Source of the DNA: Brevundimonas sp.
GTDB taxonomy: Bacteria; Pseudomonadota; Alphaproteobacteria; Caulobacterales; Caulobacteraceae
Direction of reading: 5' to 3'
Assembly (NCBI RefSeq): GCF_004210735.1
Contig: NZ_SDZL01000003.1
Coordinates: 1-64,000 of the forward strand
DNA length: 64,000 nt
This document shows positions 1-64,000 of this stretch, in pieces. Within the stretch, counting starts at the first letter, position 1. Each line of letters opens with the position of its first letter. The notes under the pieces are model-generated. The model had not been told where the DNA came from. It did not search any database and saw only the letters and a list, made by a program, of their open reading frames with translations. The position numbers were made by a program, and so were the translations under genes.

Positions 1-873
1 CCTCCTCCTCCTCCTCCTCCTCCTCCGCCGCCGCCATATACCTCGAATTGCGCAGTGACGCCCGGCGCGCTGTCCTGCCAGACTACTTCCACTCCTCGTG
101 ACGCGAGGATGCTCGTGTATATTGCCGATGGTTCCTCGGCTCCCAATCCTTTTGAGGGCATGATCATCGAGCCCAGAGGGGCGCAACCTCAAGACGATAT
201 CTACACCTTCGCTCGATATGGCGCCGGCTATATCGAAAAGCACTATACCGATTTCGTAGCGAGTACTGATGGCCTGGGGCGTATTCGCACGGCCTCAAAT
301 GTGATTTTTAACCCTTCTGGTCAATCTCAACTAGGAGATGGCAGCAAACTTACGCTCTTTGATATCGCGAATGTTCTTCAAGGAGGATTGGACTATGTTC
401 AGCTGGGCAAGATTTCACCCAGCACTGCGGGTGGTCTGAGCGTCTTCTTTGCTACCGGGCAACCAATGAACGCGGGAACTATTCCGACAACCGGTTCCGC
501 ACGATTTGATGGAGGGACTCGGGGCACCTACATCAACGGCGCAGGGACAGCGTACGAGACATCGAGCGACATCACTATGACGGCCGATTTTGGTGCGGGC
601 CAAGTCTCTGGATCGACATCAAATTTCAAGATGATCGACGCCAATGGCGCGGTGGCTACGCCATCTCACAGCCTTAACTTTGACTTCAGCGGGAATATTG
701 TGAGCACGAGCATCGTTGGCACCGCCACCGGTTCGCACATGACCGGGGAGATCACGGGGATGTTTCATGGCGAAAGGAATGGCCCGCCGGTAGAGGCTAG
801 CGTCATCTACAGGTTGGATGAAACCGGTGGCGGTGGTGTGCTTATCGGGGCAGGTGGGCTCAGGAAGCCGTGA
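1..873 (+). CDS. Transferrin-binding-protein-like surface lipoprotein (TbpB/HpuA-type C-terminal beta-barrel), 5' end outside the window
   Basis: Frame 1 is open from base 1 (PPPPPPPPPPPPYTSNCAVTPGALSC...). The C-terminal part (TADFGAGQVSGSTSNFKMIDANGA...GEITGMFHGERNGPPVEASVIYRL) resembles the TbpB-like beta-barrel of Slam-dependent lipoproteins. A Slam-like gene follows. Confidence 0.72.
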   Translation, partial: PPPPPPPPPPPPYTSNCAVTPGALSCQTTSTPRDARMLVYIADGSSAPNPFEGMIIEPRGAQPQDDIYTFARYGAGYIEKHYTDFVASTDGLGRIRTASNVIFNPSGQSQLGDGSKLTLFDIANVLQGGLDYVQLGKISPSTAGGLSVFFATGQPMNAGTIPTTGSARFDGGTRGTYINGAGTAYETSSDITMTADFGAGQVSGSTSNFKMIDANGAVATPSHSLNFDFSGNIVSTSIVGTATGSHMTGEITGMFHGERNGPPVEASVIYRLDETGGGGVLIGAGGLRKP

Positions 874-984
874 GATTCCCCTGCGCTACGCTTCTGAGAG
901 GCCCCGTTGGCAGCGTCTGAATGTCCAACGCCTGCTGGCTGCCGGTGGCGGCGATCACTACAACCTGAGCTGGCTGCGTAATAG

Positions 985-2313
985 GTGATCAGAAGCGTAG
1001 CATGCGGCCTGCTGTGCGGAGCGCTGCTCGGTGGGTCGTTTGCGCCCGTCGCCTCCGCCCAGACGGCTTCTCAACCAGCAGTATTGTCTTCTGATCGCGT
1101 GTTCGGCGACGCGCTGTCGGTGGCGTTGAGAAGTGGTGATTACGGTCGCGCCCTGGCGCTTATCGACAGTCGACCGGATGTGGCGATAACGCCTGAAGGT
1201 GTGCGCCTGCGCGCCGAACTGATGGCCCGTCTGGGGCGCCCAGAAGAGGCTCTTCTCCTGCTGGAGAGCCATCTGGCTTCGTACGGCTCGGACGCCCTCG
1301 CGCGATATCAAGTGGGCGAGATTCATTTCGAAGCCCGTCGCGATTCGTCCGCAACCCTGGCGTATCGACTGGCGCTTTCCGGCCACCTCGATGCCACGCG
1401 CCGTGATCTGATTCAGCGCCGCCTCGAAACCATGCAGGCCCGGCGGGGGCTGCGGCTCTCCCTGACGGCCGCGCTTGTTCCCGACAGCAACATCAATAAC
1501 GCCACCAGCGCAGGGACAATTGATCTGTATGGGCTGCAATTCGTGCTGTCGGACGACGCCCGTCGACGATCAGGGGTTTCCGCCTCGATCTCGGCCAATG
1601 CGGAACGTCGATGGGCGGTCACGGACAAACTGTCAGTTTCGGCAGGGGCTGCCGCGTCGCTGCTCGACTCCTCAGGCCGCACCTTCGATCTGGAACAGTT
1701 CAGCGGCTTTGCGGGCCCGGAGTGGCGGCCGACCGCCGACGCGCGCCTGTCCATGGCGGCGACCTATCGCGATGTGCGGTTTGGGGGGGAGCCGCTGGAA
1801 GTCTCGACCGGCTTGCGAATGACGGGTGACGCCCAGTCCGATCGATTCACACAATGGAATGTATCCGGTCACGTTGACCGCATCGACAGCAAGCGGGCTC
1901 GCGAATGGGATGGTTGGACCTATGGCGGGCAGGTCAGCCGAACGCGTTATCTGGGGCCGAGCGCCTTCTGGCGCGCGACAGTAGCGCACGATGTTTATGA
2001 TCTTGTGGGGGACGAAGCGGATTTTCAGATCGGCCACGTCGCCGCTGGCCGACTGATCTCCGTACCCTTTTCAGCCTTCGCCTACATCGAGCCCTACGCG
2101 CGGGTGCGCGATTACCAGCAACGTTCCACGGCGTTCGGCGTGCGGCGGCAGGATTTTGAGCTCGGCGTCAGCGCTAGAATCTCCAAGCGGGATTGGTCGT
2201 TCAGAAACGCGTTTCCCTTCGTCCAGGTCACCGCGTCTCGATCCTGGTCCAATGTGGCGTTCGGGGATTATTCGCGCAGCAGGGTCGAGTTCGGGCTGAC
2301 GCGCGACTTTTGA
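985..2313 (+). CDS. Surface lipoprotein assembly modifier (Slam, TPR + DUF560 outer-membrane barrel)
   Basis: GTG start with signal peptide, TPR-like N-terminal half, VPDSNINNAT motif, then a C-terminal barrel ending SRSRVEFGLTRDF, as in DUF560/Slam proteins. Confidence 0.8.
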   Translation: MIRSVACGLLCGALLGGSFAPVASAQTASQPAVLSSDRVFGDALSVALRSGDYGRALALIDSRPDVAITPEGVRLRAELMARLGRPEEALLLLESHLASYGSDALARYQVGEIHFEARRDSSATLAYRLALSGHLDATRRDLIQRRLETMQARRGLRLSLTAALVPDSNINNATSAGTIDLYGLQFVLSDDARRRSGVSASISANAERRWAVTDKLSVSAGAAASLLDSSGRTFDLEQFSGFAGPEWRPTADARLSMAATYRDVRFGGEPLEVSTGLRMTGDAQSDRFTQWNVSGHVDRIDSKRAREWDGWTYGGQVSRTRYLGPSAFWRATVAHDVYDLVGDEADFQIGHVAAGRLISVPFSAFAYIEPYARVRDYQQRSTAFGVRRQDFELGVSARISKRDWSFRNAFPFVQVTASRSWSNVAFGDYSRSRVEFGLTRDF

Positions 2314-2389
2314 GTCGTGGAGCGCAACCTTGCCGCCACGCTCCCCGGCGCCTAAGTCGGGCGGGTCGCTGGCCTGGTCGGCGGGCGAT

Positions 2390-2434
2390 TTCAGACGATT
2401 CAGACGATTCAGACCCTGTTTTTCCGGGTCTGAA
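2390..2434 (+). repeat. 3 x 9-bp tandem repeat (TTCAGACGA TTCAGACGA TTCAGACCC); last unit pairs with GGGTCTGAA to form a 9-bp hairpin with a T-rich loop
   Basis: Read directly: ttcagacgattcagacgattcagaccctgtttttccgggtctgaa, immediately upstream of gor. Confidence 0.85.
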
Positions 2435-2447
2435 ACCGGAGCCCTTC

Positions 2448-3830
2448 ATGTCTCAGTACGACTACGACCTGTTTGTCATCGGCGCCGGGTCCGGCGGGGT
2501 GCGGGCGGCGCGGCTGACGGCGTTGGGCGGCAAGAAGGTGGCCGTGGCCGAGGAGTATCGGGTCGGCGGCACCTGTGTGATCCGGGGCTGCGTGCCCAAG
2601 AAATTCATGGTCATGGCGTCCGAGGTCAGCCACGCGCTGGAGATCGCCGAGGGTTACGGCTGGTCGTTCGACAACGCCAAATTCGACTGGCCCAAATTCC
2701 TGGAAACCAAGGACGTCGAGATCGCCCGCCTGTCGGGCATCTATGCGGCCAACCTGGGCAAGGCGGGGGTCGATCTGATCCACGGCCGAGCGGTGCTGAA
2801 GGACGCCCACACGGTCGAGATCATCGGCAAGAACCAGACCTTCACCGCTGGGAAGATCCTGATCGCCACCGGCGGCCGCCCATGGATGCCCGAAAGCGTG
2901 CCGGGCATCGAACACGCCATCTCGTCGGAAGAAGCCTTCCACCTGCCGCAAATGCCGAAACGCATCCTGATCGCGGGCGGCGGCTATATCGCGGTCGAGT
3001 TCGCGGGCATCTTCGCCGGGCTGGGGGTCGAGACGACGCTGATCTATCGCGGACCGAACATCCTGCGCGGCTTCGACGACGATGTGCGCGCGCATCTGGC
3101 GGGCGAGATCGAGAAGCGCGGCATCAAGGTCATCCTGGGCTGCCAGCACAAGTCGATCGAGAAGACGGCGACCGGCCTGGTCAACCACCTCGAAAACGGC
3201 ATGAGCCTGGAAACCGACGTGGTCATGTTCGCCACCGGCCGCATCCCGCACGTAAAGGGCTTGGGGCTGGAGATCGCGGGGGTCGAACTGAACGACGAGG
3301 GGGCGATCATCGTCGACGCCTTCTCCAAGACGACGGCCGACAACATCTGGGCCATCGGCGATGTGACCGATCGCATGAACCTGACCCCCGTCGCCATCCG
3401 CGAGGCCGTCGCCTTCCACGAGACGGTGTTCAGGAACAACCCGCAACACTTTGATTATGAAGCGGTCGCCACCGCTGTCTTCAGCCAGCCGCCGGTCGGC
3501 GTCGTCGGCCTCAGCGAGGCCGAGGCGCGCCGCGCCTGCCCGGGCGAGGTCGACGTCTATGTGACCCGGTTCCGGCCGATGAAATACGCCTTTACCGGCT
3601 CGGACGAACGGGTGCTGATGAAGCTGGTGGTCGACGCCGAAACCCAGCGCGTGGTCGGCGTCCACATCGTCGGCCCCGACAGTCCCGAGATGATCCAGCT
3701 GGCCGCCATCGCCGTGAAGGCCGGCTTGACCAAGGCCCAATGGGACGCCACCTGCGCCGTCCACCCGACCATGGCTGAGGAACTGGTGACGCTGAAGGAA
3801 AAGCAGAGCCCATCGATGTCGGCGGGCTAG
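2448..3830 (+). CDS. gor: Glutathione-disulfide reductase
   Basis: MSQYDYDLFVIGAGSGGVRAARL...GGTCVIRGCVPKKFMV: FAD-binding and redox-active CxxxxC motif; C-terminal HPTMAEE. Confidence 0.95.
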   Translation: MSQYDYDLFVIGAGSGGVRAARLTALGGKKVAVAEEYRVGGTCVIRGCVPKKFMVMASEVSHALEIAEGYGWSFDNAKFDWPKFLETKDVEIARLSGIYAANLGKAGVDLIHGRAVLKDAHTVEIIGKNQTFTAGKILIATGGRPWMPESVPGIEHAISSEEAFHLPQMPKRILIAGGGYIAVEFAGIFAGLGVETTLIYRGPNILRGFDDDVRAHLAGEIEKRGIKVILGCQHKSIEKTATGLVNHLENGMSLETDVVMFATGRIPHVKGLGLEIAGVELNDEGAIIVDAFSKTTADNIWAIGDVTDRMNLTPVAIREAVAFHETVFRNNPQHFDYEAVATAVFSQPPVGVVGLSEAEARRACPGEVDVYVTRFRPMKYAFTGSDERVLMKLVVDAETQRVVGVHIVGPDSPEMIQLAAIAVKAGLTKAQWDATCAVHPTMAEELVTLKEKQSPSMSAG

Positions 3831-4591
3831 GCCTCAGCGCCCACCAACGCCGCACGTTCCTCCGTCGTGATCAACCGCCATTTGCCCTCGGGCAGGTTGT
3901 CCAGGCGGATGGGACCGACACGCACCCGGATCAGGTCGACCACTTCCAGGTCGACCATTTCGCACATGCGCCGGATCTGGCGGTTCCGGCCCTCGCGCAG
4001 GATGAATTTCAGGCGGAAGGACTCCATGCGGCTGACATAGGCCGGTCGCAACTGGCGGCCGTCCAGCATCAGGCCGTGGCGCAGGATCTTCAGCTTCTTC
4101 TCGGTGACGTCGCCCACCACCCGGACCAGGTATTCCTTGTCCAGATCCGACTGCGGCCCGATCACCGCCTTGGCCACCACGCCGTCCGACGACAGCAGCA
4201 GCAAGCCGCGCGAATCCTCGTCCAGCCGTCCGATGGGGGGCAGGGAGGCGTCGGCGGCCGGGGCCGCGCCTTCACCAATACGATTGGCGTCGGTCAGCAG
4301 GCGCACGGCCGGAATCTTGTCCGGCTCGGGCTGGCCGGAGACATAGCCCAGCGGTTTGTGCAGCAGGATGGTCACCCCCGCCGCCAACGCCGCCTGGGCG
4401 CGGTCGTTCAGGGTCAGGGTCTGGCCCGGCTCGATCTTGCGGCCCGCGTCGGTGACGGTCTGGCCGTCGATGCTGACCAGACCGTCGGCGATCAGCCCGT
4501 CGGCCTCGCGTCGGGAACATACCCCGGTCTGGCCCAGCCATTTATTGATGCGGACCGGCTCGGGGCCGTCATAGGTGCGGACAAAGGCCAT
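3827..4591 (-). CDS. 23S rRNA pseudouridine synthase (RluB/RluF/RsuA family)
   Basis: S4 domain INKWLGQTGVCSRREADGLIADG and catalytic GRLDEDSRGLLLLSSDG. Confidence 0.92.
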   Translation of the reverse strand: MAFVRTYDGPEPVRINKWLGQTGVCSRREADGLIADGLVSIDGQTVTDAGRKIEPGQTLTLNDRAQAALAAGVTILLHKPLGYVSGQPEPDKIPAVRLLTDANRIGEGAAPAADASLPPIGRLDEDSRGLLLLSSDGVVAKAVIGPQSDLDKEYLVRVVGDVTEKKLKILRHGLMLDGRQLRPAYVSRMESFRLKFILREGRNRQIRRMCEMVDLEVVDLIRVRVGPIRLDNLPEGKWRLITTEERAALVGAEA

Positions 4592-5223
4592 CAGGTGCGC
4601 CGGAACAGAAGCATGAGGTTGTTGGCGGGCATTTCGACCCGCAGTGTCTCGGCCAGGCCGTTCGCCCTGGCCAGGTCGACGACGTCGGCCCGGTCCCGCA
4701 GACCCCAGGCCGGATCGCGCGCCTTCAGGCTGTCGTCGAACGCGGCGTTCGACGGGGCCATCGGCACGTCGGCCTCGCGGAACGGCCCATACAGGACCAG
4801 CAGACCGCCGGGGCGCGGCAGCACCCGGGCCGCCAACGCCATCAACCCCTCGGCCGCCGCCCACGGGGCGATGTGGATCATGTTGGCGCAGAACACCGCC
4901 TTGAACGGCCCATCCGGCGAGGTCGCCGGATCCAGCACGTCCAGCGCCAGCGGCGGGCGCAGATTGGGCAGGGCCGCCCGCGCCGACCAGGCGGCGATGC
5001 TGGCCCGCGCCTCGACTGACGGATCGCTGGGTGTCCAGTCGACGGTCAGGGCGGAGGCGAAGGCCACGGCATGCTCGCCCGATCCCGAGGCGATCTCCAG
5101 CACCGGCCCGGCGGCCGGCAGATGGGCGCGCAGGACAGCCAGAATCGCATCCGCATTCCGGCGTGCGGCGGGCGAGGACAGGGCGCCGTCCGGCGTCTGG
5201 GTCAGGGAGTCGAGGGTTTGCAC
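4591..5223 (-). CDS. DUF938 SAM-dependent methyltransferase-like protein
   Basis: VLEIASGSGEHAVAFA...WTPSDP...NMIHIAPW: DUF938 signature. Overlaps the downstream gene start (ATGA). Confidence 0.9.
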   Translation of the reverse strand: MQTLDSLTQTPDGALSSPAARRNADAILAVLRAHLPAAGPVLEIASGSGEHAVAFASALTVDWTPSDPSVEARASIAAWSARAALPNLRPPLALDVLDPATSPDGPFKAVFCANMIHIAPWAAAEGLMALAARVLPRPGGLLVLYGPFREADVPMAPSNAAFDDSLKARDPAWGLRDRADVVDLARANGLAETLRVEMPANNLMLLFRRT

Positions 5224-5433
5224 GACGGGTCCGATACCCCGCCCGTGACCGGATCGCGACCGGAAAGTGTCGCGCGCAGACGCGCCTTGGGTCGCGTCGG
5301 GTGGAAAGTTGCAGCGGTTGACGTAAGGGCCGCGCGGGTGTCATTCCCGTGAAACAAAGCGTGATCCTACACGCGAAGGGAGTGGCCACGGCGGCGTCAG
5401 ATCGCCGGGCCGGAAGGTTCAGGAGAGTTTCAC

Positions 5434-7281
5434 GTGTCCAACGCCACGATCGCCGGCCTGCGCCCGGCGCCGACCCGTCACGCCGGCCTGGTCGCCTGGG
5501 TCGAACAGATCGCCGCCCTGACCAGGCCTGATCGCGTCCACTGGTGCGACGGGTCGCAGGCCGAAAAATCCGCCATCATCGCCGACCTGATCGGCAAGGG
5601 CACGCTGAAGGAACTGGACCAGGCGAAGCGCCCCGGCTGCTATTACGCCGCCTCGGATCCCAAGGACGTCGCCCGCGTCGAAAGCCGCACCTTCATCTGT
5701 TCCGAAGACGAAGCCGACGCCGGTCCCACCAACAACTGGGCCGATCCGATCGAGATGCGCGACCGGCTGGACGGCCTGTTCGACGGCTGCATGAAGGGGC
5801 GGACGATGTATGTCGTGCCCTTCTGCATGGGCCCGCTGGGGTCGAAGATCAGCGCCCTGGGCGTCGAGATCACCGACAGCGGCTATGTCGCCGTGTCGAT
5901 GGGCATCATGACCCGCATGGGTCAGCCGGCGCTGGACATGCTGGGCGACGACGGCGTCTTCGTGCCTGCCATCCACACCCTGGGCGCGCCGCTGGCGGAT
6001 GGTCAGGCCGACGTGCCGTGGCCCTGCAACGAGGACAAGTGGATCGTCCACTTCCCCGAGACGCGCGAGATCTGGTCTTACGGTTCGGGCTATGGCGGCA
6101 ACGCCCTGTTGGGCAAGAAATGCTACGCCCTGCGCATCGCCTCGATCATGGCCCGCGACGAGGGTTGGCTGGCCGAGCATATGCTGATCCTCAAGCTCAC
6201 CAGCCCCGAGGGCGTGTCGAAATACGTCGCGGCCGCCTTCCCGTCGGCTTGCGGCAAGACCAACCTGGCGATGCTGCAACCCAGCCTGCCGGGCTGGAAG
6301 GCCGAAACCATCGGCGACGACATCGCCTGGATGCGCTTCGGCGACGACGGCCGTCTGTACGCCGTGAACCCGGAGGCGGGCTTCTTCGGCGTGGCGCCGG
6401 GCACCAGCCGCAACACCAACCAGAACGCCCTGGCGACCCTGACGTCGAACACCGTCTTCACCAACACGGCCCTGACGGCCGACGGCGACGTGTGGTGGGA
6501 AGGTCTGACGAAAGAGGCTCCCGCCGGCCTGACCAACTGGAAGGGCGCGCCGCACGACCCCGCCTCGGGCGAGCCCGCCGCCCACCCGAACGCCCGCTTC
6601 GCCGCCCCTGCCGGCCAGTGCCCGGCCATCGCCCCGGAATGGAAAGACCCCAGGGGCGTGCCGATCGACGCCATCCTGTTCGGCGGCCGCCGCGCCTCGG
6701 CCGTGCCGCTGGTGACGGAAGCGTTTGACTGGGAGCATGGCGTCTTCATGGGCTCGACCGTCGCGTCCGAAGGCACGGCGGCGGCCGAGAACAAGGTTGG
6801 CGAACTGCGCCGCGACCCCTTCGCCATGCTGCCCTTCTGCGGCTACAACATGGGTGACTATTTCGGCCACTGGCTGAAGATGGGGCAGGGGCGCGACGCC
6901 GCGAAACTGCCGCGCCTGTTCTTCGTCAACTGGTTCCGCAAGGACGAGACCGGCAAATTCGTCTGGCCCGGCTTCGGCGACAACGCCCGCGTGCTGAAGT
7001 GGATTGTCGAACGGCTGGACGGCAAGGCCGAGGCTGTGGACACGCCGGTGGGGCGCACACCGTCGCGCGCGTCGCTGGACCTGTCGGGTCTGGACCTGAC
7101 CGAGGCTCAGTTGGCGACCCTGCTGGATGTCGACGCCGAGGTCTGGGCCGAGGAAGCCGCCCTGATCCCCGCCTTCTACGACCAGTTCGGCGACCGCCTG
7201 CCCAAGGCCCTGTGGGAGCAGCACGCGGCCCTGACCCGGCGACTGGAAGACGAACGCGCGGCGGTGCTGGCCGCCGAATAG
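5434..7281 (+). CDS. pckG: Phosphoenolpyruvate carboxykinase (GTP)
   Basis: Full-length; [10 protein letters not shown] kinase-1 motif, [22 protein letters not shown]. Confidence 0.96.
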
Positions 7282-7329
7282 GCCGGTTTCAGGCTTGATA
7301 TCGGCGACGCGCGGGTCGAATGACGGCGC

Positions 7330-8346
7330 GTGGCCGATCCCTCTCGCGACATTCTGATCGTCGGCGCTGGCGTTCTGGGGCTGGCGGCGGCTGCCGAACT
7401 GGCGGCGCGCGGCCATGCGGTGACGGTGGTCGATCCCGGCGTGGGTAACGCCTCGGCCGTGGCGGCGGGCATGATCGCCCCGGCCATGGAGGCGCTGCTG
7501 GACGGCGCAGACGCCGAACGCGCGGCCCTGCTGCGCGACGCCCGTGACCTGTGGCCCGCCTTCGCCCGACGCCACGGCCTGACCCTGTATCGCGAGCCTG
7601 CCGAATGGCGCGGCCCCGACGCCGCCGGGCGGGCGGACCGTCTTGAGGCGCTGGGCTTCGCCGTTCAGCGCGGCGAGGGCGTGGTCGCCACCGATGAAGA
7701 CGGGCGCGTCGATCCGGCCGACAGCCTGCACCGACTGGCCGCCACGCCGGGCGTCACCCTGATCACCGACCGGATCGTGTCGATGACCGCCGAGGACGGG
7801 GCGTGGACGGCGACGGGGCGGGGCGGCGCGGTCTATCGCGCCCCAACGGTGATCCTGGCCACGGGCGTTGGCGTCGCGCCGGCGGGCTTGCCGGCCGCGA
7901 CGGCCGCCGTCATCGACGCCATCCAGCCCATCCGGGGTCAGCTCGCCTTCATACCCCGCGCGTTGACCGACCGCGTGGTGCGCGGGGCGGGGGCCTATGT
8001 CGCGCCCGCGCCGGGCGGCGCCGTGATCGGCGCGACGATGGAGGCGGGGGAGCGGGCGCTGGAGATCAACGATCAGGCGGGCGCGCGACAGACGGCGGCG
8101 GGGCTGGCGCTGGTGGGCGCGGCTGCTGGAGACGCGCCGCAGTATCGCATCGGCATCCGCGGCGCCTCGGCCGACGGCCTGCCCATGGCGGGGGCGTCAG
8201 GCGAAGTCGGCCTGTATCTGGCCCTGGCGCCGCGCCGCAACGGCTGGCTGCTGGCGCCGCTGATTGCGCGGGTCGTGGCCGATGCGATCGAAGGCCGCGA
8301 CGCAGTTCCCCACGCCGCGACCTTCGACCCGCTGCGGTTCGCCTAG
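7330..8346 (+). CDS. thiO: FAD-dependent glycine oxidase / D-amino-acid oxidase-like (ThiO-like)
   Basis: GTG start; ILIVGAGVLGLAAAAELAARGHAVTVVDPG Rossmann motif; DAO-family layout. Confidence 0.75.
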   Translation: MADPSRDILIVGAGVLGLAAAAELAARGHAVTVVDPGVGNASAVAAGMIAPAMEALLDGADAERAALLRDARDLWPAFARRHGLTLYREPAEWRGPDAAGRADRLEALGFAVQRGEGVVATDEDGRVDPADSLHRLAATPGVTLITDRIVSMTAEDGAWTATGRGGAVYRAPTVILATGVGVAPAGLPAATAAVIDAIQPIRGQLAFIPRALTDRVVRGAGAYVAPAPGGAVIGATMEAGERALEINDQAGARQTAAGLALVGAAAGDAPQYRIGIRGASADGLPMAGASGEVGLYLALAPRRNGWLLAPLIARVVADAIEGRDAVPHAATFDPLRFA

Positions 8347-9083
8347 TTCAGGGCGAAGCGGATGGTGAAGTTGACCCGGGCGCCGTCAACGGTCTGACCG
8401 TCAATGGTGCGGGGGCTCATCCGGAACTGCCGCGACAGGGTGGTCGCCGCCCGACCAAAGCCCTGGCCCGCCGGCGTCTCGTTCGTGACCGAACAGTCGC
8501 TCAATGTCCCATTCGCCCGCACTGAACAGGTCAGCGACGCCGCACCGGTGATGTTCCCCGCCACTGCTTGCGCCGGATAGGCGCGCGCCATCTGCGCCGC
8601 CGAGGGGCGGCTGATCCATTGGGGGTTGGTGATGACGGCGGGCGGCGTCGGCGCCGGCGTCGCGGTCTGGCCCGTGCCGGTCGGCGTGGCGTCCGGCACG
8701 ACATGGGTCAGGTTGATGGCGAGGGAATCGGTCGGCGCCGGGGTGTCGCTGACGGGCGCCGACAGTGTTTCGGTGGGGATAACTGGCGACGGCGTTTTAT
8801 GCAGCGGCGGGTTCGGCGCCGCCGCCTCACGCGGCTCGACGACCGGCGGCCTGGGCTTTGGTCGATCCATGGTGACGGTGACCGAAGGCGGCGCGTCGAA
8901 GGTGATCTCCGGCGGGATTTCGAACCGCTGCTGATACAGCCAGACTCCAACGCCCACATGCACCAGGGCCGAAACCGCCACCGCCGCCCACATCCATTTG
9001 GGCAGGGGTTTCTTACGCTCACTGAAGTCGATGGGACTGACCAATCCGGGTCCGCCCGCGGTTCTGATCATCATGGCCTTCAT
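8343..9083 (-). CDS. TonB-family energy transducer
   Basis: Single N-terminal TM segment, proline-rich linker, C-terminal ARAYPAQAVAGNITGAASLTCSVRANGTLSDCSVTNETPAGQGFGRAA. Confidence 0.88.
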   Translation of the reverse strand: MKAMMIRTAGGPGLVSPIDFSERKKPLPKWMWAAVAVSALVHVGVGVWLYQQRFEIPPEITFDAPPSVTVTMDRPKPRPPVVEPREAAAPNPPLHKTPSPVIPTETLSAPVSDTPAPTDSLAINLTHVVPDATPTGTGQTATPAPTPPAVITNPQWISRPSAAQMARAYPAQAVAGNITGAASLTCSVRANGTLSDCSVTNETPAGQGFGRAATTLSRQFRMSPRTIDGQTVDGARVNFTIRFALN

Positions 9084-9199
9084 GCCTCCGTAGCAGGCCC
9101 TCCCCAGCGCCCACGGTGAAGTTTCGCGCGTCGATAACGGCGGGTTTGAGGCGTCGGGATGTTAGGGTTCCGTTAACCTTGGTTACCGAGCATCAACAC

Positions 9200-9997
9200 A
9201 TGGCGATCGGATCGATTCCATCATCAGGCGGCGTGGAGGCGGCGATCCGGCGCGCGTCCGGCGCCACCGGCGTGGATTTCGACTTCCTGATGAAGACGGC
9301 CCGGCGTGAAAGCGCCATGAACCCGTCGGCGCGGGCCCGCACGTCGTCCGCCGCCGGCCTGTTCCAGTTCATCGAACAGACCTGGCTGTCGACGGTCAAG
9401 AAACACGGCGCGCGCCACGGCTATGGCCAGTACGCCGACCTGATCCATCAGGGCTCGGACGGGCGCTGGCGCGTCGACGGCTCGGCCCGCAACGTGGTGC
9501 TGGACCTGCGGTTCGATCCGCAGGCCGCATCGGCCATGGCGGCCGAACTGACGGCGTCGAACGCCGCCTATCTGCGCGGACGCACCGGACGCGAGCCGGG
9601 GGCCGGGGACCTGTACGCCGCCCACTTCCTGGGCCCGGCCGGCGCGGCGCGGTTGATGGAGGCCATGAGCACGCGCCCCGCCTCCAGCGCCGTCTCGCTG
9701 TTTCCCGAGGCCGCGGCCGCCAACCGATCGATCTTCTATCGCGACGGCCGTCACGCCACCGTGGCCGAGGTGCACGCCAATCTGCAAAAGACCGCCGGGC
9801 AGGGCGCGCCCGCGTCCAGCGCGGGTCAGGCCGGCGTCGCAGGTCCGGTGCTGGACGAAAAGGACCGGCTGCTGGCGGCGCGCATGGACCGGCTGAAACA
9901 GGATCAGAGCCTGCTGGCCCTGCTGCTGGGTCAGGACGGCAAGGGCGGCGGGGGGTTCGGCGGCGCCTTCGGTCCGGACAAGGCCGACAAGGCCTGA
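9200..9997 (+). CDS. Lytic transglycosylase (SLT domain)
   Basis: FDFLMKTARRESAMNPSARARTSSAAGLFQFIEQTWL is an SLT catalytic motif. ATG at 9200 preferred over the ORF start at 9116. Confidence 0.85.
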   Translation: MAIGSIPSSGGVEAAIRRASGATGVDFDFLMKTARRESAMNPSARARTSSAAGLFQFIEQTWLSTVKKHGARHGYGQYADLIHQGSDGRWRVDGSARNVVLDLRFDPQAASAMAAELTASNAAYLRGRTGREPGAGDLYAAHFLGPAGAARLMEAMSTRPASSAVSLFPEAAAANRSIFYRDGRHATVAEVHANLQKTAGQGAPASSAGQAGVAGPVLDEKDRLLAARMDRLKQDQSLLALLLGQDGKGGGGFGGAFGPDKADKA

Positions 9998-10028
9998 TCC
10001 GCGCCCTTACCGGATGGTAAACCGGACC

Positions 10029-10036
10029 TTAACCAT
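10029..10036 (+). promoter_or_regulatory. Candidate CtrA half-site TTAACCAT upstream of a DUF2336 gene
   Basis: Exact 8-mer TTAACCAT about 54 bp upstream of the ATG at 10090. Confidence 0.35.
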
Positions 10037-10089
10037 GTCACGCTCAAGCTCACGGCGGATCAACGCCTGATTCCCCTGACGAGCCTTGC

Positions 10090-11232
10090 ATGACGTCCCA
10101 TCGCGCCCGACTGACCGAGTTCGATATCCGGCGCCTGATCAAGGCCTCGGACGAGGACGAACGCGCGGCCGCCGCGCACAAGCTGTGCCGTAGTATCGAC
10201 GCCGCCGATCTGGACCCGGTCGAGCGGGAAGCCGCCGAAAAGATCCTGCGCCTGCTGGCCCAGGACGCAGCCGAACTGGTGCGTCGGGCCCTGGCCGTGA
10301 CGCTCAAGGCGTCGGACCTGCTGCCGCGCGATGTGGCGCGCAAGCTGGCGGCCGACATCGACACTATCGCCCTGCCGATCATCGGCGCCTCACCCGTCTT
10401 CACCGATGAAGACCTGATCGAGATCGTGCGCGCCGGCTCCTCCGCGCGTCAGGTGGCGGTCGCCGCCCGGCCGCGCGTCGGTCGCGACGTGGCCGAGGCG
10501 CTGGCCGCCGAGGGCAGCCGTGACGCCGTTCGCACCCTGGCGTCGAACGACAACGCCGACATTTCAGAGGCCGGCTTGACCCGGATCGTCGATCGCTTCG
10601 GCGACGCCGCCGACGTCGTGACCGCCGTCGCCTATCGCGAGGTATTGCCGTTGGACCTGACCGAGCGCCTTGTCACCCTGGCCAGCGAACGGGTGCGCGA
10701 GCATCTGATCAGCCGTCACGCCGTGGCGCCCGAGACGGCGATTCGTCTGTCCGCCTTTGCGCGCGAGCGGGCGACCGTGGACCTGATCGATCAGGCTGGC
10801 GGCGCGGCCGATCTGGCGGCCTTCGCGGCCCAGCTGAACGCGCGCAAGTCGCTGAACGCCTCGCTGCTGCTGCGGGCGCTGGCGCGCGGGCAGATGGCGT
10901 TGATGGAGCACGGCCTGGCCGAGCTGGCGAACACGCCGCATCACCGCGCCTGGCTGATGATCCATGACGCCGGCCCGCTGGGTTTGCGCGCCATCTATGA
11001 CCGGGCCGGCCTGCCGCCGCGCCTCTTCCCCGCCTTCCGCGCCGGGGTCGACACCTGGCGCACGCTCCAGGCCGAAGGGATCGACACCACGGGCGCCGAC
11101 TTCCGCCAGCGCATGCTGGAACGCTTCCTGACCCAGCGGCCCAACGTCCCGCGCGACGACCTGGCCTATCTGATGGAACGCCTGGACCGCGCGCCGATCA
11201 GCGACGACCTGGGCGCCGCCAGCGCGGCCTGA
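10090..11232 (+). CDS. DUF2336 domain-containing protein (HEAT-like alpha-helical)
   Basis: RRALAVTLKASDLLPRDVARKLAADIDTIALPIIGASPVFTDEDLIEIVRAG matches the DUF2336 pattern. Confidence 0.88.
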   Translation: MTSHRARLTEFDIRRLIKASDEDERAAAAHKLCRSIDAADLDPVEREAAEKILRLLAQDAAELVRRALAVTLKASDLLPRDVARKLAADIDTIALPIIGASPVFTDEDLIEIVRAGSSARQVAVAARPRVGRDVAEALAAEGSRDAVRTLASNDNADISEAGLTRIVDRFGDAADVVTAVAYREVLPLDLTERLVTLASERVREHLISRHAVAPETAIRLSAFARERATVDLIDQAGGAADLAAFAAQLNARKSLNASLLLRALARGQMALMEHGLAELANTPHHRAWLMIHDAGPLGLRAIYDRAGLPPRLFPAFRAGVDTWRTLQAEGIDTTGADFRQRMLERFLTQRPNVPRDDLAYLMERLDRAPISDDLGAASAA

Positions 11233-11239
11233 GCCCTGT

Positions 11240-11391
11240 TCGTCATCCTCCGGCAAGCGGCGCAGCCGCGCAGACCGGGGGACCCAGCGGCGCGCGATAG
11301 CGCGACCCTGCCGGGAGCGGATTCGCTAACATCTCGCCCTGCGGGCGCCGCTGGGTCCCCCGGTCTCGCTACGCTCGCCGGAGGATGACGA
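11240..11391. repeat. Palindromic intergenic element, family F (CGTCATCCTCCGGC / GACCGGGGGACCCAGCGGCGC arms)
   Basis: Left arm 11241-11293; right arm 11345-11390 is its reverse complement apart from a variable inner stem-loop. Confidence 0.9.
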
Positions 11392-11421
11392 AAGGGACGG
11401 GCGCGACATGCATTCCAAACG

Positions 11422-11453
11422 CAAAACGCCCGGCGCGATGGCCGGGCGTTTGG
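11422..11453 (-). terminator. Rho-independent terminator of the Hpt gene
   Basis: aaacgcccgg / ccgggcgttt 10-bp stem followed by TTTT on the minus strand. Confidence 0.8.
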
Positions 11454-11475
11454 ATCGGTCATTGATCTTTTACGA

Positions 11476-11967
11476 TCAGCGCATGTGGTCGGCGACACGC
11501 GCTTCCAGCGCTTCAGCCAAGGCCTTGCCGGTCGGGTGTTCGTCGGTCTTGATCTCGTCGCGGACGACGGCGCGGATGGCGTCGATGTGGGCGTCCACCA
11601 GCACCGGCGGGGCGACCAGGCGGCGCGTCGGCTCATCCAGCAGCTTGCACAGCGACCCGGCCAGCCGGCTGACCAGCGGATACTCATACGTTGCGCCCAG
11701 ACCCTTCAGGTCGTGCGCGCGGAAATACAGGGCCTCGGTCGTCGCGGCGGTGTAGCCCAGCGCCTGAAGGTCGTTCTGCGCCTTCTCCAGCTTGGTGATC
11801 TCGTCCTGCAGCCACTGGCCGAACTGGGCCGACATGGCGGCCAGCGCGGCTTCGGCGCGTTCGATCGCCTGGGCGTCAATGCCGCCGAACCCGCCGCCGA
11901 CCTTCATGCGCAGGGTGTTGGGCGGACGAATGACCTGGGCCGAATTGCTCACGACGAGGGCTCCCAC
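11476..11967 (-). CDS. Hpt (histidine phosphotransfer) domain protein
   Basis: LYFRAHDLKGLGATYEYPLVSRLAGSLCKLL: HDLKG phosphotransfer motif. Confidence 0.82.
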   Translation of the reverse strand: MGALVVSNSAQVIRPPNTLRMKVGGGFGGIDAQAIERAEAALAAMSAQFGQWLQDEITKLEKAQNDLQALGYTAATTEALYFRAHDLKGLGATYEYPLVSRLAGSLCKLLDEPTRRLVAPPVLVDAHIDAIRAVVRDEIKTDEHPTGKALAEALEARVADHMR

Positions 11968-12018
11968 TTTGAACTCGTGTGTCCAGTATGGGGCAGCCAG
12001 CCTTAAGAAGCCGTGACC

Positions 12019-12810
12019 TCAGCCGGCGAACTGCTCGGCCATGACCCGTTCCCCGAACGAGCGGGTGGCGTCGAACAGCATGGTCAGGGCGATGTCGCGG
12101 CGCTCGCGAACCTCGACCTTCTGCACCCGCCGCACCTCGAAACTGTCGGCCGTGGCGCTGACCGGGCGCTTGTCGGGTTCCAGCACCTCGAACGTCACCT
12201 TGGCCTGATGCGACAGCAGCGCGCCGCGCCAGCGCCGGGGCCTAAAGGCGCTGATCGGCGTCAGCGCCAGCACATTGGTGTCCAGCGGAATGATCGGTCC
12301 GTGTGCTGACAGATTATAGGCCGTCGACCCCGCCGGCGTCGCCACCAGACACCCGTCGCAGCTCAGCTCCTGCAGACGCACGCGTCCATCGACACTGATC
12401 CTCAGCTTGGCGCTCTGGCGCGTCTGGCGCAGCAGCGAGACCTCGTTGATCGCCAGTCCGCTGTGGACCTGTCCGGCCTCGGTCCAGGCGTCCATCTGCA
12501 GGGGGTGAATGACGGCGCGGTCCGCCTCGGCCAGCCGTTCGGCCAGATCCCGCTCGTCATAGTCGTTCATCAGGAAGCCGACCGAGCCCCGGTTCATGCC
12601 GAACACGGGGGTGCGGCGATCCAGGTTCCGGTGCAGCGTCTCCAGCATGAAGCCGTCGCCGCCCAGGGCCACGATGATGTCGGCCTCGCCCTCCGCCACG
12701 GACCCATAGCGACGGATCAGCCGGGCGCACGCCTCCTGCGCCTCGGGGCGGTCGCTGGCGACAAAGGCCACGGCGGGAAGGGAAGGCTGGGCGCTCACCC
12801 GATCAGGCAA
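12019..12810 (-). CDS. nadK: NAD kinase
   Basis: [19 protein letters not shown] and [12 protein letters not shown] motifs. Confidence 0.94.
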
Positions 12811-12837
12811 GCCGAGCGGCGGGCCGAAGTCAAACCT

Positions 12838-13992
12838 TCAGTGCACGGCTTCCGCCATTAGCGCCCGGAAGGCGCGGGCGGCGGCGGGCGGTGACATCGA
12901 AGCGCCGGACCAGAACGAGCCCGGCACGCCCGGGCTGCCGTCACCCAGCTTGCGGATCGCGGCCAGCAGGGCCGGGAAGACGGCCCTGTCGATGCCCACG
13001 GCGGTGCAGGCGTAGAACAGCGGTTCAGGCGTCGCCGCCTCCAGCGCGCGGCGCACATGCGCCAACGGGAAGTCCCCCAGGGCGGAAAGCCCTTGCTCGA
13101 ACAGGCCCATCCGTTGTTCGCGCACCGCGCGGATCAGGAAACCGGCCCGCAATTGGCCCGCGCCGTGCAGTTTGGCGATCAGCCGGCGATCCATTTCCTC
13201 GCGTTCGCCGTCCGAGGGCAGGGGAACGCCCGTGGCCGACAGGCCGGCGGCGGCCTGATCGGCGGCTTCGCGCACGGCCAGGTCCAGCGCAGGGTTGTCG
13301 ATGCGGAAGCGTTCGGCGATGGCCTGGCGCAGGGCCTGGCCCACCCATTGATACAGTTGTTCACCCATGGTGTCGGTCAGGCGGGGGTGGCGCGTCAGCG
13401 GCGCGCGCAGGGCGGCGATCCGGCGTGAATGATCCACCAGACGGCGCAGGCCGTCCTCGCTGATCTCGGCGGTGCGATTGCTGGCCAGCGCGGTCAGGCC
13501 TGCGGGGTCACCCCGCTGGATCACGGCGTCGGCGACGCGGCCGCTCAGGTTCGGGCGGCGCGCCACCTCGATCTGATGCTCGATCGTCGCCTCGACCAGA
13601 ACGCGGATCAGGTCGGCGTCCTTCAGCAGGGGGCTGGCGGCGATCACCGGGCGGGCGATCTCGATCTCGTCCAGCGCCAGCATGTTGATCAGGGCGGGCG
13701 GCGCCCAGTCGGCGCTGGCCAGCGTCTCGGACAGGATGCGGCGGATGTCGCGCTCGGCCTGTCGGGCCAGGGTCATGAAGACCTCGCCCATCAGCGTCGC
13801 GGCCTCGGAACTGGGCGGTGCGGCGCGGCACAGGGCGGTCACGCCCAGCAGCAGGCGCTGGCGATCTTCGGTCGTGCGGCTGCGGGCGAGCGCCAGCAGG
13901 TCGGCCGGGCGGGGCGCATCGCCCGCGACGGCCCTGACGGCGTCCAGCTGAACCACAGCGTTCAAGATCGGCTCCGAAGTCTCCGCCCGCAA
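12838..13992 (-). CDS. DUF2336 domain-containing protein, second divergent paralog
   Basis: RRILSETLASADWAPPALINMLALDEIEIARPVIAASPLLKDADLIRVLVEA aligns with the DUF2336 core of the gene at 10090. Confidence 0.85.
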   Translation of the reverse strand: MRAETSEPILNAVVQLDAVRAVAGDAPRPADLLALARSRTTEDRQRLLLGVTALCRAAPPSSEAATLMGEVFMTLARQAERDIRRILSETLASADWAPPALINMLALDEIEIARPVIAASPLLKDADLIRVLVEATIEHQIEVARRPNLSGRVADAVIQRGDPAGLTALASNRTAEISEDGLRRLVDHSRRIAALRAPLTRHPRLTDTMGEQLYQWVGQALRQAIAERFRIDNPALDLAVREAADQAAAGLSATGVPLPSDGEREEMDRRLIAKLHGAGQLRAGFLIRAVREQRMGLFEQGLSALGDFPLAHVRRALEAATPEPLFYACTAVGIDRAVFPALLAAIRKLGDGSPGVPGSFWSGASMSPPAAARAFRALMAEAVH

Positions 13993-14133
13993 AAGCGAGC
14001 GTGACCGTAAGGATCACCCGCCGCTCATGAAAACTTGGTAAACGAAGCCTGAATCCGACGATCCCCCGCCTTGACGCAGGCCCCACCCGGCGTGACCTTG
14101 GCGGCAACGAAGAAAACGACGGGAGAAGACATC

Positions 14134-14898
14134 ATGGCCGACGGCGCGACCCTGTCGCTCAGATCGAAGGTCTCGGACGCCGAATGGCAGGCGCGGGTGG
14201 ATCTGGCGGCGCTTTACCGGCTGGTGGCGCTGCACGGGTGGGACGACATGATCTTCACCCACATCTCGGCCCGCGTGCCGGGGCCGGAACATCATTTCCT
14301 GATCAATCCGTATGGCTGGTATTTCGAGGAGATCACCGCCTCGTCGCTGGTGAAGGTCGATCTGGACGGGAACATCGTTCAGGACACGACCAGCTTCATC
14401 AACCCGGCCGGCTTCACCATCCATTCGGCCGTCCACGCGGCGAGGGATGAGGCGCACTACGTCATGCATCTGCACACGGTCGCGGGCGTCGGCGTGGCCG
14501 CCCAGCAGCATGGTCTGCTGCCGATCAGCCAGAACGCCTGCCTGCTGCAGCACCAGGTCGCCTATCATGGCTATGAAGGTCTGGCCCTGAACCATGACGA
14601 ACGTGAACGTCTGGTGGCCGATCTGGGCGACAAGTCACTGATGTTGCTTCGAAACCATGGGACGTTGGCGGTCGGTCGAACGGCGGCCGAAGCCTGGGTC
14701 GGGATGTTCTTCCTGGAGCGGGCCTGCGCCCAGCAGGTGGCGGCCCTGTCGGGCGGCAAGGACAATGTGCTGACGGCTCCGGACGCCGCACAGGCCGAAA
14801 CGAAGGAGCAGGGGCGCGGCATCGGCTTCATCTCGTCCCTGGCCTGGCCGGGCGCCCTGCGCCAGCTGGATCGACAATCGCCCGGCTACGACAACTGA
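14134..14898 (+). CDS. Class II aldolase/adducin family protein
   Basis: HGWDDMIFTHISARVPGPEHHFLINPYGWYFEEI and MHLHTVAGVGVAAQ. Confidence 0.92.
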   Translation: MADGATLSLRSKVSDAEWQARVDLAALYRLVALHGWDDMIFTHISARVPGPEHHFLINPYGWYFEEITASSLVKVDLDGNIVQDTTSFINPAGFTIHSAVHAARDEAHYVMHLHTVAGVGVAAQQHGLLPISQNACLLQHQVAYHGYEGLALNHDERERLVADLGDKSLMLLRNHGTLAVGRTAAEAWVGMFFLERACAQQVAALSGGKDNVLTAPDAAQAETKEQGRGIGFISSLAWPGALRQLDRQSPGYDN

Positions 14899-15690
14899 AT
14901 GATCGGCCGGGGGGCTGGGATCATTGCGGCGGCGGCGCTGACGACCGCCGCCCCGTCCGCCCTGGCCGGGGCCTGGACGCAGCCGCGCGGTCAGGCGCAG
15001 GTCATCGTCAAGGCCGAGGCGATGAGGGCGGACGACGCCTATGACGCCGATGGCCAGATCGCGGCCATGGACGGTCTGCGTGAAGATCGCGCCCTCAGCC
15101 TGTTCGGCGAATACGGCCTGACCGATCGCCTGACCCTGCAGCTCAAGGCCGACTGGCAGTCGGGCGAAGACGCCTATGTCGATTACAACGGACGTGGTCC
15201 GGTTGAGCTGGGCCTGACATGGCAGGCGTATCGGGGCGACCGCGCCGCCGCCAGCCTGTACGCCGGCTATGCCCAGGCCGGCGACGGCCGCAACGCCGGA
15301 TACGCCGAACCCGGTGTGGGGCGGCATGACTGGGAGGTTCGCGCCTCGGGCGGCCTGTCGCTGCCCGGCGGCGGGCGATGGGGTCCGGACCGGTCCTTCA
15401 TCGAGGTTCAGGCCGCGCGCCGCCTGCGGGACGGCCTGCCGGACGAAACGCGCGCCGACCTGACCGTCGGTGGCCACTATGGCCCGGACTGGCTGGTGCT
15501 GGGTCAGGTCTTCGCCGGCGCGGCCGATCGTCAGGAGGGCGTGGACGGCGCCCGCTGGGTCTCGGTAGAGACATCGCTGGTTCGTCACCTCGGTCGGTGG
15601 AGCGTGCAGGCCGGCTGGCGCCAGACTGTCGCGGGGCGCGACACGCCGCGCGCCCAGGGCATGGTGCTGGGTTTGTGGCGGCGCTTCTGA
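14899..15690 (+). CDS. Exported protein, probable outer-membrane beta-barrel, unknown function
   Basis: Signal peptide (ALAGAWTQPRGQ), alternating beta pattern, terminal LGLWRRF. ATG directly abuts the aldolase stop codon. Confidence 0.65.
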   Translation: MIGRGAGIIAAAALTTAAPSALAGAWTQPRGQAQVIVKAEAMRADDAYDADGQIAAMDGLREDRALSLFGEYGLTDRLTLQLKADWQSGEDAYVDYNGRGPVELGLTWQAYRGDRAAASLYAGYAQAGDGRNAGYAEPGVGRHDWEVRASGGLSLPGGGRWGPDRSFIEVQAARRLRDGLPDETRADLTVGGHYGPDWLVLGQVFAGAADRQEGVDGARWVSVETSLVRHLGRWSVQAGWRQTVAGRDTPRAQGMVLGLWRRF

Positions 15691-15804
15691 TTTTCCGGTC
15701 TTGCCGCGACGGAACTGCAACGTGGCTCCGTTACAGGACTTTCAGTTGCCTCGCCCGCTGGACCCGTTAAGTCGAGCGACCTTCTGCTCCGGAGACTCGC
15801 CCGC

Positions 15805-16953
15805 GTGATCAAGCGCCATTTCCTTATCGTCATCGCGGCCGGCATTCTGGTCCTGATGATCGTCGCCGCCCTGCTCAAGGTCACGCTCGGGGGAGAACAA
15901 AAGGGCGAAGCTCGTGGCCCCGGCGGTCCGGGGGGCGGTCGCGGCCAGACGGTCGCGGCGGCCACGGTCACGGCGCGCGACTTTTCCGACGAGATCCGCG
16001 TCCTGGGCGTCGCCCGTGGGCGCCGCTCGGTCAACATCACCTCCAGCACGACCGAACTGATCACACGCGTCCTGTTCACGGACGGTCAGCGCGTCGCCGC
16101 CGGCGCGCCCCTGGTCGAGCTGCAGGCGCGCGAGGAAGACGCCGGCATCATCGAGGCCGAGGCCGAACTGCGCCAAGCCCAGCGCGAATATGATCGATAC
16201 AAGGCGCTGGCCGAACGCGGCGTCGCGCCGCGCGTGACCGCCGAACAGGCTGAAACCACGCTGGAGCGCGCCCGCGCCGCCGTCAGCGCCGCCCAGGCCC
16301 GCCGCGGCGATCGCCTGATCCGCGCGCCCTTCGCCGGTGTCCTGGGGCTCAGCACCGTTACGCCCGGCACCCTGATCAACCCGGGCGCGGTGATCGCGAC
16401 CCTGGACGACACCAGCGTCATCCGCGTCGATTTCCCGGTGCCGGAACGCTATCTGGCGACCCTGCGCGCGGGCACGCCCATTGTCGCCACAGCCGACGCC
16501 ATCGGCGGCCAGACCTTCACCGGTCGCATCGCCCTGATCGACACCCGGGTCGACGAGCAGACGCGGGCCGTGATCGCCCGGGCCGAGTTCGCCAATCCGG
16601 GCGGCCTGATCCGTCCGGGCATGATGGTGCGGGTCGCCATCCAGCAGGGCCTTCGCCAGTCCCCCGCCGCCCCGGAGTCGGCCATCCAGTATGAAGGGCA
16701 GGGCGCCTTCGTCTATCGCATCGCGCGCGGCGAGGAAGGCACGAACGCCCAGCGCGTCGAGGTCCAGACCGGCGCGGTCGAGGGCGGCTTTGTCGAAATC
16801 CTGTCCGGCGTCACGCCCGGCGAACGCGTGGTCGGCTCCGGCCTGAACCGCATCCAGCCCGGCGCACCGGTCCGGGTCGCCGGAGAAGGCGGGCAAGGGC
16901 CGGGCCAAGGCCAGCGGACCGCCCCGAACACCGCCAAGGGCGCCGCCCGATGA
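15805..16953 (+). CDS. RND efflux periplasmic adaptor (membrane fusion protein)
   Basis: HlyD-like lipoyl/coiled-coil; RDFSDEIRVLGVARGRRSVNITSSTTE; VTPGTLINPGAVIATLDD; overlaps an RND permease gene. Confidence 0.92.
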   Translation: MIKRHFLIVIAAGILVLMIVAALLKVTLGGEQKGEARGPGGPGGGRGQTVAAATVTARDFSDEIRVLGVARGRRSVNITSSTTELITRVLFTDGQRVAAGAPLVELQAREEDAGIIEAEAELRQAQREYDRYKALAERGVAPRVTAEQAETTLERARAAVSAAQARRGDRLIRAPFAGVLGLSTVTPGTLINPGAVIATLDDTSVIRVDFPVPERYLATLRAGTPIVATADAIGGQTFTGRIALIDTRVDEQTRAVIARAEFANPGGLIRPGMMVRVAIQQGLRQSPAAPESAIQYEGQGAFVYRIARGEEGTNAQRVEVQTGAVEGGFVEILSGVTPGERVVGSGLNRIQPGAPVRVAGEGGQGPGQGQRTAPNTAKGAAR

Positions 16954-19900
16954 TGTTGTCCGATCTGTCGGTCCGCCGCCCCGTCTTTGCGGCGGTGGCG
17001 GCCATCGTCCTGTGCGTGATCGGGGCCGCGGCCTTCTTCTTCCTGCCGGTTCGCGAACTGCCGGACGTCGACCCCCCCATCGTCTCGGTCAACACCAGCT
17101 ACGCCGGCGCCTCGGCCGAGGTGATCGAAAGCCGGATCACCGAGCCCATCGAACAGCAGATCGCCGGCATCCAGGGCGTTCAGCGGATCAACTCGACCAG
17201 CCGTGACGGCCGCTCGAACGTCAACATCGAGTTCAGCCTGGACCGCAACATCGACGACGCCGCCAATGACGTGCGCGACCGCGTCAGCCGCGTCGTCGGC
17301 CGCCTGCCGGATCAGGCCGACCCGCCCGAAGTGGCCAAGGCCGACAGCGACAGCCAGCCGATCATGGTGCTGTTCCTGCGCTCGACCTCCATGAACCGGC
17401 TGGAGCTGACGGACTACGCCGACCGCTATCTGATCGACCGCCTGGCCACAGTGCCGGGCGTGGCCCAGGTCCAGATCTATGGTGAGCAACGCTACGCCAT
17501 GCGCATCTGGCTGGACGCCGCCGCCATGGCCGCGCGGGGCCTGACCGTCACCCAGGTCGAAACCGCCCTGACGACCCAGAACGTCGAACTGCCCGCTGGG
17601 TCGCTGGAATCGACGGACAAGGACTACACCGTGCGGGTGGCGCGCACCTATGCGCGGGCCGAGGACTTCGCCCAGCTGCCTATCGGCACGGCGGGCTCGG
17701 CCACGGTCTCGACCGGTGTGATCCAGGGCAACGCCGCCTATGTCACCCGCCTGGGCGACATCGCCCGGGTCGAGGAGGCGCCGGCCGAGGCGCGCCGCCT
17801 GTTTCGGGGCAACGGCCTGGACCAGATCGGCCTGGCCGTGACGCGTCAGGCCCAGTCGAACGACCTGGCGATTTCCGACGGCGTCACCAAGCTGATGGAG
17901 CAAATCCGCCCCAGCCTGCCCGAAGGCGTCACGCTGGAGATGGGGTCCGACAACTCGGTCTTCACCTCGCACGCCATCGACGAGGTGTGGATCACCATCG
18001 GCATCTCGATGGCGCTGGTGGCGCTCGTCAATTTCATCTTCCTGGGCAGTCTGCGGGCGGCGTTGATCCCGTCCGTCGTGGCGCCGATCTGCCTGCTGGC
18101 GACCTTTATCGTGCTGGCGCCGCTGGGCTTCTCGCTGAACCTGCTGACGCTGCTGGCGCTGGTGCTGGCCATTGGTCTGGTGGTCGATGACGCCATCGTG
18201 GTGACCGAGAACATCCAGCGTCGTCTGGACCATGGCGAGCCGCCGCTGGTCGCGGCCGAGCGGGGGACGCGTCAGGTGTTCTTCGCTGTCGTGGCGACGA
18301 CCGTCGTGCTGCTGTCGGTGTTCGCGCCGCTGCTGTTCCTGCCCGGCTATGTCGGGCGTCTGTTCGTCGAACTGGCGGCGGCCATCGCCGCCGCCGTGGC
18401 CTTCTCGGCCTTCCTGGCGCTCAGCCTGTCGCCGATGCTGGCGTCCAAGATCCTGAAGCCCGCCGCCGGGTCCGGCTGGCTGGCGCGTCAGGTCGACCGC
18501 ACCATGGATGCGGTCAAGGAATCCTACAGCCGCTCGCTGGACGCCCTGCTGGGCCGCCGCATCGCCGTGGTCGGTGTCGCCGCCCTGATCCTGCTGGTCG
18601 GGGGTGGGGCGGTCGCCATGTTCCTGCACCTGCCGGACGAACTGGTCCCGCCCGAGGATCGCGGCCGCGTCTCGGTTCGCGTCCAGGGGCCGGAGGGCGC
18701 GGGCTTCGACTACACCCGCAAGATCATGCTGGGTCTGGAGCCGATCCTGGCCGAGTACAGGGCGAACGGAGAGGTCGACAGCTATCTGGTCTCCGCCCCC
18801 GGCTTCGGCGGCGGCAGCTTCAACTCGGGTAACGCCAGCCTGACGCTCATGGACTGGTCCGAGCGCACCCGCTCGGCCGACGAGATCGCGCAGGAGCTTA
18901 ACGCCAAGCTGCGCACCCAGACCGACGCCCAGGTCAACGCCTCGACCCCCGGCGCCTTCCAGCGCGGCGGCGGTAACTCCAACTCGGTCGAGATGGTGGT
19001 GACCGGGGCCGAATACGGCCCGATCTACAACTGGCTGCAGCCCGTTCTGGCGGCGGCCCAGGACTATCCCGGCTTCTCGCGTCCGCGTCTGAACTACGAG
19101 CCGAACTCGCCCCGTCTGCTGGTCGAGGTCGATCCGCAAAAGGCCGCCGCCCTGGGCGTCTCGTCCCAGCAGATCGGCCGCACGCTGGAGACGATGTTCG
19201 GCTCCCGCCGCGCCACGACCTATATCAAGGGCGGTCAGGAATATGACGTCATCCTGCAGACAGACCGCGACAACCGGCGCGGTGTCGGGGATCTGGAGGC
19301 GCTGTATGTCTCGACCGGTGCGGGTCAACTGGTGCCGCTGTCGTCGGTGGTGACCACGCGCACGTCGGGCGATACGCCGGACCGGCGCCGGCTGGATCGC
19401 CAGCGAGCCATCACCCTTCAGGCCGATCTGGCGCCGGGCACGACCATCGCCGACGCCGTGGCCTTCCTGAACGCCGAGGTCGCCAAACAGCCGCAAGGTC
19501 TGGCGACCATCCGCTGGGGCGGCGCGGCCCGGGATCAGCAGGAGGCGGGCGGCGCGGTCGCTGCGGCCTTCGGCCTGGCCCTGCTGCTGGTCTTCCTGGT
19601 TCTGGCGGCCCAGTTCGAGAGCTGGATCACCCCGGCGGTGATCATGCTGACTGTGCCCCTGGCGGCGGCGGGCGGCCTGTTCGGCCTGTTGATGGCGGGC
19701 TCCAGCCTGAACATCTACAGCCAGATCGGCCTGATCATCCTGATCGGGGTGGCGGCCAAGAACGGCATCCTGATCGTCGAGTTCGCCAACCAGCTGCGCG
19801 ATCAGGGCCGATCGATCCGCGAGGCGATCATCGAATCCTCGACCCTGCGGCTGCGGCCCATCGTCATGACCTCGATCGCCACCGCCTTCGGCGCCCTGCC

Positions 19901-20111
19901 GTTGATGCTGTGGCAAGGCGCGGGCGCGGGCAGCCGCCAGACCATCGGTGTGGTGATCTTCTCGGGCGCCATGTTCGCGACCCTGCTGACCCTGTTCGTG
20001 GTGCCTGTGGTCTATGGCGTGCTGGCGCGCTTCACCCGCTCGCCGGAATACACCGCGCGCAAGATCGAGGAATGGGAAGCGCAGGAGGTCGCGAGCAAGG
20101 CGGCTGACTGA
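16950..20111 (+). CDS. RND multidrug efflux permease (AcrB/MexF-like)
   Basis: 1053 aa; LSVRRPVFAAVAAIVL; VVDDAIVVTENIQR; GVAAKNGILIVEFANQLR. Confidence 0.95.
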   Translation: MMLSDLSVRRPVFAAVAAIVLCVIGAAAFFFLPVRELPDVDPPIVSVNTSYAGASAEVIESRITEPIEQQIAGIQGVQRINSTSRDGRSNVNIEFSLDRNIDDAANDVRDRVSRVVGRLPDQADPPEVAKADSDSQPIMVLFLRSTSMNRLELTDYADRYLIDRLATVPGVAQVQIYGEQRYAMRIWLDAAAMAARGLTVTQVETALTTQNVELPAGSLESTDKDYTVRVARTYARAEDFAQLPIGTAGSATVSTGVIQGNAAYVTRLGDIARVEEAPAEARRLFRGNGLDQIGLAVTRQAQSNDLAISDGVTKLMEQIRPSLPEGVTLEMGSDNSVFTSHAIDEVWITIGISMALVALVNFIFLGSLRAALIPSVVAPICLLATFIVLAPLGFSLNLLTLLALVLAIGLVVDDAIVVTENIQRRLDHGEPPLVAAERGTRQVFFAVVATTVVLLSVFAPLLFLPGYVGRLFVELAAAIAAAVAFSAFLALSLSPMLASKILKPAAGSGWLARQVDRTMDAVKESYSRSLDALLGRRIAVVGVAALILLVGGGAVAMFLHLPDELVPPEDRGRVSVRVQGPEGAGFDYTRKIMLGLEPILAEYRANGEVDSYLVSAPGFGGGSFNSGNASLTLMDWSERTRSADEIAQELNAKLRTQTDAQVNASTPGAFQRGGGNSNSVEMVVTGAEYGPIYNWLQPVLAAAQDYPGFSRPRLNYEPNSPRLLVEVDPQKAAALGVSSQQIGRTLETMFGSRRATTYIKGGQEYDVILQTDRDNRRGVGDLEALYVSTGAGQLVPLSSVVTTRTSGDTPDRRRLDRQRAITLQADLAPGTTIADAVAFLNAEVAKQPQGLATIRWGGAARDQQEAGGAVAAAFGLALLLVFLVLAAQFESWITPAVIMLTVPLAAAGGLFGLLMAGSSLNIYSQIGLIILIGVAAKNGILIVEFANQLRDQGRSIREAIIESSTLRLRPIVMTSIATAFGALPLMLWQGAGAGSRQTIGVVIFSGAMFATLLTLFVVPVVYGVLARFTRSPEYTARKIEEWEAQEVASKAAD

Positions 20112-20117
20112 CCCTTG

Positions 20118-20270
20118 CCTTCTCCCTCCCCGTCCCGGGGAGGGTGGCTGAGCCCGCAAGGGCGAAGCCGGGTGGGGGCGACCAGGCTGAGCATCCACCG
20201 CGCCCAGCATCGCCAGGCCCTCCCCACCCGGTCGCTGCGCGACCACCCTCCCCAGAAGGGGAGGGAGAGG
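20118..20270. repeat. Palindromic intergenic element, family E (CCCTCCCC...GGGGAGGG arms)
   Basis: tctccctccccgtcccggggagggtgg ... ccaccctccccagaaggggagggaga with inner GGGTGGGG / CCCCACCC. Confidence 0.88.
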
Positions 20271-20277
20271 CGTCGCG

Positions 20278-20763
20278 TTATTGCGCCGCCGGCGCATACC
20301 CCGTCTCGACCTTCAGGAAGGCGATGACGTCGCGTCGGTCGGTCGCGTCGGGCAGGCCGGGGAAGGTCATCTTGTTCCCCGGCAGGAAGGTGCGCGGGTT
20401 CTGCAGCCAATGGTCCAGCCGCTCGGCGTCCCAGGCGAACCCGGCCGCCTTCAGCGCGGGCGAATAGTTGTATTTGACGTGCGTTCCCGCCTGACGGGCA
20501 AAGACGCCGTACAGGTTCGGCCCCGTCATGTTCGGCCCGTTCGGCGTGATCGTGTGGCAGGACCGGCACCGGGCGAAGGCGCGGGCGCCGTTCTCCAGAT
20601 CACCGGCGTCATAGGGCGCGGGCAGGGCGGCCATCAGCGCCGTCTTCTGTTCCGCGCTCAGGGCGACCGGCGTCGGCGTCGCGGGCGCATCGGCCGGCTC
20701 GTCCCCCGAACCACAGGCGGCCAGCGACAGCATCAACAGGGCAGGGGCGAACAGGCGGCGCAT
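20278..20763 (-). CDS. Class I cytochrome c, lipoprotein-anchored
   Basis: LSLAAC lipobox; CRSCH haem motif; NKMTFPGL methionine ligand region. Confidence 0.9.
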   Translation of the reverse strand: MRRLFAPALLMLSLAACGSGDEPADAPATPTPVALSAEQKTALMAALPAPYDAGDLENGARAFARCRSCHTITPNGPNMTGPNLYGVFARQAGTHVKYNYSPALKAAGFAWDAERLDHWLQNPRTFLPGNKMTFPGLPDATDRRDVIAFLKVETGYAPAAQ

Positions 20764-20855
20764 GGCGGTCTCCGGTAACGGCGACAGTGATAGCGCAAGG
20801 GCGTTTCGTCGCAACGCCTGTGCTTGTCGCATGCTGGACGCCGTCGGGTCGCACC

Positions 20856-20870
20856 TGATAATCACTGTCA
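20856..20870 (+). promoter_or_regulatory. Candidate Fur box upstream of feoAB
   Basis: TGATAATcACTGTCA matches 12 of 14 positions of TGATAATnATTATCA, 41 bp upstream of the feoA ATG. Confidence 0.55.
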
Positions 20871-20910
20871 GGAAGGTCGGCGCCTCGCGCGCCGGAATAA
20901 TGCGAGCGTC

Positions 20911-21177
20911 ATGACCCAGACCATCAAACTCAGCCAGGCCCGTATCGGCGATCGCGGCGTGATCACCCAGGTCGGCGACCACTGTCACCATCAGGAGCAT
21001 GAGGTCGAGCTGGAGCGTCGCCTGCTGGAACTGGGCTTTGTCGAGGGCGCGCGCGTCGAACTGCTGCACGAGGGCCTGTTCGGCCGCGATCCCATCGCCA
21101 TCAAGGTGGACGACATGCGCGTCGCCCTGCGCCGTCACGAGGCCGCCAGCCTGACCGTAGAACTGGACGCCGCCTGA
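20911..21177 (+). CDS. feoA: Ferrous iron transport protein A
   Basis: LSQARIGDRGVITQVGDHCHHQEHEVELERRLLELGFVEGARVELLHEG: FeoA SH3-like; adjacent to feoB. Confidence 0.92.
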   Translation: MTQTIKLSQARIGDRGVITQVGDHCHHQEHEVELERRLLELGFVEGARVELLHEGLFGRDPIAIKVDDMRVALRRHEAASLTVELDAA

Positions 21178-23048
21178 TGGATGTCGCCGTTCGTCCCGCC
21201 CGCATCGCCCTGGTCGGCAACCCCAACAGCGGCAAGACCGCCCTGTTCAACGCCCTGACCGGCGCCCACCAGAAGGTCGCCAACTACGCCGGCGTGACCG
21301 TCGAGCGGAAGGAGGGCCGGATCGTCTCCGAGGCGGGCCGCTCCATGACCATTCTGGACCTGCCGGGCACCTATTCCCTGCGCGCCCGCAGCCTGGATGA
21401 AGAAGTCACCCGCGACGCCGTTCTGGGCACGCTGGCGGGCGAGGTTCCGCCGGACGTGGTGGTCTGTGTCGCCGACGCCACCAACCTGCGTCTGGTGCTG
21501 CGTCTGGCGCTGGAGTTGAAGCAGGTCGGCCGGCCGATGGTGCTGGCGCTGAACATGTTCGACATCGCCCAGCGTCAGGGCCTGCGCATCGATCTGGAGC
21601 GGCTGTCCGCTGAACTGGGCGCGCCGGTCGTGACGACCGTGGCCACCCGAAAGCGCGGCATTCCCGAACTGGTCGCCGCGGTCGAGGCGCAGGCCGGCCT
21701 GTTCCGGGCCGAGACCCATAATGTCTGGCACGCCCCCTCGGCCGCCGAAATCCGCGCCGCCCACCGTGAGGCCGAGCGCATCATGAAGGCCTGCGTCCGC
21801 CCGCCCGAGCGGCCGGACACCTTGACGGGCAAGATCGACAGCGTGCTGCTGAACCCGGTCGCGGGTCTGGTCATTCTGTTGGCCGTGCTGTTCGTCATGT
21901 TCCAGGCGGTCTTCGCCTGGGCCACCCCGGCCATGGACCTGATCGAGGCGGGCTTCGGCGCGCTGGGCGGCCTGGTCGCGGCGGTCGTGCCGGACGGCCT
22001 TTTGCAGAGCCTGATCGTCGACGGCCTGATCTCGGGCGTCGGCAGCGTGCTGGTCTTCCTGCCGCAGATCCTGATCATCTTCCTGTTCATCATACTGCTG
22101 GAAGACTTCGGCTACATGGCGCGGGCCGCCTTCCTGATGGACAAGATCATGGGCGGGGCGGGGCTGCATGGCCGCGCCTTCATCCCCCTGCTGTCCAGCT
22201 TCGCCTGCGCCATTCCCGGCATCATGGCGACCCGGGTGATCGAGGCGAAGCGCGACCGCCTGACCACCATCCTGGTCGCGCCGCTGATGACCTGCTCGGC
22301 GCGCATCCCGGTCTATACGCTGATCATCGCCGCCTTCATTCCGAACGAGACGGTGTGGGGCTTCGCCAACCTGCAGGGGCTGGTGATGTTCGGGCTCTAC
22401 GCCTCGGGCATCCTTTCTGCGCTGCTGGTGTCGCTGGTGGTGCGCAAGGTGTTCTGGCGCGGCGCGGTCGAGCCCTTCATGATGGAGCTGCCGGCCTACA
22501 AGATCCCGGACGTGAAGAGCGTCCTGTTCAACCTGTGGCTCCGGGCCAAGATCTTCATGCGCCGCGCGGGCAAGATCATCCTGCCGCTGATGATCATCGT
22601 CTGGGCGCTGTCGACCTTCCCCTATCCGCCCGAAGGCGCGACCGGTCCGGCCATCGACTATTCCGTCGCCGGCATGATCGGCAAGACGCTGGAACCCATC
22701 TTCGCCCCCATCGGATTCAGCTGGCAGATGGTCGTGGCCCTGGTGCCCGGCATGGCTGCGCGCGAGGTGGCGGTGGCAGTCCTCGGCACCGTCTATGCCG
22801 TGGCGGGGGCAGAGGAAAACGTCGGCGCACTGGCTTCGGTGCTGGCCGCCGACTGGTCGCTGGCTACCGGCCTGGCCTTCCTGGCCTGGTACGTCTTTGC
22901 GCCGCAATGCCTGCCGACCATCGGCGTGGTTCGTCGCGAGACGGGCTCGCTGAAATGGACGCTGATCATGGTCGGCTACATGTTCGGTCTGGCCTATCTG
23001 TCGGCCTTCGTCGTCTACCGGATCGCGGTGGCCCTGGGCGGGGGGTGA
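21177..23048 (+). CDS. feoB: Ferrous iron transporter B
   Basis: GNPNSGKTALFNALTG G1 motif, DLPGTYSL, FeoB membrane core with IMATRVIEAKRDRLTTILVAPLMTCSARIPVY. Confidence 0.97.
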   Translation: MDVAVRPARIALVGNPNSGKTALFNALTGAHQKVANYAGVTVERKEGRIVSEAGRSMTILDLPGTYSLRARSLDEEVTRDAVLGTLAGEVPPDVVVCVADATNLRLVLRLALELKQVGRPMVLALNMFDIAQRQGLRIDLERLSAELGAPVVTTVATRKRGIPELVAAVEAQAGLFRAETHNVWHAPSAAEIRAAHREAERIMKACVRPPERPDTLTGKIDSVLLNPVAGLVILLAVLFVMFQAVFAWATPAMDLIEAGFGALGGLVAAVVPDGLLQSLIVDGLISGVGSVLVFLPQILIIFLFIILLEDFGYMARAAFLMDKIMGGAGLHGRAFIPLLSSFACAIPGIMATRVIEAKRDRLTTILVAPLMTCSARIPVYTLIIAAFIPNETVWGFANLQGLVMFGLYASGILSALLVSLVVRKVFWRGAVEPFMMELPAYKIPDVKSVLFNLWLRAKIFMRRAGKIILPLMIIVWALSTFPYPPEGATGPAIDYSVAGMIGKTLEPIFAPIGFSWQMVVALVPGMAAREVAVAVLGTVYAVAGAEENVGALASVLAADWSLATGLAFLAWYVFAPQCLPTIGVVRRETGSLKWTLIMVGYMFGLAYLSAFVVYRIAVALGGG

Positions 23049-23087
23049 CTTTGCGTCGGCCTATCGCGCTTCGCGCTACTTGAGGCC

Positions 23088-23137
23088 AGGGGCCGCGTCG
23101 GGTCGAGAAGGCGTAGCCTTCTGACCGCGGCCCGCTA
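23088..23137. terminator. Imperfect GC-rich hairpin downstream of feoB
   Basis: ggggccgcg...gagaaggc gta gccttct...cgcggccc; no T-tract, so uncertain. Confidence 0.4.
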
Positions 23138-23147
23138 AGAAAACGCG

Positions 23148-23774
23148 TCAGCGTCCCGTCGTCAGCTTCACGACGATGTGCGCCGTCGTATCCACGATGG
23201 CCTCGGACGTGTCGGCGCGGCGCATCAGGTCGAAACCGGCGGCCACGGATTCGATCAGGCTGGCCGTCTCATAGGACGCCAGGCGGGGGTTCAGCCCCTC
23301 GGGGTGGAAGCCGCTGGATCGGGCCTGGGCGATCCGCCGTTCCAGCGCCAGATGCAGCCGCCGCAGCCGCTTGATCCGGCTCTCGGCGAAGGCCGGCTCG
23401 CCCTTGTCGGCCAGCATGTGCTCGACCCGCAGCACCGCCCCGTGCTCGCCCCACAGCGACAGCATCTCCAGCACCAGCGCCCGCGCCGAGGCGAAGCCCC
23501 GTTCGCCGCTCCAGTCCGCCTGGACGTGCGCGGCCAGCCGCTGGAAGTCGGTTCCGGCGTCCTCGGCCAGCACCAGCACCACTTCCTCCACCGTCTTGAA
23601 ATAGGTGTAGAAGGTCGGCGCCGAGACCCCGGCCGCCAGCGCTACGTCCGCGGCCCGAACCTCGCCCAGGTGTTTCTGGGTCAGAAGCGCCCGCGTGGCG
23701 TCCAGGATGGCGCGACGCGTTCGGCCGCCTCGTGCGCCGATCCTGTGTCCAAGCTTGTTGGTTGTCTCGGACAT
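23148..23774 (-). CDS. TetR/AcrR family transcriptional regulator
   Basis: TRRAILDATRALLTQKHLGEVRAADVALAAGVSAPTFYTYFKTVEEVV HTH. Confidence 0.9.
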   Translation of the reverse strand: MSETTNKLGHRIGARGGRTRRAILDATRALLTQKHLGEVRAADVALAAGVSAPTFYTYFKTVEEVVLVLAEDAGTDFQRLAAHVQADWSGERGFASARALVLEMLSLWGEHGAVLRVEHMLADKGEPAFAESRIKRLRRLHLALERRIAQARSSGFHPEGLNPRLASYETASLIESVAAGFDLMRRADTSEAIVDTTAHIVVKLTTGR

Positions 23775-23805
23775 GCTCGGGGAGGGGCCGCCGGGAGAGG
23801 AATGA

Positions 23806-23881
23806 TGGTGCCGGTTGCAGGAATCGAACCCGCGACATCCAGTTTACAAAACTGGCGCTCTACCAACTGAGCTAAACCGGC
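23806..23881 (-). tRNA. tRNA-Thr (anticodon TGT)
   Basis: Reverse complement folds as GCCGGTT TA GCTC..GAGC G CCAGT TTTGTAA ACTGG ... GCGGGTTCGATTCCTGC AACCGGC ACCA. Confidence 0.95.
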
Positions 23882-23933
23882 GTTGCACGCCTTATGCTGG
23901 CGGAATCTCCGGCGTGCAAGCAATGTGCGTCAC

Positions 23934-24296
23934 ATGCCCGTCGCCGCACCCTTTTCCGCCTATCTGACGCCCATCCTGATGCTGATGGCGTCCAATGTCT
24001 TCATGACCTTCGCCTGGTATGGCCACCTGAAATTCGGGACCAAGCCCCTGTGGATCGTGGTCATGCTGAGCTGGGGCATCGCCTTCTTCGAATACTGGCT
24101 GGCCGTGCCCGCCAATCGCATCGGCCACGCCGTCTATTCCGCCGCCGAACTGAAGACGATGCAGGAGGTGATCACCCTGCTGGTCTTCGCCGTCTTTTCG
24201 GTCACCTATCTGGGCGAGAAGCTGACGGTGAACCATCTGGTCGGCTTTGGCCTGATCATGGGCGGGGCGTGGTTCATCTTCCGCGGGCCGCTGTAA
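23934..24296 (+). CDS. DMT-superfamily-like small membrane protein (DUF486)
   Basis: ILMLMASNVFMTFAWYGHLKF...FEYWLAVPANRIGH..SAAELKTMQEVITL. Confidence 0.88.
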   Translation: MPVAAPFSAYLTPILMLMASNVFMTFAWYGHLKFGTKPLWIVVMLSWGIAFFEYWLAVPANRIGHAVYSAAELKTMQEVITLLVFAVFSVTYLGEKLTVNHLVGFGLIMGGAWFIFRGPL

Positions 24297-24299
24297 AAT

Positions 24300-24449
24300 C
24301 CTTCTCCCCTCGGGGGAGAAGGTGGGCGGCGAAGCCGCTCGGATGAGGGGGCTGTGTCAGCGAGCAGACGGCTTGATGTCGAGGGTGAGGCCAACCGCCC
24401 CCTCATCCGTCTTGCTCCGCAAGCCACCTTCTCCCCCGAGGGGAGAAGG
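24300..24449. repeat. Palindromic intergenic element, family A (CCTTCTCCCCTCGGGGGAGAAGG), copy 1
   Basis: Terminal hairpins at both ends; inner GGATGAGGGGG / CCCCCTCATCCG. Confidence 0.93.
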
Positions 24450-24452
24450 AAA

Positions 24453-24890
24453 TCAGTCCAGCGCCGCGGCGATGCGTGCAGCCAGCGCCTTGAGCTGATC
24501 CGTGTCCGCCATCGGCGCATGGCCGTGGCCCTTCATCGGCCGGTCGGTCCAGCGCGGCACGATGTGGAAATGCAGGTGGAAGACGGTCTGCCCGCCCGCC
24601 TCGCCGTTGAACTGCATGACGCTCAGCCCCTCGGGCGCCAGCGCCTTCTCAACCGCGCGAGCCGTGCGCTGGACCGCCAGGATCAGGCGCTCCAGCGCCT
24701 CGGGCTCGATCTCCAGGATGGTGCGCGCCTGCGAGGTCTTGGACACCACCAACACATGCCCCTCGGACTGGGGAAAGACGTCCATGAAGGCCAGGACCTG
24801 ATCGTCCTCCCACACCTTCACGCTGGGGATGTCGCCGCGCAGGATCTTGCCGAAGATATTGTCGGGGTCATAGGCGCCGTGAAGGCTCAT
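24453..24890 (-). CDS. HIT family protein
   Basis: DNIFGKILRGDIP...HLHFHIVPRW histidine triad. Confidence 0.93.
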   Translation of the reverse strand: MSLHGAYDPDNIFGKILRGDIPSVKVWEDDQVLAFMDVFPQSEGHVLVVSKTSQARTILEIEPEALERLILAVQRTARAVEKALAPEGLSVMQFNGEAGGQTVFHLHFHIVPRWTDRPMKGHGHAPMADTDQLKALAARIAAALD

Positions 24891-25002
24891 CGTCGGTCTC
24901 CGTGTCGCTGTCGAACCAAATCAGTAGCAGCTGGGGGCGGGGAGCCAAACGCCCACCGGCGCGCTATATGGTCAAGCTGAGGTTTAGCCCGGAGAGGTCG
25001 CC

Positions 25003-25362
25003 ATGCTGCGTTTCATCGTTCAGGCCGTGGTCACGGCCATCGGCCTGTGGCTGTCGGCCCAGGTCGTGCCGGGCGTCGATTTCACCAACACCGGCTCGCT
25101 GATCGCGGCGGCGGTCATCCTGGGTCTGGTCAACGCCGTCGTGCGGCCGATCATGGTGGTGCTGACCTTCCCGCTGACGCTGGTGACGTTCGGCCTGTTC
25201 CTGCTGGTGGTGAACGCGGCGATGATCGGGCTGACGGCGATGGTCCTGGGCGGCTTTGCGGTCGATGGCCTGTGGGCGGGGATCGGCGCGGCCATCGTCA
25301 CGGGCATCGTCAGCTGGATCGCCGGCTCGATTATTCCCGACGACCGTCGCGCCGAAAGATAA
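25003..25362 (+). CDS. Phage-holin-family (holin superfamily IV-like) small membrane protein
   Basis: Four TM segments; VVPGVDFTNTGSLIAAAVILGLVNAVVRPIMVVLTFPLTLVTFGLFLLVVNA. Confidence 0.85.
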   Translation: MLRFIVQAVVTAIGLWLSAQVVPGVDFTNTGSLIAAAVILGLVNAVVRPIMVVLTFPLTLVTFGLFLLVVNAAMIGLTAMVLGGFAVDGLWAGIGAAIVTGIVSWIAGSIIPDDRRAER

Positions 25363-25401
25363 TACCCGGATAAATTTGACGCGTTGATTTCATCCGGGTA
25401 T
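25362..25401. promoter_or_regulatory. 10-bp inverted repeat ATACCCGGAT-N20-ATCCGGGTAT upstream of the DUF2239 gene
   Basis: Perfect arms 25362-25371 and 25392-25401; the left arm overlaps the stop codon of the upstream gene. Confidence 0.65.
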
Positions 25402-25429
25402 ATCGCGGCTTCAGATCAATGAGGCCGCC

Positions 25430-26005
25430 ATGTCCGACACCGCTCCCACCTGCACTGCCTTCTCCGGCGCCCGACGTCTGGCGACCGGAACCTCGGTCGA
25501 GGTCGCGACCGCCGCAAAGGCTGCGCATGACGCTGGTCAGCCGGTGCTGGTTTTCTCCGACGCTGATGCGCGTGCGGTTGAGTTCGACCTGCGCGGCGAC
25601 CTGTCTGACGTGCTGGCGCGATTGCAGCCTGTCGCGGTCGAGAAGCGCGGGCCGGGCCGCCCCAAACTGGGCGTCGCAGCGCGCGAGGTGACGCTGTTGC
25701 CGCGCCACTGGGACTGGCTGGCGTCCCAGCCGGGCGGGGCCTCGGTCACCCTGCGCAAGCTGGTCGAGGGCGCATTGCGCGACGCCCAGGGACCGGACCG
25801 CGCGCGTCTGGCCAAGGAGGCGGCCTATCGCTTCATGACCGCCGTCGGCGGCGATCTGCCCGGTTATGAACAGGCGACCCGCGTCCTGTTCGCCGGCGAC
25901 TGGACCGCCTTTGACGACGCCGTCGCCGACTGGCCCGCCGACGTGCGCGAGCATGCGCAGCGCCTGGCCGGGCCGGGCTGGCGCAATGGCCAGGGGCGGC
26001 CCTGA
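25430..26005 (+). CDS. DUF2239 family protein
   Basis: CTAFSGARRLATGTSVEVATAAKAAHDAG...KRGPGRPKLGVAAREVTLLPRHWDWLASQPGGASVTLRKLVE. Confidence 0.88.
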   Translation: MSDTAPTCTAFSGARRLATGTSVEVATAAKAAHDAGQPVLVFSDADARAVEFDLRGDLSDVLARLQPVAVEKRGPGRPKLGVAAREVTLLPRHWDWLASQPGGASVTLRKLVEGALRDAQGPDRARLAKEAAYRFMTAVGGDLPGYEQATRVLFAGDWTAFDDAVADWPADVREHAQRLAGPGWRNGQGRP

Positions 26006-26006
26006 T

Positions 26007-26155
26007 CCTTCTCCCCTCGGGGGAGAAGGTGGGCGCCGGAGGCGCTCGGATGAGGGGGCTCTGTCAGCGGCAGGACGGCAGGCGATGAGCATGGGGCCAA
26101 CCGCCCCCTCATCCGTCATGCTGCGCAAGCCACCTTCTCCCCCGAGGGGAGAAGG
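26007..26155. repeat. Palindromic intergenic element, family A, copy 2
   Basis: ccttctcccctcgggggagaagg ... ccttctcccccgaggggagaagg; fills almost the whole gap between two convergent stop codons. Confidence 0.93.
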
Positions 26156-26158
26156 GGA

Positions 26159-28780
26159 TTACTCGGCCTTCTTCTTCGCCGGAGCCTTCTTCGCCGCCGG
26201 CTTCTTCGCGGTGGCCTTCTTGGCTGCTGGCTTCTTGGCGGCGGCCGGATTCTTCGCCGCCGCCTTCTTGGCCTTGGGTGCTGCGCCCGCCTTGGCGGCC
26301 AGCAGGGGCAGGGCGTCTTCCAGCGTCAGATCCTCGGGCGCCGTGCCCTTGGGCAGGGTGGCGTTGATCTTGCCGGACTTCACATAGGGGCCGAAGCGGC
26401 CGGCCATGACGTGGATCGGCTCACCCGTCTCCGGGTGGGCGCCCAGATCCTTCAGCGGGGCGGTGGCTGCGCCACGCCCGGCCCGACCGGCGCGCTTTTC
26501 CGCCAGCAGGGCGACGGCGCGGTTCAGGCCGACCTCGAACACCTCGTCGATGTCCGAGACGTTGGCATAGGTCCCGGCGTGCTGGACGAACGGGCCATAG
26601 CGGCCCAGGCCCGCCGTAATCGGCTTGCCGTCCTCGGGGTGAACGCCCACCTCGCGGGGCAGGCTCAACAGGCGAACGGCCTGTTCCAGCGTCAGCGTCG
26701 CGGGCGACCAACCCTTGGGCAGGGACGAGCGTTTCGGCTTGTCGGCGCCCGGCTCGGCCGCGGTTTCGACATAGGGTCCAAAGCGGCCGATCTTCAGCGC
26801 GACCGGCTGGCCGGTCGCCGGATCAACGCCCAGATCACGGTCGGACCCGGCGTCCTCGGCGTTGGCGCCGCCGCCAAAGCCGCGCGTGTAGCGGCATTCG
26901 GGATAATTGGAGCAGCCGATGAAGGACGACTTCATCTTGAAGCTGGCCTTCAGATGCAGCCGGCCCGTGCCGCAGACGGGGCAGAGCCGCGGGTCCGACC
27001 CGTCAGCCTTGTCCGGGAACAGGAAGGGGCCGATCGCCTCATCCAGTTGATCGATCACGCCCTGGCGCGCCAGCACGGCGTCCGTGGCGGGTTTCAGCTT
27101 GGACCAGAAGTCGCGCAGCAGCACCTTCCAGTCCAGCTGCCCCTCGGACACTTCGTCCAGCTGTCCTTCCAGATCGGCCGTGAAGTCATATTCGACCCAC
27201 TGGGCGAAGAACTCCTCCAGGAAGGCGGTGACCAGCCGGCCGTTGTCCTCGGGATAGAAGCGGTTCTTGTCCATGCGGACGTATTCGCGGTCGCGCAGGG
27301 TCGTCAGGATCGAGGCATAGGTCGATGGACGGCCGATCCCCAGCTCTTCCAGCTTCTTGACCAGGGTCGCTTCCGAGAAGCGCGGCGGCGGTTCGGTGAA
27401 ATGCTGGTCGGTGCGGATGGCCTCGACCCTGGCCTTGGCGCCTTCCTTCAGCGCGGGCAGGCGGCCGCCGTCGTCATCCTCGTCCTCGGACCCTTTCTGC
27501 TTTTCGTCGCGGCCTTCTTCATAGGCGGCGATGAAGCCGTCGAAGGCGACGACCTGGCCAGTGGCGCGCAGGCCGGTCTTGCCGTCAGGCGTCTCGATCT
27601 CGACCGAGGTGCGGTCCAGACGTGCCGATTCCATCTGCGAGGCGATCATCCGCTTCCAGATCAGTTCATACAGACGCTGCAGGTCGGGATCGATGCGCAG
27701 GCTGTCGGGATGGCGCGTCAGATTGGTCGGGCGGATCGCCTCGTGCGCTTCCTGGGCGTTCTTGGCCTTGGTCTTGTAGTAGCGCGGCTCGGCCGGGACA
27801 TAGGCGGGGCCAAAGCGGTCGGCGATGACCTGACGCGCCTGGGCGATCCCTTCGGGGCTGACGAACAGGCCGTCGGTCCGCATATAGGTGATCAGGCCGC
27901 CGGTATCGTCGACGCCTTCATACAGCTTCTGCGCCGCCTGCATGGTGCGCTGGGCGGTGAAGCCCAGCTTGCGCGAGGCTTCCTGTTGAAGGGTCGAGGT
28001 GGTGAAGGGCGGGGCGGGGGACCGCCTGGCCGGCTTCTTCTCGACCGACTTGATGGTGAAGTCGCCAGCGTTGATGGCGGCGCGCGCGGCGCCGGCCATG
28101 GCTTCCGAGACGATGTCCAGACGCTGGACCCGCTTGCCGTCATGCTTGACCAGCCGCGCGGTGAAAGGGGGGCTGTCGGCGATCAGATCGGCCTCGACCG
28201 ACCAGTACTCCTGGGCCCTGAACCGTTCGATCTCCAGTTCGCGATCGACGACGATACGCAGGGCGACGGACTGCACCCGTCCGGCCGAGCGAGCGCCCGG
28301 CAGCTTGCGCCACAGCACCGGCGACAGGTTGAAACCCACCAGATAGTCCAGCGCGCGCCGCGCCAGATAGGCCTCGACCAGCTCCATATCCAGCTGACGC
28401 GGCTGGGCCATGGCCTCCAGCACGGCGGACTTGGTAATGGCGTTGAAGGTGACGCGCTGCACGTCGGTGTCCTTCAGCGCCTTTTTCTTGTTCAGCACCT
28501 CTAGCACGTGCCAGCTGATCGCCTCGCCCTCACGGTCGGGGTCGGTGGCCAGGATGACGCGGTCGGCGGCCTTGGCGGCCTCGGCGATCTCGCTCATCCG
28601 CTTGGACGCCTTGACGTCGATCTCCCATTGCATGGCGAAATCGTCGTCGGGCAGGACCGATCCGTCCTTTGACGGCAGGTCGCGGATGTGCCCGTACGAC
28701 GCCAGAACCTTGTAGTCCGGGCCCAGGTATTTGTTGATGGTCTTGGCCTTGGCCGGGCTCTCGACGATGACGAGGTTCAT
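26159..28780 (-). CDS. topA: DNA topoisomerase I with Lys/Ala/Pro-rich C-terminal tail
   Basis: MNLVIVESPAKAKTINKYLG; YMRTDG active-site region; zinc-finger CPVCGTGRLHLK; tail AAKNPAAAKKPAAKKATAKKPAAKKAPAKKKAE. Confidence 0.97.
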   Translation of the reverse strand: MNLVIVESPAKAKTINKYLGPDYKVLASYGHIRDLPSKDGSVLPDDDFAMQWEIDVKASKRMSEIAEAAKAADRVILATDPDREGEAISWHVLEVLNKKKALKDTDVQRVTFNAITKSAVLEAMAQPRQLDMELVEAYLARRALDYLVGFNLSPVLWRKLPGARSAGRVQSVALRIVVDRELEIERFRAQEYWSVEADLIADSPPFTARLVKHDGKRVQRLDIVSEAMAGAARAAINAGDFTIKSVEKKPARRSPAPPFTTSTLQQEASRKLGFTAQRTMQAAQKLYEGVDDTGGLITYMRTDGLFVSPEGIAQARQVIADRFGPAYVPAEPRYYKTKAKNAQEAHEAIRPTNLTRHPDSLRIDPDLQRLYELIWKRMIASQMESARLDRTSVEIETPDGKTGLRATGQVVAFDGFIAAYEEGRDEKQKGSEDEDDDGGRLPALKEGAKARVEAIRTDQHFTEPPPRFSEATLVKKLEELGIGRPSTYASILTTLRDREYVRMDKNRFYPEDNGRLVTAFLEEFFAQWVEYDFTADLEGQLDEVSEGQLDWKVLLRDFWSKLKPATDAVLARQGVIDQLDEAIGPFLFPDKADGSDPRLCPVCGTGRLHLKASFKMKSSFIGCSNYPECRYTRGFGGGANAEDAGSDRDLGVDPATGQPVALKIGRFGPYVETAAEPGADKPKRSSLPKGWSPATLTLEQAVRLLSLPREVGVHPEDGKPITAGLGRYGPFVQHAGTYANVSDIDEVFEVGLNRAVALLAEKRAGRAGRGAATAPLKDLGAHPETGEPIHVMAGRFGPYVKSGKINATLPKGTAPEDLTLEDALPLLAAKAGAAPKAKKAAAKNPAAAKKPAAKKATAKKPAAKKAPAKKKAE

Positions 28781-28936
28781 GGGGCGCCGCTTGTTAGGAA
28801 GGGGCGCGAACGTGGTTGGCCAGCGGCGCCATGTCAATGAGCCCCGGAACGTCGCGGCTGACCGCAAGCTGTTCACGCCCTGTTGTGCACCTATAGATTG
28901 TTATTTATGCTGATGTAACCAGAGCGGGAGCAAGGC

Positions 28937-29155
28937 ATGCCAAACGGCGCGAGTGGACACGAACAGGTTGCGACCCCGACTGACCGGCGGGGCGCCGGAA
29001 CGCCCCACGCCGACGACTATCCGGTGCGCGAATACATCTGCGCCATGGCGCAGGAACTGGCCCGGATGGCGCGGTGGGATGGCGACGGCGGCCTCGGCGA
29101 TCTTCTGGACGAGGCCGCGCGCCGGGCCGACAACCCGCCCAAGACCCGCAGCTAG
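28937..29155 (+). CDS. Small conserved-looking hypothetical protein (72 aa)
   Basis: RBS-like gcgggagcaaggc before the ATG; PVREYICAMAQELARMARWDGDGGLGDLLDEAARRA looks like a genuine amphipathic helical protein; stop overlaps the dprA stop. Confidence 0.6.
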   Translation: MPNGASGHEQVATPTDRRGAGTPHADDYPVREYICAMAQELARMARWDGDGGLGDLLDEAARRADNPPKTRS

Positions 29156-30237
29156 AGCGAGGCCAGGCCGCCCGACAGCAGGGTCGCTCGCCCGGCCAGG
29201 CTCAACTCCAGCAGGGCCGCCGCGACCTCGGCCACGGGCCGGTTCAGCGCCCGCGCCAGTTCGTCGCGCGGCGTCGGGGTGGGCGACAGCAGGGCCGCGA
29301 CCGCCTCGATCAGCGCGTCATCCAGATCGTCGGGCGAGGCGTCGAACACGCTGTCGTCCGCCGGCTCTCGCAGCGTCCTCAGGGTCGAGAAGGCCCGCTC
29401 CACATCCTCCAACCCCTCGCACAGGATCGCGCCCTGCCGCAGCAGGTCGTTCGGCCCGCGCGAGCGGGGGTCTAGCGGCGATCCCGGCACGGCGAACACA
29501 TCGCGCCCCTGTTCCGCCGCCAGCCGGGCGGTGATCAGCGAGCCTGAGCGGATCTCGGCCTCGACCACGATCACGCCGCGCGACAGGCCCGATATGATGC
29601 GGTTGCGGCGCGGGAAGTCGCGCGCCTGGGCCCGCGCGCCCATCAGATTTTCAGACACGACGCAGCCGCCCTGGGCGATCTGGCGATACAGGTCGGCGTT
29701 GTCGGGCGGGTAGATGTCGTCCACCCCGCCGCCCAGCACGGCGACCGTGCCGGTGGGCAGGGCGCCCAGATGCGCCGCCGCATCGACGCCGCGCGCCAGA
29801 CCCGACACGACCACATGACCCGCCTCGCCCAGTTGCTGGGCCAATCCGCGCGCAATACGCTGGCCACCGGCCGAGGCCACGCGCGCGCCCACCATGGCGA
29901 TACAGGGCCGCGCCATCAGACTGACGTCCCCCAGCGCCCACAGCACAGGCGGCGGCGGATCCACGGCGGCCAGCGGCGTCGGATAGGCCGCGTCGCCCAG
30001 CAGCACCAGATGCGCGCCCGCTTTGTCTCCGGCCGCCAGCTCGGCCTCGATGCGCCCCGCATCCGCCAGCGAATAGCCGGCCCCGCCGCCGCGCCGCACC
30101 AGGTCGGGCAAGGCCTCGACCGCGCGCACGCCCGTGCCGAACCGTTGCAACAGCTGGGAAAAGGCGACCGGGCCGATCCGGTCGGTGCGGGCCAGCCGAA
30201 GCCGGGCGAAACGCTCGGCGTCGGACAGGGGGGTCAA
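29152..30237 (-). CDS. dprA: DNA-processing protein DprA
   Basis: [42 protein letters not shown]...[24 protein letters not shown]. Confidence 0.95.
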
Positions 30238-30872
30238 GCCTTCCTGGCCCCGATGCGCGGCTCCTGGCCCTTCAGCAGCCGGGCGATGTTCTCATGGTGC
30301 CGGATATAGATCAGCACGGCGGTGAACACGCTCAACACGAAGATCGGCGCGGGGGCGGGCAGGGCCAGCGCCGCCAGCGGCAGCAGGGCATAGAAGGGCG
30401 TCGCGGCCGATGCGACCAGCGCCCCCAGCGACGAAATCCGGAACAGCAGGGCGGTCAGCAACCAGGTCGCCGCCGCCAGCAGGCCCAGCGGCCAGCACGC
30501 GGCCAGGATCAGGCCAAAGAAGGTCGCCACCCCCTTGCCGCCCTTGAACCCCAGCCAGACGGGGAACAGGTGACCCAGAAAGGCCGCGCCGCCGGCGATG
30601 GCGCCCGCGACTTCACTATTGAACAAATACCGGGCGATCAGCAGCGCCGCCGCGCCCTTGCCGGCGTCCAGCAGCAGGGTGGCCAGCGCCAGATCCTTGC
30701 GGCCGGTGCGCAGGACGTTGGTCGCCCCGATATTGCCAGAGCCGATATTGCGCACGTCCCCGGCGCCCGCTGCGCGGGTCAGGATCACGCCGAAAGGGAT
30801 CGAGCCGAGCAGATAGCCCCCGACGGCGACCAGTCCCAGCGTGCCGAGCGCTGGCGCGACCAGATCCTGCAC
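30234..30872 (-). CDS. plsY: Glycerol-3-phosphate acyltransferase PlsY
   Basis: [53 protein letters not shown]. Confidence 0.96.
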
Positions 30873-30885
30873 GTGATTCGCTCCC

Positions 30886-32178
30886 CTAGCGTTGATCGTG
30901 GACGATGCGTCCGCCGACGACCGTGAGCAAGACCCTGCCTTGCAGACGCCGCCCGTCGAAGGGCGAGTTCTTGGACTTGGACTTCAGCGTCGCCGCATCG
31001 ATGACCACGGGGGCGTTCGGATCGAACAGGATCAGGTCCGCCGGGGCGTCCATCGCCAGCACCCCCGCATCCAGCCCCAGCAGGCCTGCCGGCCCCTGCG
31101 TCAGGGGGCGCAGCACGTCCAGCAGGTCCAGCCCGTGTTCGTGATGCAACGTCGTCAGGGCGGCGGGCAGCAGGGTCTCCAGACCCACGGCGCCGGGCGC
31201 CGCCTCGGCGAAGGGGCGGCGCTTGTTCTCGGCCGGTTCGGGGCAGTGGGCCGAGGTGATGACGTCGATCAGCCCCTCGCGCACCGCCTCGATCAGCGCC
31301 TGCCGGTCGGCCTCGGACCGCAGCGGTGGGTCCAGCCGGTAGAAGGTGCGATAGTCGCCGATGTCGATCTCGTTGAAGCACAGATGGTTGATCGAGGTTG
31401 AGGCCGCGACCTCCAGCCCCTTGCCCCGCGCCCGCGCCAGCGTGTCCAGCGCGCCCTCGGTCGAGATCTGATCGACCAGGAAGCGCGCGCCGGTCTGTTC
31501 GACCAGGGCCAGGTCGCGTTCCAGCTGGATACGCTCGGCGATGGCCGGGGCGGCGGGCAAACCCAGTCGCGTGGCCAGTTCGCCGCCGGTCGCCACCGCG
31601 CCGTCAGACAGCCACGGATCGGCCGGACGGCAGGCGATCAGGGCGTTGAAGGCGGCAGCATAGCTCATCACCCGCTGCAGGGTGCGGCTGTTGGCGATGA
31701 CCCGGTCGCCGTCGGTGAAATACAGGGCGCCCGCCTCATGCATCAGGCCGATCTCGGCCATGCGCTGGCCGTCGCGGCCTTGCGTCGCCGCGCCCGCCGC
31801 ACGGACGTTGACCAGATCCAGCGCCGCGCCGCGCCGCTGGATGTGGTCGATCAGGGCGGGATCATCGATGGCCGGATCGGTGTCCGGCTGGACCACGATG
31901 GTGGTGACGCCGCCCGCCGCCGCCGACAGGCTGGCCGACTTCAGCGTCTCCTTGGGTTCGTTCCCCGGCTCGCCGGTCTTGACCCGGATGTCGATCAGGC
32001 CCGGCGCCAGGCACAGGCCCTGCGCGTCGATGACCGTCACGCCCTCGGGCCGGGCTGTGGCCTGACCGCGAATGACCTGGGTGATGCGGCCATCCTGCAC
32101 CAGCACCGCGCCGGGGCCGTCATAGTCGGTCGCCGGGTCCAGCAGGCGGGCGTTGATGATGGCTAGAGCGGCGGTCAT
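30886..32178 (-). CDS. pyrC: Dihydroorotase
   Basis: [29 protein letters not shown]; located next to pyrB. The usual HxH metal motif appears to be replaced by IRV, so it may be a non-catalytic PyrC-type subunit. Confidence 0.85.
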
Positions 32179-33158
32179 GCGGCGCCTCCCGCGCGGCGGT
32201 AGGCCAGGGACGCCAGCACGGCCATGCGCGCGGCGACCCCCATCTCGACCTGATCCTGGATCAGCGACACCGACAGGTCGTCGGCCACGTCGGAATCGAT
32301 CTCGACCCCCCGGTTCATCGGACCGGGGTGCATCACCTTGGCGCCGGGTTTGGCCCAGGCCAGCTTTTCGCGATCCAGACCCCAGAAGCGGAAATATTCG
32401 CGCGTCGACGGGACCAGCGCGCCGGTCATCCGCTCCAGCTGAAGGCGCAGCATCATCACCACATCAACGCCTTGCAGGCCTTCCTTCATGTCATGGAAAA
32501 CCTCGCAGCCCCAGCGGTCGGCGTCGCCCGGCACCAGCGTCGGCGGCCCGATCAGGCGCACCCGCGCGCCCATCATCGACAGCAGCGCCACGTTCGAACG
32601 CGCCACCCGGCTGTGAGCCACGTCGCCGCAGATGGCGACCGTCAGGCTGGTCACATCGCCGAACGCGCGGCGCAGCGACAGCATGTCCAGCAGCGCCTGG
32701 GTCGGATGCTCATGCCGGCCGTCACCGGCGTTCACTACCGCACAGCCGACCTTTTGCGACAGCAGATCCACCGCGCCCGACGCGCCGTGCCGGACCACCA
32801 GGATTTCCGGCTTCATCGCGTTCAGCGTCACCGCCGTGTCGATCAGCGTCTCGCCCTTGGCGACGGACGAGGCGGACACCGGCATGGTCACCACGTCCGC
32901 GCCCAGCCGCTTGGCCGCGATCTCGAACGAGGAGCTGGTGCGGGTCGAGTTCTCGAAGAACAGGTTCACGACCGTCTGGCCGCGCATCAGGTCGACGCCC
33001 TTGGCCGACTGGCGGTTGAAGTCGACGAAGGCGTCGGCCAAGTCCAGAAGTTGCGGCGTGAACCAGGGGTTCAGATCCCCCGCCGACAGAAAGTGATCCT
33101 GCGGGAACGGGACCAGCCGCTCCTCAATGATTTCGGTGACGGGGGCGGCATGTGTCAT
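32175..33158 (-). CDS. pyrB: Aspartate carbamoyltransferase catalytic subunit
   Basis: [50 protein letters not shown]. Confidence 0.96.
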
Positions 33159-33181
33159 CGAGACGCCGCTATAGGCGTGAT

Positions 33182-34105
33182 TCAGGCCAGATGGAACACC
33201 GCCAGCACCACGGGGATGCCGATGGCCGAAAAGACGGTCGTCAGGGCCACGATTCCGGCCATCAGCGGCGCGTCCCCGCCCATTTGCCGCGCCAGGATAT
33301 AGCTGGCCGCCGCGCCCGGCGCCGCGCCGCACAGCAGGGCGATGCCCTGGGCCGTCTGGTCGCCGCCGTACAGCAGGCACAGCCCCCACATCAGCGGCGG
33401 CGTGATCACCAGCTTGACGAAGGTCACGACGCCGATGGTCACGCGCTTGCGCGCCACCTCGCGGAAGCTCAGCCCGGCGCCCGCCACGATCAGGCCCAGC
33501 GGCAGGGCGCTGGCGCCCAGCAACTCCAGCGTTTCCGAAATCCCCGGCAGTCGCGGCACATGCAGCAGGTTCAGCGCCAGCCCGATCAGACAGGCCAGCA
33601 GGATCGGGTTCGACAGGATCGCCCGCGCCAGCGCCAGCGGCGAGGTCGACCGCTCGTCCGCTCCCCATTTGGCCAGCACGATGACGCACAGGATGTTGGT
33701 CGCCGGGATCATGGCCGCGATCACCACCGCCGCCAGCGCCAGCCCTTCGGGCCCATAGGTCGCCTGGATCACCGGCAGGAAGACAAAGCTGTTCCAGCGG
33801 GTCACGCCCTGGAACACGCTGGTGTAGGCCGGCCCGTCGATCGTCATAAGCGGCTTCAGCGCCAGGGTGATCGCCGCGATGATCAGCACCGTCGTCACGG
33901 CCGCCGCGCCCGCCGCACCGGCGCCCCCGCCCGAGATGTCGGCGTTCCAGATCGCCGGGATCAGGAAGCCGGGATACAGCACATGGATGGCCAGCTTCTC
34001 GACCGGCCGCCACGTCGCATCGGGCAGGAAGCCGGACGCTTTCAACCCGTAACCGATTACGATCAGGGCGAAGACGGGCAGAACGCCCGCGACGATGGCC
34101 AGCAT
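33182..34105 (-). CDS. AEC family transporter (auxin efflux carrier type)
   Basis: Ten-TM layout; [54 protein letters not shown]. Confidence 0.88.
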
Positions 34106-34570
34106 TCAGTCCCTCAAACGGTCCAGCGCGCCCTGCAGGATCCAGGCGGCGGCGGTGCGGTCCACCACCCCGGCGCGGCGCTTGCGGCTCAGGTCCAGCT
34201 CGTCGATCAGAAACCGCTCGACCGCACTGGTCGACAGCCGCTCGTCCTGGAAGGCGACATTGACCGGTCGGATGCGGTCCAGATTGCGGGCGAAGGCGCG
34301 GCACGACTGGGCGCGCGGTCCTTCGGATCCGTCCATGTTCATCGGCAAGCCGATGATCAGCGCCGAGATGTTACGCCCGTTCATGATCCGGAACAGGCTC
34401 TCGGCGTCTTGCGTGAACTTTGTTTTGCGGATCAACTCCAGCGGGCTGGCGATCATCCGGCTGGTGTCCGAGACGGCCACGCCGATCGTGTTCTCGCCGA
34501 TATCCAGCCCCAGCCAGGCGGTGTTCGGCGGGCAGGCGGCGGGAAGGTCGATCAGGTCGAGGACGGGCAC
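34106..34570 (-). CDS. ruvX: Holliday junction resolvase-like / pre-16S rRNA nuclease YqgF
   Basis: [59 protein letters not shown]. Confidence 0.94.
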
Positions 34571-34621
34571 CGGCTGCGGTTACGGCCGCCACGTAGCGAA
34601 GTCAAAGGGATGGTGGGGTTG

Positions 34622-35140
34622 ATGATGCGTTCGATGCTGTTTCTGGCGATCCTTGTGGGGGCCTCGGCCTGCGATCAACTGGCCGCGCCCGTCCGGAAAT
34701 CGCCCCTGCCGCCGGTGGCCGCGCCGAACATTCCCCGACCGCTGACGGCGAGCGGCGCGCCCGTCACCCTGTCGCCCGCAGCCGCCAACAGGCAGGAAGC
34801 CGCCTCGGTCACCGAGGTGGTGGTGCTGCGTGGTCAGGGCGACACCACCATCAAACTGTTCGGTCTGGCGGGCGGCGACCCCGCCATGAACGGCCTGCAC
34901 ACCTATCTGGCGGTCTTCATCGATCCGGCCCAGGGCTGGCGCGTGTTCCAGATCGGCGACTTCCTGTCGTTCCGGGTCGTGGCCAGCTCGCCGGGTCGCG
35001 TCGATCTGGAGGTGCGTGAAAGCACTCACAACCCTGACACGGGCGTGATCGGTCAGGCGACGCGCCGGATGATCGTCGGCTTCGCGCGGGGGCCGCAGGG
35101 CGAACCGCCCGCGACGATCACCGTCACCCCCGCGCGATAA
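34622..35140 (+). CDS. Putative lipoprotein of unknown function
   Basis: LVGASAC lipobox; DTTIKLFGLAGGDPAMNGLHTYLAVFIDPAQGWRVFQIGDFLSFRV. Confidence 0.75.
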   Translation: MMRSMLFLAILVGASACDQLAAPVRKSPLPPVAAPNIPRPLTASGAPVTLSPAAANRQEAASVTEVVVLRGQGDTTIKLFGLAGGDPAMNGLHTYLAVFIDPAQGWRVFQIGDFLSFRVVASSPGRVDLEVRESTHNPDTGVIGQATRRMIVGFARGPQGEPPATITVTPAR

Positions 35141-35213
35141 GTCGCATCTTCTTGTGAAACCGGGCTCGCGGGGCTAATCCCGGCGCCTGATCCTGTCACG
35201 TTTGGAGGGCCGC

Positions 35214-35501
35214 ATGGCCATCGACGCCGCGACGGTGCGCAAGGTCGCGCATCTCGCCCGCATCAAGACCCCCGAAGACCGCCTGGAGCCGCTGGCCCAG
35301 GAACTGAACGGCATCCTGAATTGGATCGAGCAGTTGAACGAGGTCGACATCCAGGGCGTCGAGCCGATGACCTCGAACGTCGCCCAGCCGATGCGCCTGC
35401 GCGACGACGTCGTCACCGACGGCGCCAAGGTGGACGCGATCCTGTCGAACGCGCCGAAGTCGGCTGACGGCTTCTTCGTCGTGCCCAAGGTGGTCGAGTA
35501 A
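35214..35501 (+). CDS. gatC: Asp-tRNA(Asn)/Glu-tRNA(Gln) amidotransferase subunit C
   Basis: AIDAATVRKVAHLARIKTPEDRLEPLAQELNGILNWIEQLNEVD. Confidence 0.96.
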   Translation: MAIDAATVRKVAHLARIKTPEDRLEPLAQELNGILNWIEQLNEVDIQGVEPMTSNVAQPMRLRDDVVTDGAKVDAILSNAPKSADGFFVVPKVVE

Positions 35502-35504
35502 GCC

Positions 35505-36983
<1,479 letters not shown>

Positions 36984-36992
36984 TTTCCTGAA

Positions 36993-37470
36993 CCCTCTCC
37001 CAGCGGGAGAGGGAGGGACCCGCGCGAAGCGGGGGAGGGTGAGGGGTTACGCCGTTGGCCGATGATACGCGGACAGAACGAGCACGAACCCTTCGCCAGC
37101 GCCAAACCTGGGCCGAGGATAGGTTGTGGCAGGCCATTCGCGGCGGACGTCTCGATGGCCTGAAATTCCGGCGACAGTATCCGCTGGGGCGCTATTTCGC
37201 GGACTTCGCCTGCGAAAAGGCCCGGCTGGTCATCGAACTGGATGGCGGGATACATGAGGATGACGACCAGGCCAGCCATGACCTGATCCGTCAGAACGAG
37301 ATCGAGGCGCGCGGCTGGTTTGTGCTGCGATTTTTGAATGAGGAGGTCGAGACCGACCTTCAACGTGTGCTGGATGCTGTACGGGCTCAGGCCCATATGG
37401 CCGACGGCGTAACCCCTCACCCTCCCATCGACTTTGTCGATGGGGCCCTCCCTCTCCCGCTGGGAGAGGG
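36993..37470. mobile_element. Putative DUF559-containing palindromic element between gatA and gatB (~478 bp)
   Basis: Left arm ccctctcccagcgggagagggagggaccc..ggagggtgaggggttacgccgt (36993 on). The right arm, ending at 37470, is its reverse complement except for a different inner stem-loop. Together they enclose a DUF559 ORF. Confidence 0.75.
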
Positions 37471-37474
37471 CTAA
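37055..37474 (+). CDS. DUF559 domain-containing protein (Vsr-like / PD-(D/E)XK endonuclease fold)
   Basis: [92 protein letters not shown] start; C-terminus reads into the right inverted repeat. Confidence 0.88.
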
Positions 37475-37484
37475 AGATGACGAC

Positions 37485-38987
37485 ATGACCGACACTGCAA
37501 CGAACTCGAAACTCATCCAGGGCCGCACGGGCGCCTGGGAAATCGTCATGGGGCTGGAAATCCACGCCCAGGTGGCGTCGAAGGCCAAGCTGTTCTCCGG
37601 CGCCGCCGTCGGCTTCGGCGCGGGGCCGAACGAGCAGGTGTCGCTGGTGGATGCAGGCTTCCCCGGCATGCTGCCCACGCTGAACAAACACTGCGTCGAA
37701 CAGGCGGTGAAGACCGGCCTGGGCCTGAAGGCGCAGATCAACACGCGCAGCCAGTTCGACCGCAAGAACTACTTCTATCCCGACCTGCCCACCGGCTATC
37801 AGATCAGCCAGCTGTATCACCCGATCGTCGGTGAAGGCGTGGTCGAGGTCGAGGCCGAGGACGGCAGCTTCTTCAACGTCGGGATCGAGCGCCTGCACCT
37901 GGAACAGGACGCGGGCAAGCTGATCCACGACCTGTCGCCGACCGAAAGCTATGTCGATCTGAACCGCGCGGGCACGGCCCTGATGGAGATCGTCTCGCGT
38001 CCCGACATCCGCTCGCCGGAAGAGGCGGTCGCCTACGTCAAGAAGATCCGGACTATCCTGGTCTATCTGGGCACCTGCGACGGCGACATGGAAAAGGGCA
38101 ATCTGCGCGCCGACGTGAACGTGTCGGTCTGCCGCGCCGGGAACTATGAGAAGTTCAAGGCCACCGGCGACTTCAGCTATCTGGGCACGCGCTGCGAGAT
38201 CAAGAACGTCAACTCGTTCCGCTTCATCAGCCAGGCGATCCAGTACGAGGCGCGGCGCCAGATCGAGATCCTGGAAGACGGCGGTTCGATCACGCAGGAA
38301 ACCCGCCTGTACGATCCCACGGCCGGCGAAACCCGCTCCATGCGCTCCAAGGAAGAGGCGCAGGACTATCGCTACTTCCCCGACCCCGACCTGCTGCCGC
38401 TGGAGATCGAGCAGGCCTGGATCGACGACATCAAAGCCAACCTGCCCGAACTGCCGGACGAGAAGCGCCGTCGCCTGATGGCCGACTATGGCCTGTCGCA
38501 ATACGACGCGGTGGTCCTGATCTCGGAACAGGCCAAGGCGGATTATTTCGAGGCCGCCGCGAAAGGTCGCGACGCCAAGCTGGTGTCCAACTGGGTCACG
38601 AACGAGTTGTCGGCGCGCCTGGCCACCGACGGTCGGGACTTCAGCGACAACCCGCTGCCCGCCGCCCACGTCGCCCAGCTGGTCGAACTGATCGAGACGA
38701 ACGTCATCTCGTCCAAGATCGCCAAGGAAGTCTTCGACCACGTCTGGAACGGCGAAGGCAGCCCCGCCGAGGTTGTGGAGAAGCACGGCCTGAAACAGGT
38801 CACCGACACCGGCGCCATCGAAAAGGCCGTGGACGAGATCATCGCCGCCAACCCTGACAAGGCCGCCGCCGTCGCCGAAAAGCCCCAGGCCATCGGCTGG
38901 TTCGTCGGCCAGGTCATGAAGGCCACCGGCGGCAAGGCCAACCCGGCCGCCGTCAACGACATCCTGAAAGCTAAGCTGGGGCTATAA
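37485..38987 (+). CDS. gatB: Asp-tRNA(Asn)/Glu-tRNA(Gln) amidotransferase subunit B
   Basis: [50 protein letters not shown]. Confidence 0.97.
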
Positions 38988-38993
38988 CCGAAC

Positions 38994-39142
38994 CCTTCTC
39001 CCCTCGGGGGAGAAGGTGGCTTGCGGAGCAAGACGGATGAGGGGGCTGTTCGCCGCGCCCTCGACATCAAACCGTTTGCCCGCTGACAGCGCCCCCTCAT
39101 CCGAGCGCCGCTGGCTCTCACCTTCTCCCCGAGGGGAGAAGG
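38994..39142. repeat. Palindromic intergenic element, family A, copy 3 (opposite orientation to copies 1 and 2)
   Basis: ccttctcccctcgggggagaaggtggcttgcggagcaagacggatgaggggg ... ccccctcatccgagcgccgctggctctcaccttctccccgaggggagaagg. Confidence 0.93.
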
Positions 39143-39146
39143 CAGA

Positions 39147-39179
39147 AGAAAAAAGGCCCTGGCGATCCGGGGCCTTTTC
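39147..39179 (-). terminator. Rho-independent terminator
   Basis: aaaaaaggccctggcgatccggggccttttc; T-run on the minus strand downstream of the RcnB-like gene. Confidence 0.75.
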
Positions 39180-39191
39180 AGTGTTCGACGC

Positions 39192-40178
39192 CTACCAGCG
39201 CCAGGCGTCGTGGATCACGTCTATGATCTGTCCGTCGAACCGGTCGACCAGATAGATGTTGTTGTCGACCATGACCCACATCGTCCCCGCCGGCGGCCAC
39301 GGCAGGCCCCAGGCGGCGTAGTCGCGGATCTCGTAGCGCCAGAACAGCGAGGGCAGGTAGCTGCCTTCATGGAAGCGCTGGCCCCAATAGCTGCGCGGGA
39401 CGTTGTAGTAGCCGTAGCCCGGCGCGAAATAGAAGCCGATCCGCACGCCCGACCAGCCGCGGAACCGGTTGTCGTGCCGCCACCAGTCGCCACGGTTGTG
39501 ACGACGGCCCCAGTCATTGCGCCACTGGTCGCGGTTCCAGCGATTGCGCCATTCCTGACGGTCGCGGTCGCTGTTGTTCCAGCCGCCACCGGGACGATTG
39601 GGCCGATCCGGACGGTCCGGCCGATCGGGTCTGTCGGGGCGATCCGGCCGGTTCGGGCGGCCTTGATCGGGACGCCCCGGCCGATCCGGGCGGTCCGCAT
39701 CCGGGCGACCTTGTCCCGGCCGATCCGGGCGATTGGGACGACCCTGATCGGGACGACCCGGCCGGTCTGGACGACCGGCGTCGGGTCGACCTTGCCCGGG
39801 ACGGTCAGAGTTCGGACGCTCGGAACCGGGGCGATCCGGCCGATTCGGCCGCTCCTGACCCGCCGGGCGATCCGGCCGTTGCGGACGGTCGGGCCGATTG
39901 GCGCTGTCGGGGCGCGAGGGCGCGGAGGGCCGACCCTCGGGCCGGCCGGGGCGTCCTTCGCGCGGCTGGTCGCCGCGATCGCCGCGTGTTGGGCGACCCT
40001 CCTGACGGCCAGGGGCGGCGCCGCCTTCGGACAGCACGGGGCCGGGGCCCCGTCGGGCGTCACGCTCGGCGCGCTGGGCGGCGCGTTGGCCACCGTCCTG
40101 CGCCAGAACCGCCAGCGGCGCCGCGGCCGGAACCGCGAAACTGGCCAGGGCGGTGAACACCATCAAGGTGCGTTTCAT
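39192..40178 (-). CDS. RcnB-family periplasmic protein with extended Arg-Pro-Asp repeat domain
   Basis: Signal peptide; long (RPDRPGRPDQGRPN)n region; C-terminal FAPGYGYYNVPRSYWGQRFHEGSYLPSLFWRYEIRDYAAWGLPWPPAGTMWVMVDNNIYLVDRFDGQI typical of RcnB. Confidence 0.85.
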   Translation of the reverse strand: MKRTLMVFTALASFAVPAAAPLAVLAQDGGQRAAQRAERDARRGPGPVLSEGGAAPGRQEGRPTRGDRGDQPREGRPGRPEGRPSAPSRPDSANRPDRPQRPDRPAGQERPNRPDRPGSERPNSDRPGQGRPDAGRPDRPGRPDQGRPNRPDRPGQGRPDADRPDRPGRPDQGRPNRPDRPDRPDRPDRPDRPNRPGGGWNNSDRDRQEWRNRWNRDQWRNDWGRRHNRGDWWRHDNRFRGWSGVRIGFYFAPGYGYYNVPRSYWGQRFHEGSYLPSLFWRYEIRDYAAWGLPWPPAGTMWVMVDNNIYLVDRFDGQIIDVIHDAWRW

Positions 40179-40286
40179 CGTCGTTATCCTGTACCGCCGG
40201 GAAAGGCGGCGTTGTCGGAATAATCAGCCTGGCGCCATGAACGGCGGCTGAACGCGGGTCGGTGGCCGGATGGCGCTTTGGTCATG

Positions 40287-40322
40287 AAAAAAGCCCCGCA
40301 AGACAAGGCTTGCGGGGCTTCT
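40287..40322 (-). terminator. Rho-independent terminator
   Basis: aagccccgcaag acaagg cttgcggggctt, 12-bp stem; T-run (TTTTTTCATG) on the minus strand. Confidence 0.88.
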
Positions 40323-40342
40323 TCTCATAACGGCGCCGGGCT

Positions 40343-40906
40343 CTAGAACACGCCGTACAGCACGCTGGCGATCAGGCCGGTGGCCACCGCCATCAGCACG
40401 ATGTCATTGCCCGCATGCACATATCGATAGCCGCGCGGCGCAGGCTGCAGGCCATAGAAATACGGGTCGTTCACATAGTAGCCGCGATAGGCGGCGGGCA
40501 GATAACCGCCCCGGCTCCAGCGATAGCCCTGATAGCGCGGCTCGACCCGGTAATAGCCGTGGCCCGGCGCATACCAGTAGCCGCTGCGGGCGCCGCGATA
40601 GTCGCGGAACTCAGCACGGCCCCGCCACCAGTCGCGGTTGTTGCGGTCCCAGCGGTCGCTGCGGCGGTCGTTGCGATAGTCGCGACGATCATCCCGGCGT
40701 TCGTTGCGCCAGTCGCGGCGATCCTCGCGCCGGTCCTGCCGGTAATCGCGGCGGTCATCGCGGCGATCCTGGCGATGGTCGCGATTGTCATGGCGTCGAT
40801 CCTGGCGCCATTCGCGGTCGTTGCGGTTCTGGGCCGAGGCGGCCAGAGGCGCCGCCGTCGTGCTCAGCGCCAGGGCGACGATCGCGGCCTTGGTCAGGCG
40901 GTTCAT
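40343..40906 (-). CDS. RcnB-family periplasmic protein with Asp/Arg repeat region
   Basis: Signal peptide; [100 protein letters not shown]. Confidence 0.88.
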
Positions 40907-41059
40907 CTGTCTGCTCCGTTCAAAGGGGGGTCAGCCAACCCGTCGATGGCGTGACAGTCGGCTTCGGCGCATGAACTGTGGCTGAACGGCGGCGTCAGCC
41001 GCTTGCGGGGGTCCTGTCGATGACCCAGATGAGACGACGCCTTCAACAGGGAACCGCCG

Positions 41060-41779
41060 ATGACCCGCCCGATCGAACTCTGGTACTGGCCCACGCCCAA
41101 TGGCTGGAAGGTCTCGATTGCGCTGGAGGAGATGGGCCTGCCGTATGAGATGAAGCCCGTGAACATCGGCGCGGGCCAGCAGTTCACGCCGGAATTCCAG
41201 GCCATCAGTCCCAACGGCCGCATGCCCGCCATCGTCGATCCCGACGGCCCGGACGGCCAGCCCCTGTCGATCTTCGAGAGCGGCGCCATCCTGCAATATC
41301 TCGGGAACAAGTCCGGCCGTTTCTATCCCGCCGACATCCGCGCCCGGACCGAGGTGGACCAGTGGCTGTTCTGGCAGGTCGGCGGCCTGGGCCCCATGGC
41401 CGGCCAGACCCACCATTTCCGCCAGTATGCCCCCGCCATGATCAAGGATCAGCGCCAGCTGGCCTATGGCGTGGCCCGCTATACCAACGAGGTGAACCGT
41501 CTGTACGGCGTGCTGGACCGGCGCCTGGCTGACCGCGACTATGTGGCGGGCGACTATTCCATCGCCGACATGGCCATCTGGCCGTGGATCCTGCCCGCGC
41601 TTCAGGGCCAGACCCTGGACGACTTCCCGCATCTGAAGGCCTGGCTGGACCGCGTCGGCGCGCGTCCGGCGGTCGTCAAGGGTCGCGCCCTTGGCGACGA
41701 CCTGCGCTCGAACCTGGCCGCCAGTGGCAAGGCGGCCGAGGACGCGCGCAGGATGCTGTTCGGTCAACGCGCCCGCTGA
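41060..41779 (+). CDS. Glutathione S-transferase (YfcG/YghU-like)
   Basis: IELWYWPTPNGWKVSIALEEMGLPYEMKPVNIGAGQQFTPEFQAISPNGRMPAIVD. Confidence 0.92.
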   Translation: MTRPIELWYWPTPNGWKVSIALEEMGLPYEMKPVNIGAGQQFTPEFQAISPNGRMPAIVDPDGPDGQPLSIFESGAILQYLGNKSGRFYPADIRARTEVDQWLFWQVGGLGPMAGQTHHFRQYAPAMIKDQRQLAYGVARYTNEVNRLYGVLDRRLADRDYVAGDYSIADMAIWPWILPALQGQTLDDFPHLKAWLDRVGARPAVVKGRALGDDLRSNLAASGKAAEDARRMLFGQRAR

Positions 41780-41816
41780 ACCCCGTTCGTAAACGCGACC
41801 TTTCCAGGACGTTCAC

Positions 41817-41836
41817 AGCCCGTGAATTCGGGCTTT
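41817..41836 (+). terminator. Short hairpin after the GST gene
   Basis: agcccg tgaatt cgggct ttt. Confidence 0.45.
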
Positions 41837-41958
41837 GAGCGTTCATTGCATCTTAGCAAAAAAGTCCAGGAACGCCGTTCGCCATTAACTTTAACTTCAA
41901 GCGCGGCGCCGTTTCCTGCGTGTCAGAGGGCGGGTCCAGAACGGACCGGCTGGAGGAC

Positions 41959-42267
41959 ATGGCTATGATCGCGCAAGAACTGGCGCACGAAGCGACCGAG
42001 GACGCGGGAATCCCGCTGCCCACCCCGGACATGGACGGCGACGACCTGTTCCGCCTGGGGCTGATGTATTCGACGGGGCAGGGCGGTTGCCCGGTGGACC
42101 GCGTCTCGGCCCACATGATCTTCAACCTGGCGGCTCTGAAAGGTTCGGTCGAGGCGCGCATCTATCGCCGCGAAATGTCGGGCGAGATGGAGCGCGAGGA
42201 AATCGCCGAGGCCCAGCGCGCCGCTCGCCAATGGATCGACGCCGGCGTGGTCACCCTGGCGGCTTAA
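41959..42267 (+). CDS. Small Sel1-repeat-like hypothetical protein
   Basis: ggaggac RBS before ATG 41959; DDLFRLGLMYSTGQGGCPVDRVSAHMIFNLAALKGSVEARIYRREMSGEM resembles a single Sel1 repeat. Confidence 0.7.
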   Translation: MAMIAQELAHEATEDAGIPLPTPDMDGDDLFRLGLMYSTGQGGCPVDRVSAHMIFNLAALKGSVEARIYRREMSGEMEREEIAEAQRAARQWIDAGVVTLAA

Positions 42268-43019
42268 GTCGAGGCGTAGCCGCCGTTGATGGCGTAACTG
42301 AACCCGATCGGCAGGGCGTTGCGGAACTGGGTGAAGAAGTTGGCCAGCTCGCCCAGCGTCGTGCGCGGCACGAACAGGATATCGCCCCGTCGCACCGCGA
42401 TCACCTCGCCTCGGCGCGGCCTCAGGTCCAGCACCCGCAGCATGCGCCGACCGCCCGGCCCGCGCCGGATCAGCGCCACCTGGCCGACCTTGGCCGTGGG
42501 CAGATAGCCGCCGGCCATGATGATCGCCTGATAGGCGTCGATATCCCCCTGCATCTCGTACATGCCCGGCGTGCGCACCTCGCCGTCGACCCAGACACGG
42601 ATCGGCGCGGCCTGGCGCAGCGTCACCTCGACCACCGGCCGGATCAGCTGGCTGGCGTAGGCCTGGCTGCACGCGGCCTCCAGCTCGGCGATGGTGCGGT
42701 CCGCCGCCATGATCTGCCCGACCAGCGGCAGGGCGACCCGGCCGTCCGGCCCGATCTTCATCTGCTTCGTCAGCTCGGTTGCGGTGGGCGTGGCGATCTC
42801 GATCTCGTCGCCGGGGTACAGGACATATTCCGGCTCTGCGTCGGTCCAGTCGGCGAAGGGGATGTCGGGAAAACCATCGACGGACGCCGCCTCGACACGG
42901 CCGGCGCCGCCTGCGCCCGGGCGCGGCATCCGCGCGCCATTGCCCGCACATGCCGACAGGCCCGATCCGAGCGCGGTCAGGGCGAGGGCGGACAGAAACA
43001 GGCGGCGGTCGGGAATCAT
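42264..43019 (-). CDS. hfsD: Polysaccharide export lipoprotein (Wza/HfsD-type)
   Basis: GLSACAG lipobox; YVLYPGDEIEIATPTATELTKQMKIGPDGRVALPLVGQIMAADRTIAEL (Poly_export/SLBB). hfs name from clustering with other hfs-like genes. Confidence 0.8.
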   Translation of the reverse strand: MIPDRRLFLSALALTALGSGLSACAGNGARMPRPGAGGAGRVEAASVDGFPDIPFADWTDAEPEYVLYPGDEIEIATPTATELTKQMKIGPDGRVALPLVGQIMAADRTIAELEAACSQAYASQLIRPVVEVTLRQAAPIRVWVDGEVRTPGMYEMQGDIDAYQAIIMAGGYLPTAKVGQVALIRRGPGGRRMLRVLDLRPRRGEVIAVRRGDILFVPRTTLGELANFFTQFRNALPIGFSYAINGGYAST

Positions 43020-43136
43020 TCGCGGGCGTATCCGGATCACGATGACAGGAAGCTCGCTGCTTATGGGTAATCGTTGGTTAACGCCGCTGGCCCAAGGGTG
43101 ACGCTGTTCTTCAGCGGACGGATTCGCCCGACCTTC

Positions 43137-44573
43137 ATGCGCTCTGCGGCCTATGTCTCAGCCCGACCGAAATACGGCGTCCTGGACGTCGTCGGCCTGC
43201 TGTTCCGCGAGCTGGGGGTGATGGTGCTGATCTTCCTGCTGATCTTCGCGATCGGCGCGGCCGCCGTCCTGACGCTGAAAAAGACCTACACCGCCGGGGC
43301 CAGCATCTTCGCCGGCGTGGGCCAGGAATATGTCTATCAGCCCCGCATCGGCACGGCCGAGCGCGGCGCCGTCCCCCAGCAGGGCGAGGTGGTCCAGTCC
43401 GAGGCCGCGATCCTGAACAGCCGCGAGGTCAAGCGCCGCACGCTGGAGGCGCTGGGCCCCGCCGCTATCCTGGGCCAGGCGCCGAAATCAGGCGACGGCC
43501 AGCAGGCCGCGATGAAGGCCCTGACCGGTGGGATGGAGGTTTCCATCGCCCCGACCAGCCCGGTCATCGGCGTCAGTTACGAAACCGACGACGCCGACCG
43601 CGCCGCGCGCGTGCTGAACACCGTCGTGCAACAGTATCTGCTGTACCGGCGCGAGGTCTTCCAGGATCGCACCACCCCCGCCATCCGCGCCCAGAGAGAG
43701 GCCTTCCAGGGCGATCTGGACGAGGCGGACAGCGCCTATGAAGCTTTCCTGACCACCAACGACATCGGCGATTTCGCCGCCGCCAAGGCGACCCTGGCCG
43801 CCGTCTATCAAACCACCTACGCCGAGCGCCTGTCGGTGCAGGCCCAACTGAACCAGGCCGATCGCCGGCTCCAGACCCTTGTCGCGCAACAGGTCGGCAC
43901 ACCGGCCGAGATCGCCCTGCAGCAGGACCTGAACATCGCCGCCCAGGACCAGATCCTGCAACTGCGGACCGAGCGCGAGCAGCTGCTGTCCCGCTATCAG
44001 CCCGACGCCCAGCCGGTGAAGGATATCGAGGCGCGCATCGCCCAGCTGACCACCTATGTCGGCACCGGCTCGGCCGTCGGCGCCAAGGAGGTCCGCACCG
44101 GCCCCAACCCCGTCTGGGTCGAGCTGGAGACCACCCGCATCACCACCCAGGCCGAGCGCGATTCCCTGATGGCCCGCCTGGCCGTGCTGGACCGTCAGGT
44201 CGTCGATATCCGCGCCCGCCAGGCCCGCCTGACCCAGCTGGAATCCGAGAACGCCAACCTGGCCGGTAATCGCGAGGTGCTGACCGCCTCGATCCGCGAG
44301 TTCCAGCAGCGCGAATCGCAAAGCCGCGCCGATAACGCCCTGGTCGCCGCCGGCGCCGACAAGGTGACGGTGATCGAACGCGCCACCCCGCCCATCAGGG
44401 GCAAGAGCCTGAAGGCGCCGCTGCTGATCGCGGTCTTCCTGTTCGCCGGCTTCACCGCTCTGTGCGTCGGCCTGATCCGCATCTTCTCCCGTCGCGGTTT
44501 CCCGACGCCGCAGGTCGTGAGCCGCACGCTGGATATGCCGGTGCTGGCTGTCGCCCCGATGAAGGCGCACTGA
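43137..44573 (+). CDS. hfsA: Wzc-type chain length determinant (HfsA-like)
   Basis: Wzz-type N-terminus, long coiled coil, C-terminal TM; VIERATPPIRGKSLKAPLLIAVFLFAGFTALCVGLIRIF. A longer start at 43074 or 43098 is possible. Confidence 0.78.
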   Translation: MRSAAYVSARPKYGVLDVVGLLFRELGVMVLIFLLIFAIGAAAVLTLKKTYTAGASIFAGVGQEYVYQPRIGTAERGAVPQQGEVVQSEAAILNSREVKRRTLEALGPAAILGQAPKSGDGQQAAMKALTGGMEVSIAPTSPVIGVSYETDDADRAARVLNTVVQQYLLYRREVFQDRTTPAIRAQREAFQGDLDEADSAYEAFLTTNDIGDFAAAKATLAAVYQTTYAERLSVQAQLNQADRRLQTLVAQQVGTPAEIALQQDLNIAAQDQILQLRTEREQLLSRYQPDAQPVKDIEARIAQLTTYVGTGSAVGAKEVRTGPNPVWVELETTRITTQAERDSLMARLAVLDRQVVDIRARQARLTQLESENANLAGNREVLTASIREFQQRESQSRADNALVAAGADKVTVIERATPPIRGKSLKAPLLIAVFLFAGFTALCVGLIRIFSRRGFPTPQVVSRTLDMPVLAVAPMKAH

Positions 44574-44622
44574 TCCCGCCCGTGCTAGCCTGAATGATAA
44601 CGGGAGCGCGCGACGCGATTCG

Positions 44623-45324
44623 ATGGTCGATCTGACGTCCGAAATGGCCGGACTGTGGGCCGCGCTGGGACCGGCGCCGGCCCATCGCGGTCGTGTGGTC
44701 GCCTTCGTCGCCGCCAACACGGGCGAGGGGGTCTCGACCGTCGCGCGTGAATACGCCCGTCTGGCCGCCGTGCGGGCGCGCAAGCCGGTCTGGCTGATCG
44801 ACGGCGACCTGGCCCAGCAAGGCCAGCTCGAGGCTGTGGCTGCCGAGGCCGACCGCTTCGGCGCGCTCAGCAAGCCTGCCCGCGCCTCTCCCGATGGGTC
44901 CGCCTTCTTCGCCGTTACGCCCCCGGTTGTGATCGCCGACGGCCGCCGCGTGCCCGACGCCCGTCTGCTGACGGCCCGCTCGTGCCTGGGCGGGCGTCTG
45001 TGGGTCAGTCGCTTCGCGGTCGAACGTCTTCGCTCGGGCCAGCGGGCCGAGGCCCTGCCGGACCCCCGCTACTGGGACGCCCTGCGCAAACACGCCGACA
45101 CCGTGGTCATCGACGTGCCCGCCGCCGACCGCAACGATATGGCGCTGACGCTGGCGCCCTATGTCGATTTCCTGCTGCTGGTCGTCGCCGCCGACACGAC
45201 CGAGGCCAATCAGCCCCTGATCCTGCGCGACGAGATCGAGGCCGTGGGCGGCCGCATCGCCGGTGTCGTGGTCAACCGCCAGCGCTGGTCTCCACCCGGC
45301 TTCCTGCAACGCCTGACCGGCTGA
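44623..45324 (+). CDS. hfsB: HfsB-like tyrosine-kinase-fold / CpsD-type protein
   Basis: VVAFVAANTGEGVSTVAREYARLAAVRARKPVWLIDGDLAQQGQL: P-loop-like with degenerate Walker A (NTGEGVST). Confidence 0.72.
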   Translation: MVDLTSEMAGLWAALGPAPAHRGRVVAFVAANTGEGVSTVAREYARLAAVRARKPVWLIDGDLAQQGQLEAVAAEADRFGALSKPARASPDGSAFFAVTPPVVIADGRRVPDARLLTARSCLGGRLWVSRFAVERLRSGQRAEALPDPRYWDALRKHADTVVIDVPAADRNDMALTLAPYVDFLLLVVAADTTEANQPLILRDEIEAVGGRIAGVVVNRQRWSPPGFLQRLTG

Positions 45325-45465
45325 TCGAGCCCGGCTGATGTGATGGCCGACGCCGGAAAGGCGCAGGTTTTCAATAACTGTAGGGTTTCTCGACGCGTTC
45401 GGCCCGCCCTGGTCCGCATTTAACGGATGCTGACGGGTCCAGGCGGTTCAGCGCAGGGGAGGGCG

Positions 45466-45505
45466 AAAAATGTGCACTATGTGCACTATGTACACTGTCT
45501 TTTTT
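45466..45505. repeat. 3 x 9-bp tandem repeat (TGTGCACTA TGTGCACTA TGTACACTG) flanked by A5 and T7
   Basis: aaaaatgtgcactatgtgcactatgtacactgtcttttttcc, intergenic between convergent genes. Confidence 0.92.
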
Positions 45506-45525
45506 CCGGCGACGGGTGTCGCCCC

Positions 45526-46452
45526 TCAGCGGCCGTCCAGCCTCGCCAGCTCCCGCGCGCCATAGAAGCGGGGCTCCAGCCCCTTAATCCACAGCACCTT
45601 GCCGATACCGCGCGCGGCCTGGTCCATCATCTGCGCCCGCGATGGCCGGTTCAACAGCGTCAGGATCAGCGCCGCCGCTCCCCATATGATCGCCTGTCCC
45701 GCGCCGATGACCATCCACCGCGCCACGCCCGGCCAGTTCCGGTTCGCGGCCGCCGTCTGGCTGGGCCCCTGGCCATAGGCGAAGGCGCGGGCCAGGGCGT
45801 AACGCAGCGTCGCCCGATGTGGCGGCGCGAACTCCTCGACCCAAGCCTCGGCGGCCCAGGCGAACCGTCCGCCGCGCGCCGCCAGCGCCGCGAACAGCGC
45901 GTCATCCTCGCCCCCCGCCTGATCGGCGCGGGTGTCGAACGGCGCCGGGCCGGGCAGGGCGGTCGCCCGCACCATCAGGCTGGCCCCGCAGCCATAGGCC
46001 CGATCGATGAGCCGGCTGTACGCCGGTCCCTCGCGGCCGAAGAACCGTTCCAGATAGTCGCGCGTCCACCCGACCGTGTCGGGCACGCGCCCGCGAATGG
46101 GGCTGAACACCACGTCGGCCCCCGTCGCCGCCTGAACGTCCAGCAGCGCCGCCAGCCAGCCGGGCGACGCCGCCTCGTCGTCGTCCAGAAAGGCGATCAG
46201 CGGCGCGTCCGTGGCCGCCAGCCCAGCGTTGCGCGCCGTCGCCACGCCCGGTGTCGGCGCGTGGACCAGCACCAGCGGGCAGGGCGCCTCGGCCCGCAAC
46301 GCCTCGACCACCGGCCCGGCCGTCCCTTGCGGATCATTGTCCACGACCACGATCTCGCGCATCGCCGCCGTGTGCCCGAACAGCGACCGCAGCGCCCGCG
46401 TCAGGCTCTCGGGCCGCCGCAGGGTGGGGATCAGAACGGCGACGTCGCTCAT
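45526..46452 (-). CDS. hfsG: Glycosyltransferase family 2 (HfsG-like)
   Basis: VAVLIPTLRRPESLTRALRSLFGHTAAMREIVVVDNDP...LIAFLDDDEAASPGWL; clustered with hfs genes. Confidence 0.68.
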   Translation of the reverse strand: MSDVAVLIPTLRRPESLTRALRSLFGHTAAMREIVVVDNDPQGTAGPVVEALRAEAPCPLVLVHAPTPGVATARNAGLAATDAPLIAFLDDDEAASPGWLAALLDVQAATGADVVFSPIRGRVPDTVGWTRDYLERFFGREGPAYSRLIDRAYGCGASLMVRATALPGPAPFDTRADQAGGEDDALFAALAARGGRFAWAAEAWVEEFAPPHRATLRYALARAFAYGQGPSQTAAANRNWPGVARWMVIGAGQAIIWGAAALILTLLNRPSRAQMMDQAARGIGKVLWIKGLEPRFYGARELARLDGR

Positions 46453-47384
46453 CACACCACGTCCGCATACAGGGCGACCCGGTACAGCCGCAGGGACAGC
46501 GCCCGCGCCCTGACCGGCGCCCACACCGTCGCCGCCGCCCGCTTCAGCATCGGCCGCACCAACGACAGGCCGGGCGCCCGCTTCAGCACCCGCGCCAGCC
46601 GATAGCTGGGATAGGCCGCCACGATGTCTGGATGCCGCGCCACGACCCGCGCAAAGTTCGGCGCCGACTGCTCGTATTTGGCGGTCAGGGCCGCCACCTC
46701 GTCCAGCCCCATATGGGTCGCCGGATTGTCGATATGGCCGACAGGGAAGCGGCGCGACACCCGCATCGCCCACTCCACATCCTCCCAGCCCCAGCCGGTG
46801 AAGCCGGGATCGAACGCCTCGGTCTCGAACACGTCCCGCCGGACCAGCAGGTTGGAGGTATACACATACTTCTCGGGCTGCCTGGCCCGCTCGGCCGCCG
46901 CCACGCACTCGGCATGGCCCGACAGCGCCCTGTGGACCGCGAACCGCGCCTCGTCCGGCGCCTGGTCCAGCGAGAACCCGCCAAAGACGACCGGCGTCGC
47001 CCCATGGGTCTGCGCCAGCCAGGCGTGCAGGAAATCCGCCCCGTCCGGCCGCATGTCGCTGTCCAGGAACAGCAGCCAGTCCCCGCGCGCCGCCGACGCC
47101 AGCCGGTTCCGCCCTATCGAGCGCCCCTCGTTGCCGTCCAGGGTGATCAACCGGACGGGCAGGGCGCTGTGGCTCAGCCGACCCTCCAGCCGCGCGGTCA
47201 GGCCCGCATCGCCGGTGCCGTCGTCCAGCAGCACAACCTCGACCGCGCCCTTCAGCCCCGCCGCCTCGGTCTCCAGCCGCGCCAGCAGATCCGCCGGGTC
47301 GTCCCGCAGAAAGGGGATCAGCACCGACAGGCGCGGAGCCGCCGTGGCCCAGGCCGGGCTCTCCATGATCCACGCCGCGCTCAT
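46452..47384 (-). CDS. Glycosyltransferase family 2 with C-terminal galactosyltransferase-like region
   Basis: LSVLIPFLRDDPADLLARLETEAAGLKGAVEVVLLDDGT...DWLLFLDSDMRPD...GWGWEDVEWAMRVSRRF. Confidence 0.85.
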   Translation of the reverse strand: MSAAWIMESPAWATAAPRLSVLIPFLRDDPADLLARLETEAAGLKGAVEVVLLDDGTGDAGLTARLEGRLSHSALPVRLITLDGNEGRSIGRNRLASAARGDWLLFLDSDMRPDGADFLHAWLAQTHGATPVVFGGFSLDQAPDEARFAVHRALSGHAECVAAAERARQPEKYVYTSNLLVRRDVFETEAFDPGFTGWGWEDVEWAMRVSRRFPVGHIDNPATHMGLDEVAALTAKYEQSAPNFARVVARHPDIVAAYPSYRLARVLKRAPGLSLVRPMLKRAAATVWAPVRARALSLRLYRVALYADVV

Positions 47385-48832
47385 GCCGCCGCCCTTCGCG
47401 CCCGCGCCGCGCCGATCAGCCGCCGGGCCAGGTCGCGCACGCCCGCCGCGTTCAGCGTCAGCGAGACCGCCGCATAAACCGCTGCCCCGACCCCGGCGTC
47501 CAGCATCAGCTCCGCGAACCCGCCGATGGGCGGTAACCGCCATACCACGGCCGCCATGACCCCCGCCGCCACACCACAGCGGACGAGCGTCTCCCACGGG
47601 ATCGGCAGGACCATCACCCGCCGCCCCAGCACGATGAACGCCACGATGCCCAAAGCGAAGCTGGCCGCCGTGGCCCAGGCCGCCCCCATCACCCCATAGG
47701 GCGGGATCAGCAGCAGGTTCAGCACGACGTTAGCGCTGGCCGGAACCAGCATCGCGCCCAACAGCCTCCCGGTCCGCTGGCCCAGCGTGAAGGCCTGACC
47801 GAAATAATAGACCTGCAGCCCCGACAGCAGGGCCGACAGGGCGATCCACGGCGTGATGGCGGCGGCGGCCGTGCGCAGCTCCTCGCCGATCATGATCTCG
47901 GCCATGGGCCGCGCCACCAGCGCGACCCCCACGGCGGCCGGCAGGCCGATCAGGATGAAGGTCGAGGCCTGCTCCCGCGCCGCCTCGCGCAGGCGCTCGG
48001 GCCCGCCGCGCTCCAGCGCCATGACCAGCGCCGGCATCCCCGCCGCGCCCAGCCAGATGAACAGGACGTCCAGCGTCCGGTTGGCGATGCTGTAACCCGC
48101 ATGATAGGCGCCCACCGCCGCCTCGTTCAGGAAGGCCGCCAGCAGGAAGCGGTCCGTCGATGCCAGCGCCACCGCCAGCGCCAGCGACGCGGCGATCGGA
48201 TAGCCATAGCGGGCGTAACCCAGCAGCCGCTCCCGCTCCCATTTCGCGCCCCGCGCCTCGCGCAGTTCGCCGGGCAGCACCAGCGGCAGGGCCAGCAGCG
48301 GCGCGATCAGCAAGCCCAGCAGCGGCGACGCCGCCCCCGCGCCCGACAGCGCGAATCCCACGCCGATCAGCAGGCCGGCGATGGCGGTGAAGATGTCCAG
48401 CCCGGCTGCCTTGGCCACCTGGCCCTCGGCGCGGAACCTCTCCTGCGCCAGCTTGACCAGGCAGCGGATCGGCGCGCCCGCCAGCGCCGCCGTCAGCGCC
48501 CAGCGGAAGGTCGCCTCCATCGGCCAGATCCACAGCAGCGCCGTAGCCGCCAACGCGAACCCGGCGCTCAGCACAAAGGCGGCGGCGTACAGGGTGGCGA
48601 AATGCGCCTTCAGGCCACGCCCGGGCGTCTCGGCTGCCCAGAAGCGCGCCATCGCCGCTTCCAGCCAGCTGAACACCGCCACATGGCTCAGCGTCATGAC
48701 CGAGAAGGCCAGGGCGTAACGGCCGAACTCTTCCGGGCTCAGCAGCCGGGTGAACAGCACGATGGTCAGGAAACCGACCACCCCCTGCACGATATTGGCC
48801 GGCAGATAGCCCCACACCCCCCGCCAGAACAT
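47381..48832 (-). CDS. hfsF: Polysaccharide flippase (Wzx/HfsF-type, MATE/PST)
   Basis: MFWRGVWGYLPANIVQGVVGFLTIVLFTRLLSPEEFGRYALAFSVMTLSHVAVFSWLEAAMARF; 12+ TM. Confidence 0.82.
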   Translation of the reverse strand: MFWRGVWGYLPANIVQGVVGFLTIVLFTRLLSPEEFGRYALAFSVMTLSHVAVFSWLEAAMARFWAAETPGRGLKAHFATLYAAAFVLSAGFALAATALLWIWPMEATFRWALTAALAGAPIRCLVKLAQERFRAEGQVAKAAGLDIFTAIAGLLIGVGFALSGAGAASPLLGLLIAPLLALPLVLPGELREARGAKWERERLLGYARYGYPIAASLALAVALASTDRFLLAAFLNEAAVGAYHAGYSIANRTLDVLFIWLGAAGMPALVMALERGGPERLREAAREQASTFILIGLPAAVGVALVARPMAEIMIGEELRTAAAAITPWIALSALLSGLQVYYFGQAFTLGQRTGRLLGAMLVPASANVVLNLLLIPPYGVMGAAWATAASFALGIVAFIVLGRRVMVLPIPWETLVRCGVAAGVMAAVVWRLPPIGGFAELMLDAGVGAAVYAAVSLTLNAAGVRDLARRLIGAARARRAAA

Positions 48833-50397
48833 CAGCGAACCGCCAGCCGGTCGCCCAGCAGAACCGGCACGGTCACGGCCATGATCCACATATCCAGCCA
48901 GAAGGACTGGCGCTCGATATAGTCCACGTCCAGCTGAACCCGGCGGCGCACGTCGGCGGCCGTGTGCAGCGGTCCGCGCGATCCCTTGATGGCGGCCCAA
49001 CCGGTCATGCCCGGCTTGATGCGATGGCGGGCGGCGTATTCGGCCACCAGCCGGGCGGACTCGATCTCACCGGTCTTCATACCGATGGCGTGGGGCCGCG
49101 GCCCCACCAGCGACATCTCGCCCCGGACGACGTTCAGCAGCTGCGGCAGTTCATCCAGGCTGGTCGAGCGCAGGAAGCGGCCCAGCCGCGTGATCCGATC
49201 GTCGTCATGGGTCACCTGCCGGGATGCGGTCGCGTCGGCGGCCTCGTGCCGCATCGAGCGGAACTTCCACACCACGATCTCCTCGTGGTTGAAGCCGTGC
49301 CGCCGTTGTCGGAATAGGGCCGGCCCGGGGCTGTCCAGCTTCACCGCCACGGCGATGAGCGCCATGACCGGCGCCAGCAGCACCATCGCGATCACGCCCA
49401 GGATCAGATCCTGCAGCCGCTTGTTGAACGCCCGCCGATCCGCATCCGCCCCGCCGTCCAGCGACGCCAGCGGCGCGGCCGCCAGCTTGTCCAGCGCCGC
49501 GCTGCGTTCGTCCGCGCCGTGCGGATCGACCAGCAGGGTGACCTCATTGGGCAGGGTCTGCAGCCGCCGCGTCAACTCGCGCACCCGCGCCTGGGCTCTG
49601 GGATCGATGGCCAGCACGATCCTGTCGACATAGGGCGTCATCCGATGACTCAGCAGCGCCTCGGCCGTACCCAACACCGGCACGCCGTGAACACTGGCCG
49701 GCGACCGCGCCAGCCGGTCGTCGAACACGCCCAGAATATTGATCTGCCGCCGCTCCAGCGCATCCTGGATCAGCCGCTCGGCATGACGGGTCGCGCCGAC
49801 GATGACGACATTGGGCGTCAGCGCCCCCGACGCGCGCCAGCGACCGATCAGGTCGCTCCAGCCGATATGCAGGGCGTACAGCGACACCAGTGTCAGACCG
49901 GTCCACACCAGATAGGCGGCTACCGGAGCCTGCCCGCCATGCAGGATCCAGCCCAGCAGCCCTGCCAGCGCGCCGCCCGTGACGACCACGCCCGCGACCG
50001 CCGCCAGCCTCAGCGCCGTCGCCTCGCCGCGCGGGAATCTGTACAGGCCCAGCGACTGCATCAGCGCCAGGATCGCCCACCCGCCGACCGCGAATGGCGC
50101 CAGGGTCGACAGCGGCGCGTGAACCAGACCCCCGCGCGTGGACGCCCAGGCGCAGGCCAGCGTCATCAGCGTGACCGCCAGCACATCCGCGCCCCGGAAA
50201 TAGTGCGCCGCCAGCCGGACACTGCCCCTCTGGCGCGCGTTCAGCCAAACCTCGGGCCGGAAGGGGCCACGCCGGGCCGCGCCATCCGATTCGTGCAGAG
50301 CCTTCGCCGCCAGCGCACGCAGCGCGACCGCATCCAGCTCGATCTCGCTGGCGCGGTTCAGGCGTTCGGAACGCAGGCGGGCAGGGGCGTTCGGCAT
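48832..50397 (-). CDS. hfsE: Polyprenyl glycosylphosphotransferase (WbaP/HfsE-type)
   Basis: KRLQDLILGVIAMVLLAPVMALIAVAVKLDSPGPALFRQRRHGFNHEEIVVWKFRSMRHEAAD...RLGRFLRSTSLDELPQLLNVVRGEMSLVGPRPHA. Confidence 0.88.
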   Translation of the reverse strand: MPNAPARLRSERLNRASEIELDAVALRALAAKALHESDGAARRGPFRPEVWLNARQRGSVRLAAHYFRGADVLAVTLMTLACAWASTRGGLVHAPLSTLAPFAVGGWAILALMQSLGLYRFPRGEATALRLAAVAGVVVTGGALAGLLGWILHGGQAPVAAYLVWTGLTLVSLYALHIGWSDLIGRWRASGALTPNVVIVGATRHAERLIQDALERRQINILGVFDDRLARSPASVHGVPVLGTAEALLSHRMTPYVDRIVLAIDPRAQARVRELTRRLQTLPNEVTLLVDPHGADERSAALDKLAAAPLASLDGGADADRRAFNKRLQDLILGVIAMVLLAPVMALIAVAVKLDSPGPALFRQRRHGFNHEEIVVWKFRSMRHEAADATASRQVTHDDDRITRLGRFLRSTSLDELPQLLNVVRGEMSLVGPRPHAIGMKTGEIESARLVAEYAARHRIKPGMTGWAAIKGSRGPLHTAADVRRRVQLDVDYIERQSFWLDMWIMAVTVPVLLGDRLAVR

Positions 50398-50509
50398 GAA
50401 AATCCGGGCGAAAGACGTCTGTCTTCATGCCATGTCCCCCGTGCATGTCGCGTTAACGTCAGGACCCGGTTGCGCCCCGCCCCGCGCTCGGCTATCGACG
50501 CGTCCTGCC

Positions 50510-50601
50510 GGAGACGTGGCCGAGTGGCTGAAGGCAACGGTTTGCTAAATCGTCGTACCCTGTAAGGGGTACCGAGGGTTCGAATCCCTCCGTCTCCGCC
50601 A
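50510..50601 (+). tRNA. tRNA-Ser (anticodon GCT)
   Basis: GGAGACG acceptor, anticodon loop TTGCTAA on stem ACGGT/ATCGT, long variable arm TACCCTGTAAGGGGTA, GGGTTCGAATCCC, encoded CCA. Confidence 0.95.
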
Positions 50602-50778
50602 GATTTCCCCGCCCAGGATTAAAGCGAACCCCCGCGCGCCCGCGTGCGTCTTTGTGCCTTGATCGAAGAAGCGACCGGCGTGAGCGTGCGCAGGTAAGGG
50701 TATATTTTGCGACAGGTGCAAGAATCTTGCTCCGATCTGCGCTTTTCCTCTTGTCAGTTTCGCGAATGCGTAAAACAG

Positions 50779-50824
50779 TTCGCAACTGCGAAATCGATGA
50801 GGGGGTACACGAATGTCGCAGTTG
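50779..50824 (+). promoter_or_regulatory. Overlapping alternative hairpins spanning the amtB RBS/start
   Basis: ttcgca-ac-tgcgaa (50779-50792) versus caactgcga (50783-50791) pairing with tcgcagttg (50816-50824), enclosing gaggggg and ATG 50813. Confidence 0.4.
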
Positions 50825-52210
50825 ATGAACCGCGTACCGGGGCTGCTGGCCCTGTGTTGTCTGATCGGGGGCCTATTCTACGTTGGCACGGCGCTCGCCG
50901 CGCCGGAGCTCGCAGGGGCCGCTGAAATCGTAAGTGCTGCAGTGACAGCGCCGGAGACCGCTCCGGCGCTGTTTTCACATCAGGTTCCGCTGGAGCTGGA
51001 CGCCGCCGGCACCGCCTGGCTGGGGACGTCCACGGCCCTGGTGCTTCTGATGACCTTGCCGGGTCTGGCGCTGTTCTACGGCGGCATGGTGCGGCGCAAG
51101 AACGTCATCGCCACCATCACCCAGTCGGTCGCCGCCTTTGCAGTGGTCTCGCTGGTCTGGTTCGTGGCTGGCTACACCATCGCCTTCGGGACCAATGGCG
51201 ACGCGGGGGTGAACCAGTATGTCGGCAGTCTGGACGCCCTGTTTCTGAATGGGGTGACGGTCGATACGGCCCACAGCTTGCTGCCGGGCATTCCGGAGTT
51301 CCTCTGGATCTCGTTCCAGCTGACCTTTGCGATCATCACGCCGGCGCTGATCACAGGGGCGTTCGCCGAGCGGCTGAAATACTCGGGCATGCTGCTGTTC
51401 ACGGCCCTGTGGTCGCTGGTGGTCTATGCGCCGATCGCCCACTGGGTGTGGGGCGGCGGCTTCCTGGGCGGCATGGGGGTGCTGGACTTTGCCGGCGGCG
51501 CCGTGGTGCACGTCAACTCGGGCGTCGCGGGTCTGGTCTGTGCGCTCTTCCTTGGGACGCGCAAGGGGTATGGGGTCGAGCCGATCACGGCGCACAACCC
51601 TGTCCTGACGATGATCGGCGCCTCTCTGCTGCTGGTCGGCTGGATCGGCTTCAACGCCGGTTCGGCGGGGGCGACCAACGGCCTGATGGGCGTCGCCCTG
51701 ATTAACACCCTGCTGGCCGCCGCGGCCGCGTCGCTGACCTGGAAGTTCGTCGAGGTCATCGAGAAGCGGAAATGGTCGCTGATCGGCGTCCTGTCAGGGG
51801 TCGTGGCGGGGCTTGTCGCCATCACGCCGGCGGCGGGCTTCGTTGATCCCAAGGGCGCGGTCATCATCGGCCTGATCGCGGGACCGGTCTGTTACGTCTC
51901 GTCAGTCTGGATCAAGAAGCTGCTGCGTTATGACGACAGTCTGGACGCCTTTGGCATCCATGGCGCGGGTGGTCTGGTTGGCGCGCTGCTGACGGGGGTC
52001 TTCGCCACGGCGACGATCAACGAGCTGTCGGACGGCGCCAATCTGGCGACCCAGGCCATGGGTCTGGTCTGGACCATCGTGTGGAGCGCTGTGGGCACCT
52101 TCGCCATCCTGATGGTCTGCAAGTTCACGACGGGACTGCGCGTCACCGACGCCCAGGAAACCGAGGGGCTGGACAGCCATCTGCATGGAGAAGTGCTGGA
52201 TCCGGCCTGA
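50813..52210 (+). CDS. amtB: Ammonium transporter AmtB
   Basis: LVLLMTLPGLALFYGGMVRRKNVIATITQSVAAFAVVSLVW; GAVVHVNSGVAGLVCALFLG; FGIHGAGGLVGALLTGVF. Confidence 0.96.
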   Translation: MSQLMNRVPGLLALCCLIGGLFYVGTALAAPELAGAAEIVSAAVTAPETAPALFSHQVPLELDAAGTAWLGTSTALVLLMTLPGLALFYGGMVRRKNVIATITQSVAAFAVVSLVWFVAGYTIAFGTNGDAGVNQYVGSLDALFLNGVTVDTAHSLLPGIPEFLWISFQLTFAIITPALITGAFAERLKYSGMLLFTALWSLVVYAPIAHWVWGGGFLGGMGVLDFAGGAVVHVNSGVAGLVCALFLGTRKGYGVEPITAHNPVLTMIGASLLLVGWIGFNAGSAGATNGLMGVALINTLLAAAAASLTWKFVEVIEKRKWSLIGVLSGVVAGLVAITPAAGFVDPKGAVIIGLIAGPVCYVSSVWIKKLLRYDDSLDAFGIHGAGGLVGALLTGVFATATINELSDGANLATQAMGLVWTIVWSAVGTFAILMVCKFTTGLRVTDAQETEGLDSHLHGEVLDPA

Positions 52211-52329
52211 CGGCAGGGGGCGCGGCGCTCTCCCGTCGCGCCCCCGTTCTTCGACCCGGCTCCGCTCCATCCCGGAGCCGGATGAGTAAGGCGTCATCGA
52301 GAAACCATCTGACTTGAGGGGATACAGTC

Positions 52330-53007
52330 ATGAGATCGGGTATCGTGTGCGTTTCAATGCTGGCCCTGGCGCTCGCCGCCGGGTCGGCGCAGGCTCAGAC
52401 CCAGCCTGAGGTGTCGTTCAACATCGGGGTCACCAGCGACTACGTCTTTCGGGGCTTCAGCCAGACGAACGAGGAGCCGGCGATCCAGGGGGGCGTCGAC
52501 GCCAGCATCGGCTCCTTCTACGCGGGGGCGTGGGCGTCCACCGTCGATTTCGGCGATGATACGGACGCCGAACTGGACATCTACGGGGGGTATCTGTTCG
52601 ACGTCGCAGGCTTTGACTTCGATGTCGGCGTGATCGGCTATCACTATATCGGAGCGCCGAATTTCACCGATTACGACCTGGTGGAATTCAAGGCGACGGT
52701 GTCGCGGAGTATCGACCGGGTGTCGTTCGGCGCGGGTGTCTATTACTCGCCTGACTTCTTCGGCGCGGGCGAGGTGGCGACCTATGTCGAGGGTAATGTG
52801 GGCTTTGCCTTCACCGACCGGTTCAGCGTGTCAGGCGCCTATGGCAAGCAGTATCTGGACGTCAGCGACGACTATTCCACCTGGAATGTCGGCGGCGAAC
52901 TGGCCCTGACGGACAGCCTGTCGCTGGATGTGCGGTATCACGACACGGATATCGATGGCCCCCTCAGCGAGGGGCGGGTGACTGCGACGCTGGGCTTCGG
53001 CTTCTGA
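52330..53007 (+). CDS. TorF family putative porin (Gcw_chp/TIGR02001)
   Basis: Signal peptide; VSFNIGVTSDYVFRGFSQTNEEPAIQGGVDASIGSFYAGAWASTVDFGDDTDAELDIYGGY. Confidence 0.93.
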   Translation: MRSGIVCVSMLALALAAGSAQAQTQPEVSFNIGVTSDYVFRGFSQTNEEPAIQGGVDASIGSFYAGAWASTVDFGDDTDAELDIYGGYLFDVAGFDFDVGVIGYHYIGAPNFTDYDLVEFKATVSRSIDRVSFGAGVYYSPDFFGAGEVATYVEGNVGFAFTDRFSVSGAYGKQYLDVSDDYSTWNVGGELALTDSLSLDVRYHDTDIDGPLSEGRVTATLGFGF

Positions 53008-53010
53008 AGA

Positions 53011-54570
53011 CTACGGACCGACGTCGTTGGCGTCGGTCCGACCGTCATCGACAGGGCGGGGCAGGCTGACGGCGATGCCGAGCGCCTGGGCCAGCTTTTC
53101 ATCGCGACGATAGACATCCTCGCGGAAGGCGACGCGGCCCTGGCCGTCCACGAAGGCGGTCCAGTAGAGCAGACGCACCCCGATCTCGCGGCCAGTCGTC
53201 ACACGGGTGGTGCGGCGGTTGTCCTGGGCCGTGTCGAACTGACCCAGCTTTTCCGGGTTGGGCGACAGCAGCAGGCGCGCGAAATCGACCGCACCCTGAA
53301 CCCGTACGCAGCCGTGGCTGCGGTGGCGGTAAGCGTTGTTGAAGGCGGCCTTTGACGGGGTGTCGTGCAGGAAGATGGCGTAGCTGTCGCGCAGCTCGAA
53401 CTTCACATAGCCGAGCGCGGCGGTAGGGCCCGCGCGCTGAACCACGCCGCCCTCGGGCGTGACGTACATGTTCTGGCTTTGCAGATAGGCCTCGCCCCTG
53501 GGCAGGATTTCACGACGGGCGATGCCGGCGGGTACGTACCAGGGCGGATTGGCCACGACCGAGGCGAAGGGCTTTTCCAGGCTGGGGGTGGCGTTCTCGG
53601 GCGAGCCGACGACGACGCGGTTGGAGTGAACCGGCTTGCCGTCCTTCCAGTAGACCATGATGGCGGCGGCGGTGTTGACCTCGATCCGCTCGGGCTGGAG
53701 GTCGCGCTTGAGCCAGCGACGGCGCTCCAGGTTCAGGGCGATCTGGCGGGCGCGATCCTCGGCCGAGGCAGACAGCGAGCGCTGGGTGGCCTGGCCGATA
53801 CGGCCATCGACGCCCAGGCCGTGGCGGGTCTGGAAGCTGCGCACGGCCTGCTGCAGTTCGGCTCCATAGACATTACCCATCAGGCCCAGACGCGCGCCCT
53901 CGGCGGCGGTGAGGTCGCCTTCGGCCACCAGACGCATGACCAGCGACGGGATGCGGGGGTCCGAACCGCCCGGCTCGATGGCGGCGCCGACGCGGAAGGC
54001 GGGCCAGCCGCCGTTCTGGATCAGGCGACGATAACGGACATAGCCCGCGGACAGGTTGGAATAGCCGATGTCGGTCGGGGCCAGCCCCTCGAACCAGTTC
54101 AGCAGTTCGTTGCGGGTCAGGGCGTCGGTCAAGCCGCGCGGCAGGTCGGCGCGATTCTTCTGCATCTCCCACAACTCCTCGACCGTCTCTGGCCGGACGC
54201 GGCCCTCGGACAGGACGCGGCCATAGGCGAGGGCGGCGGCGGTGGTGCGGATCTCGCTGCTGGCGGGATCGGACGCCAGGCCGACGAAGTCGAAGAAGTC
54301 GGAGGACGACAGGCCGTGACGCTCGGCCCGGCCGGCGACGGTGTTCAGGGCGCGGACACGCTCGGGTGTCCAGACGGGCCGCGAGCCGTTCAACTCATAG
54401 AAGGCGCGGACGTCGTCCTGGACCGTAGCAGGCAGGCGGGCCAGCTGGTCGTTGAAGGCGCCGGCGAAGGCCGTGGCGTCGGGAAGGCGAGTCTGGGCCC
54501 CGGCCGCACCCGCCGCAGCGGTGGCCAAGGCCGCGGAGGCGGCGCCAAAACCCAGTTCCCGTCGATTCAT
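53011..54570 (-). CDS. L,D-transpeptidase (YcbB-type, with peptidoglycan-binding domain)
   Basis: FQTRHGLGVDGRIGQATQRSL PG-binding; ANPPWYVPAGIARREILPRG; HRSHGCVRVQGAVDFARLLL catalytic SHGCVR. Confidence 0.94.
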   Translation of the reverse strand: MNRRELGFGAASAALATAAAGAAGAQTRLPDATAFAGAFNDQLARLPATVQDDVRAFYELNGSRPVWTPERVRALNTVAGRAERHGLSSSDFFDFVGLASDPASSEIRTTAAALAYGRVLSEGRVRPETVEELWEMQKNRADLPRGLTDALTRNELLNWFEGLAPTDIGYSNLSAGYVRYRRLIQNGGWPAFRVGAAIEPGGSDPRIPSLVMRLVAEGDLTAAEGARLGLMGNVYGAELQQAVRSFQTRHGLGVDGRIGQATQRSLSASAEDRARQIALNLERRRWLKRDLQPERIEVNTAAAIMVYWKDGKPVHSNRVVVGSPENATPSLEKPFASVVANPPWYVPAGIARREILPRGEAYLQSQNMYVTPEGGVVQRAGPTAALGYVKFELRDSYAIFLHDTPSKAAFNNAYRHRSHGCVRVQGAVDFARLLLSPNPEKLGQFDTAQDNRRTTRVTTGREIGVRLLYWTAFVDGQGRVAFREDVYRRDEKLAQALGIAVSLPRPVDDGRTDANDVGP

Positions 54571-54651
54571 GTCCGATCCGCTCAAAAAACTCGGCCCCCA
54601 CTGACGCCCCCGGGACCGAACGTGGCCATGTTATCGGCGTTCCGGCCAAAC

Positions 54652-54682
54652 AAAAAGCGCCGGTCGCGAGACCGGCGCTTTG
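54652..54682 (-). terminator. Rho-independent terminator of rpmE
   Basis: aaagcgccggtc gcga gaccggcgcttt. Confidence 0.88.
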
Positions 54683-54710
54683 CGTGTCCTTTTCGCCTCG
54701 CGGCGAGGGC

Positions 54711-54935
54711 CTACTTCTTGATGAAGCCGCCGAACTTGTTGTTGAAGCGCGAGACGCGGCCGCCGCGGTCCATCAGCTGCTGGTTGCCGCCGGTCCAGGC
54801 CGGGTGGGTCGAGGGGTCGATATCCAGGTTCAGGACAGCGCCTTCTTTCCCGTAGGTCGAACGGGTCTGGTAGGTCGAGCCATCCACCATCGTGACGGTG
54901 ATGAAGTGGTAGTCGGGGTGCGTGTCCGCTTTCAT
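54711..54935 (-). CDS. rpmE: 50S ribosomal protein L31
   Basis: [71 protein letters not shown]. Confidence 0.97.
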
Positions 54936-55071
54936 GGTCCTGGTCCGGATCTCTGCGCGACGACGATGCCGACCGTCACTGCGCGTAAATAGAGAAAACC
55001 CGCCGAACAGCGCGGCGGGAACGAGGGGCGGCGTTTACACCGGGGGCCGTTCCGGGGCAAGAGGCGCGGCC

Positions 55072-56922
55072 ATGAGCCAGTCTTCAACGCCTATCCCCGC
55101 CGCCACAGAGCCGCACGGCCGCCCCGGCGCGGGCGCCGTGCTGGTCGAGCAGATGGATGAGGCGAGCGGAAAGCGCGCCAAGAGCCGCAATGTCCGGCCG
55201 CTGGCGCGGTTGTTGCCCTTCCTGGGGCGGCACAAGATGGACGCGGTCATCGCGGGTCTGTGGCTGATCGGATCGACCGCCGCGTCGCTGGCGCTGACGG
55301 CGACGGCGAGGGGCGCCATAGACCAGGGTTTCGACAATGGCGGGCGGGACATCAATTTCTGGTTCCTGGTGCTGGGGGCTAACGCCCTGCTGCTGGGGCT
55401 GGCGACGGCGTTCCGGTACTTCTACGTCACCAAGACGGGCGAGCGGGTGATCGCCGACCTGCGCAAGGCGCTGTTCGAGCGCATCCTGACGCTGGACCCG
55501 GTGTTCTTTGTCCACATGCGGACAGGCGAGGTGCTGTCGCGCCTGACCACGGATATCCAGCTGGTGGACACGTTGCTGACGACTTCGGTCAGCTATGCGT
55601 TGCGCAACTTCCTGACGCTGATCGGCGGGGTGATCCTGTTGTTCTTCGTCAGTCCCAAGCTGACGGGGCTGGTGCTGCTGATCGTGCCGCTGCTGATCGT
55701 GCCGCTGTTCGTGTTCGGACGGCGGGTGCGCAAGCTGACGGTGGCGTCGCAGGACCGGTTCGCCAACGCCGTCGGCTTCGCCGGGGAGAGCGTCGACGCG
55801 CTGGAGACGGTTCAGGCGTTCGGGCGCGAAATGAGCGCCGCCGCCCGGTTCGGCGAGGCGGTCGAGGGCGCGTTCGGGGTGTCGCTGACGCGGATGCGGG
55901 CGCGGGCGCTGATGACCGCCCTGATCATCGTGGTGATGTTCGGTGGCGTGACGCTGGTGCTGTGGCTGGGCGCGCAGGATGTGATCGCCGGGACCATGAC
56001 CCCGGGCGCCCTGCTGCAGTTCGTGCTGCTGTCGGTGTTCGCGGCCGGGGCCGTGGGCGCGCTGGGCGAGAGCTGGGGCGATGTCCAGAAGGCCGCCGGC
56101 GCCATGGAGCGGATCGACGAGCTGATGCGGGCCGTGCCGGCCATCGCGCCGCCCGAGCGGCCCGTGGCCCTGCCTACGCCGCCGCGTGGCGAGGTGTCGA
56201 TGTCGGCGGTGGACTTCGCCTATCCGGGACGGCCGGACCTGCCGGCGCTGAAGGGGTTCAGCCTGACCGTGCGGCCGGGCGAGACGGTGGCCCTGGTCGG
56301 GCCGTCGGGGGCGGGCAAGTCGACGGTGTTCCGCCTGCTGCTGCGCTTCTATGACCCGCAGACGGGGCTGGTGTCGGTGGACGGCGTCGATGTGCGTCAG
56401 GCCGATCCGGTCGAGGTGCGCAGCCGGTTCGCCTGGGTGTCGCAGGAGGCGCCGCTGTTCTCGGGCTCGGCGCTGGAGAATATCCGCTTTGGCCACGAGG
56501 CGGCGACGCTGGAAGAGGCGCGAACGGTGGCGCAGGAGGCCCAGGCTCTGGGCTTCATCGACGCCTTGCCGGAAGGGTTCGATACGCCGCTGGGTGAGCG
56601 GGCCAAGAGCCTGTCGGGCGGACAGCGCCAACGACTGGCCATCGCCCGGGCGCTGGTCCGCGAGGCGCCGATCCTGCTGCTGGACGAGGCGACCAGCGCG
56701 CTGGACGCCGAGAACGAGCGACTGGTGCAACAGGCGCTGGACCAGGCGATGGAAGCGCGCACCACCCTGGTCATCGCCCACCGCCTGGCGACCGTGCTGC
56801 GGGCCGACCGGATCGTGGTCATGGACGCCGGTCAGGTGGTCGAGCAGGGCACCCACGCGGAGCTGACGGCCAAGGGCGGTCTGTACGCCCGGCTGGCGTC
56901 ACTGCAGTTCCAGGCGGACTAG
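55072..56922 (+). CDS. ABC transporter, fused TM-ATPase (MsbA/ABCB-type)
   Basis: ALVGPSGAGKSTVFRLLLRFYDPQTG; KSLSGGQRQRLAIARALVREAPILLLDEATSALD. Confidence 0.95.
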   Translation: MSQSSTPIPAATEPHGRPGAGAVLVEQMDEASGKRAKSRNVRPLARLLPFLGRHKMDAVIAGLWLIGSTAASLALTATARGAIDQGFDNGGRDINFWFLVLGANALLLGLATAFRYFYVTKTGERVIADLRKALFERILTLDPVFFVHMRTGEVLSRLTTDIQLVDTLLTTSVSYALRNFLTLIGGVILLFFVSPKLTGLVLLIVPLLIVPLFVFGRRVRKLTVASQDRFANAVGFAGESVDALETVQAFGREMSAAARFGEAVEGAFGVSLTRMRARALMTALIIVVMFGGVTLVLWLGAQDVIAGTMTPGALLQFVLLSVFAAGAVGALGESWGDVQKAAGAMERIDELMRAVPAIAPPERPVALPTPPRGEVSMSAVDFAYPGRPDLPALKGFSLTVRPGETVALVGPSGAGKSTVFRLLLRFYDPQTGLVSVDGVDVRQADPVEVRSRFAWVSQEAPLFSGSALENIRFGHEAATLEEARTVAQEAQALGFIDALPEGFDTPLGERAKSLSGGQRQRLAIARALVREAPILLLDEATSALDAENERLVQQALDQAMEARTTLVIAHRLATVLRADRIVVMDAGQVVEQGTHAELTAKGGLYARLASLQFQAD

Positions 56923-56945
56923 GCGGAGTGCACTGACGGCTGCAG

Positions 56946-56985
56946 AAAAAAGTGAGTGCACATAGTGCACATAGTGCACTTTTTT
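56946..56985. repeat. 3 x 9-bp tandem repeat (AGTGCACAT AGTGCACAT AGTGCACTT) flanked by A6 and T6
   Basis: gaaaaaagtgagtgcacatagtgcacatagtgcacttttttg; near-identical reverse-complement copy at 45466-45505. Confidence 0.92.
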
Positions 56986-57155
56986 GAAGGTCGGACGCGG
57001 CGCTCCCGCGATGTCAAAAGCGATGTCGCAGCATATCGCAGTTTTGATCTCGGTGGGCCGATCAGGTCGGCAACGCGGTGCAGCCTTGAATTCTCAGCCC
57101 GATTTCGCCTCGGCCATTACATCAGGGCAAGCCGCTGTCGCAGGCAATCGCGCGA

Positions 57156-58121
57156 TCAGCGGCCCAGTGCGGCCGGATGATCGGTGAAAACGGCGTCCAC
57201 GCCCTGGGCTGAGAGGCGGGTGAAGCGGGCGGCGAGGTCGCCGTAGGCGGCGGGGCTGTCGCTGCGGCGGTCGAGGGGCGGCAGGAAGGCGTTTTCGGCG
57301 CGCAGGGTCCAGACGGCGACCTTTAGGCCCGCCGCGTGGGCGTCGGCGATCAGGGATGTGCGGCCGCCGTCGTCGGCTTCGATCAGTGACGCCTCGGCGC
57401 CGATCCAGCGGGCGTAACGGGAGACGGCGTTTAGGCCGTCGGGCGTGAGCATGGCGGCGTAAGACAGGTCAGGCCGATCGACGGGACCACCGGCAGCGGC
57501 GACCAGTTGCAGCAGGGGCGCGTCGATGCGGGCGGCCAGCCGCTCCAGCGCGCCGACCTCGAAACACTGGATCAGGACCGGGGCGTCGGGGCCGGTCAGG
57601 CCGTGGCGCTGCAGCGTCGCGACGAAGGCGTTCTCCATCGGCAGGCCCAGGGCGGCGAAATGCGAGGGGTGCTTCAACTCCGGCGCGATGGCGATACGGC
57701 GGCCTGTGCGGCGAGAGGCGTCGCGGGCGATGGCGATCACGTCGTCGAAGGTGAGGATGGGCTCCTGACCGTCGAAGGCGGTGTTGGCGGGGCGCAGGTC
57801 GGGCAGGCGCTCGCGCGCGCGCAGGGTTTGGATCTCGGCCAGGGTGCAGTCTTCGGTGAACCAGCCGGTGACCGGTTGGCCGTCGATGGTGCGCGTGGTG
57901 CGGCGGTCGGCGAACCGGGGATGGTCGGCGACGTCGGTCGTGCCGCCGATCTCGTTCTCGTGCCGGACGACCAGATGGCCGTCGCGGGTCATGACCAGGT
58001 CGGGCTCGATGACATCCGCGCCTTGGTCGATGGCCAGTTCATAGGCGGTGCGCGTGTGCTCGGGCCGTTCGCCGGAGGCGCCGCGGTGGGCGATGACGAG
58101 GGGGTTGGGCAGGGCACGCAT
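57156..58121 (-). CDS. ugpQ: Glycerophosphodiester phosphodiesterase
   Basis: LVIAHRGASGERPEHTRTAYELAIDQGADVIEPDLVMTRDGHLVVRHE. Confidence 0.93.
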   Translation of the reverse strand: MRALPNPLVIAHRGASGERPEHTRTAYELAIDQGADVIEPDLVMTRDGHLVVRHENEIGGTTDVADHPRFADRRTTRTIDGQPVTGWFTEDCTLAEIQTLRARERLPDLRPANTAFDGQEPILTFDDVIAIARDASRRTGRRIAIAPELKHPSHFAALGLPMENAFVATLQRHGLTGPDAPVLIQCFEVGALERLAARIDAPLLQLVAAAGGPVDRPDLSYAAMLTPDGLNAVSRYARWIGAEASLIEADDGGRTSLIADAHAAGLKVAVWTLRAENAFLPPLDRRSDSPAAYGDLAARFTRLSAQGVDAVFTDHPAALGR

Positions 58122-58135
58122 GCCTACACCATGAC

Positions 58136-58282
58136 CCTTCTCCCCTTGCGGGAGAAGGTGGCCGAGCAAGGCGAGGTCGGATGAGGGGTCTGGCAACGCT
58201 GGAATGAGGGGCGCAAGCAAACCGCCGTCGACCCCTCATCCGTCAGGCGTCGCCTGCCACCTTCTCCCGCAAGGGGAGAAGG
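58136..58282. repeat. Palindromic intergenic element, family A variant (CCTTCTCCCCTTGCGGGAGAAGG), copy 4
   Basis: ccttctccccttgcgggagaagg ... tcggatgagggg ... cccctcatccg ... ccttctcccgcaaggggagaagg. Confidence 0.93.
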
Positions 58283-58289
58283 ATGTTGG

Positions 58290-59096
58290 TCACGCCGCCT
58301 GCAGCACCTTGCGCAGCTGGGTGTGGAGGTCGGGGTTGGCGGCGATGATGGTTTTGCCGGACTTGGGGTCGCCGTCCTGTTCGATGGAGGTGACCAGGCC
58401 GCCCGCCTCGGTGACCAGCAGGATGCCCGCCGCTACGTCCCAGGGCTGGAGATTGCGCTCGAAGAAGACGTCGTAGCGGCCGGCGGCGACCCAGGCGAAG
58501 TCCAGCGAGGCGGCGCCCAGGCGGCGGATGCCGGCGACGCGCTGGCCCACGGCGTGGATGTCCTTGATCGACTGGCCGTGGCCCGGCTTGCCGATGAAGG
58601 GGAAGCCGGTCGAGACGAGGCTTTCCGACAGGTCCTTGCGGCCCGAGACGCGGATGCGCTGGTCGTTCAGATAGGCGCCCTTGCCCTTTTCGGCCCAGTA
58701 CATCTCGTTCATGACCGGGTTGTAGGTGACGGCGGCGACGATCTCGGCCGAGCCGTCCGGGTGCTTGCGCTCCAGCCCCACGGTGATGGCGAAATGGGGC
58801 ATGGCGTGCATGAAGTTGGTGGTGCCGTCGATCGGATCGACGATCCAGGTGTGGGACTTGTCCGTCCCCTCGATCATGCCGCGTTCCTCGCCCAGGAAGC
58901 CGTAGCCGGGGCGGGCCTTCATCAGCAGTTCGTAGAGGGTGTCCTCGGCCTTGATGTCGGCGGCGGTGACGAAATCGCCGGGGCCCTTGCGCGAGACCTG
59001 AAGCTGGGCGACCTCGCCGAAGTCGCGGAGCATGGGGCGGGCGGTCTTGCGGACCGCGTCCATCATGACTTGAAGCAGGGCGGAGGCGAGGGCCAT
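58290..59096 (-). CDS. suhB: Inositol monophosphatase family protein
   Basis: FLGEERG...TWIVDPIDGTTNFMHAMPHFAITVGLE; WDVAAGILLVTEAGG. Confidence 0.94.
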   Translation of the reverse strand: MALASALLQVMMDAVRKTARPMLRDFGEVAQLQVSRKGPGDFVTAADIKAEDTLYELLMKARPGYGFLGEERGMIEGTDKSHTWIVDPIDGTTNFMHAMPHFAITVGLERKHPDGSAEIVAAVTYNPVMNEMYWAEKGKGAYLNDQRIRVSGRKDLSESLVSTGFPFIGKPGHGQSIKDIHAVGQRVAGIRRLGAASLDFAWVAAGRYDVFFERNLQPWDVAAGILLVTEAGGLVTSIEQDGDPKSGKTIIAANPDLHTQLRKVLQAA

Positions 59097-59189
59097 GGGG
59101 GAAGCTCCTGGTCCGGCATGCCCTCAGCAAGGCGACCATTCGCCCCGGGCATGCGGAGAAGTTCAAACAGACGACGTCGGGTGACGTCG

Positions 59190-59269
59190 GTGAAAAGTGC
59201 TAGTGAGCAAGCAGTGAGCGATGAATCTGCGAGCCCTGGCTCACTCCTCGCTCACTGACACTCTTCACT
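59190..59269. repeat. Long imperfect inverted repeat with internal AGTGAGC duplications (efp-suhB intergenic)
   Basis: gtgaaaagtgctagtgagcaagcagtgagcg (59190-59220) against ggctcactcctcgctcactgacactcttcac (59238-59269 region). Confidence 0.8.
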
Positions 59270-59274
59270 CAATA

Positions 59275-59841
59275 TCAGTCCGCGCGGCGGACGTATTCGC
59301 CGGTTTCGGTATCGACCACGATCCGCTCGCCCACGCCCATGTAGGGCGGGATCATGATGCGGACGCCATTGTTGGCCTTGGCCGGCTTGTAGGACGACGA
59401 GGCGGTCTGGCCCTTCACGGTCGGCTCGGTCTCGACGACTTCCAGCGTGACCTGTTCCGGCAGCGACAGGCCGATCGGACGCTCTTCGTGCATCTCGATG
59501 ACGACCTTCATGCCCTCTTGCAGATAAGGGATGCGGTCTTCGCCGACCCAGTCCTTTTGCAGTTCGATCTGCTCGTAGGTGTTGTCGTCCATGAAGACCA
59601 GGCTGTCGCCGTTGTCGAACAGATAAGAGAAGTCCTTCTGTTCCAGGGTGACGCGCTCGACCTTGTCTTCCGAACGGAAGCGTTCGTTCAGCTTGTTGCC
59701 GGTCTCGAGGTTCTTGGCCTCGACGTTGGCGAAGGCGCCGCCCTTGCCAGGCTTGACGTGGCTGGCCTTGGTCACGACCCACAGGCCGCCTTCGTGCTGA
59801 AGAACCATGCCGGGCTTGATGGTGTTGCCGTTGATTTTCAT
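59275..59841 (-). CDS. efp: Elongation factor P
   Basis: [62 protein letters not shown]. Confidence 0.97.
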
Positions 59842-59941
59842 CGGTGTCGCTGGTGCTGGGGCGCCGTCGTGGCGCGCGCGAAATCGGGCGCGATCCCTAG
59901 AGGAACACCGCTGAAACCGCAATGCCTGCTACGGAAGGGCG

Positions 59942-60493
59942 TCAGTGGACGGTGGGGCGGTCGTCGACCTTGCGGCCCATGGCGTTGGCGATGCGGACGC
60001 CGATGCCGGTGGGGGCGGCCAGCTTGCCCGCGCCGGTGTCCAGCTTGCGCGCCTCGTGGGCGAAGGCGGCGGCCAGGCCGGCCGAGGACATGGCGGCAGC
60101 GATCTGGAGACCGCGGGATGACGGGCGCAGGGCCAGCCAGACGGCGTTGACCGCCTGGGCCACGCCCCACAGGGCCATGGCGGTGGTGCGCTCGGGTCGG
60201 GGCGGGGCGTTCCAGACACGCAGGGCCGACAGGGTGGTGGCCGAGAAGACCGCGGGCAGAACCAGGCTGAGCGGGCCGCGCGGGCGTTCCGTGATCGGAC
60301 CCTTGTGATGGGCCAACTGGCGCGCCGTGCGCGGGTTCGGTCGCAACAGGCTGTTGGCCGCGCCGGTGGCCAGGAAAGCGAAGCCCGCCGTCAGCAAAAC
60401 GCCCGCGACGACGTGGCCGGGGCTGCGGCCCTGGATATTCAGGAACTCGGTCGCCTTGTCCCGGGCGTCATCGATGGCGTCGTCTATGGACAT
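59942..60493 (-). CDS. Hypothetical multi-spanning membrane protein
   Basis: Hydrophobic segments VVAGVLLTAGFAFLATGAANSLL, LSLVLPAVFSATTLSALRVW, TTAMALWGVAQAVNAVWLAL. Weak TspO-like feel, not assignable. Confidence 0.6.
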   Translation of the reverse strand: MSIDDAIDDARDKATEFLNIQGRSPGHVVAGVLLTAGFAFLATGAANSLLRPNPRTARQLAHHKGPITERPRGPLSLVLPAVFSATTLSALRVWNAPPRPERTTAMALWGVAQAVNAVWLALRPSSRGLQIAAAMSSAGLAAAFAHEARKLDTGAGKLAAPTGIGVRIANAMGRKVDDRPTVH

Positions 60494-60573
60494 GGGGCTC
60501 CCCTCAAATGGCTGTGGGAGCGGAATGGGCGGGAGCGGCGAGGGGTTCCCGCCGCGCCCGCCAGAAGCCGGGT

Positions 60574-61074
60574 TCAGCCGCCGGTGGCGGCGCCGTCGGT
60601 GACGATCTCTTTCATCGCCGACTGGAGATAGTTCTGGGCGCCCATCAGCTCGATCAGCTTGTGCTGGTTCTCGAGGAAGTCGACGTGTTCCTCGGTGTCG
60701 GCCAGGATCTTCATCAGCAGGTCGCGGCTGACATAATCGCGAGCCGCCTCGCACTGGGTGACAGCGTCGCGGGTGGTGGCGCGGCTGTCGATTTCCAACT
60801 GCAGGTCGGCGCCCAGGCATTCGATGGGGTCTTCGCCGACCTTGAGCTTGTGCAGGTCCTGCAGGTTCGGCAGGCCGTCAAGGAACAGGATGCGCTTGAT
60901 GAGCATGTCGGCGTGTTTCATCTCGCCGATCGACTCTTCATAGATGACGTTGCCGAGATGGGTCAGACCCCAGCTCTCGAACATGCGGGCATGCAGGAAA
61001 TACTGGTTCACCGCCGTCAGTTCGTTCGTCAGAACGGCGTTGAGGGTGCGGATGATCGCGGGATCGCCCTTCAT
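60574..61074 (-). CDS. bfr: Bacterioferritin
   Basis: MKGDPAIIRTLNAVLTNELTAVNQYFLHARMFESWGLTHLGNVIYEESIGEMKHADMLIKRILFLDGLPNLQ. Confidence 0.97.
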   Translation of the reverse strand: MKGDPAIIRTLNAVLTNELTAVNQYFLHARMFESWGLTHLGNVIYEESIGEMKHADMLIKRILFLDGLPNLQDLHKLKVGEDPIECLGADLQLEIDSRATTRDAVTQCEAARDYVSRDLLMKILADTEEHVDFLENQHKLIELMGAQNYLQSAMKEIVTDGAATGG

Positions 61075-61220
61075 GGCGGTGGTCCTTCAGCCCGGCGGCG
61101 GAATCGTCCCGTCGCTCATGCGAAGACTTCTACCATAGCGAAAACGACGTTTGGGCTGTTGAGAGCGTTTATCAGCACATTGATAGTGCGAGTGAATTTC
61201 GCCCAATCGTCTGGACGGCG

Positions 61221-61406
61221 CTACTCTGCGGCGAGGGCGAAGGCCTGGCGGCTTTCCTGGATCATCTCACGCATTTCGCAGACGCATTTGGCGCATTGGG
61301 CCGAACAGGCGTTGTGGGCGAACACTTCGCGCGGGCGGGTAGCGCCCGCCTCGATGGCGAGGGCGACGTCACGCTGGCGAAGACCATTGCAGTTGCAGAC
61401 GTACAC
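61221..61406 (-). CDS. bfd: Bacterioferritin-associated ferredoxin ((2Fe-2S)-binding)
   Basis: VYVCNCNGLRQRDVALAIEAGATRPREVFAHNACSAQCAKCVCEMREMI; GTG start. Confidence 0.9.
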   Translation of the reverse strand: MYVCNCNGLRQRDVALAIEAGATRPREVFAHNACSAQCAKCVCEMREMIQESRQAFALAAE

Positions 61407-61431
61407 GAGAGACCAGACCGGTTTACCGCGA

Positions 61432-61446
61432 TGAGAATGGTTCTCT
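61432..61446 (-). promoter_or_regulatory. Candidate Fur box upstream of bfd
   Basis: TGAGAATgGTTCTCT, palindrome GAGAA-tgg-TTCTC, 26 bp upstream of the bfd start. Confidence 0.55.
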
Positions 61447-61530
61447 GTAGCAGGGACTTTAAGGCGATTGCAAGTCGTTCGCATGCGCTGCGACATTGAC
61501 GACGAGGCGCGGGCGCGGCAGGGCGGGGGC

Positions 61531-62187
61531 ATGGCCAAGACTCCGACCGTTCCCGCCCGTCCGCCCAGCCGGCTGTACCTGATCACGCCGTCGGCCATTC
61601 CCGACCTGGACGCCTTCGCAGGGCAGCTGGAGGCGGCGCTGGGCGCGGGCGACGTCGCGGCGTTGCAGATCCGGCTGAAACCCGCCGACGACGCGGCCAT
61701 TCGCGCGGCGGTGGCCCGACTGGGTCCGATCGCGCGGGCGCACGATGTGGCGTTGATCCTGAACGACCGGCCGGACCTGGCCCGCGAGACGGGCTGCGAC
61801 GGGGTGCATGTGGGACAGGATGACGTCTCGGTCGCCGAGGCGCGGCGGATCATGGGGCCCGACGCCATGGTCGGCGCGACCTGTCACGACAGCCGCCACC
61901 TGGCCATGGACACGGCCGAAGCGGGCGCGGACTACGTCGCCTTCGGCGCCTTCTTCCCGACCGACACCAAGGAGACGACGCATCGGCCCGAGCCGGAAAT
62001 CCTGAGCATCTGGCAGGAGACGATGGAGACGCCCTGCGTCGCCATCGGCGGGATTACGGTCGAGACGGCGGGGGCGCTGGCCCGCGCGGGGGCCGACTTT
62101 ATCGCCGTCAGCGCCGGCGTCTGGAGCCATCCGGACGGCCCGGCCGCCGCCGTCCGCGCCTTCAACCAGACGTTAGCGGAGAGCTAG
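61531..62187 (+). CDS. thiE: Thiamine phosphate synthase (ThiE)
   Basis: [13 protein letters not shown]...[11 protein letters not shown]...[24 protein letters not shown]...[33 protein letters not shown]...AIGGITVE. Confidence 0.9.
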
Positions 62188-62258
62188 GCTCTCTTCAGCG
62201 GATGTTAAATTGCGGGGATTAGGGCTTCAGGGGCAGAATTTCGAGTTTCGAGCCCTCC

Positions 62259-63950
62259 ATGCCTGTCAGTCGCGCCTTTGAGCAGAGCCCGCAGCCGGCC
62301 CCGGCCGGCGTTCGCGCGCCCCGCGTGACGACGGCGCCGCGGTCAAGCGCGTCCGTCTTCCTCGCCGAACCTCTGGTTCCCATGCTGACGGCCGTGGGCG
62401 TCGCTGTGCTGGTGGTGCTGTGCATCGCCTTCGCCCGGTCCTCGGGACTGGTGGCGGCGCTGTGGGGCGCGGGCGGGGTGGCCGTTGCGGTCTGGCTGAG
62501 GAACGGCCGAGGCGTGGCCTATGACTGGTGTTTCGGCGCCCTGGTGGCGACGGGAATCCTGGCCGGCGAGTTCATGGTGGGCAATCCGCCCCTGCTGTCC
62601 GTCATCTTCACCGCAGCCAATATGCTGGAGATCGTCGGCGCCGTGCTGCTGGCAAGGCGGTTCGCGCCGACGCTTAATCTGGCCAGTGTCGAGGGCGTTG
62701 GGCGGTTCCTGCTGAGCGCCGCTGTGATCGCGCCGCTGCCGCCGGCCATACTGACGGCGTTGGCGCTGAATTTCCTCAATGGCGAGCCAATACTGGAGGC
62801 CTTCCAGACTTGGTGGTTCGGCCATGCGCTGGGGATTGCAGTGCTGGGGACCTTTGGTCTGGCGCTGACGCGGCGGCATCTGCTGGCGATGCGCAAGCCG
62901 TGGCGGATTCTTGAGGGTGTCGTCCTGTTGGGCATGCTGGCGGCCGCCTGTGTGGTCATCTTCTGCGGCCAGTCGACGCCGGTCAGCTTTATGGTGCTGC
63001 CGCTGTTGATCCTGATTGCTGTGCGGTTCCGGGTCCTGGGCACGGCGGCGGCCATAGTCGTGATCGCGGTGCTGGCCATCGGCGGGGCCATGGGAGGAGC
63101 CGGTCCGTACGCCGATGTAGGCGGCACGGGCGGCGAGCGGGCTCTGCTGGCGCAGCTGCTGGTGTTGTTCGGATATCTGCCGATCCTGCTGGTCGCCGCC
63201 TTGCTGGAGGAACGCGACCGGTTCGCCGAGCGCGCCCGGATGGGCCAGGCGCGGGCTGAACGGGCGTCGGAGGCCAAGTCGCGACTGCTGGCCAACGTGG
63301 CGCACGAGATCAAGAGCCCCATCGGGGGGGTTATCGGCATCGGCGACCTGTGGGTCGGTGGCCAACTGGGCGCGACGACGGCGACCCAGATCGAGATGGG
63401 CGAACTGATGGTCAAGACCGCCCGCCAGGTAGAGGCGTTGGCGCACGATCTGCTGGACGTGGCGCGGGCCGAGTCCGGGGCGGTGAAGGTCGAATTGCGG
63501 CCCACGGACGTGGCGGGTCTGCTGGAGGATGTGCGGCGATCGACGCTGCTGCGCCCGGAAGTGGCGGGCATGCGGGTCGAACTGGACTGCGAAGGCGATG
63601 GGCTGATCGCCATGGCCGATTCCCAGCGACTGGTGCAGGTGCTGGGCAATCTGGCGACCAATGCGGCCAAATACGCCAGCGAGGGCGGGATGATCCGGTT
63701 CCGGGCGCTGCGCGTCTATGACGCCGTGCGGATCGAGGTGATCGACAAGGGGCCGGGCCTGAGCGCGGACAAGCAGGCGCAACTGTTCGAGCCGTTCAAC
63801 CGACTTGGCCTGGAACGCTCGGCGATCGAGGGACACGGCATCGGTCTGGCGCTGGCCAAGCGGCTGACGGAACTGCAGGGCGGATCCATCGGCGTGATGT
63901 CCGAGCCGGGCGAGGGCGCGACGTTCTGGATCGAGCTGCCGCTGGCCTGA
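62259..63950 (+). CDS. Sensor histidine kinase with N-terminal MASE1-like membrane domain
   Basis: N-terminal 8-TM segment; NVAHEIKSPIGGVIGIGDL H-box; GNLATNAAKYASEG N-box; VIDKGPGLSADKQAQLFEPF; GHGIGLALAKRL. Confidence 0.9.
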   Translation: MPVSRAFEQSPQPAPAGVRAPRVTTAPRSSASVFLAEPLVPMLTAVGVAVLVVLCIAFARSSGLVAALWGAGGVAVAVWLRNGRGVAYDWCFGALVATGILAGEFMVGNPPLLSVIFTAANMLEIVGAVLLARRFAPTLNLASVEGVGRFLLSAAVIAPLPPAILTALALNFLNGEPILEAFQTWWFGHALGIAVLGTFGLALTRRHLLAMRKPWRILEGVVLLGMLAAACVVIFCGQSTPVSFMVLPLLILIAVRFRVLGTAAAIVVIAVLAIGGAMGGAGPYADVGGTGGERALLAQLLVLFGYLPILLVAALLEERDRFAERARMGQARAERASEAKSRLLANVAHEIKSPIGGVIGIGDLWVGGQLGATTATQIEMGELMVKTARQVEALAHDLLDVARAESGAVKVELRPTDVAGLLEDVRRSTLLRPEVAGMRVELDCEGDGLIAMADSQRLVQVLGNLATNAAKYASEGGMIRFRALRVYDAVRIEVIDKGPGLSADKQAQLFEPFNRLGLERSAIEGHGIGLALAKRLTELQGGSIGVMSEPGEGATFWIELPLA

Positions 63951-64000
63951 TATCGTCGGCCGAGGCCCTTGCCGTGCGACGAAAGCGGGTCGAAGCTGGC

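Follow-up and report, generated by a model that had tools for sequence, protein, structure and literature searches.

A DUF559 gene enclosed by triplex-motif-like palindromes between gatA and gatB of Brevundimonas belongs to a family of small dispersed DNA units

We analyzed a 64,000-nucleotide stretch of a Brevundimonas sp. genome (contig NZ_SDZL01000003.1, positions 1 to 64,000; referred to here as the window). Between the stop of gatA at 36983 and the start of gatB at 37485, a 420-bp DUF559 ORF is enclosed by terminal inverted repeats of ∼70 bp. The TTG start of the ORF (37055-37474) lies in the left arm, and the frame crosses the right arm to a TAA just beyond it. The profile match to PF04480 had an E value of 7e-36 and 122.8 bits vs. 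a curated cut-off of 20.6. Two inverted repeat pairs were detected, 36986-37021/37442-37477 (36 nt, 89% identity) and 37033-37060/37399-37426 (28 nt, 96% identity). In a within-genome search the left arm matched the reverse-complemented right arm at 88% over 68 nt (E 2.4e-15). As single-stranded DNA both arms folded better than shuffled sequences (z -2.9 to -4.9). An Rfam search of the unit region gave no family match. The features of the unit are as follows.

36993-37013, + strand: left outer palindrome CCCTCTCCC-AGC-GGGAGAGGG (sequence, inverted-repeat search, DNA hairpin fold)
37019-37035, + strand: left inner stem-loop CCCGCGCGAAGCGGGGG with a c(GAA)g loop (DNA fold; c(GNA)g loops are usual in related arms)
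37037-37046, + strand: left G-rich tail GGGTGAGGGG; it mirrors the purine strand GGGAGAGGG (A or T over A) and could serve as a third strand (sequence, mirror statistics)
37055-37474, + strand: ORF of a predicted DUF559 (PF04480) PD-(D/E)XK/EDxHD-type nuclease, 139 aa, with a C-terminal tail encoded by the right arm (ORF, profile, alignment, structure model)
37413-37422, - strand: right-arm G-rich tail, GGGTGAGGGG on this strand, mirror of the purine strand (sequence)
37424-37444, - strand: right inner stem-loop CCCATCGACAAAGTCGATGGG (DNA fold)
37450-37470, - strand: right outer palindrome CCCTCTCCC-AGC-GGGAGAGGG (inverted-repeat search)

An earlier note on this DNA had described a DUF559 nuclease ORF between gatA and gatB, with arms alike over ∼70 bp, a different inner stem-loop in each arm (CCCGCGCGAAGCGGGGG on the left, CCCATCGACAAAGTCGATGGG on the right), a start inside the left arm or at its edge, and a C-terminus encoded by the right arm. 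The profile match, the arm alignment and the ORF limits given above agree with each of these points. Its claim that gene and palindromes form one unit was also correct, as the same unit recurs at other loci. The 478-bp stretch belongs to a family of small DNA units that lie dispersed, and it represents their gene-bearing form.

Read 5′ to 3′ on the G-rich strand, an arm of this family consists of a pyrimidine strand, a loop and a purine strand (together the outer hairpin, 36993-37013 in the window), usually followed by a hypervariable second stem-loop (37019-37035) and then by the G-rich tail (37037-37046). This tail mirrors the purine strand instead of complementing it, as in the pairs GGGAGAGGG/GGGTGAGGG, GGGGAGAAGG/GGATGAGGGG, GGGGGGAAGG/GGATGGGGGG, and GGGGGAAGG/GGAAGGGGG. 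Among 354 perfect hairpins near DUF559 genes, 44% had a perfect mirror tail vs. 6.6% with permuted tails, on a scale whose ceiling is about half because near-palindromic hairpins were entered on both strands; a perfect direct-repeat tail was found in 17% vs. 6.3% with permuted tails. Both window arms have a hairpin followed by a mirror-image purine strand in the third-strand position, and a mirror purine strand is able to lie on a duplex as a third strand. In its layout, the arm is the known intrastrand triplex motif, published under the names BoxC, PIT element, and TM_ECO; the TM_ECO triplex has been formed in vitro in solution (PMC4666352). As in the published motif, a pyrimidine-purine hairpin is followed by a mirror G-rich third strand, and the elements are intergenic, dispersed and sometimes arranged in inverted pairs; one published copy adjoins E. 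coli ycjD. In the published arms, however, the third strand follows after no more than a short linker, whereas most arms found here have a variable mini-hairpin at this place. The 2015 triplex study noted that no mobility function had ever been found near the motif and called its origin unclear (PMC4666352). A G-quadruplex is an alternative to the triplex for these arms.

The inner hairpin could be scored in 165 of 378 distinct arms. Its triloops were GNA closed by C-G in 97 of 119 cases, with all four bases occurring at N, and TNC in none; control triloop hairpins elsewhere in the same loci (n = 1504) included 67 GNA and 79 TNC loops. The GNA preference lies on the same strand as the tail, which suggests that selection acts on the single-stranded DNA folding of one arm strand. 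In the window unit the left inner loop is of the c(GNA)g type and the right one is not. The hairpin d(CGCGAAGCG) is documented as extraordinarily stable (PMC10527192). A hybrid short unit was seen at another locus (L007, contig C60:2940-3003), with one arm of the CCTTCTCCCC class and a second that matches the window CCCTCTCCC arm at 89% identity over 60 nt.

The gene within the unit is under clear purifying selection, with dN/dS between 0.06 and 0.28 for nine of the ten pairs compared and 0.45 for the tenth, a very close one. Residues E21, D50, E61, D63, and H67 were invariant in alignments of 26-29 sequences; by alignment, the nuclease-type active site appears intact and the protein is a predicted nuclease. 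The structure model (pLDDT 87.7, pTM 0.81) matched 3HRL, a gonococcal relative, first and I-Bth0305I second (TM 0.66/0.74, E 1.8e-4), with Vsr further down. The ORF matched only DUF559 and a related nuclease model, PRK09767 being the named NCBIfam match. The window protein belongs to the same family as NGO0050 (PDB 3HRL; E 1.2e-19) and E. coli YcjD, which are, however, single-copy, fixed or lineage-specific genes. The catalytic-domain fold of the EDxHD homing endonucleases, represented by I-Bth0305I, is thus the second-best match of the model; unlike these enzymes, the unit has no intron, intein or extended DNA-binding region and is bounded by its own inverted repeats. The 139-aa protein consists of the nuclease domain and the read-through tail only. 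A contig scan with the window protein as query found only seven loci. A defense-system role was considered and set aside, as the PADLOC match was only marginal (DpdF, E 0.011). In previous work, a DUF559 gene of Thermosynechococcus was assigned to the EDxHD homing family (PMC9403480), and DUF559 segments were found to be recombination hotspots in Legionella (PMC12308824).

The same genome carries four DUF559 genes and 85 palindromes of the form CCYTCTCCCN(2-8)GGGAGARGG vs. 0 with the reversed pattern, so the palindromes are not due to chance. The window alone contains five paired-arm units without DUF559, of about 144-152 bp (no strand assigned), which had escaped the earlier note.

20119-20270: DUF559-less paired-arm unit whose right arm shares 56/60 nt with its counterpart in the DUF559 unit that this genome carries on contig C52 (the flanks, when joined, align to other genomes across the junction)
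24300-24449: DUF559-less paired-arm unit between two convergent genes, its site being empty in 12 or more related genomes (sequence, flank comparison)
26007-26155: DUF559-less paired-arm unit (sequence comparison)
38994-39142: DUF559-less paired-arm unit directly downstream of gatB (sequence comparison)
58136-58282: DUF559-less paired-arm unit (sequence comparison)

Three of the five are 85-88% identical over their full length to a gene-less unit that adjoins a DUF559 gene on contig C124. The arms thus recur both with and without DUF559, as the earlier note had proposed to check, and in sequence the two kinds of unit resemble gene-less and gene-bearing partners of one family. The number of repeats follows the presence of DUF559 only in part: one genome (G023) has neither, but two others in which DUF559 was not detected, G040 and G012, have 29 and 35 palindromes.

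Empty gatA-gatB sites, another check proposed earlier, do exist. Across the genus the two genes abut or overlap at seven loci, and DUF559 lies between them at twelve. At one of these loci (L119) the DUF559 gene is reversed together with its repeats; a single outer palindrome is found in the interval at L125 and a lone right arm at L098, and many other gatA-gatB intervals in the genus hold another small gene. All gatA-gatB DUF559 genes of the genus form one clade in the tree. The window copy is therefore long resident at this site, where losses and one inversion have occurred, against the simple reading of a recent insertion. As a separate observation, the interval (window 36983-37485; L076-L165) is a hot spot in the genus, occupied by a ∼470-bp small gene on the opposite strand, by membrane-protein ORFs or by nothing.

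Presence/absence was also seen elsewhere, all comparisons being between species. Empty sites were found for the DUF559 units at L019, L047, L048, L062, and L069, where the joined flanks match relatives across the junction (alignments of three were inspected); in one genome (L174) a lone palindrome stands at the L062 site. Relatives also have empty sites for two gene-less units of the window, 20119-20270 and 24300-24449; at the second of these, only a few bases separate the two convergent genes in 12 or more genomes. The units thus combine terminal inverted repeats with presence/absence at orthologous sites, two features of insertion sequences and MITEs. AAAT stands at both ends of the 24300 unit, and by eye no consistent repeat was seen at about ten other units; a precise target-site duplication consistent across the units inspected was not found. 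In the genus, 33 DUF559 loci are spread over 20 neighborhoods, and some units remain at one locus across species. In one genome pair (G019/G010) the units are 96.8% identical vs. 89% over 149 nt of gatB; we discounted this as proof of recent movement since the units share their neighborhood.

We compared the surroundings of DUF559 genes at three taxonomic depths. DUF559 is present in 57 of 61 genus genomes, at 0 to 9 copies per genome. Inverted repeats scoring above 50 lay right around the domain at 26 of 30 testable genus loci, with the 95th percentile of shifted controls at 29. In the class-wide sample 16 of 28 loci scored above the highest shifted control (37), and in the phylum sample 14 of 28 reached at least 33, where the shifted controls had their 95th percentile at 26 and a single outlier at 71. 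An explicit motif finder, accepting motifs within 400 bp of the DUF559 gene, gave motif-bearing flanks in 54/60 (genus), 43/56 (class), and 39/56 (phylum) cases vs. 7/60, 0/56, and 2/56 at positions ∼1 kb away (p from 4e-14 to 2e-19); these samples took the best-scoring DUF559 per genome, so weaker members might show lower rates. Some 10-30% of DUF559 flanks were without the motif. In a control experiment on the same phylum sample, genes for the nuclease Vsr had motif-bearing flanks in 0/56 cases. The enrichment of DUF559 homologues beside inverted repeats, on which the earlier note had made its reading depend, is thus present. The frame enters or crosses the downstream arm at 46 of the 74 loci with a 3′ arm in the genus, class, and phylum samples, so in many annotated DUF559 proteins the C-terminal tail is encoded by a repeat.

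Outside Pseudomonadota, similar arrangements were found at Deinococcus and some cyanobacterial DUF559 genes. Three DUF559 loci on Deinococcus plasmids had inverted-repeat scores of 41, 71, and 98, and one on a Pseudanabaena plasmid scored 128. Motifs lay on both sides of a Synechocystis DUF559 gene and on neither side of a Picosynechococcus one. Two loci on Sinorhizobium megaplasmids had a complete arm pair on each side. Three side observations were made on the layout of DUF559 loci. A complete gene-less arm pair on each side of DUF559 was seen at L049, L050, L054, L055, and L075, a composite-like arrangement of two short units around a gene. The units of three Deinococcus plasmids (L304-L306) sit at differing points of one hpaB-hpaE catabolic cluster. 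In the Pseudanabaena plasmid (L301), the repeats of ∼90 bp on either side of DUF559 are built on GCCCCCTAAATCCCCCAATTCTGGGGGAC and presumably resemble a repeat common in cyanobacteria.

In E. coli the DUF559 gene is ycjD, located between sapF and fabI. At least 80% of a sapF-ycjD-fabI query was covered at one place in 3360 of 5426 E. coli genomes. In both loci that were read, the TM_ECO/BoxC motif lies downstream of ycjD, with motifs on one side only. Strains without ycjD have the eef efflux operon at its position, consistent with the reported occurrence of an efflux operon in place of ycjD in E. coli strains (PMC12817139); with the operon there instead, no clean junction, and hence no clean empty site for ycjD, was obtained. 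At this site, E. coli strains have ycjD together with triplex motifs or else the eef operon (L261 and L262 vs. L266-L269), and the repeat-bearing DUF559 locus coincides with presumed operon loss.

Gene and arms also show coupling. Both arms were of one class at 53 of 61 loci, where 18 were expected and the maximum in 2000 shuffles was 29. On the genus DUF559 tree, arm class changed 5 times vs. 14.9 in shuffled data (minimum 11); part of this agreement reflects common descent at a single site. In the deeper class and phylum samples, arm class and DUF559 tree showed no clear agreement (16 changes vs. 18.6, minimum 15).

These data could be explained by the following mechanism. One arm strand would fold when single-stranded, e.g., at the replication fork, and the small Vsr/EDxHD-type nuclease would recognize folded arms of its own class and cut or nick them. 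Repair or template switching would then copy this unit or, in trans, one without the gene, either to new intergenic places or again at old ones in a homing-like manner. The outer palindromes are also direct repeats of each other, and recombination between them could delete the gene and leave single palindromes, as found at some sites. We give this whole chain, from the nuclease acting on folded arms to the copying of the unit by repair, an even chance of being right, and trust the DUF559-arm association itself much more. The broader proposal is that a minimal mobile element made of a lone homing-type nuclease and the folding, triplex-forming terminal palindromes on which it acts copies itself and its gene-less derivatives, and has thereby generated the BoxC/PIT/triplex repeats across bacterial phyla; we put this forward tentatively, at somewhat under even chances. 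The earlier note had proposed a minimal mobile unit like RAYT/REP. The unit, its recurrence, its presence/absence and the gene-less units sharing its arms are observed; that the nuclease acts on the arms or moves them is what we would infer.

The arms might instead be spread by other machinery, either replication slippage or a trans factor, with DUF559 a passenger captured between two of them. The excess of gene-less pairs over DUF559 genes (85 palindromes and four genes in this genome), the persistence of palindromes in G040 and G012, and the disagreement of arm class and DUF559 tree at depth all fit such an origin. A passenger would not, however, be expected to come from one and the same gene family in each of three phyla, nor to show purifying selection, an intact active site and an arm class matched to the gene within the genus, and the related nuclease Vsr has no such flanks; we consider it unlikely that DUF559 is a mere passenger. 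Another possibility is that DUF559 is a cellular Vsr-like repair nuclease, near which triplex repeats accumulate or are tolerated, or which limits the breaks that they cause. VsrA of C. crescentus, which contains a DUF559 domain, is SOS-linked and was proposed to be a mismatch-repair nuclease; it was held responsible for DNA damage when the cytosine methylase is missing (PMC12907096). Triplex repeats have been tied to genome instability in E. coli (PMC4666352), and the units that stay at one locus across species would suit a resident repair gene. But a repair gene acting in trans needs no repeats on both flanks, and neither the range of 0 to 9 copies per genome within one genus nor the spread of loci over 20 neighborhoods is expected of one, so that this explanation, too, seems improbable to us.

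That the palindromes are ordinary bidirectional terminators or mRNA stabilizers around an ordinary gene is very improbable. The units do sit at gene ends, and one replaces a terminator hairpin present in relatives, but no terminator-like site was detected at the arms, such a role needs neither the mirror tail nor the strand specificity of the c(GNA)g loop, and hairpins of this kind are absent around Vsr genes. RAYT transposases and REP palindromes form an established system of similar layout, in which hairpin repeats form inverted pairs, palindromes flank the gene of a small DNA-processing enzyme, and paired copies without the gene (REPINs) lie around the genome. The enzyme here, however, is a predicted PD-(D/E)XK/EDxHD-type nuclease and not a Y1 HUH transposase. 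With no PF01797 match in a genome that is 95.7% complete, a Y1 transposase elsewhere in the genome as the mover of the palindromes is refuted unless its gene lies in the missing few percent, and we regard it as extremely improbable. The units also resemble MITEs and the RIME-type elements of Rhizobiales, which are short, intergenic paired palindromes; for RIME we know of no transposase-bearing parent.

The repeats and the protein family are each already known. In the open-access literature we found no paper on such units and none that links DUF559 to these repeats or to "inverted repeats"; priority for the link is nevertheless not certain. Repeats with the triplex motif have been known for years in E. 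coli and hundreds of other genomes and tied to genome instability, and they had no known source; DUF559 may be the long-missing partner of the BoxC/PIT triplex repeats. If true, a large family of "unknown function" would gain a function. The arms offer natural DNA substrates in which a possible triplex is joined to an extra-stable GNA mini-hairpin. With a DUF559 gene found between triplex-motif repeats in three phyla, a direct and cheap test is at hand in E. coli through ycjD and BoxC.
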